Under the pieces are notes generated by a model. The model was not told the DNA's origin. It searched no databases and saw nothing but the letters and a program-made list of their open reading frames with translations. A stretch of DNA of 64,000 nucleotides, taken from Dictyophora rubrovolvata (Eukaryota; Basidiomycota; Agaricomycetes; Phallales; Phallaceae). The translations under genes and the position numbers were made by a program. Within the stretch, counting starts at the first letter, position 1. Every line of letters starts with the position of its first letter. Positions 1 to 64,000 of this stretch are shown in pieces. The stretch lies in NCBI GenBank assembly GCA_029959195.1, contig CP114122.1, forward strand, positions 1,054,001 through 1,118,000, written 5' to 3'.

Positions 1-640
1 TCGACTTCGCAAGTGAGAATGAGATGCACTGCCCGGCCACTAGGTTATTTGCTCTTTGGGTAGGTTACTGGAAATGAGTTATGTCTGTCTTACTCATGAA
101 TTATCATATAGCAAGCACTGCTGTCACCATTCATCTGACCTCTGAAGCTCCTCGAATTCGAGCATATTCTACCAATTACACCCATACATCTCGTGTAAGA
201 TCTCACTTCGGTTCTTCCACTAATTATTCTCAGTCCACTGGTTTTACAATAAGAGTTCGCGAAAGAGATAATTCTCTTTAAAGTCGTGCATTAATGTCGA
301 CATTATCTGCAAAGCGGGCGTCCAACGATTTAAAAAGATTTATCACAGACGAATTGGTTGAAGAAGGAAAGGATATTAATTCTTGACTCCAACTTTTTAA
401 TCATTGCGACTACATGATTATTCTCTACCTTCCTGACAGTCGAGCATTATCAATCATGATGCGTCCACTCCCGGGTTCAGTGTTCGCATAAAATTATGTG
501 CGAGTTTACTAAAACTTCGTATGAAGACATTCTCGACTAATTATAATGGATCTCCTTCCTCAAAAACTAAACAACTTCAAGCAAAGGCAGTAAATTTTTC
601 TTGATTCAAGAAATAAAGTAGATAGTATCGAATTTAAAAA
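1..640. other. Spacer, no gene recognised
   Basis: Only short open frames without family features are visible. It lies downstream of the minus-strand CoA-transferase gene and so holds that gene's 3' flank. I see no repeat, RNA gene or promoter here. Confidence 0.5.
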
Positions 641-2527
641 CTAGATGACGCCCTTCTTCCTCAATACATCCATTTGTTCATCAGAATAACCAATTTCTCT
701 CAAAACCTGTAAAAATAATCAAACCTAGGTGCAGTCGATTCAAAGAATACCATTTACCTCGCGAGTATGCTGAGAATGCCATGGGGGCGGACGGGTGATA
801 GGCATTCTTTTCCCATTGTATTGCACTGCTGGTGCTACCATCTTTACTTTCCCAACACGAGGATGCTTAAAAAAAAAAACATGCACGTTAGTTATCTCAG
901 GTTCTAAAAGGGATCATATAAGTCACTTACATCAACCTCAGTTACAAGATCACGAGCTACCGCCTGCGGATGCTCGAAGGTCTGTCGAATATTATTGATA
1001 GGACCAAAGGGGACACTGATAGATAGGATAAATACGTTGTGGAGAAATCAGTTTAGCTAAACAAATTACCCCTTTCCCTTAAACTTCTCTAACCAGTAAT
1101 CTCTAGTTTCTTCCATTAACCTGTTTTCAATAATTTCAATTAACTCTACTCTGTTCTTCACCCTATCACTGGGAGCCATGAATTTGGGATCGGTTGCAAG
1201 CTCCGGAAGTTCTAGGATTTGAGTAGTCAAAATTGCAAACTACGCAACACATCTTTAAAATTTGTCCATCGAAAATCGAACTAACACACCTGACGATTAT
1301 TGGCGGCACCAATCATAAGATAACTATCTTTACACTCGAAGACTTGGTAAGGAACGATAGAAGGGTGAGCAGTCCCTAGCCGGGATGCTTCCATACCAGC
1401 CACAAGGTAATTTGATGCAATGTTAGCTAGTCCAGCAACCTTGTTATCGTACAGCCAGTCAGTGGCGTTCGGACTTATTAGCAAAGCAATAATATACCTG
1501 AGAGTCGAAAAGGTTACAATCTATGAAAGCACCTTGTCCGGTTTGCTGGCGCGAAATCAGAGCTGCCATAATGGCCCCATGGGCGTATAGTCCACATGCG
1601 ATATCAGTAACAGCGACTCCGACTTTCACAGGAAGACCATCGGGTTCACCGGTACTAAATTATGCATAAAATTTCAAGGGAAGTAAATGTTGTGTGGCGC
1701 GGACGTGGGAAAGGACGTACATATGCATAAGACCAGCTTCTGCTTCTATGATAACGTCATAGCCCGCCTGTTCGGCATAAGGACCCGTTTGGCCATAACC
1801 TGAAAGGACATGAACAATTTTGATTGAAACGAAACAAGATCTACATACCAGTTATGCTGGCATAAATCAATCTCGGATTGATCTTCTTACAATCCTCCCA
1901 GCCCAGGCCAATCTTGGCCAGCTTCCCGGTAACAAAGTTCTCGACGAGGACGTCTGCGCCCTTGACCAAATCTTGCATAATCTTCAAGCCCTCGGGCTCT
2001 TTAAAGTTTACAGTAATGGAGCGTTTGTTTCGATTTACTGAAAGGAAATATGCAGATTCCGGAGGTAGGTGAGATGCCTCCGGTGGCTGATTCGGACTCA
2101 AAGGTGCACAAGGCGGATGCCACGATCCTAGTTGTGAGGTTAGATATTTATGAACATCAATGTACTTTTAGTGCATTACTCGTATCGTCTCCTTTCTCGA
2201 CTTCCTCAACTTTAATTACATCTGCACTGAAACGCATGTTCATTCAGCTCGTTGCCCACTGTAGGAGGCATTTTTCTTTAGCACATACCCTAGGTCGGCA
2301 AGTAGCAGAGTAGCGGTAGGAGCAGCCAAAACACGAGTTAAATCAATGATTCGGACCCCTTTCAACGGTGGAGGAATTCCTTGCGCTGCCGAAGTGCTGT
2401 TAGAAGATATCGAACTTCCTGGCACGGCGGCGCGGACGCTGTTCCATCTTCGGATAGTAAAACGACATGCAAGAATTGAATGATATGGACCGCAAGGCAA
2501 AAAGCCGTTGAATCTTCGTGGTATCAT
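641..2527 (-). CDS. Family III CoA-transferase (CaiB/BaiF type, SUGCT-like)
   Basis: Probable CoA-transferase that moves CoA between carboxylic acids, closest in feel to succinyl-CoA:glutarate CoA-transferase. The N-terminus (MIPRRFNGF...) is basic and lacks acidic residues, which fits mitochondrial import. Family blocks follow in order across several exons: [20 protein letters not shown] near the start, then [14 protein letters not shown], then [16 protein letters not shown] and [17 protein letters not shown]. Further on come [17 protein letters not shown], whose last Asp should be the catalytic residue, then [15 protein letters not shown] and VPFGPINN. The protein ends [13 protein letters not shown] and a stop. 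Exons are separated by short introns, and every block I looked for is present. The start is the first ATG before the targeting-like sequence. The family is certain; the exact acyl donor and acceptor are inferred. Confidence 0.88.
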
Positions 2528-2717
2528 GTCGACAAGGATTCAACCGAGGAGGATCCTTGGGAAACGAGTGCTTTACTGCCGGCATGGGGTCTTCGTAAAA
2601 AAAAAAGTGATGACTAAGCAAAACCTGTCCATATGACGGCGGTATAAGCGCCCAAAACGCCGTATCGGGCCTCTCAGCTTTCTCGATCACTCTTGGCCTT
2701 TTGGAGCTGAACTGGTT
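2528..2717. promoter_or_regulatory. Shared divergent promoter, CoA-transferase / phosphatase
   Basis: The 190 bases separate the start codons of two genes transcribed away from each other, so both promoters must lie here or overlap into the first exons. No TATA box stands out. Shared control of the two genes is an inference from the geometry alone. Confidence 0.5.
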
Positions 2718-3923
2718 ATGAAAGACCTAGTTTCTAAAGAGGAATATAGTCGACTATTACAGGACTACGACACATGGCTTTTCGATTGCGACGGTGTTCT
2801 TTGGCACGGTGATAACTTGGTCGAAGGTGCTGTTGAAGTCCTGAGCTACCTTCGCAGCCAAAGTTCGTATCGTTTGATCCTTTCAAAGTTCGTTAATCAT
2901 CTTATATATATCTTAGAGAAACAGATCATATTCGTAACGAATAATGCAACCAAGTCTCGTCGTAGTTATAAGAGCAAGTTTGATAAGCTGGGAGTCCAAG
3001 CAAATGTCGTAAGTGAATTCACCTTGGGGTTCGATCTTTAAGAGTTTTATCGCGAATAAGGATGAAATCTTCGGCTCAGCGTATGCTTCTGGTTGGTTTC
3101 TATATAATTCAATATCTCATCATTATTTATCTCGTTGAACTCAAAGCCGTGTACCTATCTTCCGTCGTAAAATTACCCAAAAATAAGAAAGTATATGTTA
3201 TTGGAGAAGCGGGCATAGAAGAGGAGCTCGCGGAAGAAGGTTATCGGTATCTTGGCGGAACGGTTTTGTATTCTCAATTGTACACCTTATCTTCTTGATG
3301 CCTTACATGGTACAGGATCCAACGGACAACACCCTAAAGTCCTTCAAGATCGAAAATTTCACGCCTGACCCAGATGTCGGCGCTGTTATCTGCGGCTTAG
3401 ATACGTCAATCAATTACACCAAGTACTGCAAAGCATATCAATACATAAGGAATAACGAATGTCTTTTCATCGCTACAAATGAGGACAGGTATGATTAATA
3501 TATCTCCTTTCTCGTTTCAAGATTCAAGACCAGATTTCCAGCACCTATCCTGCAGGCGGTGGAATTTTACCCGGGGCAGGTAGTATAATGGCACCATTAA
3601 CCTATGCATCGAAGCGGAAACCCGTAACCACCGGCAAGCCGAATACAACTATGTTAGATTGCATACGGGCGAAGTAAACCCTTACTTTTCCTAATTGCCC
3701 CAGCCACTGATATTCTTTTATCAGGTACCATTTTGACCCCAAGCGATCCATAATGGTAGGTGATCGTCTCGAGACCGATATCGAATTCGGAAAGAAAGGC
3801 GGTCTGGGAACACTATTAGTTCTCACCGGCATTGCATCCAAAGAAGACCTCCTGAGTGTTTCACCAGAACAGGTTCCAGATTTTGTGGCTCCATCTCTCG
3901 GAAATCTTAGAGTTCTGATTTAA
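2718..3923 (+). CDS. PHO13: HAD-family phosphatase, PHO13 / phosphoglycolate phosphatase type
   Basis: Predicted phosphatase of the haloacid dehalogenase superfamily. Relatives hydrolyse 4-nitrophenylphosphate in vitro and clear toxic side products such as 2-phosphoglycolate or 2-phospholactate in the cytosol. HAD motif I is WLFDCDGVLWHGD, with the nucleophile and acid Asp pair. Motif II is IIFVTNNATKSR. The C2-cap region carries KVYVIGEAGIEEEL and ICGLDTSINYTKYCKAYQYI, followed by CLFIATNEDSTYP and a GGGILPGAGSI segment. Motif III/IV is SIMVGDRLETDIEFGKKGG. The protein ends NLRVLI and a stop. Several short introns interrupt it, one of which splits the residues just after YLRSQ. All catalytic motifs are present, so it looks functional. 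Confidence 0.9.
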
Positions 3924-4498
3924 TAGATACTAGAATTGTACGTAGAATTTGAATGATGCGGCTGTTGTCCTACCATTGAGTACACACGTTTGCTGTGCCA
4001 GCTGATATTTCATAAAGCTAAAGGCTTGCTTGTTGAATAGAAAAGAAGTTTGAGGTGTATGGGGAGGATTCCTTATTACGAAGACTGCCACGAGATTTAA
4101 ATGAAATTAGGTATGATTGTTGATGACAGCATGCTCCAGGCGCTGTCATTTTGAAATGTATGTAATATACGATATTTTTGCTGTTCTCCTCGCCACATAC
4201 TGGTTGTTCCTGAAGATTATAGAGATACTCTGGCGTATGTATAGGGCACTCGATCCTCAATTCCATACCATTCAATATCCAAATATTGTCAACGGTGGTA
4301 ATTTAAACGTATACCAGTGGGACACAACAGTGGGGCCGGGTATCACGGCATTATTACCGAACTTGAGATATATGCGCACTCTTTAAAAGTTATAACCAGA
4401 ATAATATGGAATGACGAGTTGTCCGTAACTAGCACACCCGGATTTACATACAATGAGGTAGGTAGTTACTATTAATCTCTGAATTATGGCAAATGTCC
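3924..4498. other. Spacer between convergent genes
   Basis: This lies between the stop codons of the plus-strand phosphatase and the minus-strand hydrophobin, so it holds two 3' ends. Open frames of about 85-89 codons on both strands have no recognisable features. Confidence 0.5.
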
Positions 4499-5045
4499 CT
4501 ACAACGAGATAGGAGTGCAGCCGATGTTGACCTGGTGTAGCACGATTAACCTCTTAATTTTTGTAAAGAACTATTGATAATTACGCACCAGTCCATTGAA
4601 CGTATCACCTGTGCAGCAGGCAGCTTGTGCAGTGCAACTAGTGCCAGAAAGAACACCGCTTATCTCAAGAGTGAGAAAACAAATTATAGGTAAATTGGAA
4701 TATCCGCCTTACATGACTGAGATAGGAGTACATCCGAGACCGACAAGGACATCTATACCTTGAAGAACGATGCCTAGTGGACCCAACAAAGATGCTACGG
4801 CGGGTGAATTGGAAGATTGAACCGAGTTGCAACACTGAAGGGATCCTATATTCAAAACGTAAGTAGCATATCCATAACATTATAAATGAGGAGACACTTA
4901 TACCGGTGTTGCACTGAGAAATTGTGGTTACAGTGGCTGGCGGCGGGGTCGCCGTAATAGTTTTGGTGACGGTAGAAAACCATGGTGAAGCGAGAGCAAC
5001 CCCAACGAGTGAGGAGGTTACAACAAAGAGAGACTTGAATTGCAT
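4499..5045 (-). CDS. Class I hydrophobin
   Basis: Small secreted amphipathic protein that self-assembles at air-water interfaces and coats aerial hyphae and spores. The product starts MQFKSLFVVTSSLVGVALA, a clear signal peptide, followed by a Thr/Pro-rich stretch. The eight-cysteine pattern is complete when introns are removed: C1 in SQCNTG, C2-C3 in QCCNSVQSS, C4 in VGLGCTPISV, C5 in SGTSCTAQ, C6-C7 in AACCTGDTFNGLV, and C8 in NIGCTPISL just before the stop. The C3-C4 spacing of about 37 residues points to class I. The reading frame extends upstream of this ATG, but this ATG opens the signal peptide. Three introns are needed. The secretion signal and pattern make the call firm. Confidence 0.93.
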
Positions 5046-5767
5046 TCTTGAAGGATTATCTGAAGAGTGAAGTGTCTGGGAGAGACTGGGGGAAAGGTAA
5101 ATTAAACACTGAGACCTATTTATCTTTTTCAGAACTTCATGGACGCTAGTGTACACGTGCTTTCTAGAAAAAGAGACAAATGAAGCTGGTTGAAACTTGG
5201 ACATTGATTATTGACAGATCCGATTGTTGTGTTCTTTGTGTCCAAGAGATTCGATATTCAGCCTGCGCCGCTGATACATACTTACTTCGTGATTTCACAA
5301 CAGGCGAGCTGCCGCCCAAACGCGATGGAATCGGCTTGTGAGAAAAGAATCCACTGTCTTCATGAGCTTTAGAAGATGTCAATGGCCCCTTACATCTTTG
5401 TTTTTTTCTTTCTATTCAAATACAAATGCCTCACCATTCACTGGATTGACAGGAGAAGTTTAATACATGATTGAACGAAGCCTTCGTGAATAATACACTG
5501 TTTTCTTAATGATGGAATTGGTTCCAATCAATTCAAAGACAAGCGAACCTTAATGTCACATGTGTTTCGGAGCTGTTCAGCGTTCAAAATCTAAACGACC
5601 TTCTGGTTGCAAGGTGTTCAAGAATGAATTCCATATAACCGGGCGACTCCAAAATTTCATGGTGTTTATATGCGTTGTCAAAAGTTCATTTATTCAATAT
5701 TGTATTGGCTATGTAACATCGGAAATTCTTGACACATGCCGGACAATTTGTTTACCCTCGCCTAAAA
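5046..5767. other. Spacer upstream of hydrophobin
   Basis: This holds the hydrophobin promoter at its low end and the 3' flank of the polygalacturonase gene at its high end. The open frames here show no family features. Confidence 0.5.
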
Positions 5768-7606
5768 CTAAGTTGAAACTCCTTCGATTGCAGGGGGGTT
5801 GAAGAAGAAATTGGATTTCCCCCCTGATGTTTGCAACGCCGTCCAGTCCCAAGTCCCTAATGTATGGTTGATATTACAATGAATAAAAGTTATTTTGTCG
5901 TCATACCTGTACAGGCAGCCTTTCCACAGTTTATGGCAATGGGTGTAGCACTGGACGCAACGGACAAGGTATTGGTTGCGCCAATGAAATTGACGTCCTG
6001 AGTATAGTTTTACATGTTTTAGCCCAGCCATACCAATCCCCGCTCAATATATGCATACTTACGCTAAGAATGACACCGGTTCCAGGAGTTTCTAAACTCG
6101 AGTTAGTGATCCAAACTTGGCGAAAAAACAAAATGGGCCGCACTCAATGTATCAGGGTAGGATTGATCAATGAGAATACCGAATTCGGTCAATCCTGTAC
6201 CGGTATTTCCCGTATATGTAATGTTCGTGACAGTGGAACCAGTGGCCGTTGAATCCATTTTAATTCTTAAGGCTTGCTGGCTGAGAGACATTAATTAACT
6301 GTCATTCACAAGAATGAGCTTCTCACTTGTTAATTACAGTATTTCCGGTGATTACAATACCAGAAACAGTGACATCGCTGCTAATGGAGCCCTATAGATC
6401 GTCAGGTTGAGAAGCTCCATGACTAATTCGGTACTCACGACGGAGATACCATGTCCGCCGCTGCATGTATTATCTTGGAAGACAATGTTTGAACCCTTAT
6501 TAATTGCCAAACAATCATCCTAGAACACGAGAGTACGGTTGAGTGGACTCAGGGGTGTAGTAAAGATAAGTAAATACCATACCTGGTTCTTTACGGAGGA
6601 CTTTTCGATGACAAGGTTAGTAGTGCTGCAATCGAAGCCATCTGTGTTGTGTCCGGCAGGTTGACCATCACTTTTACTATTCGGAAGATCACCCTGAGCT
6701 ATGTAATATAAACATTGGCGCAAGCCTCGGGGAAAGGAGGCCACAAACAATTGTCAATGTTAATGCCTGTAATGGTTAAAGGCCCAGGGTTTGAGACACT
6801 GAACGTTTGAGCCGGTGAATTGACGACTTTTGTATTCTCGAAAGTTCCCGAAATCTTAATTCTAGCCTGAACGTGAAAAAAAGGCTTTCTATTGTAGAAG
6901 ATTAGAACGTTCACGCACTTCATCATAGGTCTTGGCTTTTCGACCCCCCCATTGGAGCCTTGGCCATCCCAATAGAAGGGGCCTCCGCCATCAAACGTAT
7001 GTCCATTTCCATTAACTTGGAGAAGAGAAGGCATGCGTAACCAGTAGTCTATGACGATATAAAGCAAACAGTTACTCACAAGTAACTGAATTCCCACTGA
7101 AAATGAGCCAGTGCGTGAGGGTTTTGTTTTTTCTCAGGAGAAAAAATAGACTAATTTTACCTAATTTGGAAAAGAGGGCCGGACCAGCTTAGATTTCCAA
7201 AGGCCACATCTCCGTCTAAAAATAATTATTAGACATTTGATGGAATCCTCCTTGACTGAGAAAATACTTGCTCAAGTTGACGGTTGTGTCGTCAAGGAGT
7301 TCTAAATTGAATGTAGAGCCTGGTAGAACGGGTCTGTATAGAGAAATCAATACACCATGGAATACAACTCATACCAGCGGGGACCTTCGCGCAAGAGGGT
7401 ATTAGTTTCCACGTTGGGAAAGCAAAGCAATTCATAATTTTACTTACTGTGAAAGAGTTAATGTTAACGGTGGTACATTCAACGGCATCTGAAACATCGT
7501 CGAGGGACGAAATTGTTCCAGTACACCTCTTTGCTGCTTCGCTAGCAGGTCGAGCGAAAGCCAAAGATGAGATAGAGAGGAGGAGGTAAAGTGCAGAGAT
7601 CATCAT
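5768..7606 (-). CDS. GH28 endopolygalacturonase, secreted
   Basis: Pectin-degrading glycoside hydrolase that cleaves alpha-1,4 galacturonan. It begins [20 protein letters not shown], a signal peptide, then [18 protein letters not shown], the usual mature N-terminus with a cysteine. The parallel beta-helix section includes [20 protein letters not shown]. The catalytic blocks are all present: [17 protein letters not shown] after an intron, GGHGISVGS across a splice junction, and [10 protein letters not shown], which corresponds to the substrate-binding R-x-K motif. The C-terminal part reads [16 protein letters not shown] and ends EGVST and a stop. About eight or more short introns interrupt it. 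All catalytic Asp, His and Lys residues are in place, so it should be active. Endo- rather than exo-activity is inferred from the overall motif wording. Confidence 0.92.
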
Positions 7607-7640
7607 GAAATGATTATTGAAAGTAACGCTTTGAACTAGT

Positions 7641-7650
7641 TTTTATACGT
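7641..7650 (-). promoter_or_regulatory. TATA box of the polygalacturonase gene
   Basis: On the minus strand this reads ACGTATAAAA, about 35-45 bases upstream of the polygalacturonase ATG. The sequence fits a TATA box, but it lies close to the start codon, so the 5' leader would be very short. Confidence 0.5.
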
Positions 7651-9037
7651 TTTTCTTTGCCTCGTTAATGCGTTTCTCGCTCCAAGCTTTCACAAACCTA
7701 GATGTCCCAAAACTGGAGACCCTTGACATGACCGGGCCGCTCTCAAGGCGAAATATCGAGTTATGTACCGTTTTTATCACATGAGACAGCTTTTACAGGT
7801 TGCAAGAGTTGCAACCACCGAGAAAATATCGCTCGAAGTGAGAACTGCACGGGCCGTTCTTGAAGTCTATGAGAATAGTTTCGACTCACATAGCTTTGCG
7901 GACTTTGAAAGTGTGTTAGCCACCGTGATTTCCTCCAACGACTCGCATGTCACTTTATTTAGGTCTGCATAACATATATTTCTAGATCATCTTTCAAGAA
8001 TAGAAGGCGAAATTGAATCAAAACGTGCAATGTTCGGATTCCACCAAATAGCTTTTTACTGTCACTGTCACTGCAGCCCACCGGATGATGTCCACGTCGC
8101 ATATTCGGCTGCAATTGCTACGACAAAGCTTCGATCCTTTCAATAAATCAAATTTGAAAAGTTCACTAAGCCTTTCGTGTTCAGCGAAACTTCGCTGGCA
8201 TCACTGGGCTTGTCGAAACAACGGGGAAACCCTCTCAAGCTTCTCCTTTATGAAGCTTCAAAACGGTCCGGGAGCGGTTCATGGCATTCCGTTCATTAGA
8301 CTTTAGCTAAAATTAGAGGATGGAAGATTCCAGCGAGAGCTCACTATGCGAATTTCAGTCGTGCCGACCTTTGAGGTGTCCAGTGAAAATTTCTAAATCA
8401 GGAAATTCATTTTTGAACCCAACAGCACCCGGAATCCAACTAGGACGCCTCTCAATCTCAATTCAATATCTTGACACCCTTCAAGGTTTTGGCCACATAA
8501 ACTGAACGATTTTACCCAGGACGTGCGCGAATTTTTCACTATGCCATATCCTACATTTGCACTCGTGACATAATGAAGCGATATTCACCCATCAAACCTG
8601 AGCTCAGGGCATAGTGCCAGGAGCCAATTCCTCAATTGTTTTCTCACACTACACATTATCGTGCATGACTCGGGCTGAAGTGCAGTTTTCCATTGGTTAT
8701 TCCACGACTTAGCTTGGGAGTGCAAGTGATGGCCAATTTATGACGTACATACGTGCTTAACAGCCTCGTACTGAAGATTTATTTCCCGCTGATCGCTTGT
8801 TTCGGTTGCTCTTCTTCTCAATGTTGATCTCGCAAATTCAAATTGGGAGTGATTTGGCGCCAAATACCCTTTTACGCCACATTCTGACGACTTGTACTTG
8901 TTAAACACGTAACACTCACGAAATCCTCGGCCTCATCGTTCAAGTTGTTCAACAAAATCCCGTTATACTGGCGCTAAATGTGACGATCGCTTAAGAGCCT
9001 TGAAGAAGCTTTGAAGCCTCTCCTCGTTTCAGCTACT
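7651..9037. other. Spacer between divergent genes
   Basis: This holds the upstream regions of the polygalacturonase and MYND genes. A 69-codon open frame near 7763-7972 and others around 8085-8505 look random: no intron signals join them and I recognise no motif. A genuine small gene cannot be excluded. Confidence 0.45.
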
Positions 9038-11350
9038 ATGGGAAAAAACACCCTTTGGAAAGAGATCGAGTCAGCACCGGGGTGGTCCAGGCGGATAGAA
9101 GTCTTATGCGAAAGATTTCATATCCCCGGTAAGGCGTTTTCCTTATCGTGGGCCTTCGGGAACTAATTTTCGCGTACTCGTACTAGACCTTACTACGCGT
9201 CGAGGTTTACGCAAAATCCACAAAAACTTTCCTGATCTATACAGACGATTATCAACCTGCTATGACGACAATGCGGGGCATTACCTCGTACAGGGAACGG
9301 TCGTGGCTATCTACGCACGGATGTGTGTCGATTCTCTGCTCAGGGATAAGCTGGCCTCTGAGAGTGCGCGTTGGGCTATTTCAGTTTTCCACCACTGACA
9401 TGTTACCTGCAGGGAGATTCTTTTCACAAGTAATTACTTTGTTGGAGTTCCCTGAGTGCCGTACATCAACCCTGCGGTGTCTCGCCATGATGACATGCCA
9501 CGGTGGTATCGACGCTCGCTACCACGTTGCTGGCTATACATCTGATATAGTCAAACTTGGCCAAAACGATATCGACGATCCTTCTGTGACGGAACCTTGT
9601 TCAATTATTATTTCACATTGCCTCACTGCAATCCTTTGGCCGGGCGAAAATACATCTGTTGATCAAAAAGCTCTCAAATCCGTTGGATCTTTGATTCCCG
9701 TTTTCGAATTTGTCGATGCCCTATTACGAAGCTCTAATATAACTTACAAATCTTTCACTCACATCATGTGCTTCTTAATGGATATCAGTCAAAATGCGCG
9801 GGAAGCTTTCCTTTCTGTGCGCTCTTCCATCGCCGTCATGGTTGCTTGTCTCCGGAGTAGCGATCTTCAACTTCGTATTCATGCCTTGGGTGGCATTATG
9901 CGGCTGCAATATGACATTGCATTCAAGGGCAAAGTTCATTGGGATCCACAGGCCATTATGCAAAACTACACGCGAAATGGCCGTAACACCCCCGACTCTG
10001 TCACGGACGCCATGATGGACTACGGAATGCTCCGAACGGAGATTATCGTTACGATGACATGTATGAAGGAATATCAGGATGCCATGATGAAGTTTGCGCA
10101 TAACAAAGACTATTATGCCTTAGGGTTGACTCTTTTCGACTTGATTTAGAGAACCGAGTTTAGTATTGCTGACGGGTATTACGCTGATGAAAAAGGCAAA
10201 CCAATACCTACGGGATTTGCGTTTGAACGCTGGTCGGATGCTCTTCCACTTTGTGCCAAAGCTGTTCGGGAAAAAGGCGGTCCCCAAAAATACGATGTTG
10301 CCAATGTTATCGAGTTGAAGTACTTCATTTTGGGCTCTAAATATGCAGAAGCTAAACGCCTTGCTGAAGAGGGACTGAAGAACAATCCCACTGTTGCTTT
10401 TTACTATTACGTATTGTCTCTAGCTACACCTAGCCAAGAAGAATCTTTGCGCTGGGCGAAGAAGGGTCTCATGGGCAAGGGATTAACGATGACGCCGTAT
10501 GTGCGTTTTGGTTTGTTGTTCCGAGCCATCATGAATGCCGGTCTTTTGGGAATCGAGTATCTCTCGAAGGCGGAACAAGGGGCGAAGCAATTTGAAGAAG
10601 CCTACATTTTCCTAAGGGCCGCTTTAAATGATGCGAAAATTTTTGTCGCAGAAGCCCCACCCGATAATAGAAACATGCCTAACGCGATTAGTTGGTGCAT
10701 CCTACTCATGCTCACACTTAGAGGTCCGGAGATTAGTCCTGATTTGCGTGAGGTTCAGGTGCGTTCCTTTCTGACTTGATTTTAATATCATACTGATTTA
10801 CTCAGCCCTTCATCAATCAATACAAACTTGTTGAAGATGTTCAAAAATGGGTCGTTGGTCGCTCTCTTGTCGACACGCAGCTCCATCTAGCGCAGCAAGA
10901 TGTTATCAAGTATTACAAATCTGCGGCGAAAGAATGGGGTCCTGTCATTTCTCGCTTCGATACTGAGGCTGAACAAGAAGAACCTAGTCAGGAGTTGGTG
11001 CTCGGTCGTTCCGTAGAAGACGAGTTGGCTAACTGGCTTAACAAAACAAAGCTGGATGATGATGGTGATGAAGAGCTTGAGCGTAACTACGGCCATACCA
11101 ATAGATCGCTTTCGGCGTTTGGAAATGACATTGTAGAGCTGTATACGTGTGCTCATTGTAGCAATCCTAGTGCTTCATTGAAGAAGTGTGCGAGGTGTGC
11201 GAAGGTCAAGTAAGTTGTTCAAGCTATAACTGCTAATGATTGTGATACATAGTTACGTTAAATCTCTTATTCAGATATTGCGATCCTTCTTGCCAAAAAC
11301 TGCATTGGCCAGAGCATAAAAAGGTGTGCAAGGCACCCAATCATAGCTGA
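9038..11350 (+). CDS. MYND zinc-finger, TPR-like protein with an in-frame UAG
   Basis: Large helical-repeat protein ending in a MYND zinc finger, a family common and poorly characterised in mushrooms. The start is MGKNTLWKEIESAPGWSRR; a first intron follows and the frame continues LTTRRGLRKIHKNFPDLYRR. The centre is Ala/Leu-rich and helical, for example KYAEAKRLAEEGLKNNPTVA and ESLRWAKKGLMGKG. The C-terminus holds YTCAHCSNPSASLKKCARC, then across an intron YCDPSCQKLHWPEHKKVC: the full cysteine/histidine set of MYND. The reading frame stays open and protein-like on both sides of one TAG at 10147-10149 (…TLFDLI stop RTEFSIADG…). No intron with a sensible length and phase removes it. The gene may be recently inactivated, polymorphic, read through, or mis-sequenced. 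Confidence 0.75.
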
Positions 11351-11449
11351 GTACCCAACGAGTTATATAATGGTTTGGCGATATTGCATTTACATACATC
11401 TACATCTGTATACTATACCCCTTATCGAAATGCTTGTACCTTTAAGGGT

Positions 11450-12202
11450 CTACATGTTTATCGTATAAATCGAGGTTGGATAACTAATTCTACCGGACTC
11501 TACTAGAAACGCCAGGGTCCATTTAGTGAAGGGCAGTTGCCCTTCGAATTCGTTAAGCCAATGATGTACAGCCCTGACTAGCAGGTACCCTTGGTGCGAT
11601 AGACACCACCCGAGAAATGGCTCATAAATCTGCTTGAGCTGGGTTAGTACTGCATATTTACCTGGATCAGCCTTGCGAGAAAAGTAAGTCCGGCATGAAT
11701 GCCCGAGGAAGATGTGGATAACCACAACGAGAACAAAAGCGTTTAATGGTGTATCACCAGATCGAGAAAACCATCTTACATGATTGATTAACACTTTTAA
11801 GTATCGCACCAGAGGTTAGCATGGCTAGGACCATTGTTGTGGCGTGAATGAGACGATGATGATTGGAACCCACTTCAATCCCAGTCGCCTTGGGTCTGTG
11901 AACATTTCCTCCGAGAGAGGTATCATGGTTACGATGCGAAAACGGATCCTATTTGGGGTTGAAGGTAATTCTAACTTAATCGATTTTTCATAAATACCGT
12001 AGCAACGTGTTGTTCCAAATCGAGTATTGAGGATATAGGGTGTACCATGATGTCTGCGGGGACGCAAAACAAGTTTTAGCGTATACTGATCACAATGGTC
12101 ATACCCGCACGTCCATTGAATTTCACAAAAACTTGACGTTACATAACATAAGTTGAATGAAAGATATAAACATATCCGGCGGCAAACATCGATAATGATC
12201 AT
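11450..12202 (-). CDS. Possible hypothetical gene, two open segments
   Basis: Two open frames of 125 and 119 codons follow each other on the minus strand (11825-12202 and 11450-11809). The first contains QYTLKLVLRPRRHHGTPYIL and FTDPRRLGLKWVPI, which look more like protein than noise. I recognise no family. It would start just downstream of the small heat-shock gene on the same strand. The join between the segments is not obvious, so this may be a decayed gene or chance. Confidence 0.22.
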
Positions 12203-12212
12203 TAATTTATCA

Positions 12213-12953
12213 CTAGAGTTTGGCGAGATCCTTTAGTTTGAACTAGACCCACGTCAATGAAAGCTAATGCCGCAGGTGAACAAGATTGACTTACGCTTCT
12301 CGGTGCATCTTCGATATTTGACCTAGGGAAGCGAACCATCAAAATACCGTGTTCCATGCGCACTTTCACATTCGTTGGCTATTGTGTCCGAAAGGGGGCA
12401 GAGGAAGCAGTTAGTCAGTAAGAAAAGTCCAAGCAAACAATGCGTATTTTCAAGTCACAACTAACTTTGACCCCATCAGGTAAAGTGATGGTTCTGACGA
12501 ATTGACCCACTCGTCTTTCACGATGTCTATATCCTTCCTCATCCAAGTCAGTCAAAGACCTATTGTGCCCGGAGACTCTTAGTCGGTTCTGGTGTATGTC
12601 AATCGTGACGTCGTCCTTCTTCATTCCAGGCATTTCGAACGTTACGGTCACCTCATTCTTGTCTTTGGATCCATGGATATCCATCCTACTGCATTTACAA
12701 TTTTGCCACCGCTATTGACTGAAGCTAGACCATACCTCGGAATGTAGGTTATTTCAGGCCTCGAAGCGCCAGCTTTATTTACACTTCCAGAGCTGTCGTT
12801 GCGTCTACTGTGTGCACCCATCGTAGCTTTGATTAAATCCGAAATTGTGAAAAAGGAGTCATTGAGAAATGGGTCATCAAGGAAGCTTGAGGAAGAAAAC
12901 ATGAGTGACATATTTGCTAGGAGGTTCGAACGAATATTATCCACAGACAGCAA
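12213..12953 (-). CDS. Small heat-shock protein, HSP20 / alpha-crystallin family
   Basis: ATP-independent chaperone that holds unfolding proteins in soluble oligomers. The N-terminal arm is Ser/Phe-rich (MSLMFSSSSFLDDPFLNDSF). The alpha-crystallin domain starts after an intron: ITYIPRMDIHGSKDKNEVTV, then TFEMPGMKKDDVTIDIHQNR, LRVSGHNRS, RRVGQFVRTITLPDGVK and, after another intron, VRMEHGILMVRFPR. A last intron would leave a tail FKLKDLAKL and a stop, the end used here. The MPG and GILMV-type signatures of the family are present; the usual C-terminal I-x-I is not clear. Two starts are possible: 12953, or 12911 at MSLMFSSSSF. The heat-shock element upstream favours the shorter leader but does not decide. 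Confidence 0.88.
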
Positions 12954-13010
12954 CGAAATTTAAAAGGTATACCTTCAATAAATCCACTTGTAACTGGGCA
13001 ACAGGTATTA

Positions 13011-13023
13011 GAACATTCCAGAA
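13011..13023. promoter_or_regulatory. Heat-shock element upstream of the HSP20 gene
   Basis: The sequence GAAcaTTCcaGAA is a perfect three-unit inverted array of nGAAn, the binding site for trimeric heat-shock factor. It lies about 60 bases upstream of the longer possible start and about 100 from the shorter. Confidence 0.8.
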
Positions 13024-14056
13024 CGGTGAGAGCAAGTCGGAACCAAGCATGTGCGTGTGATTGCTAAATTTGATTCCTATTGGATGGTCGTGGATTCACG
13101 TGATCTCTTTAGTGACGCGATCGGAGTCCGGACCCCATTAACGCTCCAACTTCAGAAAATCACTTGACACTATTTGACACAATCCCTCCTAGCAGACATC
13201 AGTTCACATAGTTATAATGAAAATCCCCATTTATTATTGTGTCTCAAACTGGTAGGCAGAAAGAATCTTATATCCTCACCCCATTGCATTCCTCCGGATC
13301 AGGCCTGACTCACTGCCTTACAAGAACCGCGATGTACGGTTAGATAGATACGAAAGTTTTTTTACATGATAAAGTTGTATATTCGGAACTACATACGCGT
13401 ATAGCTCGGAAAAACAGGCTGACAATGATGTTGGAAATTGAGATTAGATTATAGTATGTAATATGATGTATCATTACTTCTTTAGCTTGTACCGTATCGA
13501 TACCAAGTCTTCCTAACTTTGGTCTTTTACCGTTATATCCTCGGATCTCAATTAGGAATGCTCCGGAACGCTCGTACAAGACGAGAGAGGTCGACTCTAC
13601 TGAAGCATCCACTGTCACCCAAGTGGTAGGCCCGCGCCATGCTTTGATCCACGAAGTTTACATGAGGTTTACGTGCATATCTTTTTATCTAGGTTTTCCA
13701 TACATCCCTGGAATTCCGGAATCCGAACAAACGAAACAACAAAGGATCTTTCGGTCGCATTGGAACTTCTTGCGATGACTCGCTTCGGCATGGCTACTCC
13801 GGCCAGTCGGAGTTTACTGAAGATAGGGCTCTGTCCTACCCTCCGCGCGACAGTTCATGCGTTCACGCGTATATTTAAGAGCAACATTTTCTGTCGCTTT
13901 AATACGCCATCACTAGTATTCTGCGACGTTTTCAGTCACAACTGTCATGCCAGATCCCCATACCCCTGCTAAAAGCGTAGCCGAATCCGACCAACTCCAG
14001 TCTCCAAGGTTAAAGCACCTAGCGTGCCGAACACCACTCCTTCATCACGTCTTGAC
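13024..14056. other. Spacer with an F-box-like scrap
   Basis: This is mostly the upstream regions of the heat-shock and HNH genes. A minus-strand frame at 13340-13618 reads TVDASVESTSLVLYERSGAF, faintly like the LERSG-x-PL segment that follows F-boxes in many mushroom proteins. No F-box itself is visible, so at best it is a remnant. An ATG at 13947 is in another frame from the HNH domain and could belong to an upstream exon. Confidence 0.3.
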
Positions 14057-15283
14057 ATGCCGCAGTCGTTGTCTGACAGAGACAGAGCCCGAGTTCAAAA
14101 GATAGATCCAAATAGCGGACGATGTGTTGTTGAAAATTGCGACGAAGGACGTGCCGTCGATTTCGCTCACATCGTCGCAAGAAGATTTGCAAACGATGAA
14201 ATCGTAGGCTTATTTGACTTTCATCCTCATTTTTTTTCACTAATATTATATCAAAAGATGGAGAGTGTTGAGTGGCACCGGAATATGCGACTTCAAAGTT
14301 TGAATCTCGACACCCGCCGGAATATCTTCCGAGGTACTTAGCTCTTTCTTTGTGATTTTCGCATAATTTACTAATTCGTGTATTAGCTGGCGCCGCGATT
14401 CATCGCTTATTTGACAGTTGCTCATGGATTCTTGTTCCAGAGAAAAGCATCGTTCAACGATACCACGATAGTTTAACCTTTAATGGTACGAAATGGGTGG
14501 CTGACCGTTACGACTTTCCAGACATACCCATACCAGTATGTTTTATGTCAAACATCTAGCATGATTTTAACAATGCTCTATATTAGGAAAAGAACGACTT
14601 CAGTTATCAGTTTATACCCATAGGAATAAACATGAGCAAGATTGCTTTGTTTCGCCAGGATTGTCATCGGTCCAGTATGACGCCAAACGATTTTACTATC
14701 CACATTTCCCTTTGATACCATGCCTTATTTGACAAGTCATATACATCCGAAATTCGCTATCCTAGAGGCCGGTTTTGCAATCTATCGTATCACTCAGGAA
14801 GCTGGCCCCTCATATCACAGCTGGCTCACTCAGAGATTCCCGATATTGACCCAGATCAGCGATATTTACGAGGCTTGGACGGCTGAAGTCCCTCATGATC
14901 CAACAAACGATTTAACTTATCACCCACCTGTAGATAGTTCTGACGACAACGGGGAAAATGATGAAGACAGTAATTATACGGAGAGTCGTCGGCCCAAACA
15001 ATCCAAACGCCAAAAACGATCAAGACAAAATAACCCTCAGACTCTAACTCCGGCACCTCAACCTCAACATCAAGGTGGCAAACAGAGTCAAGGTCGACAG
15101 AGGGCTCTTAAGCGGGAACCTTCTATTTGCCTTTCAAAAAAGTCTCTTGAGCTTCATGATAGTATTTCGGGCGAAAAGGACTGGACGAATGACGCAATCC
15201 AGCATTGGTCTGAAGGATGTTGCCCATTTCGTGACGCCGACCATACTCCTTGGATGCAGTTTGGGAGGGGAATCTGTGTATGA
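14057..15283 (+). pseudogene. HNH-nuclease domain gene with broken frame
   Basis: Member of the HNH endonuclease-like family (HNH_2 type) that is expanded in mushrooms, function unknown. The start region reads MPQSLSDRDRARVQKIDPNS, then GRCVVENCDEGRAVDFAHIV, the Cys pair and His of the family, followed by ARRFAND. Across two introns come WHRNMRLQSLNLDTRRNIF and AGAAIHRLFDSCSWILVP. The next exon begins EKNDFSYQFIPIG. Family-like text then continues in another frame (NKHEQDCFVSPG, QYDAKRFYYPHFP) and in a third frame (FDTMPYLTSHIHPKFAILEAG). I find no intron that explains the two frame changes between about 14620 and 14715, so the gene is probably decayed or the sequence has indels. The tail is acidic then Gln/Lys-rich. 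The upstream start is uncertain; an exon before 14057 is possible. Confidence 0.65.
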
Positions 15284-18200
15284 GTGGAACTATCGAAATT
15301 AAAAAATGAATGAAACACGCTCGGATGGCGCAAAATACGACACGGACACGGACACGGCAGGCAAACACAAATTAGTGTATGTACATATGTATGTATTTAG
15401 TAACCATGTAAGCTACTGTACAATTCAGTCATCTGAGATCTCATCATGAAAATGAGCTAGAACTCCTCCAGAACCACGCAATAGAAACCCGTGGCCGCGG
15501 CGTGGTGATACTGCATATAACTCAGTCAGAAATTTGAATCAAATGCCTTGGCTGATAAAAGAGGCATTTTGAATGAAAAACCCCAAGGCGCATCTGATTA
15601 ATTTCGGGTAAGAGAAGCAATATGATTTCTCGAATGACAGCGGATAAGATTTTAAAGCAAAGAGAAACATGCACGACGCACGACACTAGTATTCAAATGG
15701 TGGATCAGAATCTGTTTGGCGATCGAACCCCCTCTTGCGCCTCCTCCATGGCATGATGCTAATACCGAATTTCAAAAAGAACGAAAAACAACGTTTTCAA
15801 ATGGGACATAGTACACACACACACATATATATACATATAAATATCCTGCGATATTTAACGGAAATCAGCTTCGATTTTTTTTCTTTTAGCTGCCTGAGCT
15901 GACATTCTATGTATGTCGTCGAGAATCTCGATCATTGATCGAATTTTTAGTTTTAGTGATTTTCCTTTCAACAGGATTGGCTCCTCTGGTTACAATTTAC
16001 CAGTGATGGGACTTATCGAATCAGAGCGAGCTATTTACGTACCTTCCTCAACGAAGCAGGTTGCTCCAGATAAGAAAGTAATAAAAAAAGAACATCTTCG
16101 AGTCCGTGCTCGCCATTGTAAGAGGCCGTCGGTATCAATCATGTTGTGGTAAGTACCTAAGCTGGAGTGAAGTAATAATAAATGAAACAATGTAGCTCGA
16201 CGTCGGCGTGGAGTACGCGCTCAGATACGCAATCAAAACAGGAAAGAAAACCCCAGCCCACGCTTGAATAAGAGAGATTCTCAATGGTGTAAACGTTGAT
16301 ACAGCAATGGGTAGTCCGACGTCGTCCAGCTCGATTTCATCAACGTCAAATGTTTAGTATTAGCTTAAGCTTGAGGCTGGTAGACTCAGACATCAAATCA
16401 GTATGGGCAATAATAAGAATGTAAACGAGGCGTAAGATTCCCCTATTTGTAGATAACGACGAATTGTAGGAGATAACGCAAAAGAATACGAAAAAGGAAG
16501 GAAGGAGCGCATACGAATTTAGTGATGCAACGCGTGTACGTAAAAGGAACTTTGAAAAAGAAGGGAGAAATAGTACTTGCAGACCTAATAATAAATGACG
16601 TTTCGCGTTACGTGAAGGTAATTGATTGGTACATACATCGAATTATTATTATTAATGTCTTGTGCGGTCCGAAATGAGATAAGATACAATTTGAGACTGC
16701 ATATTCTCAGTCGATGTCGAAGCAGGGGATGTCTTCTCCGATAACGACGTGGATCGGTCCTTGGATTATAAATAGCCTCTGTCCAAAGTTTATCTGTACG
16801 CTTCGTAAGCTCAAATAAGTATTATGTACATATATTGATTTGCTTCGGTATCCCTGAAGTGTTTCATATTATGACTAATAAAACCGAATTGAAACTATTT
16901 TGGCGCATACTTACATATATGTTTGTTAGGGAAGTCTCCTGCACAGTAACGTCCTCTGGTGGGTGGTCCGGACCTCTAGACCAGACAGCGGCGGATTTCG
17001 AATGCCAATGGCGTGGAACGGAGGGGTAACTTGGGTATGCAACGTATGCAACACACACAACACACAGGGAGCGAGTGAATGGATGGTACCCGGTATTGTT
17101 TGGTCCGTCCGTACTATCAGCGATCGCCTGTCAAATATGTCGTAAAGAGAGGGGCAATCACGGCCACATCACAGGTGTGAATGGAGTCAAGTCAGTTTTT
17201 CTGTTACAAAGTCCATTTGGAAGGTTGTGTCTGGTGGAGAACTGCGAACTTGAGCAGCCTGACTCTGAGGTGATGCCACTGTGTGCGCTCAGCGACTTAC
17301 GTATAGTACTCGCCCGGGATGGTTAAACGTATCTTCCATGCATCATCCTTCTTTCTTTTGAGGTTTGAACATGTCATGGTTCGTGAAAAGTTAACTGTCG
17401 GACTAGACCAAAGCTGACTTTTGAATTGCTTTTGAAGCCAAGAAAGCCTTGAAAATGTGACCATCACACGCATCACACTGAAGCGCCCACATTACATGTA
17501 ACACACACATGTGATCCTCTTTGTCTTCTTTCTTCTTCTCACTCGACTTTGTGGCGTTTATCTTTTCAATTTTAAATTTTCAATTGGCCGAGCCTCCACA
17601 CCGGGTAGATCAAATTACCGGTCTATCCGGCGTTCCGTAATTAAGTAACAGAAACTGAAAATCCAGAATTTCGTTTGACCTGTTCCTGTATGGAAGATAA
17701 CGTTAAACGCGCTCCTCGAAAATTATTATTAGGTGTGGGGTAAGGAAAGTGGAGACGGGGAGGGGAGTGATACTAAAAGGGGGGGGGATTGGCTTTGCTT
17801 TCAACAACCGGCTACTGGTTCGACTTCGGCATGTGATAATCTCTCTAAAAAATTCCAATACTGGAGGACACGATGAACTCCGGATTTCCCAAGTTATTCA
17901 ATAGCACCGAATGAAATAAACGCTTATGCTCTTTTTAAGGTGCGGTCCACTGACCAGGTGCTCCAGGCCACCCAGACTCAGTTCCGCTCGTTAGTGAAAT
18001 CATGTGAATAATACATTTTTAACGTGCTTTGATCTACATACTTTTTTCTAGCCCTCCTCTTGAACTTATCATTACTTAATGAGGTGCTTACGCGTTTAAC
18101 AGCCCTTTTAATTTTTTTTTTGGTCTAACACACCAACCAACCAACCGATCGGCGGACGATCAGTGATTTACCTTTCAGCTGCGATTTATGAATTATATGA

Positions 18201-18815
18201 GTTGTTTCTCTTTCATTACAGTGATCCTACTCTCTCCGTTCTTCACCAAAACTTTCAAGGGTCTACGCGTCCACATCCCACTTGCGTTCGGGCTCGGCTC
18301 GCTAACCGTTCATGGAATTCACTAATAATTGTTCGGTATCTCGCTGCGAAAAGAAGGTTTTTCATAACTACTGTGATATGACTCTAATTTTTTTTCTTTT
18401 TTTATTTGATTGTGAGTTTAGATTAACTTTTCACCAGTATACATAAGCCTACGACATTAAACCATGCAGCGGCACGAGTCGAAATTCAAGAATTGAAGCA
18501 AGGAAAAAAAAACGCGCTACCTAGCATTCCGGCACAATGCATCTCGGAGGTGCGGCTCAGTGAGCGGTGACTGGATTGTTTAAGTCTCTCTCTTCTCTTT
18601 CCGGAAGCAATTGTTAAAAGGAGTCTAAATAAAGTCTAACTCACAAACTTGCAAAAAAACCCTTTTTTTTGAAATCAAAAGTGCAGCAAAAGACATGTTT
18701 ATCTGCCCTTTTAATATACACGTCGCGTGATCTAGATATATAATTTACTGGTCGGTCAGACCATGTGCAGTGACGGTACTTGGTGGATGGGGGACGGAGG
18801 CCGTCTGCGCATCGT
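15284..18815. other. Long gene-poor stretch, part 1
   Basis: About 3.5 kb with only scattered short frames, the longest near 15913-16152 and 17075-17326, none with recognisable features. There are small AC/AT runs near 15820 and a poly-G run near 17780. It may hold regulatory sequence, a noncoding transcript or a decayed element; nothing I see decides this. Confidence 0.45.
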
Positions 18816-18861
18816 ATTTCAGATTTCAGATTTCAGATTTCAGATTTCAGATTTCAGATTT
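18816..18861. repeat. Heptamer tandem repeat (ATTTCAG)n
   Basis: Six perfect head-to-tail copies of ATTTCAG are followed by a partial copy. It lies in a gene-free region, and a 7-base period is compatible with a minisatellite made by slippage. Confidence 0.95.
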
Positions 18862-20998
18862 GGAATTGAGGTGAGCTACTCCAGTGATCAAGTTTCGTAA
18901 AGATGTAGCTGCCAGTTTGGAGGCTTGAAGCTTGATGTGTGACGCGGACGTGCATATGTACGTAAAATTATAGATACGTATGTACCAATTTTATGTGTGT
19001 GTACTCTCTTTATGGATCATACGACTGTAACCGACCGGAAAATAGAAAACTCCGTTGTTGATTCATGATCAATAGCGTTGACAGGATTGACTCTCCTGAG
19101 TCAAGTTTTTTTGTGTGTGGGACGTTCGGATAATGATATATTTGATTAAGACCGGGTCAAATGATGGAACGCGGTACTGACATGTTCATCAGAACCTAGA
19201 CAACCAGGCTCAGTATGACCTGTTATTATAATAGTCAACGTGAATTTGGCTGACAATAAAATGAAAATATGTATGCATGTGACTCACATCGAGGCGCATA
19301 TATATATAGAGAAGTATGAGTTTCTTGAGCGAGCGAGCGTCGTGGGGATGATGGGGGCTTGATGACCTTGGTACTACCTCCTTGACCGAGGTCGCCTGAT
19401 TACACGCATCTCCTCAAAACTCGCTTGAGAAATAGAATACACGTGTTGAATGACATTTCTCACAAGACTTGTTAGCATATATGTATGATGCAAGTTGTTT
19501 TTTTTTGAATACTAATCATGCGGGCTAGACCTTTAAGCCTGACAGCTAATTGCTAAGTGCAACCCTTGGCAGGCTAACCGTCCCGATTCACGAGAAATGA
19601 ATTAACTTATGGAGAGAGAGAGAAAGAAGAAATTGGACCTAGGAGCGGTGCATTGGCACGATGAGCCTGATGCATATGGTTTACGCGTGGTTGCAACGTG
19701 TTTTCATTTTTTTCTTTGCCTTCTAAAATCGGTAACTCGTCGAAGCGGCGACGGCGGCGGCAATTTTTCAACGAACCTACAGACGGGGATCATTGAATAT
19801 ATGAAGCGTGAAGGATATCTGGCACTGAAGAAGAAGAAGAAGAAGAAATTTTGGAGATATTTGTTATATTGTCGATCTGGATGAAATTGGTACAGTTGGG
19901 TATGCGAAAAATAGATCGGACTGGAGGCTGCAGGTATTTTGACGCACATGTATTTACCTATGTATATGTATTAATATTTTTGCGCACGTATGTGTACTTG
20001 CTATTTGTGTTTATCGTTATGGAGTCATGATATTGATACTATTGAGGCATTGAAGGGACGGTACTGACACGAGTAACTAATAACCAGGCTGAGTATGAGT
20101 TGATCTATCGATGATAGTCATGCTGGTGATATTGCAGTGGTATAGGGTATTATAGCATTGGGCGAGTCGTACGGTCGGAGATGCATGCATATGGCACTCG
20201 GGCTGGTAGTGTAGTAGGTGCCCTAATCTAATGATCGCTTGTTATAAATGATCTTGGAATGCAAATGTCCGTTATCTGCTCGTCTTTCTATGCGACTCCG
20301 TCGATGGACAGTGCCGGTAGACGGGGATGAAAACTCGGTAGATTAGACTAGTATTCCGTCGTCTTGAATGTCGGGGTACACCGAGAAGAGGGTATTAGTA
20401 TTAGTATTAAGAAGGTAAAATGGAAGATAAATGAAAAGGATGAGCACAGTGATAAATGGCTGTTAGTATTCATTTTCACTGTACAACTGGGGACTCTTGA
20501 GAATAGGCTTTTTCAGTGCCCTTAATCGAGCCATCCGGGATGAGGAGTCCCTGCATGTGCTGAATTGAGATTAGACACTACTGACCAGTCGGTATACAAT
20601 TAGTACGGTACGCCGCTTAGACAGGGCAGCGTGTAAGCCACGAGGCAGCTGCTGTGAATTGTTGACGTAATTTTCTTTGTTTTGTCCGCTATTAGAGAAA
20701 TCACTCAAAATAACAGGACGCCCACGGTGGCCCACGTCAGCCAGGATCCGCGCACAGCGAAGAAGAAGAAAGGAATAAATCTCTATTAGAAATAAAATAA
20801 AATAAACTGAATAAAGATCGCGTTATTCGATCTAACTCTGTCTGCAGTTCTGACGGTGTCGTCAGAGTGTCAGCGACTGTCAGTGTCAGTGTCCTGAGTC
20901 TGTGTGTCCCTGTGTGTGCACAAAGACACACGGTGTCCTGCCAGTGCTTGCCTCGCCTCGCCTCGCCTTGCTTTTACTCTACTTTACCTTATCTCCTC
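18862..20998. other. Long gene-poor stretch, part 2
   Basis: No convincing gene. Two loosely similar stretches near 19170-19250 and 20055-20125 share text such as ggtactgaca and aaccaggct, followed by agtatga, which hints at an old direct repeat. AT-rich runs with many TATGTA and GTACGT words occur around 18950-19010 and 19940-20020. Confidence 0.4.
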
Positions 20999-21031
20999 TC
21001 CTCCTCCTCCTCCTCCTCCTCCTCCTCCTCC
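20999..21031 (+). repeat. (TCC)n microsatellite
   Basis: About ten uninterrupted CTC/TCC triplets sit inside a longer pyrimidine-rich tract running to about 21150. Open frames over it (poly-Leu, poly-Ser, poly-Pro in three frames) are artefacts of the repeat. Confidence 0.9.
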
Positions 21032-22238
21032 AGCTCCTTCCCCTGCCCTTACTACCTACTTCTACCCTCACACCCTTCTCTATCCCATCCCCCCTCTCTC
21101 TTCCCCCTTTTCTCTCCCCTTTCACACTCCTCTCTTTCCAGTCTTCACAGCTCTTCACTCCTATTCAATCCCCATCTACACCGTCGTCTTCAACGAACAG
21201 TCTGGGCCCACTCTGCAAATCCCTGATCAAATTGTGTCACCGAATATATCAATCACATCCTATTGACTTACAACCCCAGTTTCGGGTTTGATATTGATAT
21301 TGATATTGTGTCGACTCTGCACCTCCGTCCCTTGATCAGCACCCCATCTTCCGTCATCACCGCTATTCTCACCTCGAGTACTAGTCTCCCCCGACGCAAG
21401 CCTGGCTAGGTGAGCTTGACATGTTTCCTCTCATCCCCGTTCCTTCCTCTCCTCACACTACATCATCATCATACGTCATTCTCCCCCCGACAGGCAATAA
21501 CGATCGTCCAACCACAGACCTAATCCGGCAGCCCGTAATTTTCACAGGCGAGTTACAGCAACGATAGAATCGGCCTCACCCTGCTGAACTGAAACAATAC
21601 CCACATTCTAGGACAACAAGTAAGCGAAAAAAACAATAATCTGTGAGGCTCGACAACAACAACAACATCAACATCGACAAGACACGAAGAAACGAGCCTG
21701 CATACCTTGATTATATTACTTATATTATTATCCACCACCACCACGCCTATATAAATCACTGGCCCATGCTCATTGGCGCAACCACCACGCCAGATCTCTC
21801 CTCCCACCAATAGCACCTCTCTAAGCGCCGTGGTCAACCGAAAACTTTCTTACGCGAGCACTCATCGGCATCAAACATCTCTTTTGTCCTCGTCTTTGTG
21901 TCCATTTCGTCACCTTTCCCTCGCGGCCAAGGCAACTATTCAAACAGTATAACTTTTTTTTTTTTTTATAAAATCCTATCAAATTCTTTGTGTTCCGCTG
22001 GGCTGGTTCATCTCTCCATTTTTAATTTGTTCTACCCCACCCTTGTCTGGCCTTCTCTCTGGCTGTTGTTCTTACACTAATAGACATCCCGAGAGTTTGA
22101 CTCATCCTTAAACACAGTCTGTTGCCCATCCATTACCAGTGCATTCTCGCTCATTCCATCTCCCGAACTCGGCTCACTTACTAACACACCCTCATATATA
22201 AGGCAACACAACCCCTACTCCACCATTAAAACACACAA
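21032..22238 (+). promoter_or_regulatory. Pyrimidine-rich upstream region / probable 5' leader of the AMSH gene
   Basis: The plus strand is strongly CT-biased for much of this 1.2 kb, as is typical of promoter-proximal and leader sequence in highly expressed fungal genes. Several ATG-initiated short frames occur upstream of the AMSH start. A further open reading-frame exon cannot be ruled out, but no motif supports one. Confidence 0.4.
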
Positions 22239-25200
22239 ATGGCGACAACAGCGACACTTTCTTCACACTCCCATGTTCACCCGCATGCACATGCGCATTC
22301 GCTAGGTCAGACAACAGCTTCATCAGCTTCCGCTGCTGCTGCAGCAGTGGTAGCAGCCGCAGCAGTCACTGCCTCTGCGGCAGTGAACAATAACAACAAC
22401 AACAGCAACAACGATCCCGTCGCCGGACTCGGTTTCAAACACCGTTACATCCCACCGACAGACTACCTCCCCGTCTTACCCAGCTCATTCTTCACCTCCC
22501 TCCCCAAATCCAAAACGACCAACTCCGGCACCGGCACACTCGCACCCGTCTTTCAACACGCTCAGGCTCAACAGTCCATCCGACGAGATCACAATTTCTC
22601 AAAGGGCTATACAATGTCTCAACGGCCTACTTTCACAAGTTATCATCACCCCGGTGCGTCCGCCGTTCAGCGATACCGCTCCGCTTTATCCGAACGTCCT
22701 CATTCGATTGATGAACTCGCTGAAATTGCGAAATTCGCTTTATTACCCGATACGGAATTCGACGATGATCTTGTCCTTGGTTTAGAGTTTAGCGAGGTTT
22801 ATTTGAAAGAGGCTATTTTGGATCATGAACTCGGGGACGTGGAGATGGCTTTTGTGAATTATGCGAGGACGGTTACGATGGTTTCGAATAAGATTCCGTC
22901 TCATCCTATGTTTATGAAGTTGAAGGAGAGTCATAGAGTTAGATGTGCTGCTGTATGTTTGGTTTCTCTCAACAGTAATATTCTATTATCTCTGACTTTT
23001 TTTTTTCTTTTCTTTTTTTAGAGGGGCGATAAATGTCTAGCCCAAATGGACCTGTTAAAACCTCTCATCGTGGAACGGTACGAATCCTGGCGCATAGAAA
23101 ACCCGCACTTCCCTCTCCCACTCGCATCATCTCATTCCGCATTACCGACCACACTCGATTTACAGCGGATTATGAGTATAATGCAACGGAGGGACGACGA
23201 GGAGTATGAGGAAAGGGAGGAGTCGTATGAGGTTAAGATGAGGAAACAGCGCGTGGAGAGGTTGATGATGCAGAAGAGGAGGGAGAGGAGGAGTGCTGTT
23301 AGTGCTGCGTTGGGCAATTTGAGTGCGGGTTTGGGGTTGGGGTATGGTGGAAGTGGTGGTGGTTTACCTTCGCCGCCGAAGAAGACGAAGGAGGGGAAGA
23401 CGACGACGACGCCGTCGCCGAAGAAGCATTTGGCGGGGCAGCAGCATTTGCAACAGTCCCCGCAGAATGCGGTACAACAACAACAGCAGGCTCAGGCTCA
23501 GGCTCAGGTTCAGGTTCAGGCTCCAACACAAGCATACAAGGCTTCGCCTAGTCATTCAGCGTATTCGTCAACAGCTACAACAAGCGGGAGCGGACATAGT
23601 CGAAGTCAATCTGAAGATTATCAAACTCAGCTTCGAGAGCGGGAGAAAGAGAGGGAGAGGGAACAACAACGGGAACAACAACGGCTTCGTGAGGAAGTTG
23701 CGAGACATCGGTTGGAGCTTGAGAAACAGGAGACGAGGAGGAGAGAAGAGGCTGAGGCTGCTGCTGCGGCTGCTGCGAAACGTAAAGCTGAGGAAGAAGA
23801 AGCGGCTGCGGCTGCGGCGATGCGGAGGAAGGCTGAGGAAGAGAGGGAGGCTTTTGTTGTTGCTGAGCAGTTAAGGAGGGAGCAGGAACGACGACGGTTG
23901 GAGGATATTGCGTTGAAGAAGAAGGCGGAAGAGGAGAGGAGGAGAGCGGAAGATGAGAAAAGGCTTGAGGAGGCAAGGAGGAGGGCGGCGGTGGAAGAGG
24001 AGGAGAGGAGGAGGGAAGAAGAGAAGAGGCTGAAAGAGGAGGTGGCCGCCGCCGCCGCTGCAGAGGAAGAGAGAAGAAGAAAAGAGCTGGAGGCGCGGCT
24101 AATTGAAGAGGCGAGGAGGAGACAACAGGAAGAGGCGGCGGGAGCTAGAAAACGCGCAGAAGAGGAAGCTGCTGCGGAAGCTAAACGAAAAGCTGCTGAA
24201 GAGGAGGCCGAGATTCTACGGAAACAGGAACGACAGCAGGAGATTTTGAGACGTCGGGCGGAGGAAATTCAGGAGGCGAAGCGGAGGGAGATGTCGCGTG
24301 AACAGCGTGAACAAGAAGCGAATAGTGCGCGTGGGGTTGTTGCTCATCGATCATCGCATTCTTTGTCTCAATCTCAGTCGAGCTCGCAATCTCAGTCTCA
24401 GTCGAGTTCGCAATCTCAGTCTCAATCGCAGTCCTCCTCCTCGTCCCGTTCACCATCATACTCTTCAGATCTGACACAGTATACAAGACACGACGGTCTC
24501 CCTGTTCTACCGCTAGAGTCTCCTACAAAGATTGTCCCATCCGATTCAACACTCCACTCGCAGCCTAAACAGCCTACACCACAGGTAGCCGCCGTTTCCC
24601 GATCGAGCGGATCAGGCAAAGGGTAAGTTTTCACACGTCATTCTCTCTCTCCCTTGGAAGCTGTGCTGACGTTCACCTATATAAAAACACAGTCACTCTG
24701 CATCGCATTTCGCACCGATTACGACCACATCACCTGCACCTAAAGAAAGACCTGGACACGGGTATTACGGCTATTGCACATATCCTTCTCTAACTCTCCG
24801 CGACACCATGTCAGACCATCAACGCCAGCAGGGATATACACCTTCCCTCCAGTCCATGTTCTCACCTCCACTACCGGCACCTTCGACCGGTCTCTTGTTC
24901 GCTGCTAACCACCCGGAAGGTCCGAGCTCGAAAAACATTCCACAATCACCCGATCGTCCCCCCGCCCATGTTCGACATCTCTGGGCTATGCAGTCGGGCG
25001 AAGAGATGCCCGCCCGTCGGCCTTCTCCTTCGTCACGTATCATATTCACCGATCAGCTTCAAAAAGACGAGATGGAAGGTCTTTTAGGACCTGAGTTGCG
25101 AATCGTTCGAGTTCCGCTTCTCGTTATCGATAAGTTTTTGACAGTCGCGGCTGTTAATACTGCTAAACGACGTGAGACGTGTGGTATGCTCATGGGTCGG

Positions 25201-25826
25201 TTTGAAAGTCGATATAATGGTGTTGAGAGTAAAGGGTTCGTGGTTAATACGCTTTTGATACCTAGGCAGAGTGGGACTAGTGATTCGTGTACTATGCTTG
25301 ATGAAGAGCTTGTTGCTGAGTTTGCGGAGAAGAGAGGTTTGATTGCTCTCGGTTGGGTAAGTTTTTTTTATTATTCTTCTTCTTTCCCGTTGCGTGTTAA
25401 CATATCACCTATTTAGATTCATACACATCCGACGCAGTCTTGTTTTATGTCTTCTCTGGATTTACATACTCATGCGGCGTTTCAAGCTTCTTTGCGCGAG
25501 TTCTTTGCTATCGTGTGTTCGCCCTCGTATCATGTTCCCAAGTAAGTCCTCTTTTTAACCCATCTTCGCGCGTGGGAATTAATCTTTTTCAAAACAGCTG
25601 CGGTGTATTCCGTCTTACAGAAGTGGGCTTGTCTACTCTCAAAAGTTGTCGTGACAGGAATGCGTTTCATCCGCATCCTGAAAATATCCCTATGTATACT
25701 GTACGTTCACATGCAACTGGGTTTAAGAAAACTTGTTCTCATCTTTCACTTTTTGTATAGGACGCGGATAAGGGACACGTTTTATGGGTTAATGATCCAC
25801 GTCTGGAGATTATTGATTTGCGATGA
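22239..25826 (+). CDS. AMSH/STAMBP-type JAMM deubiquitinase, long form
   Basis: Endosomal zinc metalloprotease that trims Lys63-linked ubiquitin, working with ESCRT. Poly-Ala and poly-Asn tracts open the protein. A USP8-dimerisation-like helical domain follows ([36 protein letters not shown], then after an intron [15 protein letters not shown]). About 180 residues of Glu/Arg/Ala-rich coiled coil follow, then a Gln/Ser-rich linker, and a C-terminal MPN+ domain. Its catalytic Glu lies in [12 protein letters not shown] and the zinc motif is [14 protein letters not shown], the full HxHPx7SxxD, followed by [23 protein letters not shown] and the end LEIIDLR. I count six exons and roughly 1,090 residues, against about 420 in human AMSH; the excess is the coiled coil and low-complexity parts. 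The first intron is 22953-23021. Fragments of this gene recur at 30753-31295 and 36717-36893. Confidence 0.93.
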
Positions 25827-27476
25827 ATGGTCGTCGTCGTGGGTTCGCCCGTCCTGGTGACGAGTGTGCGTGCGCACGTGCATATCACGGAAGGAGAGAA
25901 ACGGAGCGTTGAACGCTCTTTTTTCCTCTTTTCTTTGTGTAAATAGGAAGGGCGGCGGGTTGGCTGGGTCTGTCTGTTCTCGAAAACCTCTCGGATTTAT
26001 GTTCTCCGTCTTTGGGAGATTGGATTGCTTTGGTCATGGGGAGCCTGTTGGATTTCATTGATTGGTATATTACTCGTCTAGAGTTGTACCGACAAGACGC
26101 GCGAACGCGTCATGAGTCCGATAGGTCTGGACTCGCTCTTTGGCCCGTCTCATCAATTCTTGGTTAGCTGATCTGGGCACCAAGTCAAAGGGTCCAGTTT
26201 CCTCAGGCCCGAGCCATCCATCCAATCCTTAAAAGAAGCTTATTCAATTGCTTTCCTTTCCCAATCGTTTTCGGAGTACTGTACTTTCCTCCTTTTGAAC
26301 GAGCCCAACCTTTACCACCACCCCCTCGTCTCCAACAGTGAACACAAACACGCGTTTACCACGCACTACTTACTCATCGTGCCCACATCTCGTGCCAACC
26401 CAAGCTCGCCCCCCCAATCCCCTTCCGCACCACCACCTCTCAACGCCGCATCTCCGCTTGCTTTATCTTGTCCGTTTGTCTGTCTGCTCGTTTGAAGAGC
26501 TATGTACGTATTACGCTCTGTATGCTTTCATTGATTGTTGTAACAAAATAGCGAAATCTCTCTATCTGTTCTGTTCTCTTTCAATGCCTCTCTATCCCTT
26601 CATTGTGTCTGTCTATCTTTTATGTTTTTACACACAGACATTCGTTTATATCGACTTTCCCTTCTCCTGCTCTATCTCTCCCTCTTTTCTCTATCTCTAT
26701 CTCTTCGTCCTTCTCCGTACGTCCCCTACCTCTTCCCACCACGTACCCCCTCGCTCCTATCTTACCCTCCCCACTTGTTCATTTCTTTAGCCGTTACGCA
26801 GTGTCGTATTCGGTTTCCGTACCGTCTGATCTTGTCTTATCTTCACTCCGCCCATGTTCCATTATCATTCACCATTGTCACTCTTCAATTTTTTTTTGTT
26901 TTCATTTTCATTACTTACTCCTTTCATCCACAATTTTTTTTTCAATATATTTAATCTACACGCGCATTCTGGTTGGGGTAATAACTACAGTACATTCAAT
27001 GTTTCTTTTTAAATATATCGTATATATATGTGTTTTTTGTCTATCAAGTTGGCCGAGTTCGTTGGACCAAGGGTATCAGTAGTTGGCGGAAGGTGTATGT
27101 GAATATGGAGATGGACCATGTGCAAAAGAGATTAGGAGAATTCATATCCTGCGTCTTCTGCTACGGACGATTAATTTCCAGTGAAAACAGGATGTTAGAG
27201 GTGATTAGATTAAAAGATAACAATCGTTCTTAGATTCAGGAGCTCAAGAGGCGTCGATAATAGCCATACATATATTTAATTGTCGATGGTTCGGGAAGTC
27301 TCTGGATAGTGAAACATAACATAATAATGTGAAGTTTGCAATTGGAAGTTAATAGGAAGCACTGGTCCATGGTCCATGTGGTGCGATTTTATAGTCCCTT
27401 GTGAAAGACTCGTAAGCCTGGGAAATAGCCTGGGAAAAAAAGGATTCATATTGCGCAACGTCGCGGTAAGGCCAAT
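25827..27476. other. Spacer, CT-rich in part
   Basis: This is the 3' flank of the AMSH gene. The plus strand is pyrimidine-rich around 26380-26960, giving long but meaningless frames full of Ser, Leu and Pro. No gene recognised. Confidence 0.45.
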
Positions 27477-27873
27477 CTACCAGTGAATGTTTTTAAAGTT
27501 CATATTCTTGTAAGCTAGTCTAGGACTAGGAATTCTAGTGCTTTTTTTTCGCGGCGGCATTGTGGCGCATTCAAGATCGTCAGATCTACTGGGCCGGGGG
27601 TAAAGTGCAATGTCATGATGGTTCGATGGCGTGGGCCGTGGAGTCTCATTAAAAATTAAAGAAGAAGTACGGCTCGAGAAGGGAAAAAGATCTATTTAGA
27701 TGTGATAAGATCGAAGTAGTGATAGGGAAAAATAATTCTATTTCGCCGAGTTTCGTTTTTTAATATAAGTACTTACATATGTGGTGGTGACGCGACGTGC
27801 TCCGATGAGAAGAAGACGTCTTCTTGGAGTTCTTAGACTTGACTGCTTTGGACTTTTCGACAGCCCGGGCCAT
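27477..27873 (-). CDS. Possible small basic protein, two exons
   Basis: Reading the minus strand from an ATG at 27873 gives MARAVEKSKAVKSKNSKK, then a Ser/His/Arg-rich stretch, ending at a good donor (GTAAGT). Joining it to an acceptor at 27692 keeps a frame open for about 72 more codons to a stop, for a total near 103 residues, Lys/Ser/Pro-rich throughout. I recognise no family. The support is only an ATG, a plausible 85-nt intron and an open frame, so chance is possible. Confidence 0.28.
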
Positions 27874-28593
27874 CTTATGAGCCTCTTGTCAAGAAGTTCG
27901 GACGGAACTTGGAGAAGAAAGAAGTAACCCCCTCTTTTTTTCTCGTTCTCTGTCTTTCTAATCATCCAGCCGATTTAGATTAGCTTTTTCTTAAGAAGAG
28001 AATATTTTAATTGACTGACTTTCTCATGCATGTTCAGGTAATTTCCTTGAACCCCGGAAGGACAGAAGAAGTCTATCGAATAAAACAGATTTGAAAGGAG
28101 GAAAGCAAGGTGAATACTTTGTGACCATTGATATGTCGTCACATCCAATATATCTCTGCTAAGCGTCGATTCGGCATTAGCGGCATACTGTTTTGAACGC
28201 TTCCAAACCCTCAGTTGAATACAAACCATGGAGTACCATTTAGCTGAAATGAGCTAAATCCGACCGAAACACCAGGATACATGACAGTGAGAGATAATTC
28301 TCATAATACTATAAATATACTTTCAAAGTTAATGTCGCAACTAGCGGTTATGGTTTAGATAGAACTTGTTATTTAGTGCTCGAAATATAGAGCTTTATAT
28401 ACAAAATTATAAATATGAAAAAGGTAAAAACTAACTACCGGGATTTATAATATTTTACTAAGACTTAACTAATGCGTCGTCGGCGACGACGCAATATTAA
28501 TTTGACTGTTAGCCGGCGACTCCGATACCAACAGTTAAAAGTGTATGTTAGACCGGACGTCCCCCGTGGTTTAGTATAATCCATTTCCCATTT
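27874..28593. other. Spacer downstream of HsbA copy 1
   Basis: An 84-codon minus-strand frame near 27975-28229 has no recognisable features. The segment just before the HsbA stop contains a short palindromic GTCGTCGGCGACGAC near 28475-28490. No gene called. Confidence 0.45.
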
Positions 28594-29570
28594 TTACGAC
28601 GAAAAAAGGGCTATAGCGGCGTTGATCTTAGACTGTAAATTTTGAGCGAGAGGTTCTTGCTGAGCTGCGATATCCTTCTCGGGGCAAAAAGAAAGGGCAT
28701 GAATGTGACTTGTCTACTGTTCCTCAGAAATAATCAGAAGCATACCAGGGGGAAATGGTCTTCGATGGCATTTCTGAATTTCTGGATAAATGAAAAGTCA
28801 TTAACCGCCATCGTCGTCGTCATCATCATCATTGAAAAGCTAAACTATCTTACCTGAAAGGCTTCACTGAGAGTCTGGAGCGACGCTTGGACTTTCGCAA
28901 GAAGGCCAGGGGTAGTGGAACTTGCAGTGTCGAAAACGATGTGCTGTTGAACGAGCGAGTTGACGGCGCTGTTAAGGCCAGTGTAGACCGGTATAATTTG
29001 GCCAGTCATGAGCTCGTCACTATCATTCTCGTTGAAAGGACCAGATGCCTTTGTTAGCACTAATCTCAGTTTTCTTTTTGACTTTTAGACCCAAGTTCGC
29101 TTACATTCATGTCCTCGGCTGTCTATTTCGTTGAATTGATTCAATTACATAGAAGCATTTTTTTTTTGGGGGGGGGGTAAAAATAGAGAGCGCTTCTTAC
29201 CTGCGTTGTGTCGTCTATAACAGTGGCAATTTGGGAGAGAATATCCTGAAATACAATGGAATTTGTAGAAAGCATATAACAACCTAAGTTGGTAAATAAA
29301 CGTACTGGTATATCTTGTTGATCTGTTTGTGAAAGTTTGCCAATAACGCTGTTGACAGAGACCTTATCCACGGAAAGAGTGGTTAGTTCATGTGTACTAA
29401 CTAGAAGAGGCGTAAGTGAGACTTACAATATCCTGACTCAATACACTAAGATCGCTAATTACACCCGCAGCGTCTCGTCGGATGGGAACATTAATGGGAG
29501 TTGCTAAAACAGCGGTAATGAAAGTCGTTGCGAAGAGTACAAAAGGACTCGGAGATTTGAAAAAGTGCAT
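28594..29570 (-). CDS. HsbA-like secreted protein, copy 1
   Basis: Small secreted protein resembling hydrophobic surface-binding protein A; Aspergillus HsbA coats hydrophobic surfaces and recruits cutinase. Signal peptide MHFFKSPSPFVLFATTFITA is followed by VLATPINVPIRRDAAG, with an Arg-Arg-Asp processing-like site typical of the family. The mature part is helical and Ser/Thr/Ala/Leu-rich: VISDLSVLSQDI, then GQIIPVYTGLNSAVNSLVQ, and the end KINAAIALFSS. Six exons splice cleanly to about 190 residues, with an intron layout identical to the three other copies. It is intact. Promoter and first intron resemble those of the other copies. The HsbA assignment rests on composition, size and the RRDAA motif, not on a search. 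Confidence 0.75.
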
Positions 29571-29638
29571 GTTTGAATGAATTAGAAGTAATTAAAAAGA
29601 AATTAATGATATAAAAAAAAGGAATAAGTCTGAAATGC

Positions 29639-29654
29639 TTCGACTTTTATACGC
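29639..29654 (-). promoter_or_regulatory. Shared TATA promoter element, HsbA copy 1
   Basis: On the minus strand this reads GCGTATAAAAGTCGAA, identical over 16 bases to the elements before HsbA copies 3 and 4. It lies about 70-85 bases upstream of the ATG. Confidence 0.8.
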
Positions 29655-29964
29655 AAAGACCTGGGAAATTCGGCGTGAAGGCCGTCCCCGAGAGATGCGA
29701 TATGCAATGTTCAGTAATTTCCAGGCCCACATACGGTCATACTTGACCGGGTTAATCGATGACGGAGACTGCATAGAGCATAGAATAAAAAGCAACGGGA
29801 GAATAACTGGGAAGGGTATGTCTCGGTATCCTTCAATATATCACGAGCCTTTGAATTTGAATGCTCGGCGGTGTGTAACTTCCAAGGGCAACAAAGCTCA
29901 GCGGGAACAGACGCACGAGACGTTGTACTCGTCATTCGTACCCAGACATTCTAGAATGGATTTC

Positions 29965-30521
29965 CTAAAGCTCTTGAATAACATGTTGAACGAACTTCTT
30001 TAACAGAGACGGTGATACCCCCGACTTCGCGCGTTTATCCCTCCCAATGAAGGTGTACTTTTGAGAGCCAATGTCACGGTCCGTGGCGCTTTCGGTAGTT
30101 CTATCCGATTCAGGTGGACTACTCATTCGACTGTCGCCATCGTTTCTGGTGACGTGAGGACTTGGTGAGGCTACAGGTCAGACTAAGAGTATTAGACTTC
30201 TTTGGCTAGTGCTAGTGAAATCGGTATGTTATTCTCCTGGTCGTTTTCTTCAGATGACGTCGATCTAGTAATCTTCTCCAGCAATGGATAGCCCCTCAAG
30301 TTCTCCGTGTCATCATAACGTGCCCTCTTCTGGTTCGTGTCGCGTCTTTTGACTCCGAAAACCAAGCCGATTACAATAACCATGTTTTTTGATGTACCGA
30401 CAACACTAAAGACGTCGAAACCCTCACCAAAGGAGCTTTCGAGAAGGAAGGAAGGAAGGAAGGAAGCTTGCATGTGGCTGATAAAAGTCAGTTTTACTTT
30501 AAACTCGAGAGTCGAGTCCAT
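29965..30521 (-). pseudogene. Fragment of a single-pass membrane protein gene
   Basis: The minus strand encodes a hydrophobic segment (MVIVIGLVFG) followed by basic KRRDTNQKRARYDD and a polar tail ending NNIPISLALAKEV and a stop. Further along, in another frame, come SPHVTRNDGDSRMSSPPESD, SATDRDIGSQKYTFIGRD and SPSLLKKFVQHVIQEL with a stop. Together these look like the membrane anchor and cytoplasmic tail of a fungal type I membrane protein, but no start or extracellular part is visible and the two parts are not in one frame. The upper end touches the CinA-derived fragment, so it may be another captured piece. A GAAG microsatellite lies near 30445-30467. Confidence 0.35.
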
Positions 30522-30752
30522 CTAATGTCTGTTGCGGTGGGCTGAAGAAACAGTCTAGAATTACAAGTTGAAGTCTGGAACATCGGGTAGCATTCTATCA
30601 TTCTGTCACAAGGATCCTGCACCACAAAAGCTTGGTGCATCCAACTGGACAAGCTACGCCGTATGAGAAGGCGGGATCGACTTAGGGTGATGGGACTCCG
30701 AGTAACAAACCTCCAGGATACGCTGCACTGGCTGAAATAGGGAACACAACAT
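30505..30752 (+). pseudogene. Decayed fragment of the CinA-like gene
   Basis: Matches by eye to the intact gene at 41008-41600, from the end of its first exon through its intron into exon 2. Shared stretches include gaattacaagt-like text at the exon end, ttctatcatt in the intron, ccaggatacgctgc, and atagggaacacaa. Many substitutions and deletions separate the two, and no frame is open. Because the parent's intron is retained, this is a DNA-level copy, not a retrocopy. It runs directly into the AMSH fragment that follows. Confidence 0.8.
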
Positions 30753-31295
30753 AACAACGACAACAACAACAACAACGGTACCGCCGGACTCGGTTTCAAA
30801 CACCGTTGGCACATTCCACCAACAGCCCACCCAGCTCATCCTTCATCTCCCTCTTGAAAACCAGGCACACTCGCACCCGTTCTTCAGCACACCCAAACTC
30901 AACCATCCGCCCGATGAGATTACAATTTCTCTGAAGGATACATAGGGTCCGGTCCGCTGTCCAGCGATACCGTTCTGCATTGTCGAAACCTCCTTATTTG
31001 ATCGATGGACTTAGGGAAATTGCGGAAACTCGCTTTATTACGGATCATGAGATTGAGATGGCTGTTGTGAGCTATACGAGGACGGTTATGGTGGTTTTGA
31101 ATAAGCTTTCGTCTAATATCCTATGTTTATGAAGTTGAAGGATTCGGAGAGTCATCGAGTTAGATGTGCTGCTGTATGTTGGTTTCTCAAGAATATGTTT
31201 TATTATCTCTGACTAATTTTTATAGGGGCGATAAATGTCTAGCCCAAATAGACTTATTGAAACCTCTTCATCGTGAAACGATACGAATCATGACA
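30753..31295 (+). pseudogene. Decayed fragment of the AMSH gene
   Basis: Corresponds to about 22385-23095 of the intact AMSH gene, same strand: an AAC-repeat stretch, then ccgccggactcggtttcaaa, parts of the USP8-dimerisation region, the first intron, and ggggcgataaatgtctagcc of exon 2. Several deletions and many substitutions make it noncoding. The intron is retained. Its parent lies about 8 kb upstream, while the parent of the adjacent CinA piece lies about 10 kb downstream, so two sources were joined here. Confidence 0.9.
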
Positions 31296-31859
31296 CACTT
31301 TCTGTCGCGTCTACTGAATCTACTTCCTCGCGCTTCCTACCGACGCTGTATCGACCTCCTTCCAGATCTCATCGGGAAGCGGTCTTGTGGACAGGATAGG
31401 ACTAATACATAGTTCAGACGTGTCTGCCATTTAGCGTGGTGAACACCGCCGGTAAAATCACTGTGGAAAAAACTGCCACATGAAATATAATCTACAGGAT
31501 CTACTAGTGGTCTGCGTGGCGTTCCCTTTTCAAGAAGTACAATGGTTCTGACCGGTGAAATTTAATCCAATCCCCATCAGAAAAAATAGGAATGACGAGT
31601 CATTCTCCGTCAATTCTTCAAGTTCATGTGGGAATATTCCATGTACTTTTACGCCGGGCTCGGACAAAAATAATCGTAACGTTGATTCTTATGGAGGGTA
31701 CTTGATTATTATTAACCTTATAATAAATAAAGATAGATTTCAAAATCACTGATACTAGGAAGATAACTAACTAATCGAGTGTGACTGATACCAGTGATGA
31801 TTATTGTAATTGTAATTATAAATCCCACTGGCGACACAATTAATCCATTTTCCATTCCT
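31296..31859. other. Spacer downstream of HsbA copy 2
   Basis: No gene recognised. It may contain the decayed far end of the chimeric fragment, but similarity to the AMSH gene is no longer visible beyond about 31295. Confidence 0.45.
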
Positions 31860-32858
31860 TTACAACGATTCGATAACGGTAGTAGTGGTGTTCAAGTTAG
31901 TAACTATATCCGTTAAAATAAGTCCTAGTTGTTCTTGCGCATCCTGTAGAGGAAAAGAGGCATGAATGTGAGTGACCAACGATCCTCAGAAATAATCAGA
32001 AACATACCCCGGAAAAAGCGGTTGGGATGGCCGCTACCATGCTCTGTAAAAAATTAAAAAGTCGTCGGCGATCATCATCATCATTAAGGATTGCTATTAG
32101 CAAGTTAAGCTATCTTACCCCAAAGGAGACTACGATTTTCTGGAGTGATGACTGGATGTCGGACGGAAAGTTAAAAGTAGAAGGGCTATGAGATAAATCA
32201 TGCAGAACGCTATCCTGTTCATTTAGCGCGGTGGGGATGTCGTTAAGGTTGTCGAAAAACGGTATGGCGACGTTAGTCACGAGTGATTGACCATCCCCAT
32301 CGGTGAGGTGGCCCAGCGCCTTTGTTGACATTAACCTCAGTTTTTTTTCCCCAGTTAAACCTCAAGTCCTCTTACAGTTAAGGTACTAGATATCTATTTG
32401 TTACGTTTCATAAAACATTTTTCTTGGACGAGAATAGGGGACATTTCTTACAACATCCATATTTTGTGCGACGGCTGTGAAATCGTCGAAGACATTCTGA
32501 GACACAATAAAATTCTTAGACAGCACAAAACAACCTAACTTGGTAAATGACTTACTTGTGTTTCCCCTTGATTCGAGGTTGAAGAAAGGCCTTGAATATC
32601 TGAGGTGAGATGTTGCTTATCCGGACGAAGAGTGAAAGGGAAGGGGGGGGGAATTTAGTTTATGTGTAAGAGGTAAGAGAGGCGTAAGTCGTAAGTGAGA
32701 CTTACGGCACTCGAACTTGCTGCAGTGAACAAGCTAGTTAGATTAGTAACGACAGCATCGTCGGAGTCTCGCCGAATGGGGACATAAAGAGGAGTTGCCA
32801 AAACAGCGGTGACGAAAGTCGTTGCGAGGAAGACAAAAGGAACTTTGAAAGAGTACAT
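31860..32858 (-). CDS. HsbA-like secreted protein, copy 2
   Basis: Second member of the secreted family. It begins MYSFKVPFVFLATTFVTAVL, a signal peptide, then ATPLYVPIRRDSDDAVVTNL. After splicing the product reads through QHLTSDIQGLSSTSNQ, NVFDDFTAVAQNMDV, NVAIPFFDNLNDIPTALNEQ, SMVAAIPTAFSG and ends NTTTTVIESL and a stop. The six-exon plan matches the other copies, including an intron 1 that ends in TCCGGATAAG. It appears intact. Exon sequence has drifted far from copy 1 although the signal peptide and RRD region are alike. Its promoter element is the least conserved of the four, with two differences. Confidence 0.75.
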
Positions 32859-32951
32859 CGTGATGTTTAAGTGAACAAGAATAACTAAGAAGATATTATT
32901 AAAGTGAAGGGGGAGGTATGGTAGCAAGGTTTGATGACCAGCCTGAAATGT

Positions 32952-32967
32952 TTCGACTGTTATAAGC
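32952..32967 (-). promoter_or_regulatory. Shared TATA promoter element, HsbA copy 2, diverged
   Basis: The minus strand reads GCTTATAACAGTCGAA, two changes from the other three copies, one of them inside the TATA core. It sits about 95-110 bases before the ATG. Weaker expression than the other copies would be expected if the core matters. Confidence 0.65.
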
Positions 32968-34418
32968 AAAAGACCCTGAAAGTTCGGGATTTTACAGTCG
33001 ATGTCATGGTCTGATGAGACCGTGTCAGGGTTTGTCAAAATATAATGGCACGTTGTATGCGTCACCATACTTGCTTGGTTATTGCATAATGCGCAGTACA
33101 TGCGCATCTACTGCCGTAGATACCGGTCTTCACTGGCCGTCGTCATATCCCAGTAGATTGGTCTGTGATGGTCTGCAATGTACACCGTCATCCAATGAGC
33201 AAGGAACGGTCGTGTTCCCCGCCATTGTTTATTTTTAAAATTTAGTACGCATTGCTGGGTATTAGTACACAGCACATTGCACATGTTAAAGGGTTGATGA
33301 TGCGCCGGGAGGGTGTTTGAGGGAGAGCTGCCACCTGGATGTCGGTTTGGTGGACTGTAGGAGCCTCAACACTGATTTGGGTCGATAACGTGACTCCGGG
33401 AGGTGCAGGGGGAATTCCCTGTTTAATGATGGTTTTTAATGCACTAATGTTTTTAATAAATCAAATAGTTTTCAGCATAGATACATACTATATGCAGTAT
33501 AATTCACACTTACCCGGTTGGATCTTGACCCTCGGTGAGAATAGCTTGTTGAAGGTCTTCTACTGCCCTTTCTCTACTATTTTAGAAGTGGCAGCAGTGC
33601 CTGAAGGTGGTGCACTGGGTTGGCTTCAAGTGGAACAAGGTTGACGAGGCATGGTTGTTGTGGAAAGCTGTTTTCACTGTTTTTCATACTTCATTGGAAC
33701 ACAATATTTTTTTCTTAAGTCCGGACAACCCGAGCCTGAGGATGTGGACTAAAATTGGATTGTATTTATTATTAATTTACATTTAAAATCATTATTTATC
33801 ATCGACTTCCAATAATGGCCATCGCTGGCCATCGCTGGACACTGGGTCCGTCAGTAGATATTAACGTATGTAGTCCGCTTTGCGATGCAAGGGTGTGGCG
33901 GTATCCGACTATGTTTAGACATATCACACTTTATGATGGAGTGAACGTTCAACAGCCGTTCACCATGGTTTCAATTTTGGGTCTTAGTCTAGTTAGGTGT
34001 GGGCTATTCTTCCGTGTCTGGCCAAACTCGGAAGTGAGTGGGAACACAACTTGTAATAATCAGTCAACTAATATCATCCTATCGAGGTTTGACGGTATTG
34101 TTCTCCACTATAGATATGTGCAGTGATCAGTGAGCCGGGGCTGATGAAACCGGATGCAGGGTCGAATGACACTGTAAAATGGTGGGACATCGGACACCCA
34201 ACTCAGATATGTGTCCGTCATTGATCAACGGTCAGGTCACCGCTCAAATTTAAATATGACCGTATGACTGTGCCAACGTAATCCCTAGATTGCACAGCGT
34301 CATGGACAAGAAAACAATGGAAAAAAATATTGAGCATCACCTTGACACACCGCATCTCTCACTAGCACTGCTCAGCCCCGGGCAGTATGGTCTTTGCGCC
34401 GAATTGTTAGGGTGTTTT
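32968..34418. other. Spacer between head-to-head HsbA copies 2 and 3
   Basis: Frames near 33339-33644 and 33815-34126 show no family features. The last 170 bases before 34418 resemble the region upstream of HsbA copy 4 (shared text such as aaatatgaccgta, ggaaaaaaatattgagca and acaccgcat), so the duplicated unit includes upstream sequence. Confidence 0.5.
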
Positions 34419-34434
34419 GCGTATAAAAGTCGAA
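34419..34434 (+). promoter_or_regulatory. Shared TATA promoter element, HsbA copy 3
   Basis: GCGTATAAAAGTCGAA, identical to copies 1 and 4, about 105-120 bases upstream of the ATG. Flanking sequence (tcatatttc and a following ccatagt/ctatagt motif) is also shared with copy 4. Confidence 0.8.
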
Positions 34435-34537
34435 TCATATTTCGAATCGTCATACTATAGTTCCCCCTCTTCTCCATACCACAGTCCTCCCTTTTTTTAT
34501 CATCATCAATTTCTTGATTATCCTTGTTCATTTAAAC

Positions 34538-35509
34538 ATGCGCTTTCTCAGAGCTCCTTTGATACTCCTCGGAACCATTTTTGTCATCACTGTTTCAGCA
34601 GCAAATTTCACTGGGAACGCTACACTCATACATATTGATTATAATGGAATGACTGCGGATGTCGTAAGTCTCGCTTCCGCCTCTATTGTTACATATGAAC
34701 TAACTTCTTTTTTCTTCCCCTTTCACACTCTGTCCGGATAAGAAAACTTTCAAGGATGTTATTGAGGGTATTGTAGATGATAATCAATCGAGTTCAGTAA
34801 GTTGCAACTTGGGTTGTTCTGTACTCTTTCTACAATGGCACTGTGTTTCAGCTAAGTCAGTCATTCTTTGCCGCTTTCGGAGCCCTCGTGGCCAACATGG
34901 TGCAGGTAAGAAGGCCCCCTATTCTCAAAAAAAAAAGTTTCTATGTAATTGAAACAATGTAACAAATAGACAGGCGAAGACATACATGTAAGAGAGCTTA
35001 GGTTTTACATAAAGGAGGAAAAGAAACTGAGGTCCATATCAACACAGACGTTCGGTCCCTTTGATGACGCGAATTGTGATGCACTCGTGGCCACCCATGT
35101 CTTACCGGTTTATGGCGACCTTAACGGGACCCTCAACGTGTTGACACAAAAGATACCCGTTTTTCATGGGTTTCTAGACGTTCCTAACTTTGCATCAGAA
35201 TTCGGGTCATTACTCGGAGAACTCCAAGTTGGCACGGAGGTAAGAAAGCACAGCTTGCTAATAGGAATGCTTATTTAAACAATTGCCGATTTACTTTTCG
35301 GTTTTACAGCAGATGGTATCTGCCATCCAAAGCGTTTTTACCGCGGTATGCTTCTAATTATTTCTGAGGAACACTGGACATTCACATTGATTTGCTCCCC
35401 ATAGGACGCCGTAGCTCAGCAGGCAGCTGGTGCTCAAAGTCTATGGAAAGCCTTTGACGCCGTTAATTCTGCTGCTTCCCCACTTTTGGCCTCTAGCCTT
35501 GATAGCTAA
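34538..35509 (+). CDS. HsbA-like secreted protein, copy 3
   Basis: Begins MRFLRAPLILLGTIFVITVS and continues AANFTGNATLIHIDYNGMTADV, with a signal peptide and likely N-glycosylation sites. Later exons give KTFKDVIEGIVDDNQ, LSQSFFAAFGALVANMVQ, HVLPVYGDLNGTLNVLTQ, QMVSAIQSVFTA and a final exon ending SPLLASSLDS and a stop. It has six exons and no disruption. The RRDAA site of copies 1 and 2 is missing; the mature N-terminus is different. Several introns are nearly the same as in copy 4 while the exons differ strongly. Placement in the HsbA family is by structure and exon plan. Confidence 0.72.
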
Positions 35510-35699
35510 TTCCCTTGTTCCCTTGCATGTAATGCTAGGCCTCTACCGGCCATCTAATTTGCTCCCATATGCTATTTATTTTTGTTTGTATACGTGGATC
35601 TAGTCTTAAACTTGTCATTTCAAAACTCATGCATCTAGTTCAGATTAGACAATGCCTGTAAACGACTCCTCATTACCAGACTCTTACCCTGTGTGTGTG
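35510..35699. repeat. 3' flank of HsbA copy 3 with (GT)n run
   Basis: This is the 3' flank of the gene, unlike the 3' flank of copy 4. A short GT microsatellite (about 35689-35706) marks the border to the helicase remnant. Confidence 0.5.
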
Positions 35700-36270
35700 T
35701 GTGTGTTTTTATAATCTCCCTATTGAGGGTCTCGAGCTTCTCGAATATTTGCAAATCGTGGCTGGCTTCCAGCATGAACAGCTTCCGGTCAAAATCCCGC
35801 AGAATGCATGTGTACTCTCGCGTCCTAGATCTCGACAGGGCGACATACGTGTTGAAAGTCGTGAGGGTTCCCGATGTCGGTTTCGTAATGTCGACTAATA
35901 GGGGCTCTGCGCTTGCACTTCATAGTCAGTGAAGGCGTATGCCGGCATTATATATGGGATATTGCACTCGATGCACGGTTCGCTTCCTTCCCGGCTCCTC
36001 GTCAATGGAAATGGACATGTGAATGGGAAAACATCCTGTTTGTAAACCGGGTAAGTTTTCTTTAAGGGGTACGTCTGGTCTGAATACTAAAACGACTGGT
36101 TGGTATTAAAGCCTGTGGTTTACTAAAGACTGTGGTTGGGAATGACGGGCTCTCGCGGGTCGAGTATTATCTGTTCGAGCGATCCCATTGTACCATTTGC
36201 GAGGTGGGCGTCCACGCAAACGTTATGCGTTAACAACGAATGCATTCCATCGAAAATTTCTATTTCCTAA
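35700..36270 (-). mobile_element. Helitron/PIF1-type helicase C-terminal remnant A
   Basis: The minus strand, in shifting frames, carries text typical of the C-terminal end of PIF1-like helicases encoded by fungal Helitrons. Pieces are HLANGTMGSLEQIILDPREP, then IMPAYAFTDYEVQAQS, the variant of the TDYxxQGQT motif, then LTTFNTYVALSRSRTREYTC and ILRDFDRKLF. Several stops and frame changes interrupt it, and the N-terminal Walker motifs, Rep domain and element ends are not seen. This is a rolling-circle DNA transposon remnant or a host PIF1-like copy; I cannot tell which from this fragment. Confidence 0.65.
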
Positions 36271-36483
36271 GGTAGCTTGATGGCAGATGCTCCGCTAACT
36301 CCTGAGAAAGAAAGAGCACTTGGAAAAAAGAGAAGACTATACTGAGTTTGTACTGCGTTGCTAGTCTACATGTCTTTGGCGTAATTGTTTAGAATAAACT
36401 GAAGTTTCGAATGAATGCCAGTGGAGTCATTTGAATCCCAACGAAAAGCGTGCATGCAAGGAATTTGGCGCTACGCGCCCCTA

Positions 36484-36716
36484 GTAGTTTACTCGGAGCA
36501 CTTGAAGTATAAACTCGAGTAACACTAATGTACCATACCTAAAGCATAAAAGCTAGATACTCAACAGGCGTCGTCGTTGTAAGGCATATAGAAATTATCC
36601 TGCTTCACAAGGGACATTCCATTTTGTCGATTGAATTCAACATACACTTTGACTTCAGAGAATAAATCTCACTAAACTTTAACCCAAGCACAAGATCATC
36701 ATTGGGATTCACATCG
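36484..36716 (+). repeat. Orphan copy of an HsbA 3' end and 3' flank
   Basis: Similar along its length to about 39924-40176, the last codons and 3' flank of HsbA copy 4. Shared stretches include aaactcgagtaa, ggcgtcgtcgttgtaaggca, tttgacttcagagaataaa-like text, cactaaactyt and aacccaagcaca. No HsbA exons precede it, so the rest of that copy has been lost or was never copied. It ends where the AMSH fragment begins. Confidence 0.85.
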
Positions 36717-36893
36717 GCGAGTTTTGCAATTTCCTTTAAGTTCATCAATCGAATGAGGATGTTTCAACAATGCAGAACGGTATCGCTGGACAGCGGACCC
36801 TGTGTGCCCTTCAGAGAAATTGTAATCTCGTCAGATGGATGGTTGAGTTTGGATGTGCTGGAGAACGGGTGTGAGTGTGCCTGGTTCTTAGGA
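36717..36893 (-). pseudogene. Second, inverted AMSH fragment
   Basis: On the minus strand this resembles the 5' part of the AMSH gene (about 22540-22735) and is closer to the fragment at 30753-31295: both share ggtatcgctggacagcggac (as read here) and a contracted stretch before it. Matching text includes ttcatcaatcgaatgagga and cagagaaattgtaatctc. It is noncoding. The close match to the other fragment suggests that one was copied from the other or both from a common copied intermediate. Confidence 0.85.
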
Positions 36894-37213
36894 CAGGGAA
36901 ATAATCAGTTTCTATATATTCCCTTGCAGCATGCAAGGGCTCACCGGCGCTCACCCACTGCACGTTTATTTGTGTATGTAGCCACCTTTCCTCTCATGGC
37001 GAAAGCGATATGTTCCTCTCTTACTTATCTATACGTCCTTCTACCTAGGTGTCGCCTCGTCGGCTGTGTAACCCTTTTGGAATGTGTACGTTATATTTCA
37101 TTGTACTGTTAACATAATAGAGCGTTCCTTCAAATTCTCTCTATCCATTGCCGCCAATTCAACGTCGAAGTGATGCAAACCGTTGTCCATAGGTTGGGTT
37201 AAATAACTTCGCG
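36894..37213. other. Spacer between AMSH fragment and helicase remnant B
   Basis: No recognised coding content; an open frame that spans the AMSH fragment on the opposite strand is a shadow. The word gcatgcaagggctc also occurs near 38515. Confidence 0.4.
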
Positions 37214-37640
37214 TCACATTCTTTCAGCAATCAGGTAAGTATCTTCTCGATTCTTGGATCTCGAAAGCACCACGTATGCGTTGAACGGCGTCAATCTTGC
37301 AATGGGTGGCTTCGCGATGTTGATCAATACCGCACTGATCGTTTGTCCTTGTCCTTGATAGTCTGTGAGAGAGTAGGCAGGTATGACCGTGAATTGTTTG
37401 TGATATATTATTATCTCAAACTCGGTGCGGTGAAACACTTTCAACGCTTCCACTGGAAGAAGGCCCTCATGTATGTGATTGAATCGTCTACCGTAGTCAT
37501 GATCGAGACAAAATAGAAGGAAAAATGCTTTGAATTTCAGGCGGTGATAGTGACATCTGTTCTCTATTGCAGGTTCTCGAGCATCCAACGTTCCAATGCA
37601 CCCATTTGCAAGATGTGATTCGCGCGATGTTGAATGTGAT
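37214..37640 (-). mobile_element. Helitron/PIF1-type helicase C-terminal remnant B
   Basis: A minus-strand frame of 124 codons reads AREPAIENRCHYHRLKFKAF, then FHRTEFEIIIYHKQFTVIP, AYSLTDYQGQGQTISAVLIN, IAKPPIARLTPFNAYVVLSR and SKNREDTYLI. This is the conserved end of PIF1-like helicases of fungal Helitrons, with an intact TDYxxQGQT and LTPFNxYVxLSRS. Upstream text with HLANGCIGTL is present in another frame. It is better preserved than remnant A and distinct from it, so two insertions or a duplicated one existed. No Walker motifs or Rep domain are visible. Confidence 0.7.
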
Positions 37641-38839
37641 AATGACGCGCACCCCCTCGAAAGGCTCTAATACACAAGGCAACTCCCATTTACTTGTCTT
37701 CTGTTGACCTCCCTTTCTTCCGCGATGAGAGCGTTCTTATTTTTGCTGATGTAGTCGTGACCCGGACATGCTGACGCGATTTTCCCTTTTTTTTCATCAT
37801 TTCTTTGATCCACGCCCCTGTACACCCTTTCTTGTTGTGATAAGGACAGCGTGGTTCCAAGGAGCAATATCGAAACCGACTTTGGACATTGTGCATATGT
37901 ATGTCACCACCTGCACCTGATCCGGAGTACGGAATGACTGAAGAACAGCGGGTACGCAGGTATCTCAAAGAAGTGAGTTATTCGAATCCCAACTTCATGA
38001 TAGATTTGCATGATGTGATTTTAGCTTTGGTATCGACCCCTTGCCATTGTATAAGAACAACGCATCCGTTCGACCTAAAGAGGTCTTTCACACAATGCGA
38101 AACTCCATAGTGCAAGTTCAATTTAACTGAGTGAACTACTTCATCGAAAGGGACAACGCGCAGTCTATAGTGGCCAAAATTGTTGACATCTGCATTCTGC
38201 GCGCTGGCCCGACCAGCTGTTTGGAAAGGAGGAATGTCTTGGAAGGTCCTATAACTCCCGAGAAGCAAGGGTCCCCTTCGAAAAAAAACGCGCTCCGAAT
38301 GACGTCTATGGATTGTTCTCGGTTAGTTCCCGCTGTAAAATGTGCTCAACTCATCGTAAGCCCCGTAAACCTTTACTGCGTGTGTTGTGAGGTGTACGGG
38401 TATCTGTACTGGTTGTATCTATGTGTTTCTTAATGGGTTGAGGATTATGATTCGCCCGAAGCGGTGCTTGAATTAGTATTATTCGTTTATTAAGGTTGTT
38501 TACATCTGGTACGGGCATGCAAGGGCTCTGGCGGCTCCCGGGACGCGGGACGCGGGACGCCTCATGCACGTGGTCTGTCGGTCACCGGCCACCGGCCACC
38601 CAGTCAATAATAAATTAAATATGACCGTACGGCTGTGTAATCCCTAGTCTTCTCATTGCACAACATCGTGAACAAGAAAACATAATTTTTTCTTATAGTC
38701 ATGCATAGTTACAGCACTCGCTGGGATACTCCCTTAGGCTTGCACGCCCCGGTGCCCGTACAATGGAAAAAAATATTGAGCATTACACACCGCATTTCTC
38801 GGCCCCGGGTAGTACGCCGAAGTGTCCATGTCAGGGTTC
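37641..38839. other. Spacer upstream of HsbA copy 4
   Basis: Open frames at 37690-37968 and 37889-38110 have no family features; they may belong to the decayed helicase element. From about 38570 onward the sequence matches the upstream region of HsbA copy 3, with an extra 100 or so bases near 38680-38765 absent from copy 3. Confidence 0.45.
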
Positions 38840-38855
38840 GCGTATAAAAGTCGAA
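38840..38855 (+). promoter_or_regulatory. Shared TATA promoter element, HsbA copy 4
   Basis: GCGTATAAAAGTCGAA, identical to copies 1 and 3, about 85-100 bases upstream of the ATG. Confidence 0.8.
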
Positions 38856-38937
38856 TCATATTTCAAATCTTCATACCATAGTTCTCCCTTTTTTTTACAT
38901 TATTGTTAATTTCTTAATTATCCTTGTTCATTTGAAC

Positions 38938-39947
38938 ATGCACTTTTTCAGACTTCCTTTGGTACTCCTCGCAACCACTTTTATCACCGCCGCTTTAGCA
39001 GACCCCACTGGCGTTACCGGGACCGCTGAATCCGTACTTCTTGATCTTGATGCAATGGGTGCGGCTGTCGTAAGTCTCGCTTCCGCCTCTATTCCTACAT
39101 ATGAACTAACTTTTTTTTCTCCCCCTTTCACACTCTGTCCGGATAAGGACACTCTCAATAGTATTATTGTGGATCTTCCAAATACTCCTCAAACGGTATC
39201 AGTAAGCTATTATTAACTTGGGCTGTTGTGTACTTTTTCTAATAATTTTGTGTTTCAGGCGGCTCAGACATTCTTTGACGCTTTCACAGCCGCTGTAACC
39301 GATGTAGTGCAGGTAAGAAACGCCCCCTTATTCTCAATAAAATGTTTCTACGTAATTGAAAAAACGTAACAAATAGACAGGTGAAGACATAGATGTAAGA
39401 GAGTTTGGGTTTCATATAAAGGAGGGGAGAGAACTGAGATCAATATCAACACAGACATTAGGTCCCTTCAACCAAAGCAATAGTGGAATACTCATGACCA
39501 ACCATGTCATACCAGCCTATGCCAGCATTAACAGTACTCTCAACTCGTTTACACAACAGATAAACGCTCTTGATGGGTTTCTAGACATTCCTAAATTTGG
39601 ATCAGATGTCCAGCTATTACTCGGACAATTCGAAAATGCCACTCAGGTAAGATAGCATAGCTTGCTAATAGGAATGCTTATTTAAACGATGGCCGATTGA
39701 CCATTTATTTTTACAGGCGATGGTATTTGCCATCGAAGACAAATTCGCCTCGGTAAGCTTTGATTATTTCTGAAGAAACGCTAAACGCTCACACTCATGC
39801 CTTTGCCCCCCCTCCCTATAGAATGCGGTGGCTCAGCAGACAAATATTGCTCAAAGCATACTGAGTAACTTTGGCACCACTTTCGCCTTTATTTCTTTCT
39901 TTTTGGCCTCAAACAATAATAGCTTACTCGAAGGATTTGAAGCATAA
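38938..39947 (+). CDS. HsbA-like secreted protein, copy 4
   Basis: Starts MHFFRLPLVLLATTFITAAL, a signal peptide, then ADPTGVTGTAESVLLDLDAM. Spliced text continues DTLNSIIVDLPNTPQTVS, AAQTFFDAFTAAVTDVVQ, HVIPAYASINSTLNSFTQQ, AMVFAIEDKFAS and a last exon ending SNNNSLLEGFEA and a stop. Six exons at the same positions as the other copies, with good splice signals; it looks functional. Compared with copy 3, introns 1, 3 and 4 are highly similar while exon 2 matches at only roughly 55-60 percent of bases by eye. The 3' flank is the source-like match for the orphan segment at 36484-36716. Confidence 0.72.
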
Positions 39948-41007
39948 ACTCGAGTAATACTAATATTAATGTACTGTACCTAAAGGATGAAAGTTAGATA
40001 GTCAACACTGGGCGTCGTCGTTGTAAGGCATATGGGATGGATTATACTGATTGGCAGGGGACATTCCTTTTTGTCGCTTGTATTCAATTAACACTTTAAC
40101 TTCAGAGAATAAACCTCACTAAACTCTCACCCAAGCACAGGATCATCATCGACTCTTGAGATCCACATCGGCTAATAAAGCAAGGAAATAGTGTGCTAAG
40201 AAGTTTTTAATGATGGTGGTAAGAGTGTGAAAAGTCCTCGAAAGAGCTGCAGTGGTGCCCCTCGCAAGTCCTCTAATTGTCAGGCTCAGGCTTCAACATC
40301 AAAAGGTCTTCTGTCCCTGTGGTACACTGGGAGATATGCATATTCTGAGACGACATGTATCGTGAAGGTAGTTTTTTCAGACATTTGAGAGATGATTGCC
40401 CTTCTTCCGCTGGCCTTTCCTCTTCTCCTATTTATAAGTCTCCATACAATCAATTATTAAATACTTTTCATTTCTTTCTTTGTTCTCAAATACGCTACGA
40501 TCTTTCTTTCCATTCCATTCTTAACCTATACCTATAATAAAGTTCGCTCTTAATTCCTCGGAACACTGGGAATCGCGCAATATCAATTTGTTTTTAGTCT
40601 AGCGGTGCGACGAGGGACCGGCCCGGGTACTGGGAATCCCTCGGCTTTGACGATATTTGAAGCTAGAAATACGCGCACCGACAGTTAAGTCGTCCCTAGT
40701 GTAGATGTCTAGCCTCTAGGTAGCCTTGTAGATAAGAGCTCGTGTCTGTAGTCCGAGGAATCTACACTCGACTGAGATCACTATAAATACATTGTACATA
40801 CAATCAAATACAGATAAGCCTAAGGTGAAAGCAAATTCTACCGTGAGCTTTGGCTGGATGCAAGGGAATGATTATAGGGTGATTGTTCAAGATTGACTAT
40901 ATAACCATCTGACAAAACCAGATTACACACACAAGCAGTGTGTACGAGAAGACCGGCCGGCCTATTTTAATGAGTTGCGGTCCGAAAGATGCCTGCGTCA
41001 TTCCATC
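39948..41007. other. Spacer between HsbA copy 4 and the CinA-like gene
   Basis: The first 230 bases are the duplicated HsbA 3' flank. The remainder shows no gene; the CinA-like promoter must be at its end. Confidence 0.5.
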
Positions 41008-41600
41008 ATGCCCACATTCCCACCAGACTCCCTGCGCCCTACTCTCGATGCCATCGCCGCCATATTGAAAGAAAGAAATCAAACCATCGCAATCGTAGAA
41101 ACAGCCGCAGGCGGCCTCATCTCAGCATGTCTCCTCGCCATACCCGGAGCGAGCGCGTACTATCGCGGTGGACTGACGTTGTACTCGCTCGAGTCCCGGA
41201 TGACATATGCCGGGTGGACGGAAGAAACAATTAAGGATTACAAGTGAGATAGACAGACGGACAGACTTTTTGAGTGAGCTCTGTAGCCTGGGGTACTAAT
41301 GATGTTCTATCATTTTGTCGCAGGGGTCCTACAACACAAATCGTCAGCGATCTAGCTTGTCGCATCCAAAGCCAACTTTCCACAAGCTACGTCCTCTGTG
41401 AAAGCGGAATTGCCGGACCAACGGGTGGTCGGAGTAATAGGCCTGCAGGATACGCTGCGTTGGCCGTTGCCAATGCCCACCAGGTATGCGAGACAAGAGA
41501 AGTCAGTACGGGAAGCTCGGATAGGGAACACAATATGATTGCGTTCGCAGAGTCAGCATTAAAGTTTTTTTTGGACGTTCTGAATGGTGGGACTTTGTGA
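41008..41600 (+). CDS. CinA-like nicotinamide-nucleotide amidohydrolase domain protein
   Basis: Homologue of the bacterial CinA C-terminal domain (PncC), which deamidates nicotinamide mononucleotide; the fungal role is not settled. The start MPTFPPDSLRPTLDAIAAIL leads into TIAIVETAAGGLISACLLAI, the family motif in which bacterial enzymes have ESCTGG, here ETAAGG. Then come SAYYRGGLTLYSLESRM and, after one intron (41244-41323), SYVLCESGIAGPTGGRSNRP, AGYAALAVAN and the end FFLDVLNGGTL. The length of about 170 residues matches a stand-alone domain. The frame is intact. A partial decayed copy with the intron lies at 30505-30752. Confidence 0.88.
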
Positions 41601-41730
41601 AAGGTAATGACTTTGAAATGCCGAGCTACATATAAATCAGTACAAGTTACACTAGTACTAGTACACGCGAAGACTCTCGATGTTGTAAAAAGAACCTACA
41701 TAGCAACTTGTCATGATGGTGTTTATGTCT

Positions 41731-41901
41731 TCAGCTCGCATGCGAAGTATCGCCGAAGGCACCATTCAGAGCTATGATAGTGTTAGCCTGTTGATTCAAC
41801 GCGGCGCCAGTGCTGTTGATGCTGGCCAAGGTTGGTCCTAGAGGGTTGGTAATGAGTATTTCAGTATCAATCTTGTCGAAGGACCGGAAGAGACTCGGTC
41901 T
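41731..41901 (-). pseudogene. Possible tail of a further HsbA-like gene
   Basis: The minus strand reads RPSLFRSFDKIDTEILITN, then PLGPTLASINSTGAALNQQ and ANTIIALNGAFGDTSHAS before a stop. Composition and the NQQANTI...AF pattern resemble the last exons of the HsbA copies. No signal peptide, promoter element or preceding exons are found up to 42400, so it is at most a fragment. Confidence 0.3.
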
Positions 41902-42451
41902 TTAATATTGAACACACTTAACCAATTAGTTCACCTACAATAATTGATTATCAGCCCGAGTTTATTTAAACCAGCATAGTATTCTTACGACGCGATTTCC
42001 AAACGATGAACAAGCGGCAAACAGGGGTTCCATTCAATAACATTGACTATGAAATAACGAGGAATGAATCGTATCCTGACAGATTGAGAAAAAAATATGC
42101 TCTTCAGTCTGACACAAAACCGTGAATTATACAACACCACAACTTATGAGGAGGTTATCAGGCTGGAAATACCGCGTGCTGAGATAAAACCGCAAGCAAT
42201 GAGGTGAGACAGAAGGAAACATCATTTTTGGCCCTTTTACATGAGGTGATCATTGCATTTTATGCACTAATAATGCACTATTTCATGGCTGTTCAAACAG
42301 GAGCAGTGATATCAAGACTCAAGAGGCTTGTCGGAAGTCCGAAGCGCTCGTTTTCCGGCACCGAATGCCGTCACTATGACAGTGCGTCACGTTTCGCTTT
42401 AAATCTCCTTTCCTTTAGACATTCGTTTTCTTTTCATTTTCATTCATGTGA
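41902..42451. other. Spacer upstream of ATG1
   Basis: A 109-codon open frame at 42204-42533 overlaps the ATG1 start in another frame and is a shadow. This region should contain the ATG1 promoter; no TATA box stands out. Confidence 0.5.
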
Positions 42452-45400
42452 ATGGCGCCAACTGCTTCGCCAGGTCCGTCCAAGGACAGCGTTTCACGCC
42501 GTCCGGAAGATGAAGATGTCAAACCTTATGTGATAAGTCAGGAAATCGGAAAGGGATCTTTCGCGACTGTTTACAAGGGCTATCACCAGGTTTGTGTTCT
42601 TTGTATCGCTTGTACACCGAAATGAACCTTTCTCGCAAAATTCTCATGTAAACCTCTGTGCTTATCTAGGATACACACGAAGCCGTCGCGGTTAAAGCCG
42701 TCTCGCGATCCATCTTGACCGCTAAACTACTTGAGAACCTCAAGTCTGAAATCGACATTCTCAAGCAACTTTCCCATAAACACATCACCTTATTACTAGA
42801 TATTGTCGTGCGTCTTTATCGTCTTTATCTTCTTCTGCTCTGGTGACAAGGTTACATATGACTTGTAGCATTCACCTTCTCATATACATCTAATTATGGA
42901 GTATTGTGCCGGCGGTGACCTCTCGGGTTATATCAAAAGTCGCGGTCGCGTTGATGGTTTACAATACTCTCCGAGTCCTGATGCGCCCGTTCAATACTAT
43001 CCCCACCCTCGAAGTGGCGGCTTAGCCGAGCGCTGCGTGAGATGCTTCTTGAGACAGTTAGGTATGCGCCATACAAAGAAATTGCTTATACACGAGTTAT
43101 TCATTACTTCAATTGTATAGCACGAGCACTTAGATTCCTTCGATCGAGAAATCTTATCCACAGAGACATCAAGCCTCAAAATCTGCTATTGTCCCCTTCC
43201 ACTCCGACTGATCATTCTCGTGGCCACCCTATTGGTATCCCTATTTTGAAGGTCGCGGATTTTGGCTTTGCTCGTATTTTACCGAATGCGGTGATGGCGG
43301 AAACTCTTTGTGGAAGCCCGTAAGTGTTGTTTTGATTGACACCATCCATGTTTCTCACCTTCTATTTAGATTGTATATGGCTCCCGAAATTTTACGGTAT
43401 GAGAAGTACGATGCCAAAGCTGATCTTTGGTCCGTGGGAGCCGTACTATATGAAATGAGTGTCGGCAAGCCTCCGTTTCGTGCTCAGAATCATATAGATT
43501 TATTGAGAAAGGTGGGTTATTTGCCTTTGTTCGCTTCTTGAGTGTTCATCCAATTTATTTTCTTTCTTTCTTTCTTTCTTCAAGATTGAAGCTTCCAAGG
43601 GAATCAAGTTCCCTGACGAAGATGAGTCTCACCCGTCTCATCCCTTAAACCCTATGAATCCGAACAGTCCTTACCATCAGGTAAGTAAACAAACTAGTCT
43701 TTATTATTTAGACTAAACTGTTGCCAAAGCCGGGGTTAGGAAACACTCGCGCACAGGAGAAAATGGATCAGGTGGTAGCACCAGATATGAAAGCACTTAT
43801 GCGCCGATTGCTCGTCCGACACCCTGTAGACCGCGCTAGCTTCGATGAATTTTTCAACAGCCAAGCTCTCAACAATAGCAAATTCTCCGTAATTCAGGAT
43901 TCTTTACGGAAATCAGGGAACAGGGAGAGAGATTTGACACCTTCAGTTTCGTTAATTCCAGAGGATGCCATGCCTGTCGCCCAGCGGACTGCTCCTCCTA
44001 TTCCTGGTGCTGACGGTCGCAAGATGACTGAACAACACACGTTGTTTTCAGTCCCAAATGACCAGCCCGGGCGTGTGCGCACCAGACTTTCTGTACAGGA
44101 AAAGACGAGGGTGGCACAGAAGGAGAAGGGTTCCGGGGAAGAAGAGGAAAGGAAGAGTGGAGGGAATTTTCCTGTCGTGTTGCCCACCGTGACTGCTTCA
44201 CCTCGGCAAATAACACAAGACCTTCCTTCGTCTGAACGCGAACGTAAGGGTGACATAATGGTGCCAGTTTCTGAAGCGGTTCCGCAGGCAATGATAGAAC
44301 CTAAGGGTGTTCCAATTAACGGGTATTCAATGTTATGTCCTTTTATACTAAACGACTACTGACGGACCTTTTGTGCAGTAAAATCGCGTTTAGGAGAGAT
44401 GGAAGAAGGGAAAGCGGTGGAAGAGAATCCGATTTTGGGAGGTATGGTCGAGCTCATTATTGGAGTTGTTGACCTGAGTCATTTCTCATTATTACAGTGC
44501 ACGAGTACGGGCGGAATTAACATACGGGGGTGTTGAAGCCAATCGACCTATCTTGGAAACTGAAGCTTCCATTATTCCTGGGGAGAGTGAGGAAGATGGT
44601 TTACTAAGGAAGGAATACGTCATGGTTGGAGATACCAAGGCTGTTGAATTTGATAAGGCAGTGGATGGTAGGTTATTTATGCTCCTTAAGCCTATGTCGA
44701 TTACTTGACAGTGAACAGAACTTCGAACTATAAGTCGTCATCGATCTTCAGAAGACAGACAGTCTTTAATCACCCCAATCACCACGACCAGCAATGATCG
44801 TTATAAAGATTCGGGGTCTCCACGTCATTCGCCTATTCGGACAACATTTCCTCCGCGTCCTTTGTCTGGTATCATGACGCCTTCTCAGCCTCTAGCTGGC
44901 GCTTTGGCACGTGCTTTGAGTATGGCAAGTAAGAGGTTCTTCAAACAGCGGCATTCTGCCGTTTCCAGACAATCGCAGCGGAGGCCCATTATCAGGGACA
45001 GAGAAGGCTCTCAAGGTAGAGAAAGTCCGGGATCAAACATTGCCAACGGTCCCCGTGAGGAGGCCCTTTTGGCTCGACTGGAGGATCTCGCACAAAAGAC
45101 TCAAGTTTTGGCCAACTGGGCCGATGAGATGTATGACTATGTCAGAGATACATCTCAGAGTAAAAACAGTTCTATATGAAGATTGATGTCTCTATGCTGA
45201 TGTTTAATTTGTGTTTTTTGCAGAACCTTTACCCGATCCCAAGAAGTTCGTTCAAAAGGAGTATGAAACTCTCGAGGCTGCACAACGTAGGCACAAGGCA
45301 GAAGTTGAAGTCGAAGGGAACGCCGTCACTTGCGTGGCGTTGTATATGCTTTTGATGGGTTTCTCTCAGAAGGGCATCGATGCTTTGAAGCGCTTTCAAG

Positions 45401-46034
45401 CTGACCTTGAAATGCGTTTCCCAGACGAAGAGATTCTATTAAGCGAGAATCTCGAAGATGGTTTGTGAACCTTTTTTTTTCTTTATCCGACACATACTGA
45501 TGGGTATTCGTGGACTTTTTGTAGCATTGGTATGGTTCAAGAAAAACTTTGACACGTGTAACGATCGAGCTACCTTAGTCAAGACATGGCTTCCTGTCGA
45601 ATTCGAAGCTCGTGATGTTTCTTGGCTGAATCAACTCATTTATGATCGTGCATTACAATTGGTAGAATTTCTCTCTTAACTTTATTTAGTGCATGGATGT
45701 TAGCTGATGATAAATTCCAGAGTCGCACGGGTGCTCAAAAGGAATTGCTCGATCAAGCAACTTTAGAGGAATGTGAACGTTTATATGAAGAATCGCTATG
45801 GTGTTTATATGCACTTCAAGACGAGATTATGAAACCCGACAATCCATTTGTTGAAAATGACAAAGCTGTCATTGGAGGATGTTAATTATTTCCATACTTC
45901 CGTTTAGTTTTCTCTCTTCAATAACTTTTTTCTTCTGAACAGGGATCAGTCGAACCAAACGTCGCCTGGACGCATGTATTACACGTCGAACAGGTCAACT
46001 GCCTCCAGCAGGGACAACATATCAAGCTTTCTAG
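42452..46034 (+). CDS. ATG1: Autophagy-initiating Ser/Thr kinase ATG1 (ULK family)
   Basis: Kinase that starts autophagosome formation with ATG13 and ATG17. The start [20 protein letters not shown] precedes the kinase domain: [19 protein letters not shown] (glycine loop), [13 protein letters not shown] (Lys), [35 protein letters not shown] (catalytic loop), [12 protein letters not shown] (DFG), [20 protein letters not shown] and [16 protein letters not shown] Ser/Pro/Glu-rich linker follows. The C-terminal MIT-type domain includes [31 protein letters not shown] and [20 protein letters not shown]. It ends [20 protein letters not shown] and a short tail. About a dozen exons give roughly 900-950 residues, normal for the family. 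All kinase residues are present. Confidence 0.95.
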
Positions 46035-46260
46035 GCCCCGTTTTATATCTTGTATCACCGTATTTATCCCCAACTGGTTATATTTGTTTGTTTTGCTATC
46101 TTCCAGAAAAGACATTGTGCATACCCTGTATTGGTTGTTATTTGGCTGTTATTTTCCGTTCAACGCTATTGTACCCGCATCTTGTTTCATGACACATGTT
46201 CAAGTAGTGTATCATTATTTCATTGTTACATAATATAAAGTCATAAAGACAAAAAATATA

Positions 46261-47323
46261 TTAGAAATCAAAACTTTTGTTCAGGTCTTTATGCAGGAGC
46301 TCCTTCATACCAAGTGGTAGGATGGGCTGATCGAGTTTATCAGCGACATACCCTTTGGAAAAAATGATTGAACCAAAGAACAGAAATGAAAGAACATTGA
46401 AAAATACGCACGAAATGGCATTTCAACACTTTCTCGAGCATTGAAAACTATTGTAGGGAAATCCTTGAGGAAAATCAGTAAACCTGCCAGAAAGAATATT
46501 CGGTTAAGCATACTGTATAAGGAATCTGGTCTAGAGGAACTAGTTGGGGTGAGGATGACTGCGCGAGACATGAGGTGGAAAAAAGGTCAAACTTTTGTCT
46601 GAGACAACTAATTTAGTAACACCTAATGCGGTATCCGTTGTCATTTGAACTGGGCCCAGGTGCCTTGAGGGAAACCCGTGAACCCTAAGTTCCGAGGTTC
46701 GATCTCTCGGTGGATCATCTCCTACAGGGAATCCGACGTTAAATAATATCTATACAAAACAAAAATATGACTAACCTAGTATTCCCTAAACAAACGTACA
46801 GATTCCGACTTTATAAAAGGTTGATTTCTTTTCCTACGGCAAAACTTACTCCAAAGAGAAACAAGGAAAACCGGCCATCTCCATCATCCGGGGAGAGTAC
46901 CTGTTTTGCCTTGGGATCCAAAAGACAAATCTTATCCAATGGAACGCCTTCCAATTCTGCGAGCTCAAGAATCCCAGTAGTATATCCTTTTCCTGTTGCC
47001 TGGTCTGCGCCGGTCACGTCTTCGAAAATCCTGCTCAAAGAGTTCACCGATGTTTTGGACAAATGTGTGAAGTACACTTGGGAGTCTTTTCCTGATAATA
47101 AAAGCATTTGCTGGAATTTTGAAAGATAATTTGTGAGCACGAAAGTTACTAACGTGTTTAAGAAACTTGGCGAACCTACACGATATTCTAGCTCAACCCA
47201 TTCGGGAATTGTTTTAGTATCTCGGTCGTCTTCTTCCATGTGTTCTTTATTGAATATCAAAAAAAAAAATAGATAATTAATAAAACAATAATTTCAAGAT
47301 TTACCTATAACAAATGTAACCAT
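46261..47323 (-). CDS. SFM1: SFM1-like SPOUT methyltransferase
   Basis: SAM-dependent SPOUT-fold enzyme; yeast Sfm1 methylates an arginine of ribosomal protein Rps3. A tiny first exon gives MVTFVI, joined over an intron to EHMEEDDRDTKTIPEWVELE. Further blocks are VYFTHLSKTSVNSLSRIFED, GILELAELEGVPLDKICLLD, KQVLSPDDGDGRFSLFLFG, GDDPPRDRTSELR, HLGPVQMTTDTALGVTKLVV, DFPTIVFNARESVEMPFRY and the end PLGMKELLHKDLNKSFDF. The TTDTALGVT and GPVQM stretch forms the SAM pocket. The exact splice before DFPTIV is not certain. It reads away from the carnosine methyltransferase gene with only 138 bases between starts. Confidence 0.93.
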
Positions 47324-47461
47324 CTCTCAGAGGCAATCTGCTCCGAAGAAGTCAGGACAACTGGCACTCGGCGGACATGACGTGACTTTCCCACGCCAAT
47401 TCAAACTGCATTGAAACCTTGCCTGAGGTTCAGATCTTATCATCCATCTAGCGTGTCGTCG
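47324..47461. promoter_or_regulatory. Bidirectional promoter, SFM1 / carnosine N-methyltransferase
   Basis: Only 138 bases separate the two start codons, so both genes share it. It contains TGACGTGA at 47378-47385, a CRE/ATF-like site, and a CCAAT box at 47396-47400, which is a common constitutive element in fungi. Confidence 0.6.
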
Positions 47462-49307
47462 ATGTCATATACGGAGCAAGAACAACTGGAAGAACAGAAT
47501 TATCTCTTGAATATCATAGCTACTTTTCAACGATATGAACAGTATTCGGTATGACTCGCGAATTCACTGTCATTTGGGATGACTCACATGTGCTAGATTT
47601 CCGCCAATAATCGCAGAAGAAAAGACTTTCTCCGCTTGCCCCCAAAAGACCAAGAGCTTCTTGAGTCTATAGGCTGGAAAAAGAAATTGGATCGAGTAGA
47701 TGCAGCTATCCAAGCCAATGCCCGATTTCTTGGCAGAATCGTTATGAATCCGGAGATATATGAACGGGACGCTGTGCAAAGTGGGGGTGAGGAAGAAGAG
47801 GAAGGAGGGGAGCCCCAGGAACATTTCCCTCAGAATTCGTCAGGTAATGATATATTTTGAATATGGATGGTAAATGAGTGTATTGATTCGTGTTAGAGTC
47901 CAATAGTCATAGTCATGCGCATTCCATCGGGTCTGCATTCGAACACAGTCATTCGGGGCATCCTCATGGAAGTACCCATAATTCTCGTTTTTTCAAACCG
48001 AATCCCATTGAGTCGGATATGGACAAATTGCGCAGTACACTCAAACAGATAGTCAGAGACTGGGGCGAAGAGGTATGTGTGCATTCTCAGAAGGTTGACT
48101 GCCTGTGTCTCAACACTCAACGGCCAACTTAGGGCAAATTTGAGCGTGATACATGTTATTTACCTATGACAGAAGCTCTCTTGAAGTATTACTCACATGT
48201 TCCCGAGTCAGAAAGGTAACCCCCGTCTTTATCCCTCTAAGTTTAGTGTCCAATAAAGCTAACATGCTTTTTCAAAAGACGAAATTATCGTGTTCTAGTT
48301 CCAGGCGCTGGATTAGCTAGACTAACACTTGATGTAGCCAAACTTGGTATGTTCGATATATGTTTTGGGGGCGGAGAGAAAAACTTTATCCTGTTTTCCA
48401 GGCTTCGCCTGCCAAGGAAACGAATTTTCGCATTACATGTTGCTAGCCTCTTACTTCGTCCTAAACAGGTACGTTTTACTGATACCCCGGGTACCCCCGC
48501 CTCAAAGGAAATATATTGTTTTTCTTGTAGAACACAAAAATTACACGAGCATACGATATATCCATATATTCACTCATTTTCGAATACCCTAAGCAGCTCA
48601 CACATGCTTAGACCAATCACAATTCCAGACGTTCTTCCGTCTGATATACCTCCAGGTTCTGATTTCTCATTAGTAGCTGGTATGAATTTCCCTTGAAACC
48701 GAGTCTATGTTTACGCCATTTGCTATAGGAGATTTTGAAGAAATCTATGGGGCCCAAGAAAATGACCCTCGAGGTCATGAGTCTCAGGTGGGCAAATGGG
48801 ACGCGATTCTCACCTGTTTTTTCATTGATACGGTGAAGCAACATGCCTTGCTCTTCACATGGAATCTAATTTCTCTCGTTAAAGGCCAAAAATATCATTA
48901 ATTATTTACGTATTATACATAGAATATTAAGACCCGATGGTGTCTGGATAAATCTTGGTAAGCGGGATTTATATATTATCTTGTCCTGTAACTAAATCCC
49001 CTGATATTAAGGGCCTCTATTATGGCATTTTGAGAATAATGCGTCCGGAGATGCTTCCGTAGAGGTCGATTTAGAAGAAATAAAAAATCTCGCAAACAAA
49101 ATAGGATTCGACATTCAAGTAAGTTTAGCTCCCTAATTTTATGTATTTATAAAATGATTTGTTTCTAAACTACTGTTTTAGCAAGAGCGCGTTATCGAGA
49201 CAACCTACACCTCAGATAGAAAATCGATGCTCGGGTACATCTACAGAGCTGAGTTTTGGGTTGCCACAAAGAAACGAACAAATTCTGTCAATGAGAAGCC
49301 CAATTAA
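47462..49307 (+). CDS. Carnosine N-methyltransferase family (N2227-like) protein
   Basis: SAM-dependent methyltransferase; the animal member makes anserine from carnosine, and the fungal substrate is unknown. The start is MSYTEQEQLEEQNYLLNIIA. The helical N-terminal part is DFLRLPPKDQELLESIGWKK, then VDAAIQANARFLGRI. A low-complexity His/Ser-rich insert follows (SNSHSHAHSIGSAFEHSHSG). The catalytic part includes LKQIVRDWGEE, GKFERDTCYLPMTEAL, YRVLVPGAGLARLTLDVAKL (SAM motif GAG-L), [60 protein letters not shown] and IETTYTSDRKSMLGYIY. It ends NSVNEKPN and a stop. About nine introns. All family blocks are present in order. Confidence 0.93.
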
Positions 49308-49950
49308 GGATGACTGGCGACGACGGTGCCAAAGATAATTAAATAAAAACGTGTTCGCGGCTTTATGAGCGTTATTATATACATTAAAAACACATTGTTA
49401 TGTGATTATAACGAGGGTGTATGCACATACATCATCTTATACCAATCTTCCCTTAATATTTATGCTTGGCTGGCCTGCCTCTCCGAAATCATATACGGTA
49501 CAACCGCAGGAAGTATGCAAATAAATAATCAAACGTTCGATCGTGCGAGCACTCCATCGGCACTTCTAATACCGATTTCCGGAACGTCTTTCTACTTGTT
49601 ATGTACTCTCTTCGTCATCAGAATCTATAACATACACCTGCGTATATAAAAATGTATATACATATAACTACAAATTCCAATTGTATTCTGTTTATTAAGA
49701 ATTCGACTATTAATAGCGTCCAACGTTGTCTACTACATTATTTATTCTATGGGATGATCGAGAGCAATAAATTCCATTGTTGGAGTCGAAGTGTACAATC
49801 TCCTGAGCCGGGAGTAAAATCCGTCTGTGTGCCAGCAGTTTGGGATAGTTCCCGATGCGAGAGGATTAAAGCCATCTATGTGAAAGGGGGAGAGGGATCC
49901 TAAATATATCATGAACAAAGGGATGATAGACTCCATACCTATTTGTCAGT
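49308..49950. other. Spacer between convergent genes
   Basis: Two plus-strand frames near 49365-49649 and 49652-49903 have no domain features, and the region is AT-rich. It holds the 3' ends of the carnosine methyltransferase and GT90 genes. Confidence 0.5.
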
Positions 49951-52199
49951 TCAATTCAGGGTCCAGGACTCCCGGTCGTCCGCCCACAAGCGGGAATATT
50001 CTAAACACAAGCGATAGACATATGCTGTACATTTTTGAAATGGTTAGATAGAGACAAAAAGGGTGCACATTAAAAATTTGGAAAACAAACCTTCCATATC
50101 AACTTTACGAGCTGTCGTTCGTTTCCATTTTTGACTATCCTTTGCGATTTTTTGTAAGAGATGGTCGTTTCCGGTCATCGTCTGGTTCAAAGAGGAATCA
50201 GCAGCTTCTAACATGGATGGGGTTGGACCGGAGAAAAATGCATATATATTGTAAATTTCCCTGTAAGATTGAGAAATAGGAATATAATGAACCCTGAGAA
50301 GAAGAAGAAAAGACGATCAGAAAAAAAAACAAGCTAATCCATAAACAGTTGCATCAATTCTTAGACATACCATGGTTGAATCCAATCCGTAAAAAATTCT
50401 CGATATACCGTGGATTTCAAAAGAGCGCTCCCAGATGCTAAGAATGCCATCGATCGGGCGGAATATCCCATTCCGTCCAAGTCAATAAGGTATTTGTGTG
50501 CCCAGTGTTCGCCAAGCGGTACAGTCTGCGCGAACCGGAACTGTTTGTAAATGCGATCGCACCCTCCGTTCTCAGGTTTACAAGCAGTTGCTCTCGTAAA
50601 TCCGACATCCATAATATCAGAGTTTAAGCTATCGAGAGGGACAGGGACGGAAATCAATTGTCCTGATTCCGGATATTTCAATGTGACCCTGCGAGTGATT
50701 TTCGATTCGCTTCCGGCCATTTCGACGAATCTGGCAAAATTCATCAGCGAATCAATGGCAACCAATTACGAAACAGCTTTAATTAAAACAATACCTTTGA
50801 CGCTGATAAGAAAATGAGAATCCTGCCGGAGTGCTCCCACCACCCGTGGTTGCGCCCCTCCAAAAAATCTTGTTAGTTTTATTCTCCCAAGGCAATTCGA
50901 GATCATCTATTTCCTTGGGGACAGCTGTCTTTTTCTTATCCCAGCCATAAGTGTATTTCGGACTCGGCGAGTAATAATAGTGACTTGGAATCAGCAGATC
51001 ACTAAATCCAGGGGCTTTTCCGGGAGAAAGAATAGGCAAAAGAACGGGAATAGTGCGCCAATCACTGAAGAAATGACCTTGCTGATATCGCGCCCATGCA
51101 TTATTGCAGAAATCAAAGACATCGTCTGGTCGCGAGGCAAAGTGAAAATCCAGATCAACTCCATTCACATCATGCAGTGCGACCTGAGGTTTCTGAAACG
51201 ATGGCTGGCTGCGGTACGAACCAAAGAGCTTGCGCGCTGCTGAAGTAGGTTCGCATGTAACTCTAAACGCTTCCCAGACATTTCCACCACCACGCCAATC
51301 ATGAATGAAATCGTTTACAAGCTTGTCGAGGGAATCTAATGGAGCAAAAATTATCAATGGCCAACTCGTTCGCCATGATGGTGCATGCATACCAGAAGAA
51401 TTGTGTAAAGGGCTGTCTTGCTTCTGTTCCCACGGAACCAAAACACGGCCTTCTGCTTTGCTGTTGATAGGGAAGTACATGTCAGGAAGCTTAAATTAAA
51501 CGAGCGTCAGATGTTATGAAAATTAAAAAAAGCAAGGTTCTAAAGAAATGAAGCCTACCTTGTGTACAAACTTGTCCATCATACGTTGAAACCCACTTGC
51601 ACGGGATTTTCCTTCCTTATCGATATAATTTTTCTCGATTCGCAACATCGACGTGTTGCCGTTCTTAAGTTCTACTAGCTCGATTGAAGGTAAACGTCCC
51701 GCCTTGAGGGAGAAATTTAGAAAAGCCCCAGTAAAATAGAGTAGTGAAAATGAAAACTCACAAAGTGAACGCGTTCTCTGAACTCCTGTCCGGATAGCTC
51801 CCAAAAAGGCAAGAAGTCTTTCATTAGGCTATCGTACTCGTCGATTATCGTGACGTTATTTTCGATAGCAAAGTTGAACCAGTCATCGAAACCTTTAGGT
51901 GGATTGTGATTGTAGCGTCGGCGATATTCGTCAGTCGCAGCTTCTAACGTAGTGCTTTGCGACGACAGGAGATGATTGTACTTTTCAGTTGCCTCAGCCA
52001 TCAAAAGGTTGATAGGGTGAGACTGTGCTTGTAATGACGGCGTTGTTGCTGTTGCATTCGAAGAGGAGCCGGTTGAAGAGACTAGAGAACCCCATTGTGT
52101 AACAACGTACGGGGAAATCAAAAGAGGGATTTCAAGCAAAAGAAAGGTAATAAGGAATGTGGCAAAGCCTGAGGCAATAAGGATCCAACCGCCGCCCAT
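49951..52199 (-). CDS. CAP10-like glycosyltransferase (GT90), paralog 1
   Basis: Type II Golgi membrane enzyme; relatives such as cryptococcal CAP10/Cxt1 build surface glycans, often as xylosyltransferases. The start MGGGWILIASGFATFLITFL gives a signal-anchor. The luminal part has YRRRYNHNPPKGFDDWFNFA, IIDEYDSLMKDFLPFWELSG, MYFPINSKAEGRVLVPWEQ, WRGGGNVWEAFRVTCEPTSA, FCNNAWARYQQGHFFSDWRT, PSHYYYSP, IFWRGATTGG, and RIYKQFRFAQTVPLGEHWAH followed by KYLIDLDGMGYSARSMAFLA, the GT90 signature with its Asp. The tail exon reads AYVYRLCLEYSRLWADDRES and WTLN. It is closely related to the gene at the window's right end. Seven or so introns; intact. Confidence 0.93.
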
Positions 52200-52481
52200 T
52201 GCAGTGCGAGGATGGTAGATAGAGAAAAAGAAAGGAGTGGATAGGGTTTTATAAGCGCGAATGGAGTAAATAGAAGAAAACCTGGTGAGTCTGACGATTG
52301 GCTTAAGCGCGTCAATTAAATTGAACGGCTGTTAAGATGCCTTTTTCTGAAACGGGAAATTGGGTTGCAAGTGATACGCGTCGGAGAACGCACTGCGAAT
52401 GGGAATGCTTTAGTTTTCAAGGCAGGTGACAAATATTTATCCCATCAGGAAAAAGTGACGAAACTAGCATTGTTTTTGAAA
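52200..52481 (-). promoter_or_regulatory. Upstream region of GT90 paralog 1
   Basis: This is the likely promoter of the minus-strand glycosyltransferase gene. I see TATA-like attttataa on the plus strand near 52245, which reads TTATAAAA on the minus strand about 45-55 bases before the ATG. Confidence 0.4.
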
Positions 52482-52631
52482 TACAGTCGAACCCCTCATA
52501 ACCCATACCCATCGGGAGTTACCAAAAACCTATGAGTTATCGCGGGTTATGGGATACAGTCGAACCTCTCATAACCCATACTCGTCGGGAGTCACCAAAA
52601 CCTATGGGTTATCGCGCGGGGGTTATGGGGT
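52482..52631. repeat. Two tandem copies of a hairpin-forming, TIR-like 73-77 bp unit
   Basis: Each copy opens TACAGTCGAACCyCTCATAAC and closes with GGTTATGGG(A/G)TAC, and each contains ataacccata facing ctatgrgttat, so it can fold on itself. The copies abut, joined at a TA. The CAGTCGAACCTC start resembles terminal repeats of pogo/Fot1-class (Tc1-mariner) DNA transposons, which insert at TA. No transposase is nearby. It could be a small nonautonomous element inserted beside its own kind or a solo-end tandem. Confidence 0.6.
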
Positions 52632-53498
52632 ACATACAATGGTTTGCAGAGCCAGAGTGGGGTGGGGAACTGAATGAGCCCTGCTTAGTGATGCTGCATC
52701 AAGATGATTCGAAGCCATTCAATTCGTCGTCGGGACTGCGTTATTTTTACCCTGATATACGGCCGGAAGACCTAGGGAATTTTTCACATGTAAGCAAGTA
52801 TGTATACAGGCTTATACACTGGCATCAGTCGCTGTAGATACATACGTTGTTTGAAGTCGATTGAGATGAACCACTGGCAGCGATGATGATACGCTGCACA
52901 AATGAAACTTCCACCTCATATGAAGCATATGAAGAGAGGATTTGTTGTGATATCAACTAAAATAATGAGATATGAGATATACTCAACTGACAGCGATATG
53001 AAATCGACAACGTGCTAGTGCATGATCACAGTGGAGCAGGGTAACTACAGAGACGAGTGACGGCATTTGTGACTCCCGAGTCAGAACTCGTCATCTCGGA
53101 GTCCCTCATTCAAAATCTCAAAAATCTTATCAACGTGCCTTGTTTAATCTAAATATATTCTGGGACGTTTCGAGGGCAGATTACTTGTGAATGAACAGCG
53201 GAAATCACCTGTCGGCCAATGTCGAGCCATCATATCATCAAAATTACCTTACTTAAAATTAGCGTCAAATTAATAGCACTCAAGCTGGCGTTTAGCCTTG
53301 TTTTCATGAATTCGGAAAATAAGTAGGATGGCCGCACATTGTTTTCGACACAGCCACAACTCGAATCCTATGTACACCCCGAGTAACCCGCCCCTCCTAC
53401 ATATATCGACAACGTGTAGATACAACACAGCTTCTCTGCGGTATAAACTTTAAAAGTTAAATTTACAATGTATAACATAACAGCGTCCATGCGCAGCC
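52632..53498. other. Spacer between two minus-strand genes
   Basis: A plus-strand frame ends near 52837 with PEDLGNFSHVSKYVYRLIHW; no family is recognised and it starts inside the hairpin repeat. The remainder is AT-rich without features. Confidence 0.45.
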
Positions 53499-55409
53499 CT
53501 AAGTGGAAAAAATCCCCAAAATTTTGAACGGTGCTACACCGCGACCTTCTTCTCCAAGAAGTTCACATTGAACGAAATGAGATCCAGCTGCCACATAATG
53601 ATCAATCGTTTTCAATCTACGAAAATTAAAAGGCAAAAGGCACATGAAGAGCATAGTCAGGTCGTGCAAGTTCAGGATCATCGGAAGAAAAATGACTTAC
53701 GCTGGTCCCGGAGGCCCGTCATCCTGATTCCAAATTTCAACAGCACCCGCTACGTTGTCATCAACCCAACACTTTACCCCACTCAATAGATTACTTTCCT
53801 TTTCTTCCCGCCAATAATAAAGCGCAACGTCACCATTGCTCATTTTCATGGGGACACGTAGTCGGCTAGTAGGGAGCGTAGAATACCAGTAGTGTGCACC
53901 ACTTCCGCCATCAGTAGTGCTCGCGCCTTTTGGAGGATGATAAGTATGCCATCCAGACCCATAAAACAATGACGGCGGCAAAGGATTGATCAAATCATTA
54001 GCGCTAACACACCAAGGCTTGACTTCACGGAAGTTTGTCAACTCATGAGGCCGCATGCGCAATTTCACAGGTGGCACGCGGAACGGTAAGAAATCAGAGT
54101 TGGAACCCGGCTCTTTTGTCGAACTATCCTCTCCATGGTCCGTCCCATCGTTTTCCATCGGAGAACCTTTGCGGATTCCGACTCCTGCCAAAAGACCTTT
54201 CGAGTCTGGTGGACCTCTAGATTGTCCAATTGGAAACGTGGGAACTTCGAAACCCGTTCCAGTTGCAGAAGCCCACCCAAGGCAAATTTGAGATTGGAAA
54301 TATGATATCAAAACATCTGCTATAAGCTCATGGCCTGCAGAATTCGCAAGAACTGGATCGGCGAAGTAATGATCGATAGAACTCGGAGAAGTAAGATGTT
54401 GTGGATACAAGACAGGCTTGATGCTTATGTGTGGGACATCGTAGTACTGGGCGACCACAGTGTGTAAGATTTCGGGTCCGGTAAAGCCGTGGACATGTTG
54501 AATTTGTGGACTGAAATGGCCGAAAATAAGAACTGCTGGAGAATCCGGACGAATCAAAAGTGAGCGGACGAGCAACTCGAAATGTTCCATCCATTCAGGT
54601 TCACTGTAATGGGTATTGAGATTCCACATCGTGTTTGAACGCTAGCAAAAAAAAAGCATACTTTGGATCCTCGGTGTCGAAATCGAGAATGATCAAGTCA
54701 CTTTGATCTGGAATATGGTGACTGTGGCAAAAAGAAAAATAGGCCGAAGTTGTGCGGCGAACAGCGCCGTTGGTCAGTTCCGATGCCGGATGGGGGAATA
54801 TTTCGTTCCACCATTGAAAAAAGCGAGAAGGATAGCACGATGGAGATATAGGATCGTTTCCAGCACCGTGGCATGCAGAAACTATTAACGATGATCAAAT
54901 CAGTCAAAAGATTGCTGCGTTAAGAGTGAAATTAACAAACTTGATCCGCCTAGCACGCTGATCGTGACGGGCAACCCAGACAGGGCTTTACGAATGACTT
55001 TCTGTACTCGTGCTCCGCTGCCTAGGTGAAGTTTTGATTTCAATAAAGTATGAGAACCGTATTTCTGCGCCAAAGTATCCCCCGGGCCATATATAGGACA
55101 AAAGTCGAATGGTGGTGGACTGGCCTCCGTCGTGTTCAAATAATCTTTTGGTATTAAATTTGAATTGGGGTACGATAAATGGTGGTATTCTCCAACATGA
55201 GATGAGAAAATCTTGATGCAAAGAAAGAAAAAAAGAACGACAGAAACGAAAACCCATATTCGGATGCCGGTCAAACGAGGAGGAATTCGATACGATTTTT
55301 CAGCCTCTGGATGCGACGATGACTTTCCAGGAGGAGTTGGTATCCGAGGGAAAATGGACTGAGAGGGGTCTGGAGTCCCAAATCCGTATGAACGTCGTTG
55401 AGTCGACAT
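53499..55409 (-). CDS. SGNH-hydrolase-like type II membrane protein (capsule-associated type)
   Basis: Predicted Golgi or plasma-membrane protein with an SGNH/GDSL-like lumenal domain, a family found next to or with capsule-type glycan genes in basidiomycetes; such enzymes may acetylate or deacetylate polysaccharide. The cytoplasmic part is Ser/Pro-rich (MSTQRRSYGFGTPDP). A hydrophobic anchor (IWVFVSVVLFFFLCIKIF) follows at about residues 50-68. The domain starts VTISVLGGSISACHG, with Ser as block I nucleophile. It continues FFQWWNEIFPHPASELTNGA, DLIILDFDTEDP and AVLIFGHFSPQIQ, and YFADPVLANSAGHELIADVL supplies the Asp and His. A Trp-rich C-terminal beta part (YGSGWHTYHPPKG) ends GVAPFKILGIFST. 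Three introns or so; intact. The biochemical activity is inferred. Confidence 0.82.
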
Positions 55410-57083
55410 GCTGGGCGATGGACGGGGAACAAGAGCAGTTGACAGATGGACTTGTGGGCGTCTTGATGTTTGATGTGGCCGGCTTTGTCGCCGACAGTTC
55501 TGTCAGTGAACCCCGAACCTGTAAGAAGGTAGTCTGTGTATATATATCTAACAAGAATAATGAACAGACTACGTTTGGGTCGCGCAGACCGTGTTATATG
55601 ATATAGCTATGATCAACGGTCTTCATTACTAACGAGTGTTATGGTATGGGTATGATTAAATCCTTTTCTCTTCTCTGCAATGAAGTCTTAACTAAACTCA
55701 TGTTCCCAGTAATAAATATCCGGAGTTGGGGTGTTATCTAACTGTTTACAGGGTTCCGAAGATTATGTGGTATATGATGTTTCAACTTTTGTCATGAAAT
55801 TTGATGTGCTCCTATCCGAGCTATCGTGGGTTCACACTCTCTTTAACTAACTCCTGGAATCAATTTGCTGAGAGATTTTGAATCTAGATAGCACACTATC
55901 TTCTTGCTACGACATGGCACAATCATCCAGACGTTCTAAGCCTTGGCATAGTTGTCAGTGTGAGGCTGAAATGTAGCCATTTCATCTTTCCTATTGTATA
56001 TCGCCATGTCATAGCCATTGCGATATGATATTAGCCACGGTTTAGCCACAAGTTGAGCAAAAAAATCATTGTTTCTCTGAAAGTTTGATGAGTAGTCACG
56101 ATGGCTAAGACATAATTTGCTTTGTTATTCAGGTTCAATGTGCCTGCTGCCTTGGAGTTAGATCAATGGGATCAGGGTAGGAAGAAATGCTGTTCCAAAG
56201 CAAGTACTATAAGTGCGGCTTGCAAGAAGGGGAAATTTTCTGCGCCGAGCTTCTGCTAAATCTTTTCGATTGAGATGGTCTTTTATTTCAGGCATGTGAA
56301 ACATTATTTAACAATCGGCTCATGTAGTAACCTTTCGTTCTCTTCAATGCTAGATCGATTATTCAACTAAGTGCGAAATACTATGTTCAATATACATTGG
56401 CATAAAACATATCAACCTAACAAGGAAACTCGCGCCGGAATCTCAGGTTTTTCGAGATATTCCATATCTAAGGAACTCTTTCCAATGTTGCGTTTAATCG
56501 CACAGACAAATTTTCAGGTACGTTATTTTTCGTGAACTTCCTCCCTTCGTGGCCCCGTTTCTTGGCTCGGGGGGAATTATGCATTTCTCTCCCGCATAAC
56601 TTACTTCAATAATCCAATGAAATAAGTGATAATCAGTAATTTTGCAGACAACCCATGGCTAGTCATCAGGTAGGATTGTTTGTGAGATACGAGGAATCTC
56701 GTTAATTATACTTCAAATAGCTTAAATATAGCTCAAAGCCTAAGGCAAAGACATTTCGGTCAACTCGGAGCCCTTAGTTTATTCAGCTCAGAATATCCTT
56801 GTTAGACGATGGATGTTTTCATTCCACATTTCATGAAGGATAGTTAGAAGCTTTATTTGAGGCTGGTGCGAGCCTGCCGTTCGTCCTCGTCAGGGGCTCA
56901 CATGGCCTAGGACTCGCCAAAGGCCAATCATGTCTTATCTCTTCACTAACATGGCTGGCGGGTTTTTTACTTTCGTATATTGCAAGCACTTTAGCCTCAG
57001 TGAGGCTCAGCCATTCCCGCCATGTGAAGCTCATAGATGAGATATATTGCAGCCCCTGCAAGGTCCATGATTTTTGTGCCAAC
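55410..57083. other. Spacer, no gene recognised
   Basis: About 1.7 kb with short random frames. A minus-strand frame at 56831-57163 overlaps the next gene's first exon and has no family features. Promoters of the SGNH-like gene and the zinc-finger gene should be at either end. Confidence 0.5.
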
Positions 57084-57752
57084 ATGAGCAACTGCGTCTC
57101 CGAGGGCTTTTGTGAGTTTTGCTCGTTGCTGAAGATATTCCTTTCTGAATCATTACCTTTCATGTTCCAGCTGGTTCAGAGGATCAGGAACAGTTTCCCT
57201 TGACATTCCTTAATCCACAGGATGTAGTAAGTCGCTTCGTATCATTTTTCAACATGCGTTTATTTTCTTCGTTTTAGAAATATTACGGCGTTCATGTCTA
57301 TGGCGAGAAAAGAAGTTTTAAATTGGACGATTTCATTATTTTCCTCCATCTGAGCGGATATTTCGGCTGCGGATTCCCGGGATGTAAGGAAAAGATGCTT
57401 GTTCCGAGCATCAACGAGATACGTGCGCATACAGCGGGTCACTTTTTAGAAACCAAGCAGTTTTTCTGTCTTGAATGGTGCGTCTCCCTCATGTGGCAGA
57501 TCGGAGTACTCACAATCGGCCTACCTGACAGCGGAGTGGGATTTGGAAGGAAAAATGAAGCCTCTAGACACTGTAGATCCAACAATAAAGGCCGAATTCA
57601 TGAATGCCTGTACTGTAGGTACGTATTATCGCTATTCTTCGAACTTAGGGTATGTGCTTGATAAACTCATGGGTCACAGACAAACATTTGATAGACCGGA
57701 TAACCTGCTGAGGCACCAGAGAGATTGCAGGGCCAGAAGAGGTTATTACTAG
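57084..57752 (+). CDS. Small C2H2-type zinc-finger protein
   Basis: Probable DNA-binding protein of unknown target. Four exons (57084-57111, 57171-57226, 57278-57618, 57680-57752) give a clean frame of 165 residues. A first finger-like unit is CGFPGCKEKMLVP followed by HTAGHF, with Cys pair and His pair. The C-terminal finger is made across the last intron: ECLYCRQTFDRPDNLLRHQ, then RDC, a C2HC variant with the usual DNLLRH helix. It ends with a basic RARRGYY. The exact starts of exons rest on splice signals and phase only; an upstream exon is possible. The second finger is convincing; overall function is not known. Confidence 0.65.
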
Positions 57753-58123
57753 ACGCAAAATAAGCGTGTATAGAAAGTATTGAACCGGCAAAGACGTTAT
57801 GCAAACAATTACATATGTAAACTCCTCGTTGAAATTTCTGAATAGGACTCTGAAGTATTTCAGTGTCATAAGCATTGAGTGTCAACAAAAAATGATATTG
57901 CACAAACACGTGAAATGACAGAAGATATTTTACATCGGACTCGGACATCTACAGTGGACAAGCTCAGGCCCAGGTCCGGTCCGGCAATTTCCTGATGTAA
58001 TCAGCCCATTTGATTGTGAAGGACCAGTCACATCAGTTTACTGGTCACACGAGGTTACAGCAACGAGCTAGGCACTACTTAAGCCAGTGGATTTTTGTTT
58101 TTGACTCTCTTCCATGTGAGAGA
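57753..58123. other. Spacer upstream of the SPIN90/Dip1 gene
   Basis: Short stretch with the 3' flank of the zinc-finger gene and the promoter of the next. No features stand out beyond overlapping random frames. Confidence 0.5.
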
Positions 58124-60239
58124 ATGGATCTCGGTATCATTTATCATATTGAGGAGCCGCGTCAGTTTTGGGCAGGTAGGTTTTAAAGCATGTTGTGATT
58201 TCTGAGACTAAGCACGACCCTCCAGAGCTGGAAGACATTCTCCAAATCTCTTCGTCAAGTAGTTTATCGCTTCTAGACACCGCTTTACGCCAATTTATTT
58301 CCTTATGTGCTACGTATCATCGTACGCTCTATATTATCTATCCCTTCCAATTGCTATATTTACCATCTGTTTGCAGAGCAATACCTGCAAACCCCAGTTC
58401 AACTTGAGCATGCCTGCTCATTATTGTTAAACTCAGAATTATTTAATTCTCATTCCGAGCGACTTTCATCTCTAGTTGTTTCTGATTCGCTTACGAACAC
58501 GGATCCTCATACTCAGCTGATTCTGCAACACGTTCTCCTTTTTTACGGACGAAATCACCCCTCCTTTTTTCGATCTTCAAAGAAATGGAGAAATCTTATC
58601 CCAGTTCTTATGGACACAATCACCCTGATAGATATTGATCTAACTTTATGGGTATCTGGAAATGGATCTGCCCACCAGTGGCGTTCAGGCATCTCGGTTC
58701 CAATTGAGCTAAGACTCAGCCAATTGTCCGTTCAAATTCTGTATGAAGTTTGCCGCATCCAGAACCTTGACTTGAGCATATTCACGGATGCCTTTATTGA
58801 CCAACTTTTCGATCTCGTTGAGATGACAAGAGACCTACCGGAAGAGACTTTCAATTATGGTCTAATCAAGTTGATTGTACGTTGCAATCATATCACCCAC
58901 GATGTGTAAACTTCAGTTGATCCATTACCATTCTTTAGATTGCTTTGAACGAACGATTTATGGTCGCTATACTTCCATCTAATAAGGCTGACATCAAGGA
59001 CAAGGAAGACGAAGGACCTAATATGGGTAACCGAGTAATAGAGGTCCTAGTCCGTCGCCTGGGCTCTAGTAAGACATTTGGGGAGAATATCATATTCATA
59101 CTTAATCGTGCAGGTAGGTAACTGTTTGTCGAGTACATGGATGACTAATTAATGACCCACAGGAACGTCCTCGGAGGACAGATGCACGCAGCTCCTTATA
59201 CTCAAGATTCTTTTCATTTTGTTCACAACGCCCTCGACCCAAGAGTATTTTTATACCAATGACCTGCATGTTCTTGTCGATGTATTTATCCGAGAACTGG
59301 GAGATCTCAGTGCGGATGATGATTCGGTATGTTGTCCATCATCTCTTTGTTATTAGGTCAATTTTCATTTATCTCACTACTATCTTTAAGCTTCAACATA
59401 CCTACCTCCGTGTCTTACATCCTCTTTTAACAAATACTCAGCTGCGTGATGTCCCTTACAAACGACTTCATCTTTTACGGGTCCTGGAATCTCTCGTTTC
59501 CCAAGCTGACATACGGAACGTAAGTGCGACGACCAAGAGGCTAGTGGAAAGATGTCTTTCAGCCACGTGGGCTGTGGAAGGGAGAAAGGAACGCGATGCA
59601 GCAATGTCCTCTGCTGTGTTAAGAACACGTAAAAGCCAGGAAAACCGGTCTTCCGCAGCATCATTGAGCTCCGACCCGGATACCCGCTCAGGCAATGCGA
59701 AAGGAAACCTGCTTGGGGCGCCCAAACCTCATCCCTTACGAGATCTCAAGTTTTCGAAAAGCGTCGATGTTTTAACACTTAATGCTAAAGAAGATCATCG
59801 TAGAGAACACACTGGTCACGGATCGGGATTGAGTAATGGTGACAGGGAAGTGTCTAAACCCGGGACGGCTAAGAAAGTGAAGATTAAAACACGCGAGGGT
59901 TTTGTGCACGACGTTGTCCGAAAAGGCAGTAATGACAGTGCTTTCAGTATCGCGGTTGTGGCAAATACGGGCGCTCCGGCGGTGACGAACTCAAATGGAC
60001 AGGTAAAGCACTACCGGCCGGCACCATTACCACCTTCATCCCCGCTTTCTGCGTCTTCACCACCCTCACCACCGCATTCTCATTCTTCCACCTCATCCTC
60101 TATTTCCCTTACTACCACATCACGGAAAATACCCCCAGCTATACCTTCCAGAAGCGGCAAAAGTGTTTTCAGGAAGAAAAATAGCCTCACAAGTTACGCT
60201 ACTTCTACTACTTCGCCAGTTAAGCTGGAACTTGGCTAG
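58124..60239 (+). CDS. dip1: SPIN90/Ldb17/Dip1-family Arp2/3 activator
   Basis: Actin regulator: fission-yeast Dip1 and budding-yeast Ldb17 activate Arp2/3 to seed linear filaments at endocytic patches. The start is [17 protein letters not shown], then [13 protein letters not shown] across an intron. The armadillo-like domain shows [125 protein letters not shown] and [18 protein letters not shown]; the last three are the most conserved of the family. A basic Ser/Pro-rich tail with [19 protein letters not shown], a likely SH3-binding stretch, ends SPVKLELG. About six exons; intact. It should act at the cortex with myosin-I or WASP partners. Confidence 0.92.
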
Positions 60240-61850
60240 TTGTTTATTTTATTCTACCCTATTCTTTCTGAATATTTTTTCCTTCATCATTCGCTTTTCA
60301 CCATCCAATTTTCATGACTATATCTGCTTTTTTTTCTACCCAGCATATCGAGTTATTTTGAACAGCATAGACATACAATGGACAGACAATTTACTCCTTT
60401 CAATCATAACTTTGATTGTATGTATATACACGAAATAATTGTAATCAGTACGTCTTCCTTCTTCGGTAACAAGCATTAAAAGTGGTTCTTTAATATTACG
60501 ATTGTACACACATTTGTGGGTTGGCACTCGGTCTCATTTTGATCTTTTTTAGAGAGTTTGTAAACTCTGGGATTGGTTGTGACTCCTTTTCAGTGTTCAC
60601 TGACGACGCCGGCAGAAGTGCATATGCCCACTTAGAGCACTGCATACCTGACATTCTCCCTGTTCGTGAGGCAACCGCAATTATTCCCCCCTATCCACTT
60701 CATTACTAAATCGGAGAATATGGGTTTTGTAAGGGTATTGGTTATTCGGAAGTTGAACGTCGACTTGTCGGAGTGATACTCGGGCTGTCCTGCATTTTCC
60801 ATCAACCGTATTAATTCACGAGCCAAAATCGCACACGCATCTTATTCATTTGAGCCATGTACTTACTAGCAGAACTGCGCGAGTCGGCGAGTTATATAAA
60901 GAGAAACCTCCTGGAAACCAAGCAGTTACAAGATGGAATAGGGATTGAGTTTACAACGGAACGAACAAACATGATGAACTTTATAATTACACTGTTTGAG
61001 GGGACAAACATTGCAATCTCAGGAGATCTATGGTCATTTTGAGCTCGTTATTTTTAGGAGATCATGCGATCGATTCGGACTTCCAGCCGAGACGTCCAGC
61101 ATGATTGAATTGTTTCTCTGTTCCAATACCGTGCTGGCGATAAGAGGAACTGGTGAACGGTCTTTCCAAAAGCATTTTTGCCTCAGATTAGGAATTATAC
61201 CCCTGCAGCCGTTCAAACGACAGCCGGGTCGTTCGGAAACGTTCGGGACTAGACCCTGATTGGATTTGTTCAAGTCTTAAATGCGGTCGTGACTCAGAGA
61301 TTATCGCAGTCCCCCTGTTCCTTCCCATTGAGTAGTGCAAGAAAACCAATGTCATTTATCAACTCATTCCAAACAAATGATAGAAACTGTCTAGCATCGT
61401 TTTAGCCTAGGTCTTTACTTACTTGAGACTGCGGCTTTTAACTTCAGCTTCAATCTGTTGCGTAACACCAGGAGTATTAATTATTGACAGAAGACGTCAG
61501 GCAGCCCTTTGCTGGCTTGCCAAACAGTTCATCGTCGCCACGGCGTATGCTGGCTTGTGGTTCTTACTTTACTATTTACTCATGTTGAGATTTCTGAGAG
61601 TGTAGTCTTTTTGATATGCGGAAGGCACTGCCTTATTGGATTGACAAAATTTTCTCCTTCTATTATGGAAGGGATCATGAGGTATTCTACGATTGTCAAT
61701 TCGATGGACGACGTAACTTGAAGAGGCCTGTGTGCCGAAAATGTTGCGGTTTGATATAGTATAATGATAATGACAACTTGGGGATGTCTGACGTACGGTC
61801 CGCCAGACGTGAGTCGGAAACGATAAAGCCTAGATTTCAGTCGAGCTAGA
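60240..61850. other. Spacer, no gene recognised
   Basis: Several short frames on both strands (60521-61721) with no family features and many stops. It holds the 3' flanks of two convergent genes. Confidence 0.45.
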
Positions 61851-62584
61851 CTAAAAATGTGAAAAGCTTCTTCGTAGGCTGTGACTACGCGATCTGAGGG
61901 TCAGTATCGTCATCTCAAGATTGCGATCACTTGGCGGTGGGTCTGGCACCAATGTATGGTACGCAATATGAGGCAATTTGTGAGTAAAAATGGCCAAGAA
62001 CTTGGTCAAACGAGATCCATCAGTAGTTTCGAACCATAGCGCACGCATGGCTTTAGCTTCTTCTGAGTTTGAGCAAGGCGAGCTCTGGCGTATCTGAGTC
62101 TGTGCCTGTCGGATAATCACTGGCCGTACCTGACAATTGAAACTTGTTGATGTCAACTGAAAACTGATATGTATGTGTACAATAAGATCACATACGTCCA
62201 TTGGAAGTTCGGTTGATGTGTCTAATTTGGCATTTCGAGCACGAGCCCAATTTGGATGGTGACCGGTGACCCCGAAAGCTGGAGATGGGCCGTGTATATA
62301 TGTAGCATAGAATTTGTTAATATATTCACTTGAAAATAAATTTGAATTCAGCAGGACGGAAACTTATGAAATTACTAAGAATACCTAAAGTTTTGAGGTC
62401 ACCTGAATTTCCAGGACAGGATCAAAACAAGGAACACGGAGGAGAATCGAACTTCGTAGCCGGAGGCATCTCGCACTTTTCCATCACAAGAGGTAACCGG
62501 TAACGCGGTAACGCCTGCCCTCCTCAATAGTATACATACATTGGTGTCCCCGTTCTTCATCAACTGAACACTGTTTCGGTGCAC
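61851..62584 (-). CDS. Hypothetical protein, multi-exon
   Basis: Not recognised. The minus strand supports a spliced reading: MHRNSVQLMKNGDTN, an intron, RDASGYEVRFSSVFLVLIL with WKFR, an intron, FSSEYINKFYATYIHGPSPA and FGVTGHHPNWARARNAKLDT, an intron with donor GTATGT, then VRPVIIRQAQTQIRQSSPCS, MRALWFETTDGSRLTKFLAI, FTHKLPHIAYHTLVPDPPPS and an end RSHSLRRSFSHF. The text looks coding, and the splice sites are of good quality. Start and first exon boundaries are uncertain. It lies divergent from the second GT90 gene about 250 bases away. Confidence 0.5.
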
Positions 62585-62839
62585 ATATGTAGTCAGCCCT
62601 GAATAATATGTAAATCAATTTGTAGGGTCTATATATATTTGGCAGAAGGTCCAGATTCAGGTCGAAACATCATCCGCCGTCGTATCTCTCTCAGGGACAC
62701 GTGACTGACGATGAAGGAAGCGGTGAACGGTGCACCTTCCGACCGTTTGATTTAAAGAGAAGATGTCAATGGTGGCCAAGCATGTTCTTGATTTCTTAAA
62801 CCCCTTAAAAGACTTGTATATCCAGTCGTATTTCCCAAA

Positions 62840-64000
62840 ATGCTTAAGAAAATACTCGCTTCACTCCTTTCTCTCGTTTTCATCCTCTTCCAGCTCAATC
62901 GGTTTGTCCCCTTCAACAATGCTCCGCACCGCAAGAGAACAAGTTCTCACCCAATTCCACAATTAATGGTTCTTGCGCAGACGCGATACGAATCCCTTCT
63001 CAGTCGCCAGAGTAGAACATTGAAAGACGCTATTCGAGAATACCGAAAAAGGTATGGCCGCGACCCTCCAAAGGGCTTCAACGACTGGTACTCGTTTGCC
63101 AAAGAAAACAACGTCAAAATTATTGACGAATATGATCAACTCATGGACGATATAAAACCTTTCTTCGACTTGTCTGGCGAGGAGTTGCGCAGAAGAGCTT
63201 TACAAGTATTTTAAGCCTGCCATAAGCTATTCCCTTCTAAATAATTATAAACAACTCCTTTAGGTAGGATCCCTTCCTTCAGTCGATCTTGTTAAAATAC
63301 GCAACGGATCCTCCGAAATCGTTGAAATGAAAAAGGCTTTCAAGGACGATGAATCCAAAATACCTGGTCGAGTTGGCGGTCCCCGTGCGCGAGGTTTCCG
63401 TGCAATGATATCCAAATTTGAACACAAGGTAACAACCCACGTGGCTCGTTCAAAGATTGCAGGAAATCTAACAAATCCTTTCAGCTCCCCGATATGTATT
63501 TCCCTATCAACGCCAAAGCTGAAGGCCGCATCCTAGTCCCTTGGGAGCACCGAGCCTTTCCAAACATGACATCGCAAGATTCTTCGGGTATGAAAGTCTA
63601 ACCCTGTTCTTTATTTAGTAATCCATATGCCCTTATAATTAACAAATATTATCAATGTTAGCCGGCGTTCAGGCAATGTTAGGAGAAGAATTTCAGCCTG
63701 ATTGGCGTGGCGAAGGAAACGTTTGGGAGGCGTATCGACGAACATGCCAGCCTTCTTCTGAAGCTCGCCGCCTATTTGGATCTATTCGAGGTCAAAGAAC
63801 ACTACCAACAGGTTATCAAGGATTCCAGTGGTCTCGTTCATTCCTTCAACCACAGGGAGATAATGACCCCGAAAAAGGAATCGCCTTTGCCTTCGGTCCG
63901 GATGATACTTATAATTTTTGTGCCCATCCGTGGGCGCGCTTCCAGCAAGGGCATTTCTTCAGCGATTGGCGAACAATTCCCGTTCTCTATCCCATTCTTT
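62840..64000 (+). CDS. CAP10-like glycosyltransferase (GT90), paralog 2, cut by window end
   Basis: A second type II Golgi glycosyltransferase of the same family as the gene at 49951-52199. The start MLKKILASLLSLVFILFQLN forms the signal-anchor. The text then follows paralog 1 closely: EYRKRYGRDPPKGFNDWYSF, NNVKIIDEYDQLMDDIKPFF, DLSGEELRRRALQ, GFRAMISKFEHK, MYFPINAKAEGRILVPWEH, WRGEGNVWEAYRRTCQPSSE and FCAHPWARFQQGHFFSDWRT, ending at the window border in IPVLYPIL. At least three introns, at positions matching paralog 1. The catalytic C-terminal half is outside the window. It is more diverged in the region around 63780-63900, where it carries an extra GYQGFQWSRSFLQPQ segment. Confidence 0.92.

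Follow-up and report, generated by a model that had tools for sequence, protein, structure and literature searches.

HsbA-like genes with introns better conserved than exons point to a probably diversifying family of predicted secreted proteins in Dictyophora rubrovolvata

Animal venom genes are the best-known case of a pattern in which a gene's introns, or the codons of its signal sequence, are preserved better than the rest. Conotoxins and other venom families are described as combining a conserved signal sequence, a propeptide and a hypervariable mature region, with duplication and positive selection (PMC3823881). Among mushrooms, the MSDIN family of Amanita is reported to be both dispersed and clustered, its core diversifying between parts that are kept on either side, and that account states that neutral and positive change could not be told apart because the cores are unalignable (PMC10356791). 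Smut fungi, also basidiomycetes, are reported to have gene families that bear marks of positive selection, some of which encode secreted proteins (PMC5811872). HsbA proteins (PF12296) have known representatives in Aspergillus oryzae HsbA, the Mp1p domains of Talaromyces and MoSVP of Magnaporthe. Known members are described as small and secreted, and A. oryzae HsbA as binding a polymer surface and recruiting cutinase (PMC9394342). For M. oryzae, one survey places the hydrophobin and HsbA-like category among those without dN/dS outliers (PMC4870811).

Here we analysed a 64,000-nucleotide stretch of D. rubrovolvata DNA (the window), which holds four HsbA-like genes. Like the conotoxins, their family joins a well-kept signal peptide to a mature region that is hypervariable and has dN above dS, but it encodes a cysteine-poor, putatively helical fungal protein of ~190 residues. 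With Amanita MSDIN it shares the dispersed and clustered arrangement in a mushroom and conserved flanking parts around a diversifying core, whereas short peptides are encoded there; unlike in MSDIN, introns serve as alignment anchors and so make a test of neutral against positive change feasible. The smut effectors are likewise basidiomycete families, under positive selection and partly secreted, yet they were compared between species, while the present comparison sets paralogues within a single genome against each other and averages across the mature protein as a whole. The tie to HsbA itself is through copy 1, which exceeds the Pfam cut-off, and through a seven-exon layout with an 18-base exon 4 common to the canonical genes; the difference is that about 35 units here show omega above 2, while a canonical pair is purifying. 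No description of a hypervariable HsbA family was found among the matches listed from titles and abstract openings of the open-licence literature.

Gene models and relation to HsbA

Gene models were derived from homology and splice signals, with a modelling script biased toward phase-0, stop-free exons. Copy 3 (g3; 34538..35509, forward strand) is a spliced model with an open frame and GT..AG phase-0 introns for a predicted secreted HsbA-like protein of 194 aa. Its exons lie at 34538-34663, 34743-34796, 34852-34905, 34970-34987, 35048-35239, 35310-35345 and 35405-35509, its intron 1 at 34664..34742 and introns 2-6 at 34797-34851, 34906-34969, 34988-35047, 35240-35309 and 35346-35404. Copy 4 (g4; 38938..39947, forward strand, 203 aa), also a spliced model, has exons at 38938-39069, 39148-39201, 39259-39312, 39377-39394, 39455-39646, 39717-39752 and 39822-39947, intron 1 at 39070..39147 and introns 2-6 at 39202-39258, 39313-39376, 39395-39454, 39647-39716 and 39753-39821. 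Each of the two is thus split into seven exons by six introns, all in phase 0; exon 4 is 18 bases long and intron 4 is 60, and intron 1 measures 79 bases in g3 and 78 in g4. The same seven-exon layout is found in the models of copy 1 (g1; 28594..29570, 191 aa) and copy 2 (g2; 31860..32858, 198 aa), both on the reverse strand.

The protein of g1 passes the Pfam HsbA cut-off (41.9 vs 33.5 bits), that of g4 scores 22 bits, under the cut-off, and g2 and g3 gave no Pfam match at E up to 1. At E up to 0.1, HsbA matches were obtained for seven of 18 family members. Both canonical HsbA genes of the genome have seven exons, the fourth of 18 bases, and so do 33 of 34 family models; in the remaining one exon 4 has 17 bases. 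A slow-evolving control with the same gene layout is available in the same genome: in the canonical tandem pair, exons are 72% and introns 48% alike, with omega of 0.22-0.37. This pair is under purifying selection, the opposite pattern to the family.

Searches for relatives of g4 at E up to 0.1 found none among 321 candidates, in a protein collection perhaps poor in spliced fungal proteins, and when 18 family members, out of 23 that are intact, were aligned and used as query, one partial protein match of 102 aa came up. The PDB yielded 37 weak matches at E up to 1, the best being a designed coiled coil (E 0.0036), together with a weak, nearly full-length match to the uncharacterised protein 5J5K (E 0.078); with copy 1 as query there was one match (E 1.3). 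Amphipathic helix periodicity was detected in both hydropathy and variability, at a strength reached by 0 of 300 shuffles for either, and the variable sites track one helix face. A hydrophobic N-terminus, judged by eye, is conserved in the family.

Divergence of copies 3 and 4 and of close pairs

The first-pass annotation had described the introns and promoter of g3 and g4 as more alike than their exons, and measurement bears this out. In the four-gene alignment, introns are 0.820 and exons 0.679 identical; intron 1 differs at only 3 of 78 aligned positions, and introns 3-5, called very similar, reach 0.81, 0.82 and 0.86. Exon 2, put by eye at roughly 55-60 percent, has an identity of 0.61. 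Intron 2 stands at 0.79, and intron 6 is an alignment-dependent exception (0.63 here, 44/58 = 0.76 in another alignment). Joined introns are more alike than joined exons in all six pairs of the window genes. The 5' flank of g3 (34314..34537, forward strand) has its counterpart before g4 at 38760-38937, with 24 differences in 175 (K80 0.155). Both flanks contain TATAAAAGTCGA, at 34422 and 38843; the exact word occurs three times in the window, each time upstream of one of the four genes, and the g2 version has one mismatch. On the other side, self-comparison places the 3' flank of the duplicated unit at 36482..36718 (forward strand) and its g4 counterpart at 39917-40172, with a K80 of 0.156, or 0.176 if restricted to bases past the g4 stop. 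Between the g3 stop and this shared flank lie ~970 bases without a counterpart at g4.

For g3 and g4, dN was 0.674 and dS 0.238, giving an omega of 2.83 (LRT vs omega 1 = 18.0, p = 2.2e-5). The neutral yardsticks roughly agree with one another (synonymous sites 0.24, introns 0.18-0.22 with a trimmed K of 0.216, flanks 0.155-0.18), and the changed codons comprise 116 nonsynonymous and 12 synonymous-only cases. Diversifying exon evolution, as had been proposed, is supported for this pair: nonsynonymous divergence exceeds synonymous divergence, which is about that of the introns, and conversion confined to the introns was not indicated. Twelve pairs, picked out of 253 mainly by closeness, were fitted singly; all had omega above 1, at p < 0.05 in seven and without significance in five. 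The pair g1/g4 had an omega of 1.14 (0.82 in exons 2-6). Among single-change codons of 11 pairs chosen in the same way, 124 synonymous changes were observed vs 185.6 expected (p = 1.6e-8); taken pair by pair, 5 of 11 were not significant. In the closest pairs, introns change about as fast as synonymous sites, in g3/g4 the flanks do as well, and mature nonsynonymous sites change 2 to 3 times faster.

A family dispersed through the genome

A whole-genome Pfam HsbA search returned three places with no window gene among them, so the family was traced through DNA similarity. It comprises at least about 35 units, including g3 and g4, dispersed through the genome. Of these, 34 copies were modelled; pair and codon counts exclude 10 flagged models and C1_601, which is without its own signal exon, leaving 23 intact copies and 253 pairs. 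C1_701 and three fragments (C5_266, C1_564, C1_571) lie outside the modelled set. The reversal exceeds chance and extends beyond g3 and g4: after trimming of 6 bases at each end, introns have a higher identity than mature exons in all 253 pairs (means 0.754 vs 0.505).

It is unusual for dozens of paralogues to show a mean omega above 2 when the entire mature protein is considered. Fitted as a single value on the intron tree, omega was 2.18 for the mature part (p = 1.6e-34) and 3.08 for exons 3+4+6, which are near-constant in length (p = 2e-17), and adding a class above 1 gave LRT values of 340 and 109, in a model whose one-tree assumption is violated by recombination. By counting, with distant alignments saturated, not all of the 253 pairs have dN above dS, but only 212. 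The high omega is accompanied by internal neutral clocks in the form of introns, flanks and synonymous sites.

Competing explanations and a proposed role

The introns could instead be the unusual part, with gene conversion, or some role in regulation or splicing, holding them similar and exons drifting neutrally. In line with this, dS counted by NG86 lies above trimmed intron K in all 253 pairs (medians 0.694 vs 0.291), the tree model makes mature dS 1.6-1.8 times as fast as introns, in 8 of the 12 fitted pairs dS amounts to 1.43-3.37 times intron K, and intron 1 of g3 and g4 is nearly identical; such excesses, by counting and in the tree model, may reflect mild intron constraint or inflated dS. 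However, dS is 1.10-1.16 times intron K in the four cleanest pairs, and mature four-fold sites diverge by 0.331, or 0.269 where both neighbouring residues match, against 0.247 for introns. The non-intron flanks of g3 and g4 are equally slow, four-fold sites of the signal peptide are slower than introns, and the rate is fairly even from site to site within introns (gamma shape 2.8). Conversion of introns alone, which the first-pass annotation had also offered, finds no support: of 20 splits, 10 are common to the tree of introns and that of mature exons (a mean of 0.23 and at most 2 after shuffling of labels), and same-contig copies, given their exons, are farther apart in introns rather than closer (r = +0.23). 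The closest pairs can be explained without a regulatory role of introns, although across the family introns evolve a little more slowly than synonymous sites. The account as a whole, which is improbable, predicts omega near 1, not the 2 to 3 found.

An artefact is still less probable, in which relaxed or pseudogenised genes, misaligned exons or exon exchange mimic omega above 1. Ten of the 34 models are flagged, recombination has taken place between copies, lesions are present in some, one is a clear chimera, C4_673 and C4_675 show a local block of differences in exons 5-6, and mature proteins are below 30% identical in 211 of 253 pairs. Relaxation, however, yields at most omega 1, and the higher omega comes from exons 3, 4 and 6, whose nearly fixed length leaves small alignment freedom. 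Codon positions 1+2 also change more than position 3 in g3/g4 (0.399 vs 0.249, p = 4e-4), variability follows helix geometry, and the frame is maintained, with 166 of 170 exons 2-6 and 64 of 204 introns divisible by 3 in models that favour such exons. Mutation might also be targeted at exons, for example via spliced RNA. Exons do change faster than introns in all 253 pairs, and dS lies above intron divergence in many, but such a process is scarcely credible given unraised synonymous sites in the cleanest pairs, the codon-position excess in g3/g4 and slow signal-peptide codons within the same exon.

Diversifying selection probably acts on the mature protein, putatively at an exposed helix face, in copies that also recombine and decay. 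The protein would consist of an export signal and a helical bundle, with a dibasic-processed propeptide in most copies. The bundle core would be kept and the exposed face replaced again and again, perhaps in answer to a partner that itself keeps changing, be it a molecule of a host or competitor or one used for recognition within the species. Such a family points to a mushroom-forming fungus engaged in a molecular conflict, played out on a putatively helical protein with hardly any cysteines, and introns more alike than exons may be a practical sign for spotting others in unannotated fungal genomes. More speculatively, and with considerable doubt, the HsbA bundle might have become a venom-like hypervariable repertoire for secreted recognition, in which gene-wide positive selection on one helix face is joined by crossover through alike introns, acting as hinges for exon modules, with signal-peptide DNA held at the nucleotide level and competitors, hosts or conspecific non-self as candidate targets. 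Signal-peptide DNA is unusually conserved, synonymous sites included, with a mean identity over the 253 pairs of 0.816 vs 0.505 for the mature part.

Divergence of g3 and g4 and of a control pair

The four HsbA-like genes in the window (g1 to g4) were each modelled with seven exons and six introns: g1 at 29570 to 28594 and g2 at 32858 to 31860 on the minus strand, g3 at 34538-35509 and g4 at 38938-39947 on the plus strand. In these models, predicted from genomic sequence, all introns are in phase 0 and GT..AG. The stretches 34988-35047 (g3) and 39395-39454 (g4) are open in frame, yet were modelled as intron because their counterpart in g1 and g2 is 56 bases long and frame-breaking, and because intron borders recur at that place family-wide. 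A TATA-like word, TATAAAAGTCGA, lies upstream of the four genes at 29640, 32953, 34422 and 38843, exact in three and with one mismatch in g2; when up to 3 mismatches are allowed, a similar word is found upstream of 28 of 34 family copies, a raw count uncorrected for chance matches.

The first-pass annotation described the introns of g3 and g4 as more conserved than the exons, and this reversal was borne out, with exons 0.679 and introns 0.820 identical. Intron 1 reaches 0.962 and exon 2 only 0.611, with intron 6 as the exception (0.63 or 0.76, depending on alignment). Using pairwise codon likelihood on 173 mature codons, dN was 0.674 and dS 0.238, with an omega of 2.83 (p = 2.2e-5 against 1); 116 codons carry nonsynonymous changes versus 12 with synonymous changes only. 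When intron divergence was set against dN and dS, as the annotation had proposed, dN exceeded dS, which is close to the K of 0.216 for introns trimmed by 6 bases at each end. The duplicated flanks diverge by 0.155 (5') and 0.156-0.176 (3'). Replacement sites in this pair have evolved about three times faster, while synonymous sites and non-coding DNA have changed at similar rates.

A tandem pair of canonical HsbA genes on contig 4, which has the same seven-exon layout including the 18-base exon, served as a control. Their exons are 0.716 and their introns 0.484 identical, with an omega of 0.22-0.37 by three methods. The reversed pattern is not forced by gene layout or by the genome, as judged from this one pair of one family.

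Introns, exons and selection across the family

DNA similarity searches of the same genome (28.2 Mb, 11 contigs), whose copy numbers are lower bounds, identified at least 35 family copies: 16 on contig 1 within 0.40-0.91 Mb, seven on contig 6 within about 76 kb, including g1-g4, four on contig 4, two each on contigs 5, 7 and 11, and one each on contigs 3 and 9. All 34 of the 35 that were modelled follow the anatomy of the window genes, with an exon 4 of 18 bases in 33. Twenty-four are free of flags, and ten are flagged for changed splice sites, start, stop or frame.

Over the 253 pairs formed by 23 intact copies, identity averaged 0.816 for signal-peptide DNA, 0.754 for trimmed introns and 0.505 for mature exons, and introns were more alike than mature exons in every pair. 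Four-fold sites with agreeing first two bases differ by 0.331 across mature exons, a value that drops to 0.269 when the residues on either side match as well, and by 0.133 in the signal peptide. Introns, which differ by 0.247, therefore fall among the synonymous-site values. By NG86 counting, dS exceeds intron K in 253/253 pairs (medians 0.694 vs 0.291) and dN exceeds dS in 212. This dS may be inflated by saturation and misalignment, most mature proteins being <30% identical, and a real slowdown of introns relative to synonymous sites is possible.

On a tree built from introns, a single omega was 2.18 for the 173 mature codons (p = 1.6e-34 against 1) and 3.08 (p = 2e-17) when restricted to exons 3, 4 and 6 (33 codons), which are almost constant in length. 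Adding an omega class above 1 gave LRT values of 340 and 109, respectively; because of recombination and saturation, the sizes of omega and LRT are not to be taken literally. By a cruder count, codons with a single change in 11 non-overlapping pairs included 124 synonymous changes versus 185.6 expected (p = 1.6e-8), with six pairs significant alone. The case is weakened by 12 pairs fitted singly, in which omega was always above 1 and significantly so in seven, and dS was 1.43 to 3.37 times intron K in eight. It is weakened as well by a family-wide mature dS of 1.6-1.8 times the intron rate under the tree model.

The likeness of introns might instead come from gene conversion, as the annotation had allowed, but this explanation was not supported. 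Ten of 20 splits are common to the intron and exon trees, where 0.23 would be expected, and one conflict between the trees is well supported. Given their exons, copies sharing a contig show no extra closeness in introns (r = +0.23); therefore, introns are not being evened out locally.

Signal-peptide DNA and recombination

Signal-peptide DNA (the first 60-70 coding bases, e.g. 34538-34600 and 38938-39000) changes more slowly than introns, synonymous sites included (0.52 of the intron rate), and third bases often persist despite residue change (V/A/I as GTC/GCC/ATC). Purifying selection on the signal-peptide protein was not found (omega 1.74 on 21 codons), and 59 single-change codons included 12 synonymous changes versus 17.4 expected. 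This conservation suggests constraint at the DNA or RNA level, or homogenisation. Same-contig copies weakly tend to share signal-peptide DNA, a tendency reached by 7% of permutations and a faint sign that the 5' end is homogenised.

Recombination is visible in single copies. From intron 3 onward, C1_731 (contig 1, about 731 kb) is 0.94-1.0 identical to the contig 1 copy C1_698, and before intron 3 it is nearer to C1_786 (intron 2 at 0.98); it is a chimera with a switch around exon 3. Two contig 4 copies, C4_673 and C4_675, differ at 21/36 bases of exon 6 and also at the end of exon 5, versus 0/144 in exon 1.

Protein character and genomic surroundings

Along the mature protein, the periodicity peak lies at 100 degrees per residue for both mean hydropathy (4.22) and variability (3.24), with null means near 1 and neither value attained in 300 shuffles, and hydrophobicity is higher in conserved columns (p = 0.007). 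The pattern fits amphipathic helices that keep their core and change on one face. In the best-supported reading, the exposed face of this secreted helical protein is subject to diversifying selection and the family is turning over; the view of diversifying exons in the first-pass annotation holds, with the omega of 2.83 for g3/g4 and 2.18 family-wide. A dibasic site within residues 21-40, likely a Kex2 propeptide site, occurs in 15 of 23 copies, g3 and g4 being without it.

Copy 1 scores above the Pfam HsbA cut-off and copy 4 below it; no Pfam HsbA match was obtained for copies 2 and 3. The case for kinship with HsbA is built on copy 1, on the exon layout in common with the canonical genes, and on 7/18 family members that match at E up to 0.1. 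A. oryzae HsbA binds a polymer surface and recruits a cutinase (PMC9394342); MoSVP of Magnaporthe is an HsbA-domain protein required for infection. By analogy, these known proteins suggest that the family may form a lipid- or surface-binding scaffold.

Partial copies of a gene near 22-24 kb adjoin HsbA-like genes at 22389-23089, 30859-31292 and 36717-36886, as if fragments had been moved or captured. Between g3 and g4, 37214-37666 holds an open frame that we take to resemble the tail of a PIF1/Helitron-type helicase. On contig 1, the final exon of a copy at 600-602 kb has no stop and reads into a second unit with no signal peptide of its own; the arrangement resembles a two-domain fusion gene. 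The first copy, C1_600, is flagged solely for this run-on. A damaged copy on contig 11 (1391 kb) has AT for GT at its two lost donor sites and a TGA stop in exon 1; such G:C to A:T changes resemble the traces of repeat-induced mutation or deamination. Contig 11 also carries seventeen STE3 matches, spread over about five places. These, and six matches to KDZ transposase, would fit an agaricomycete genome.
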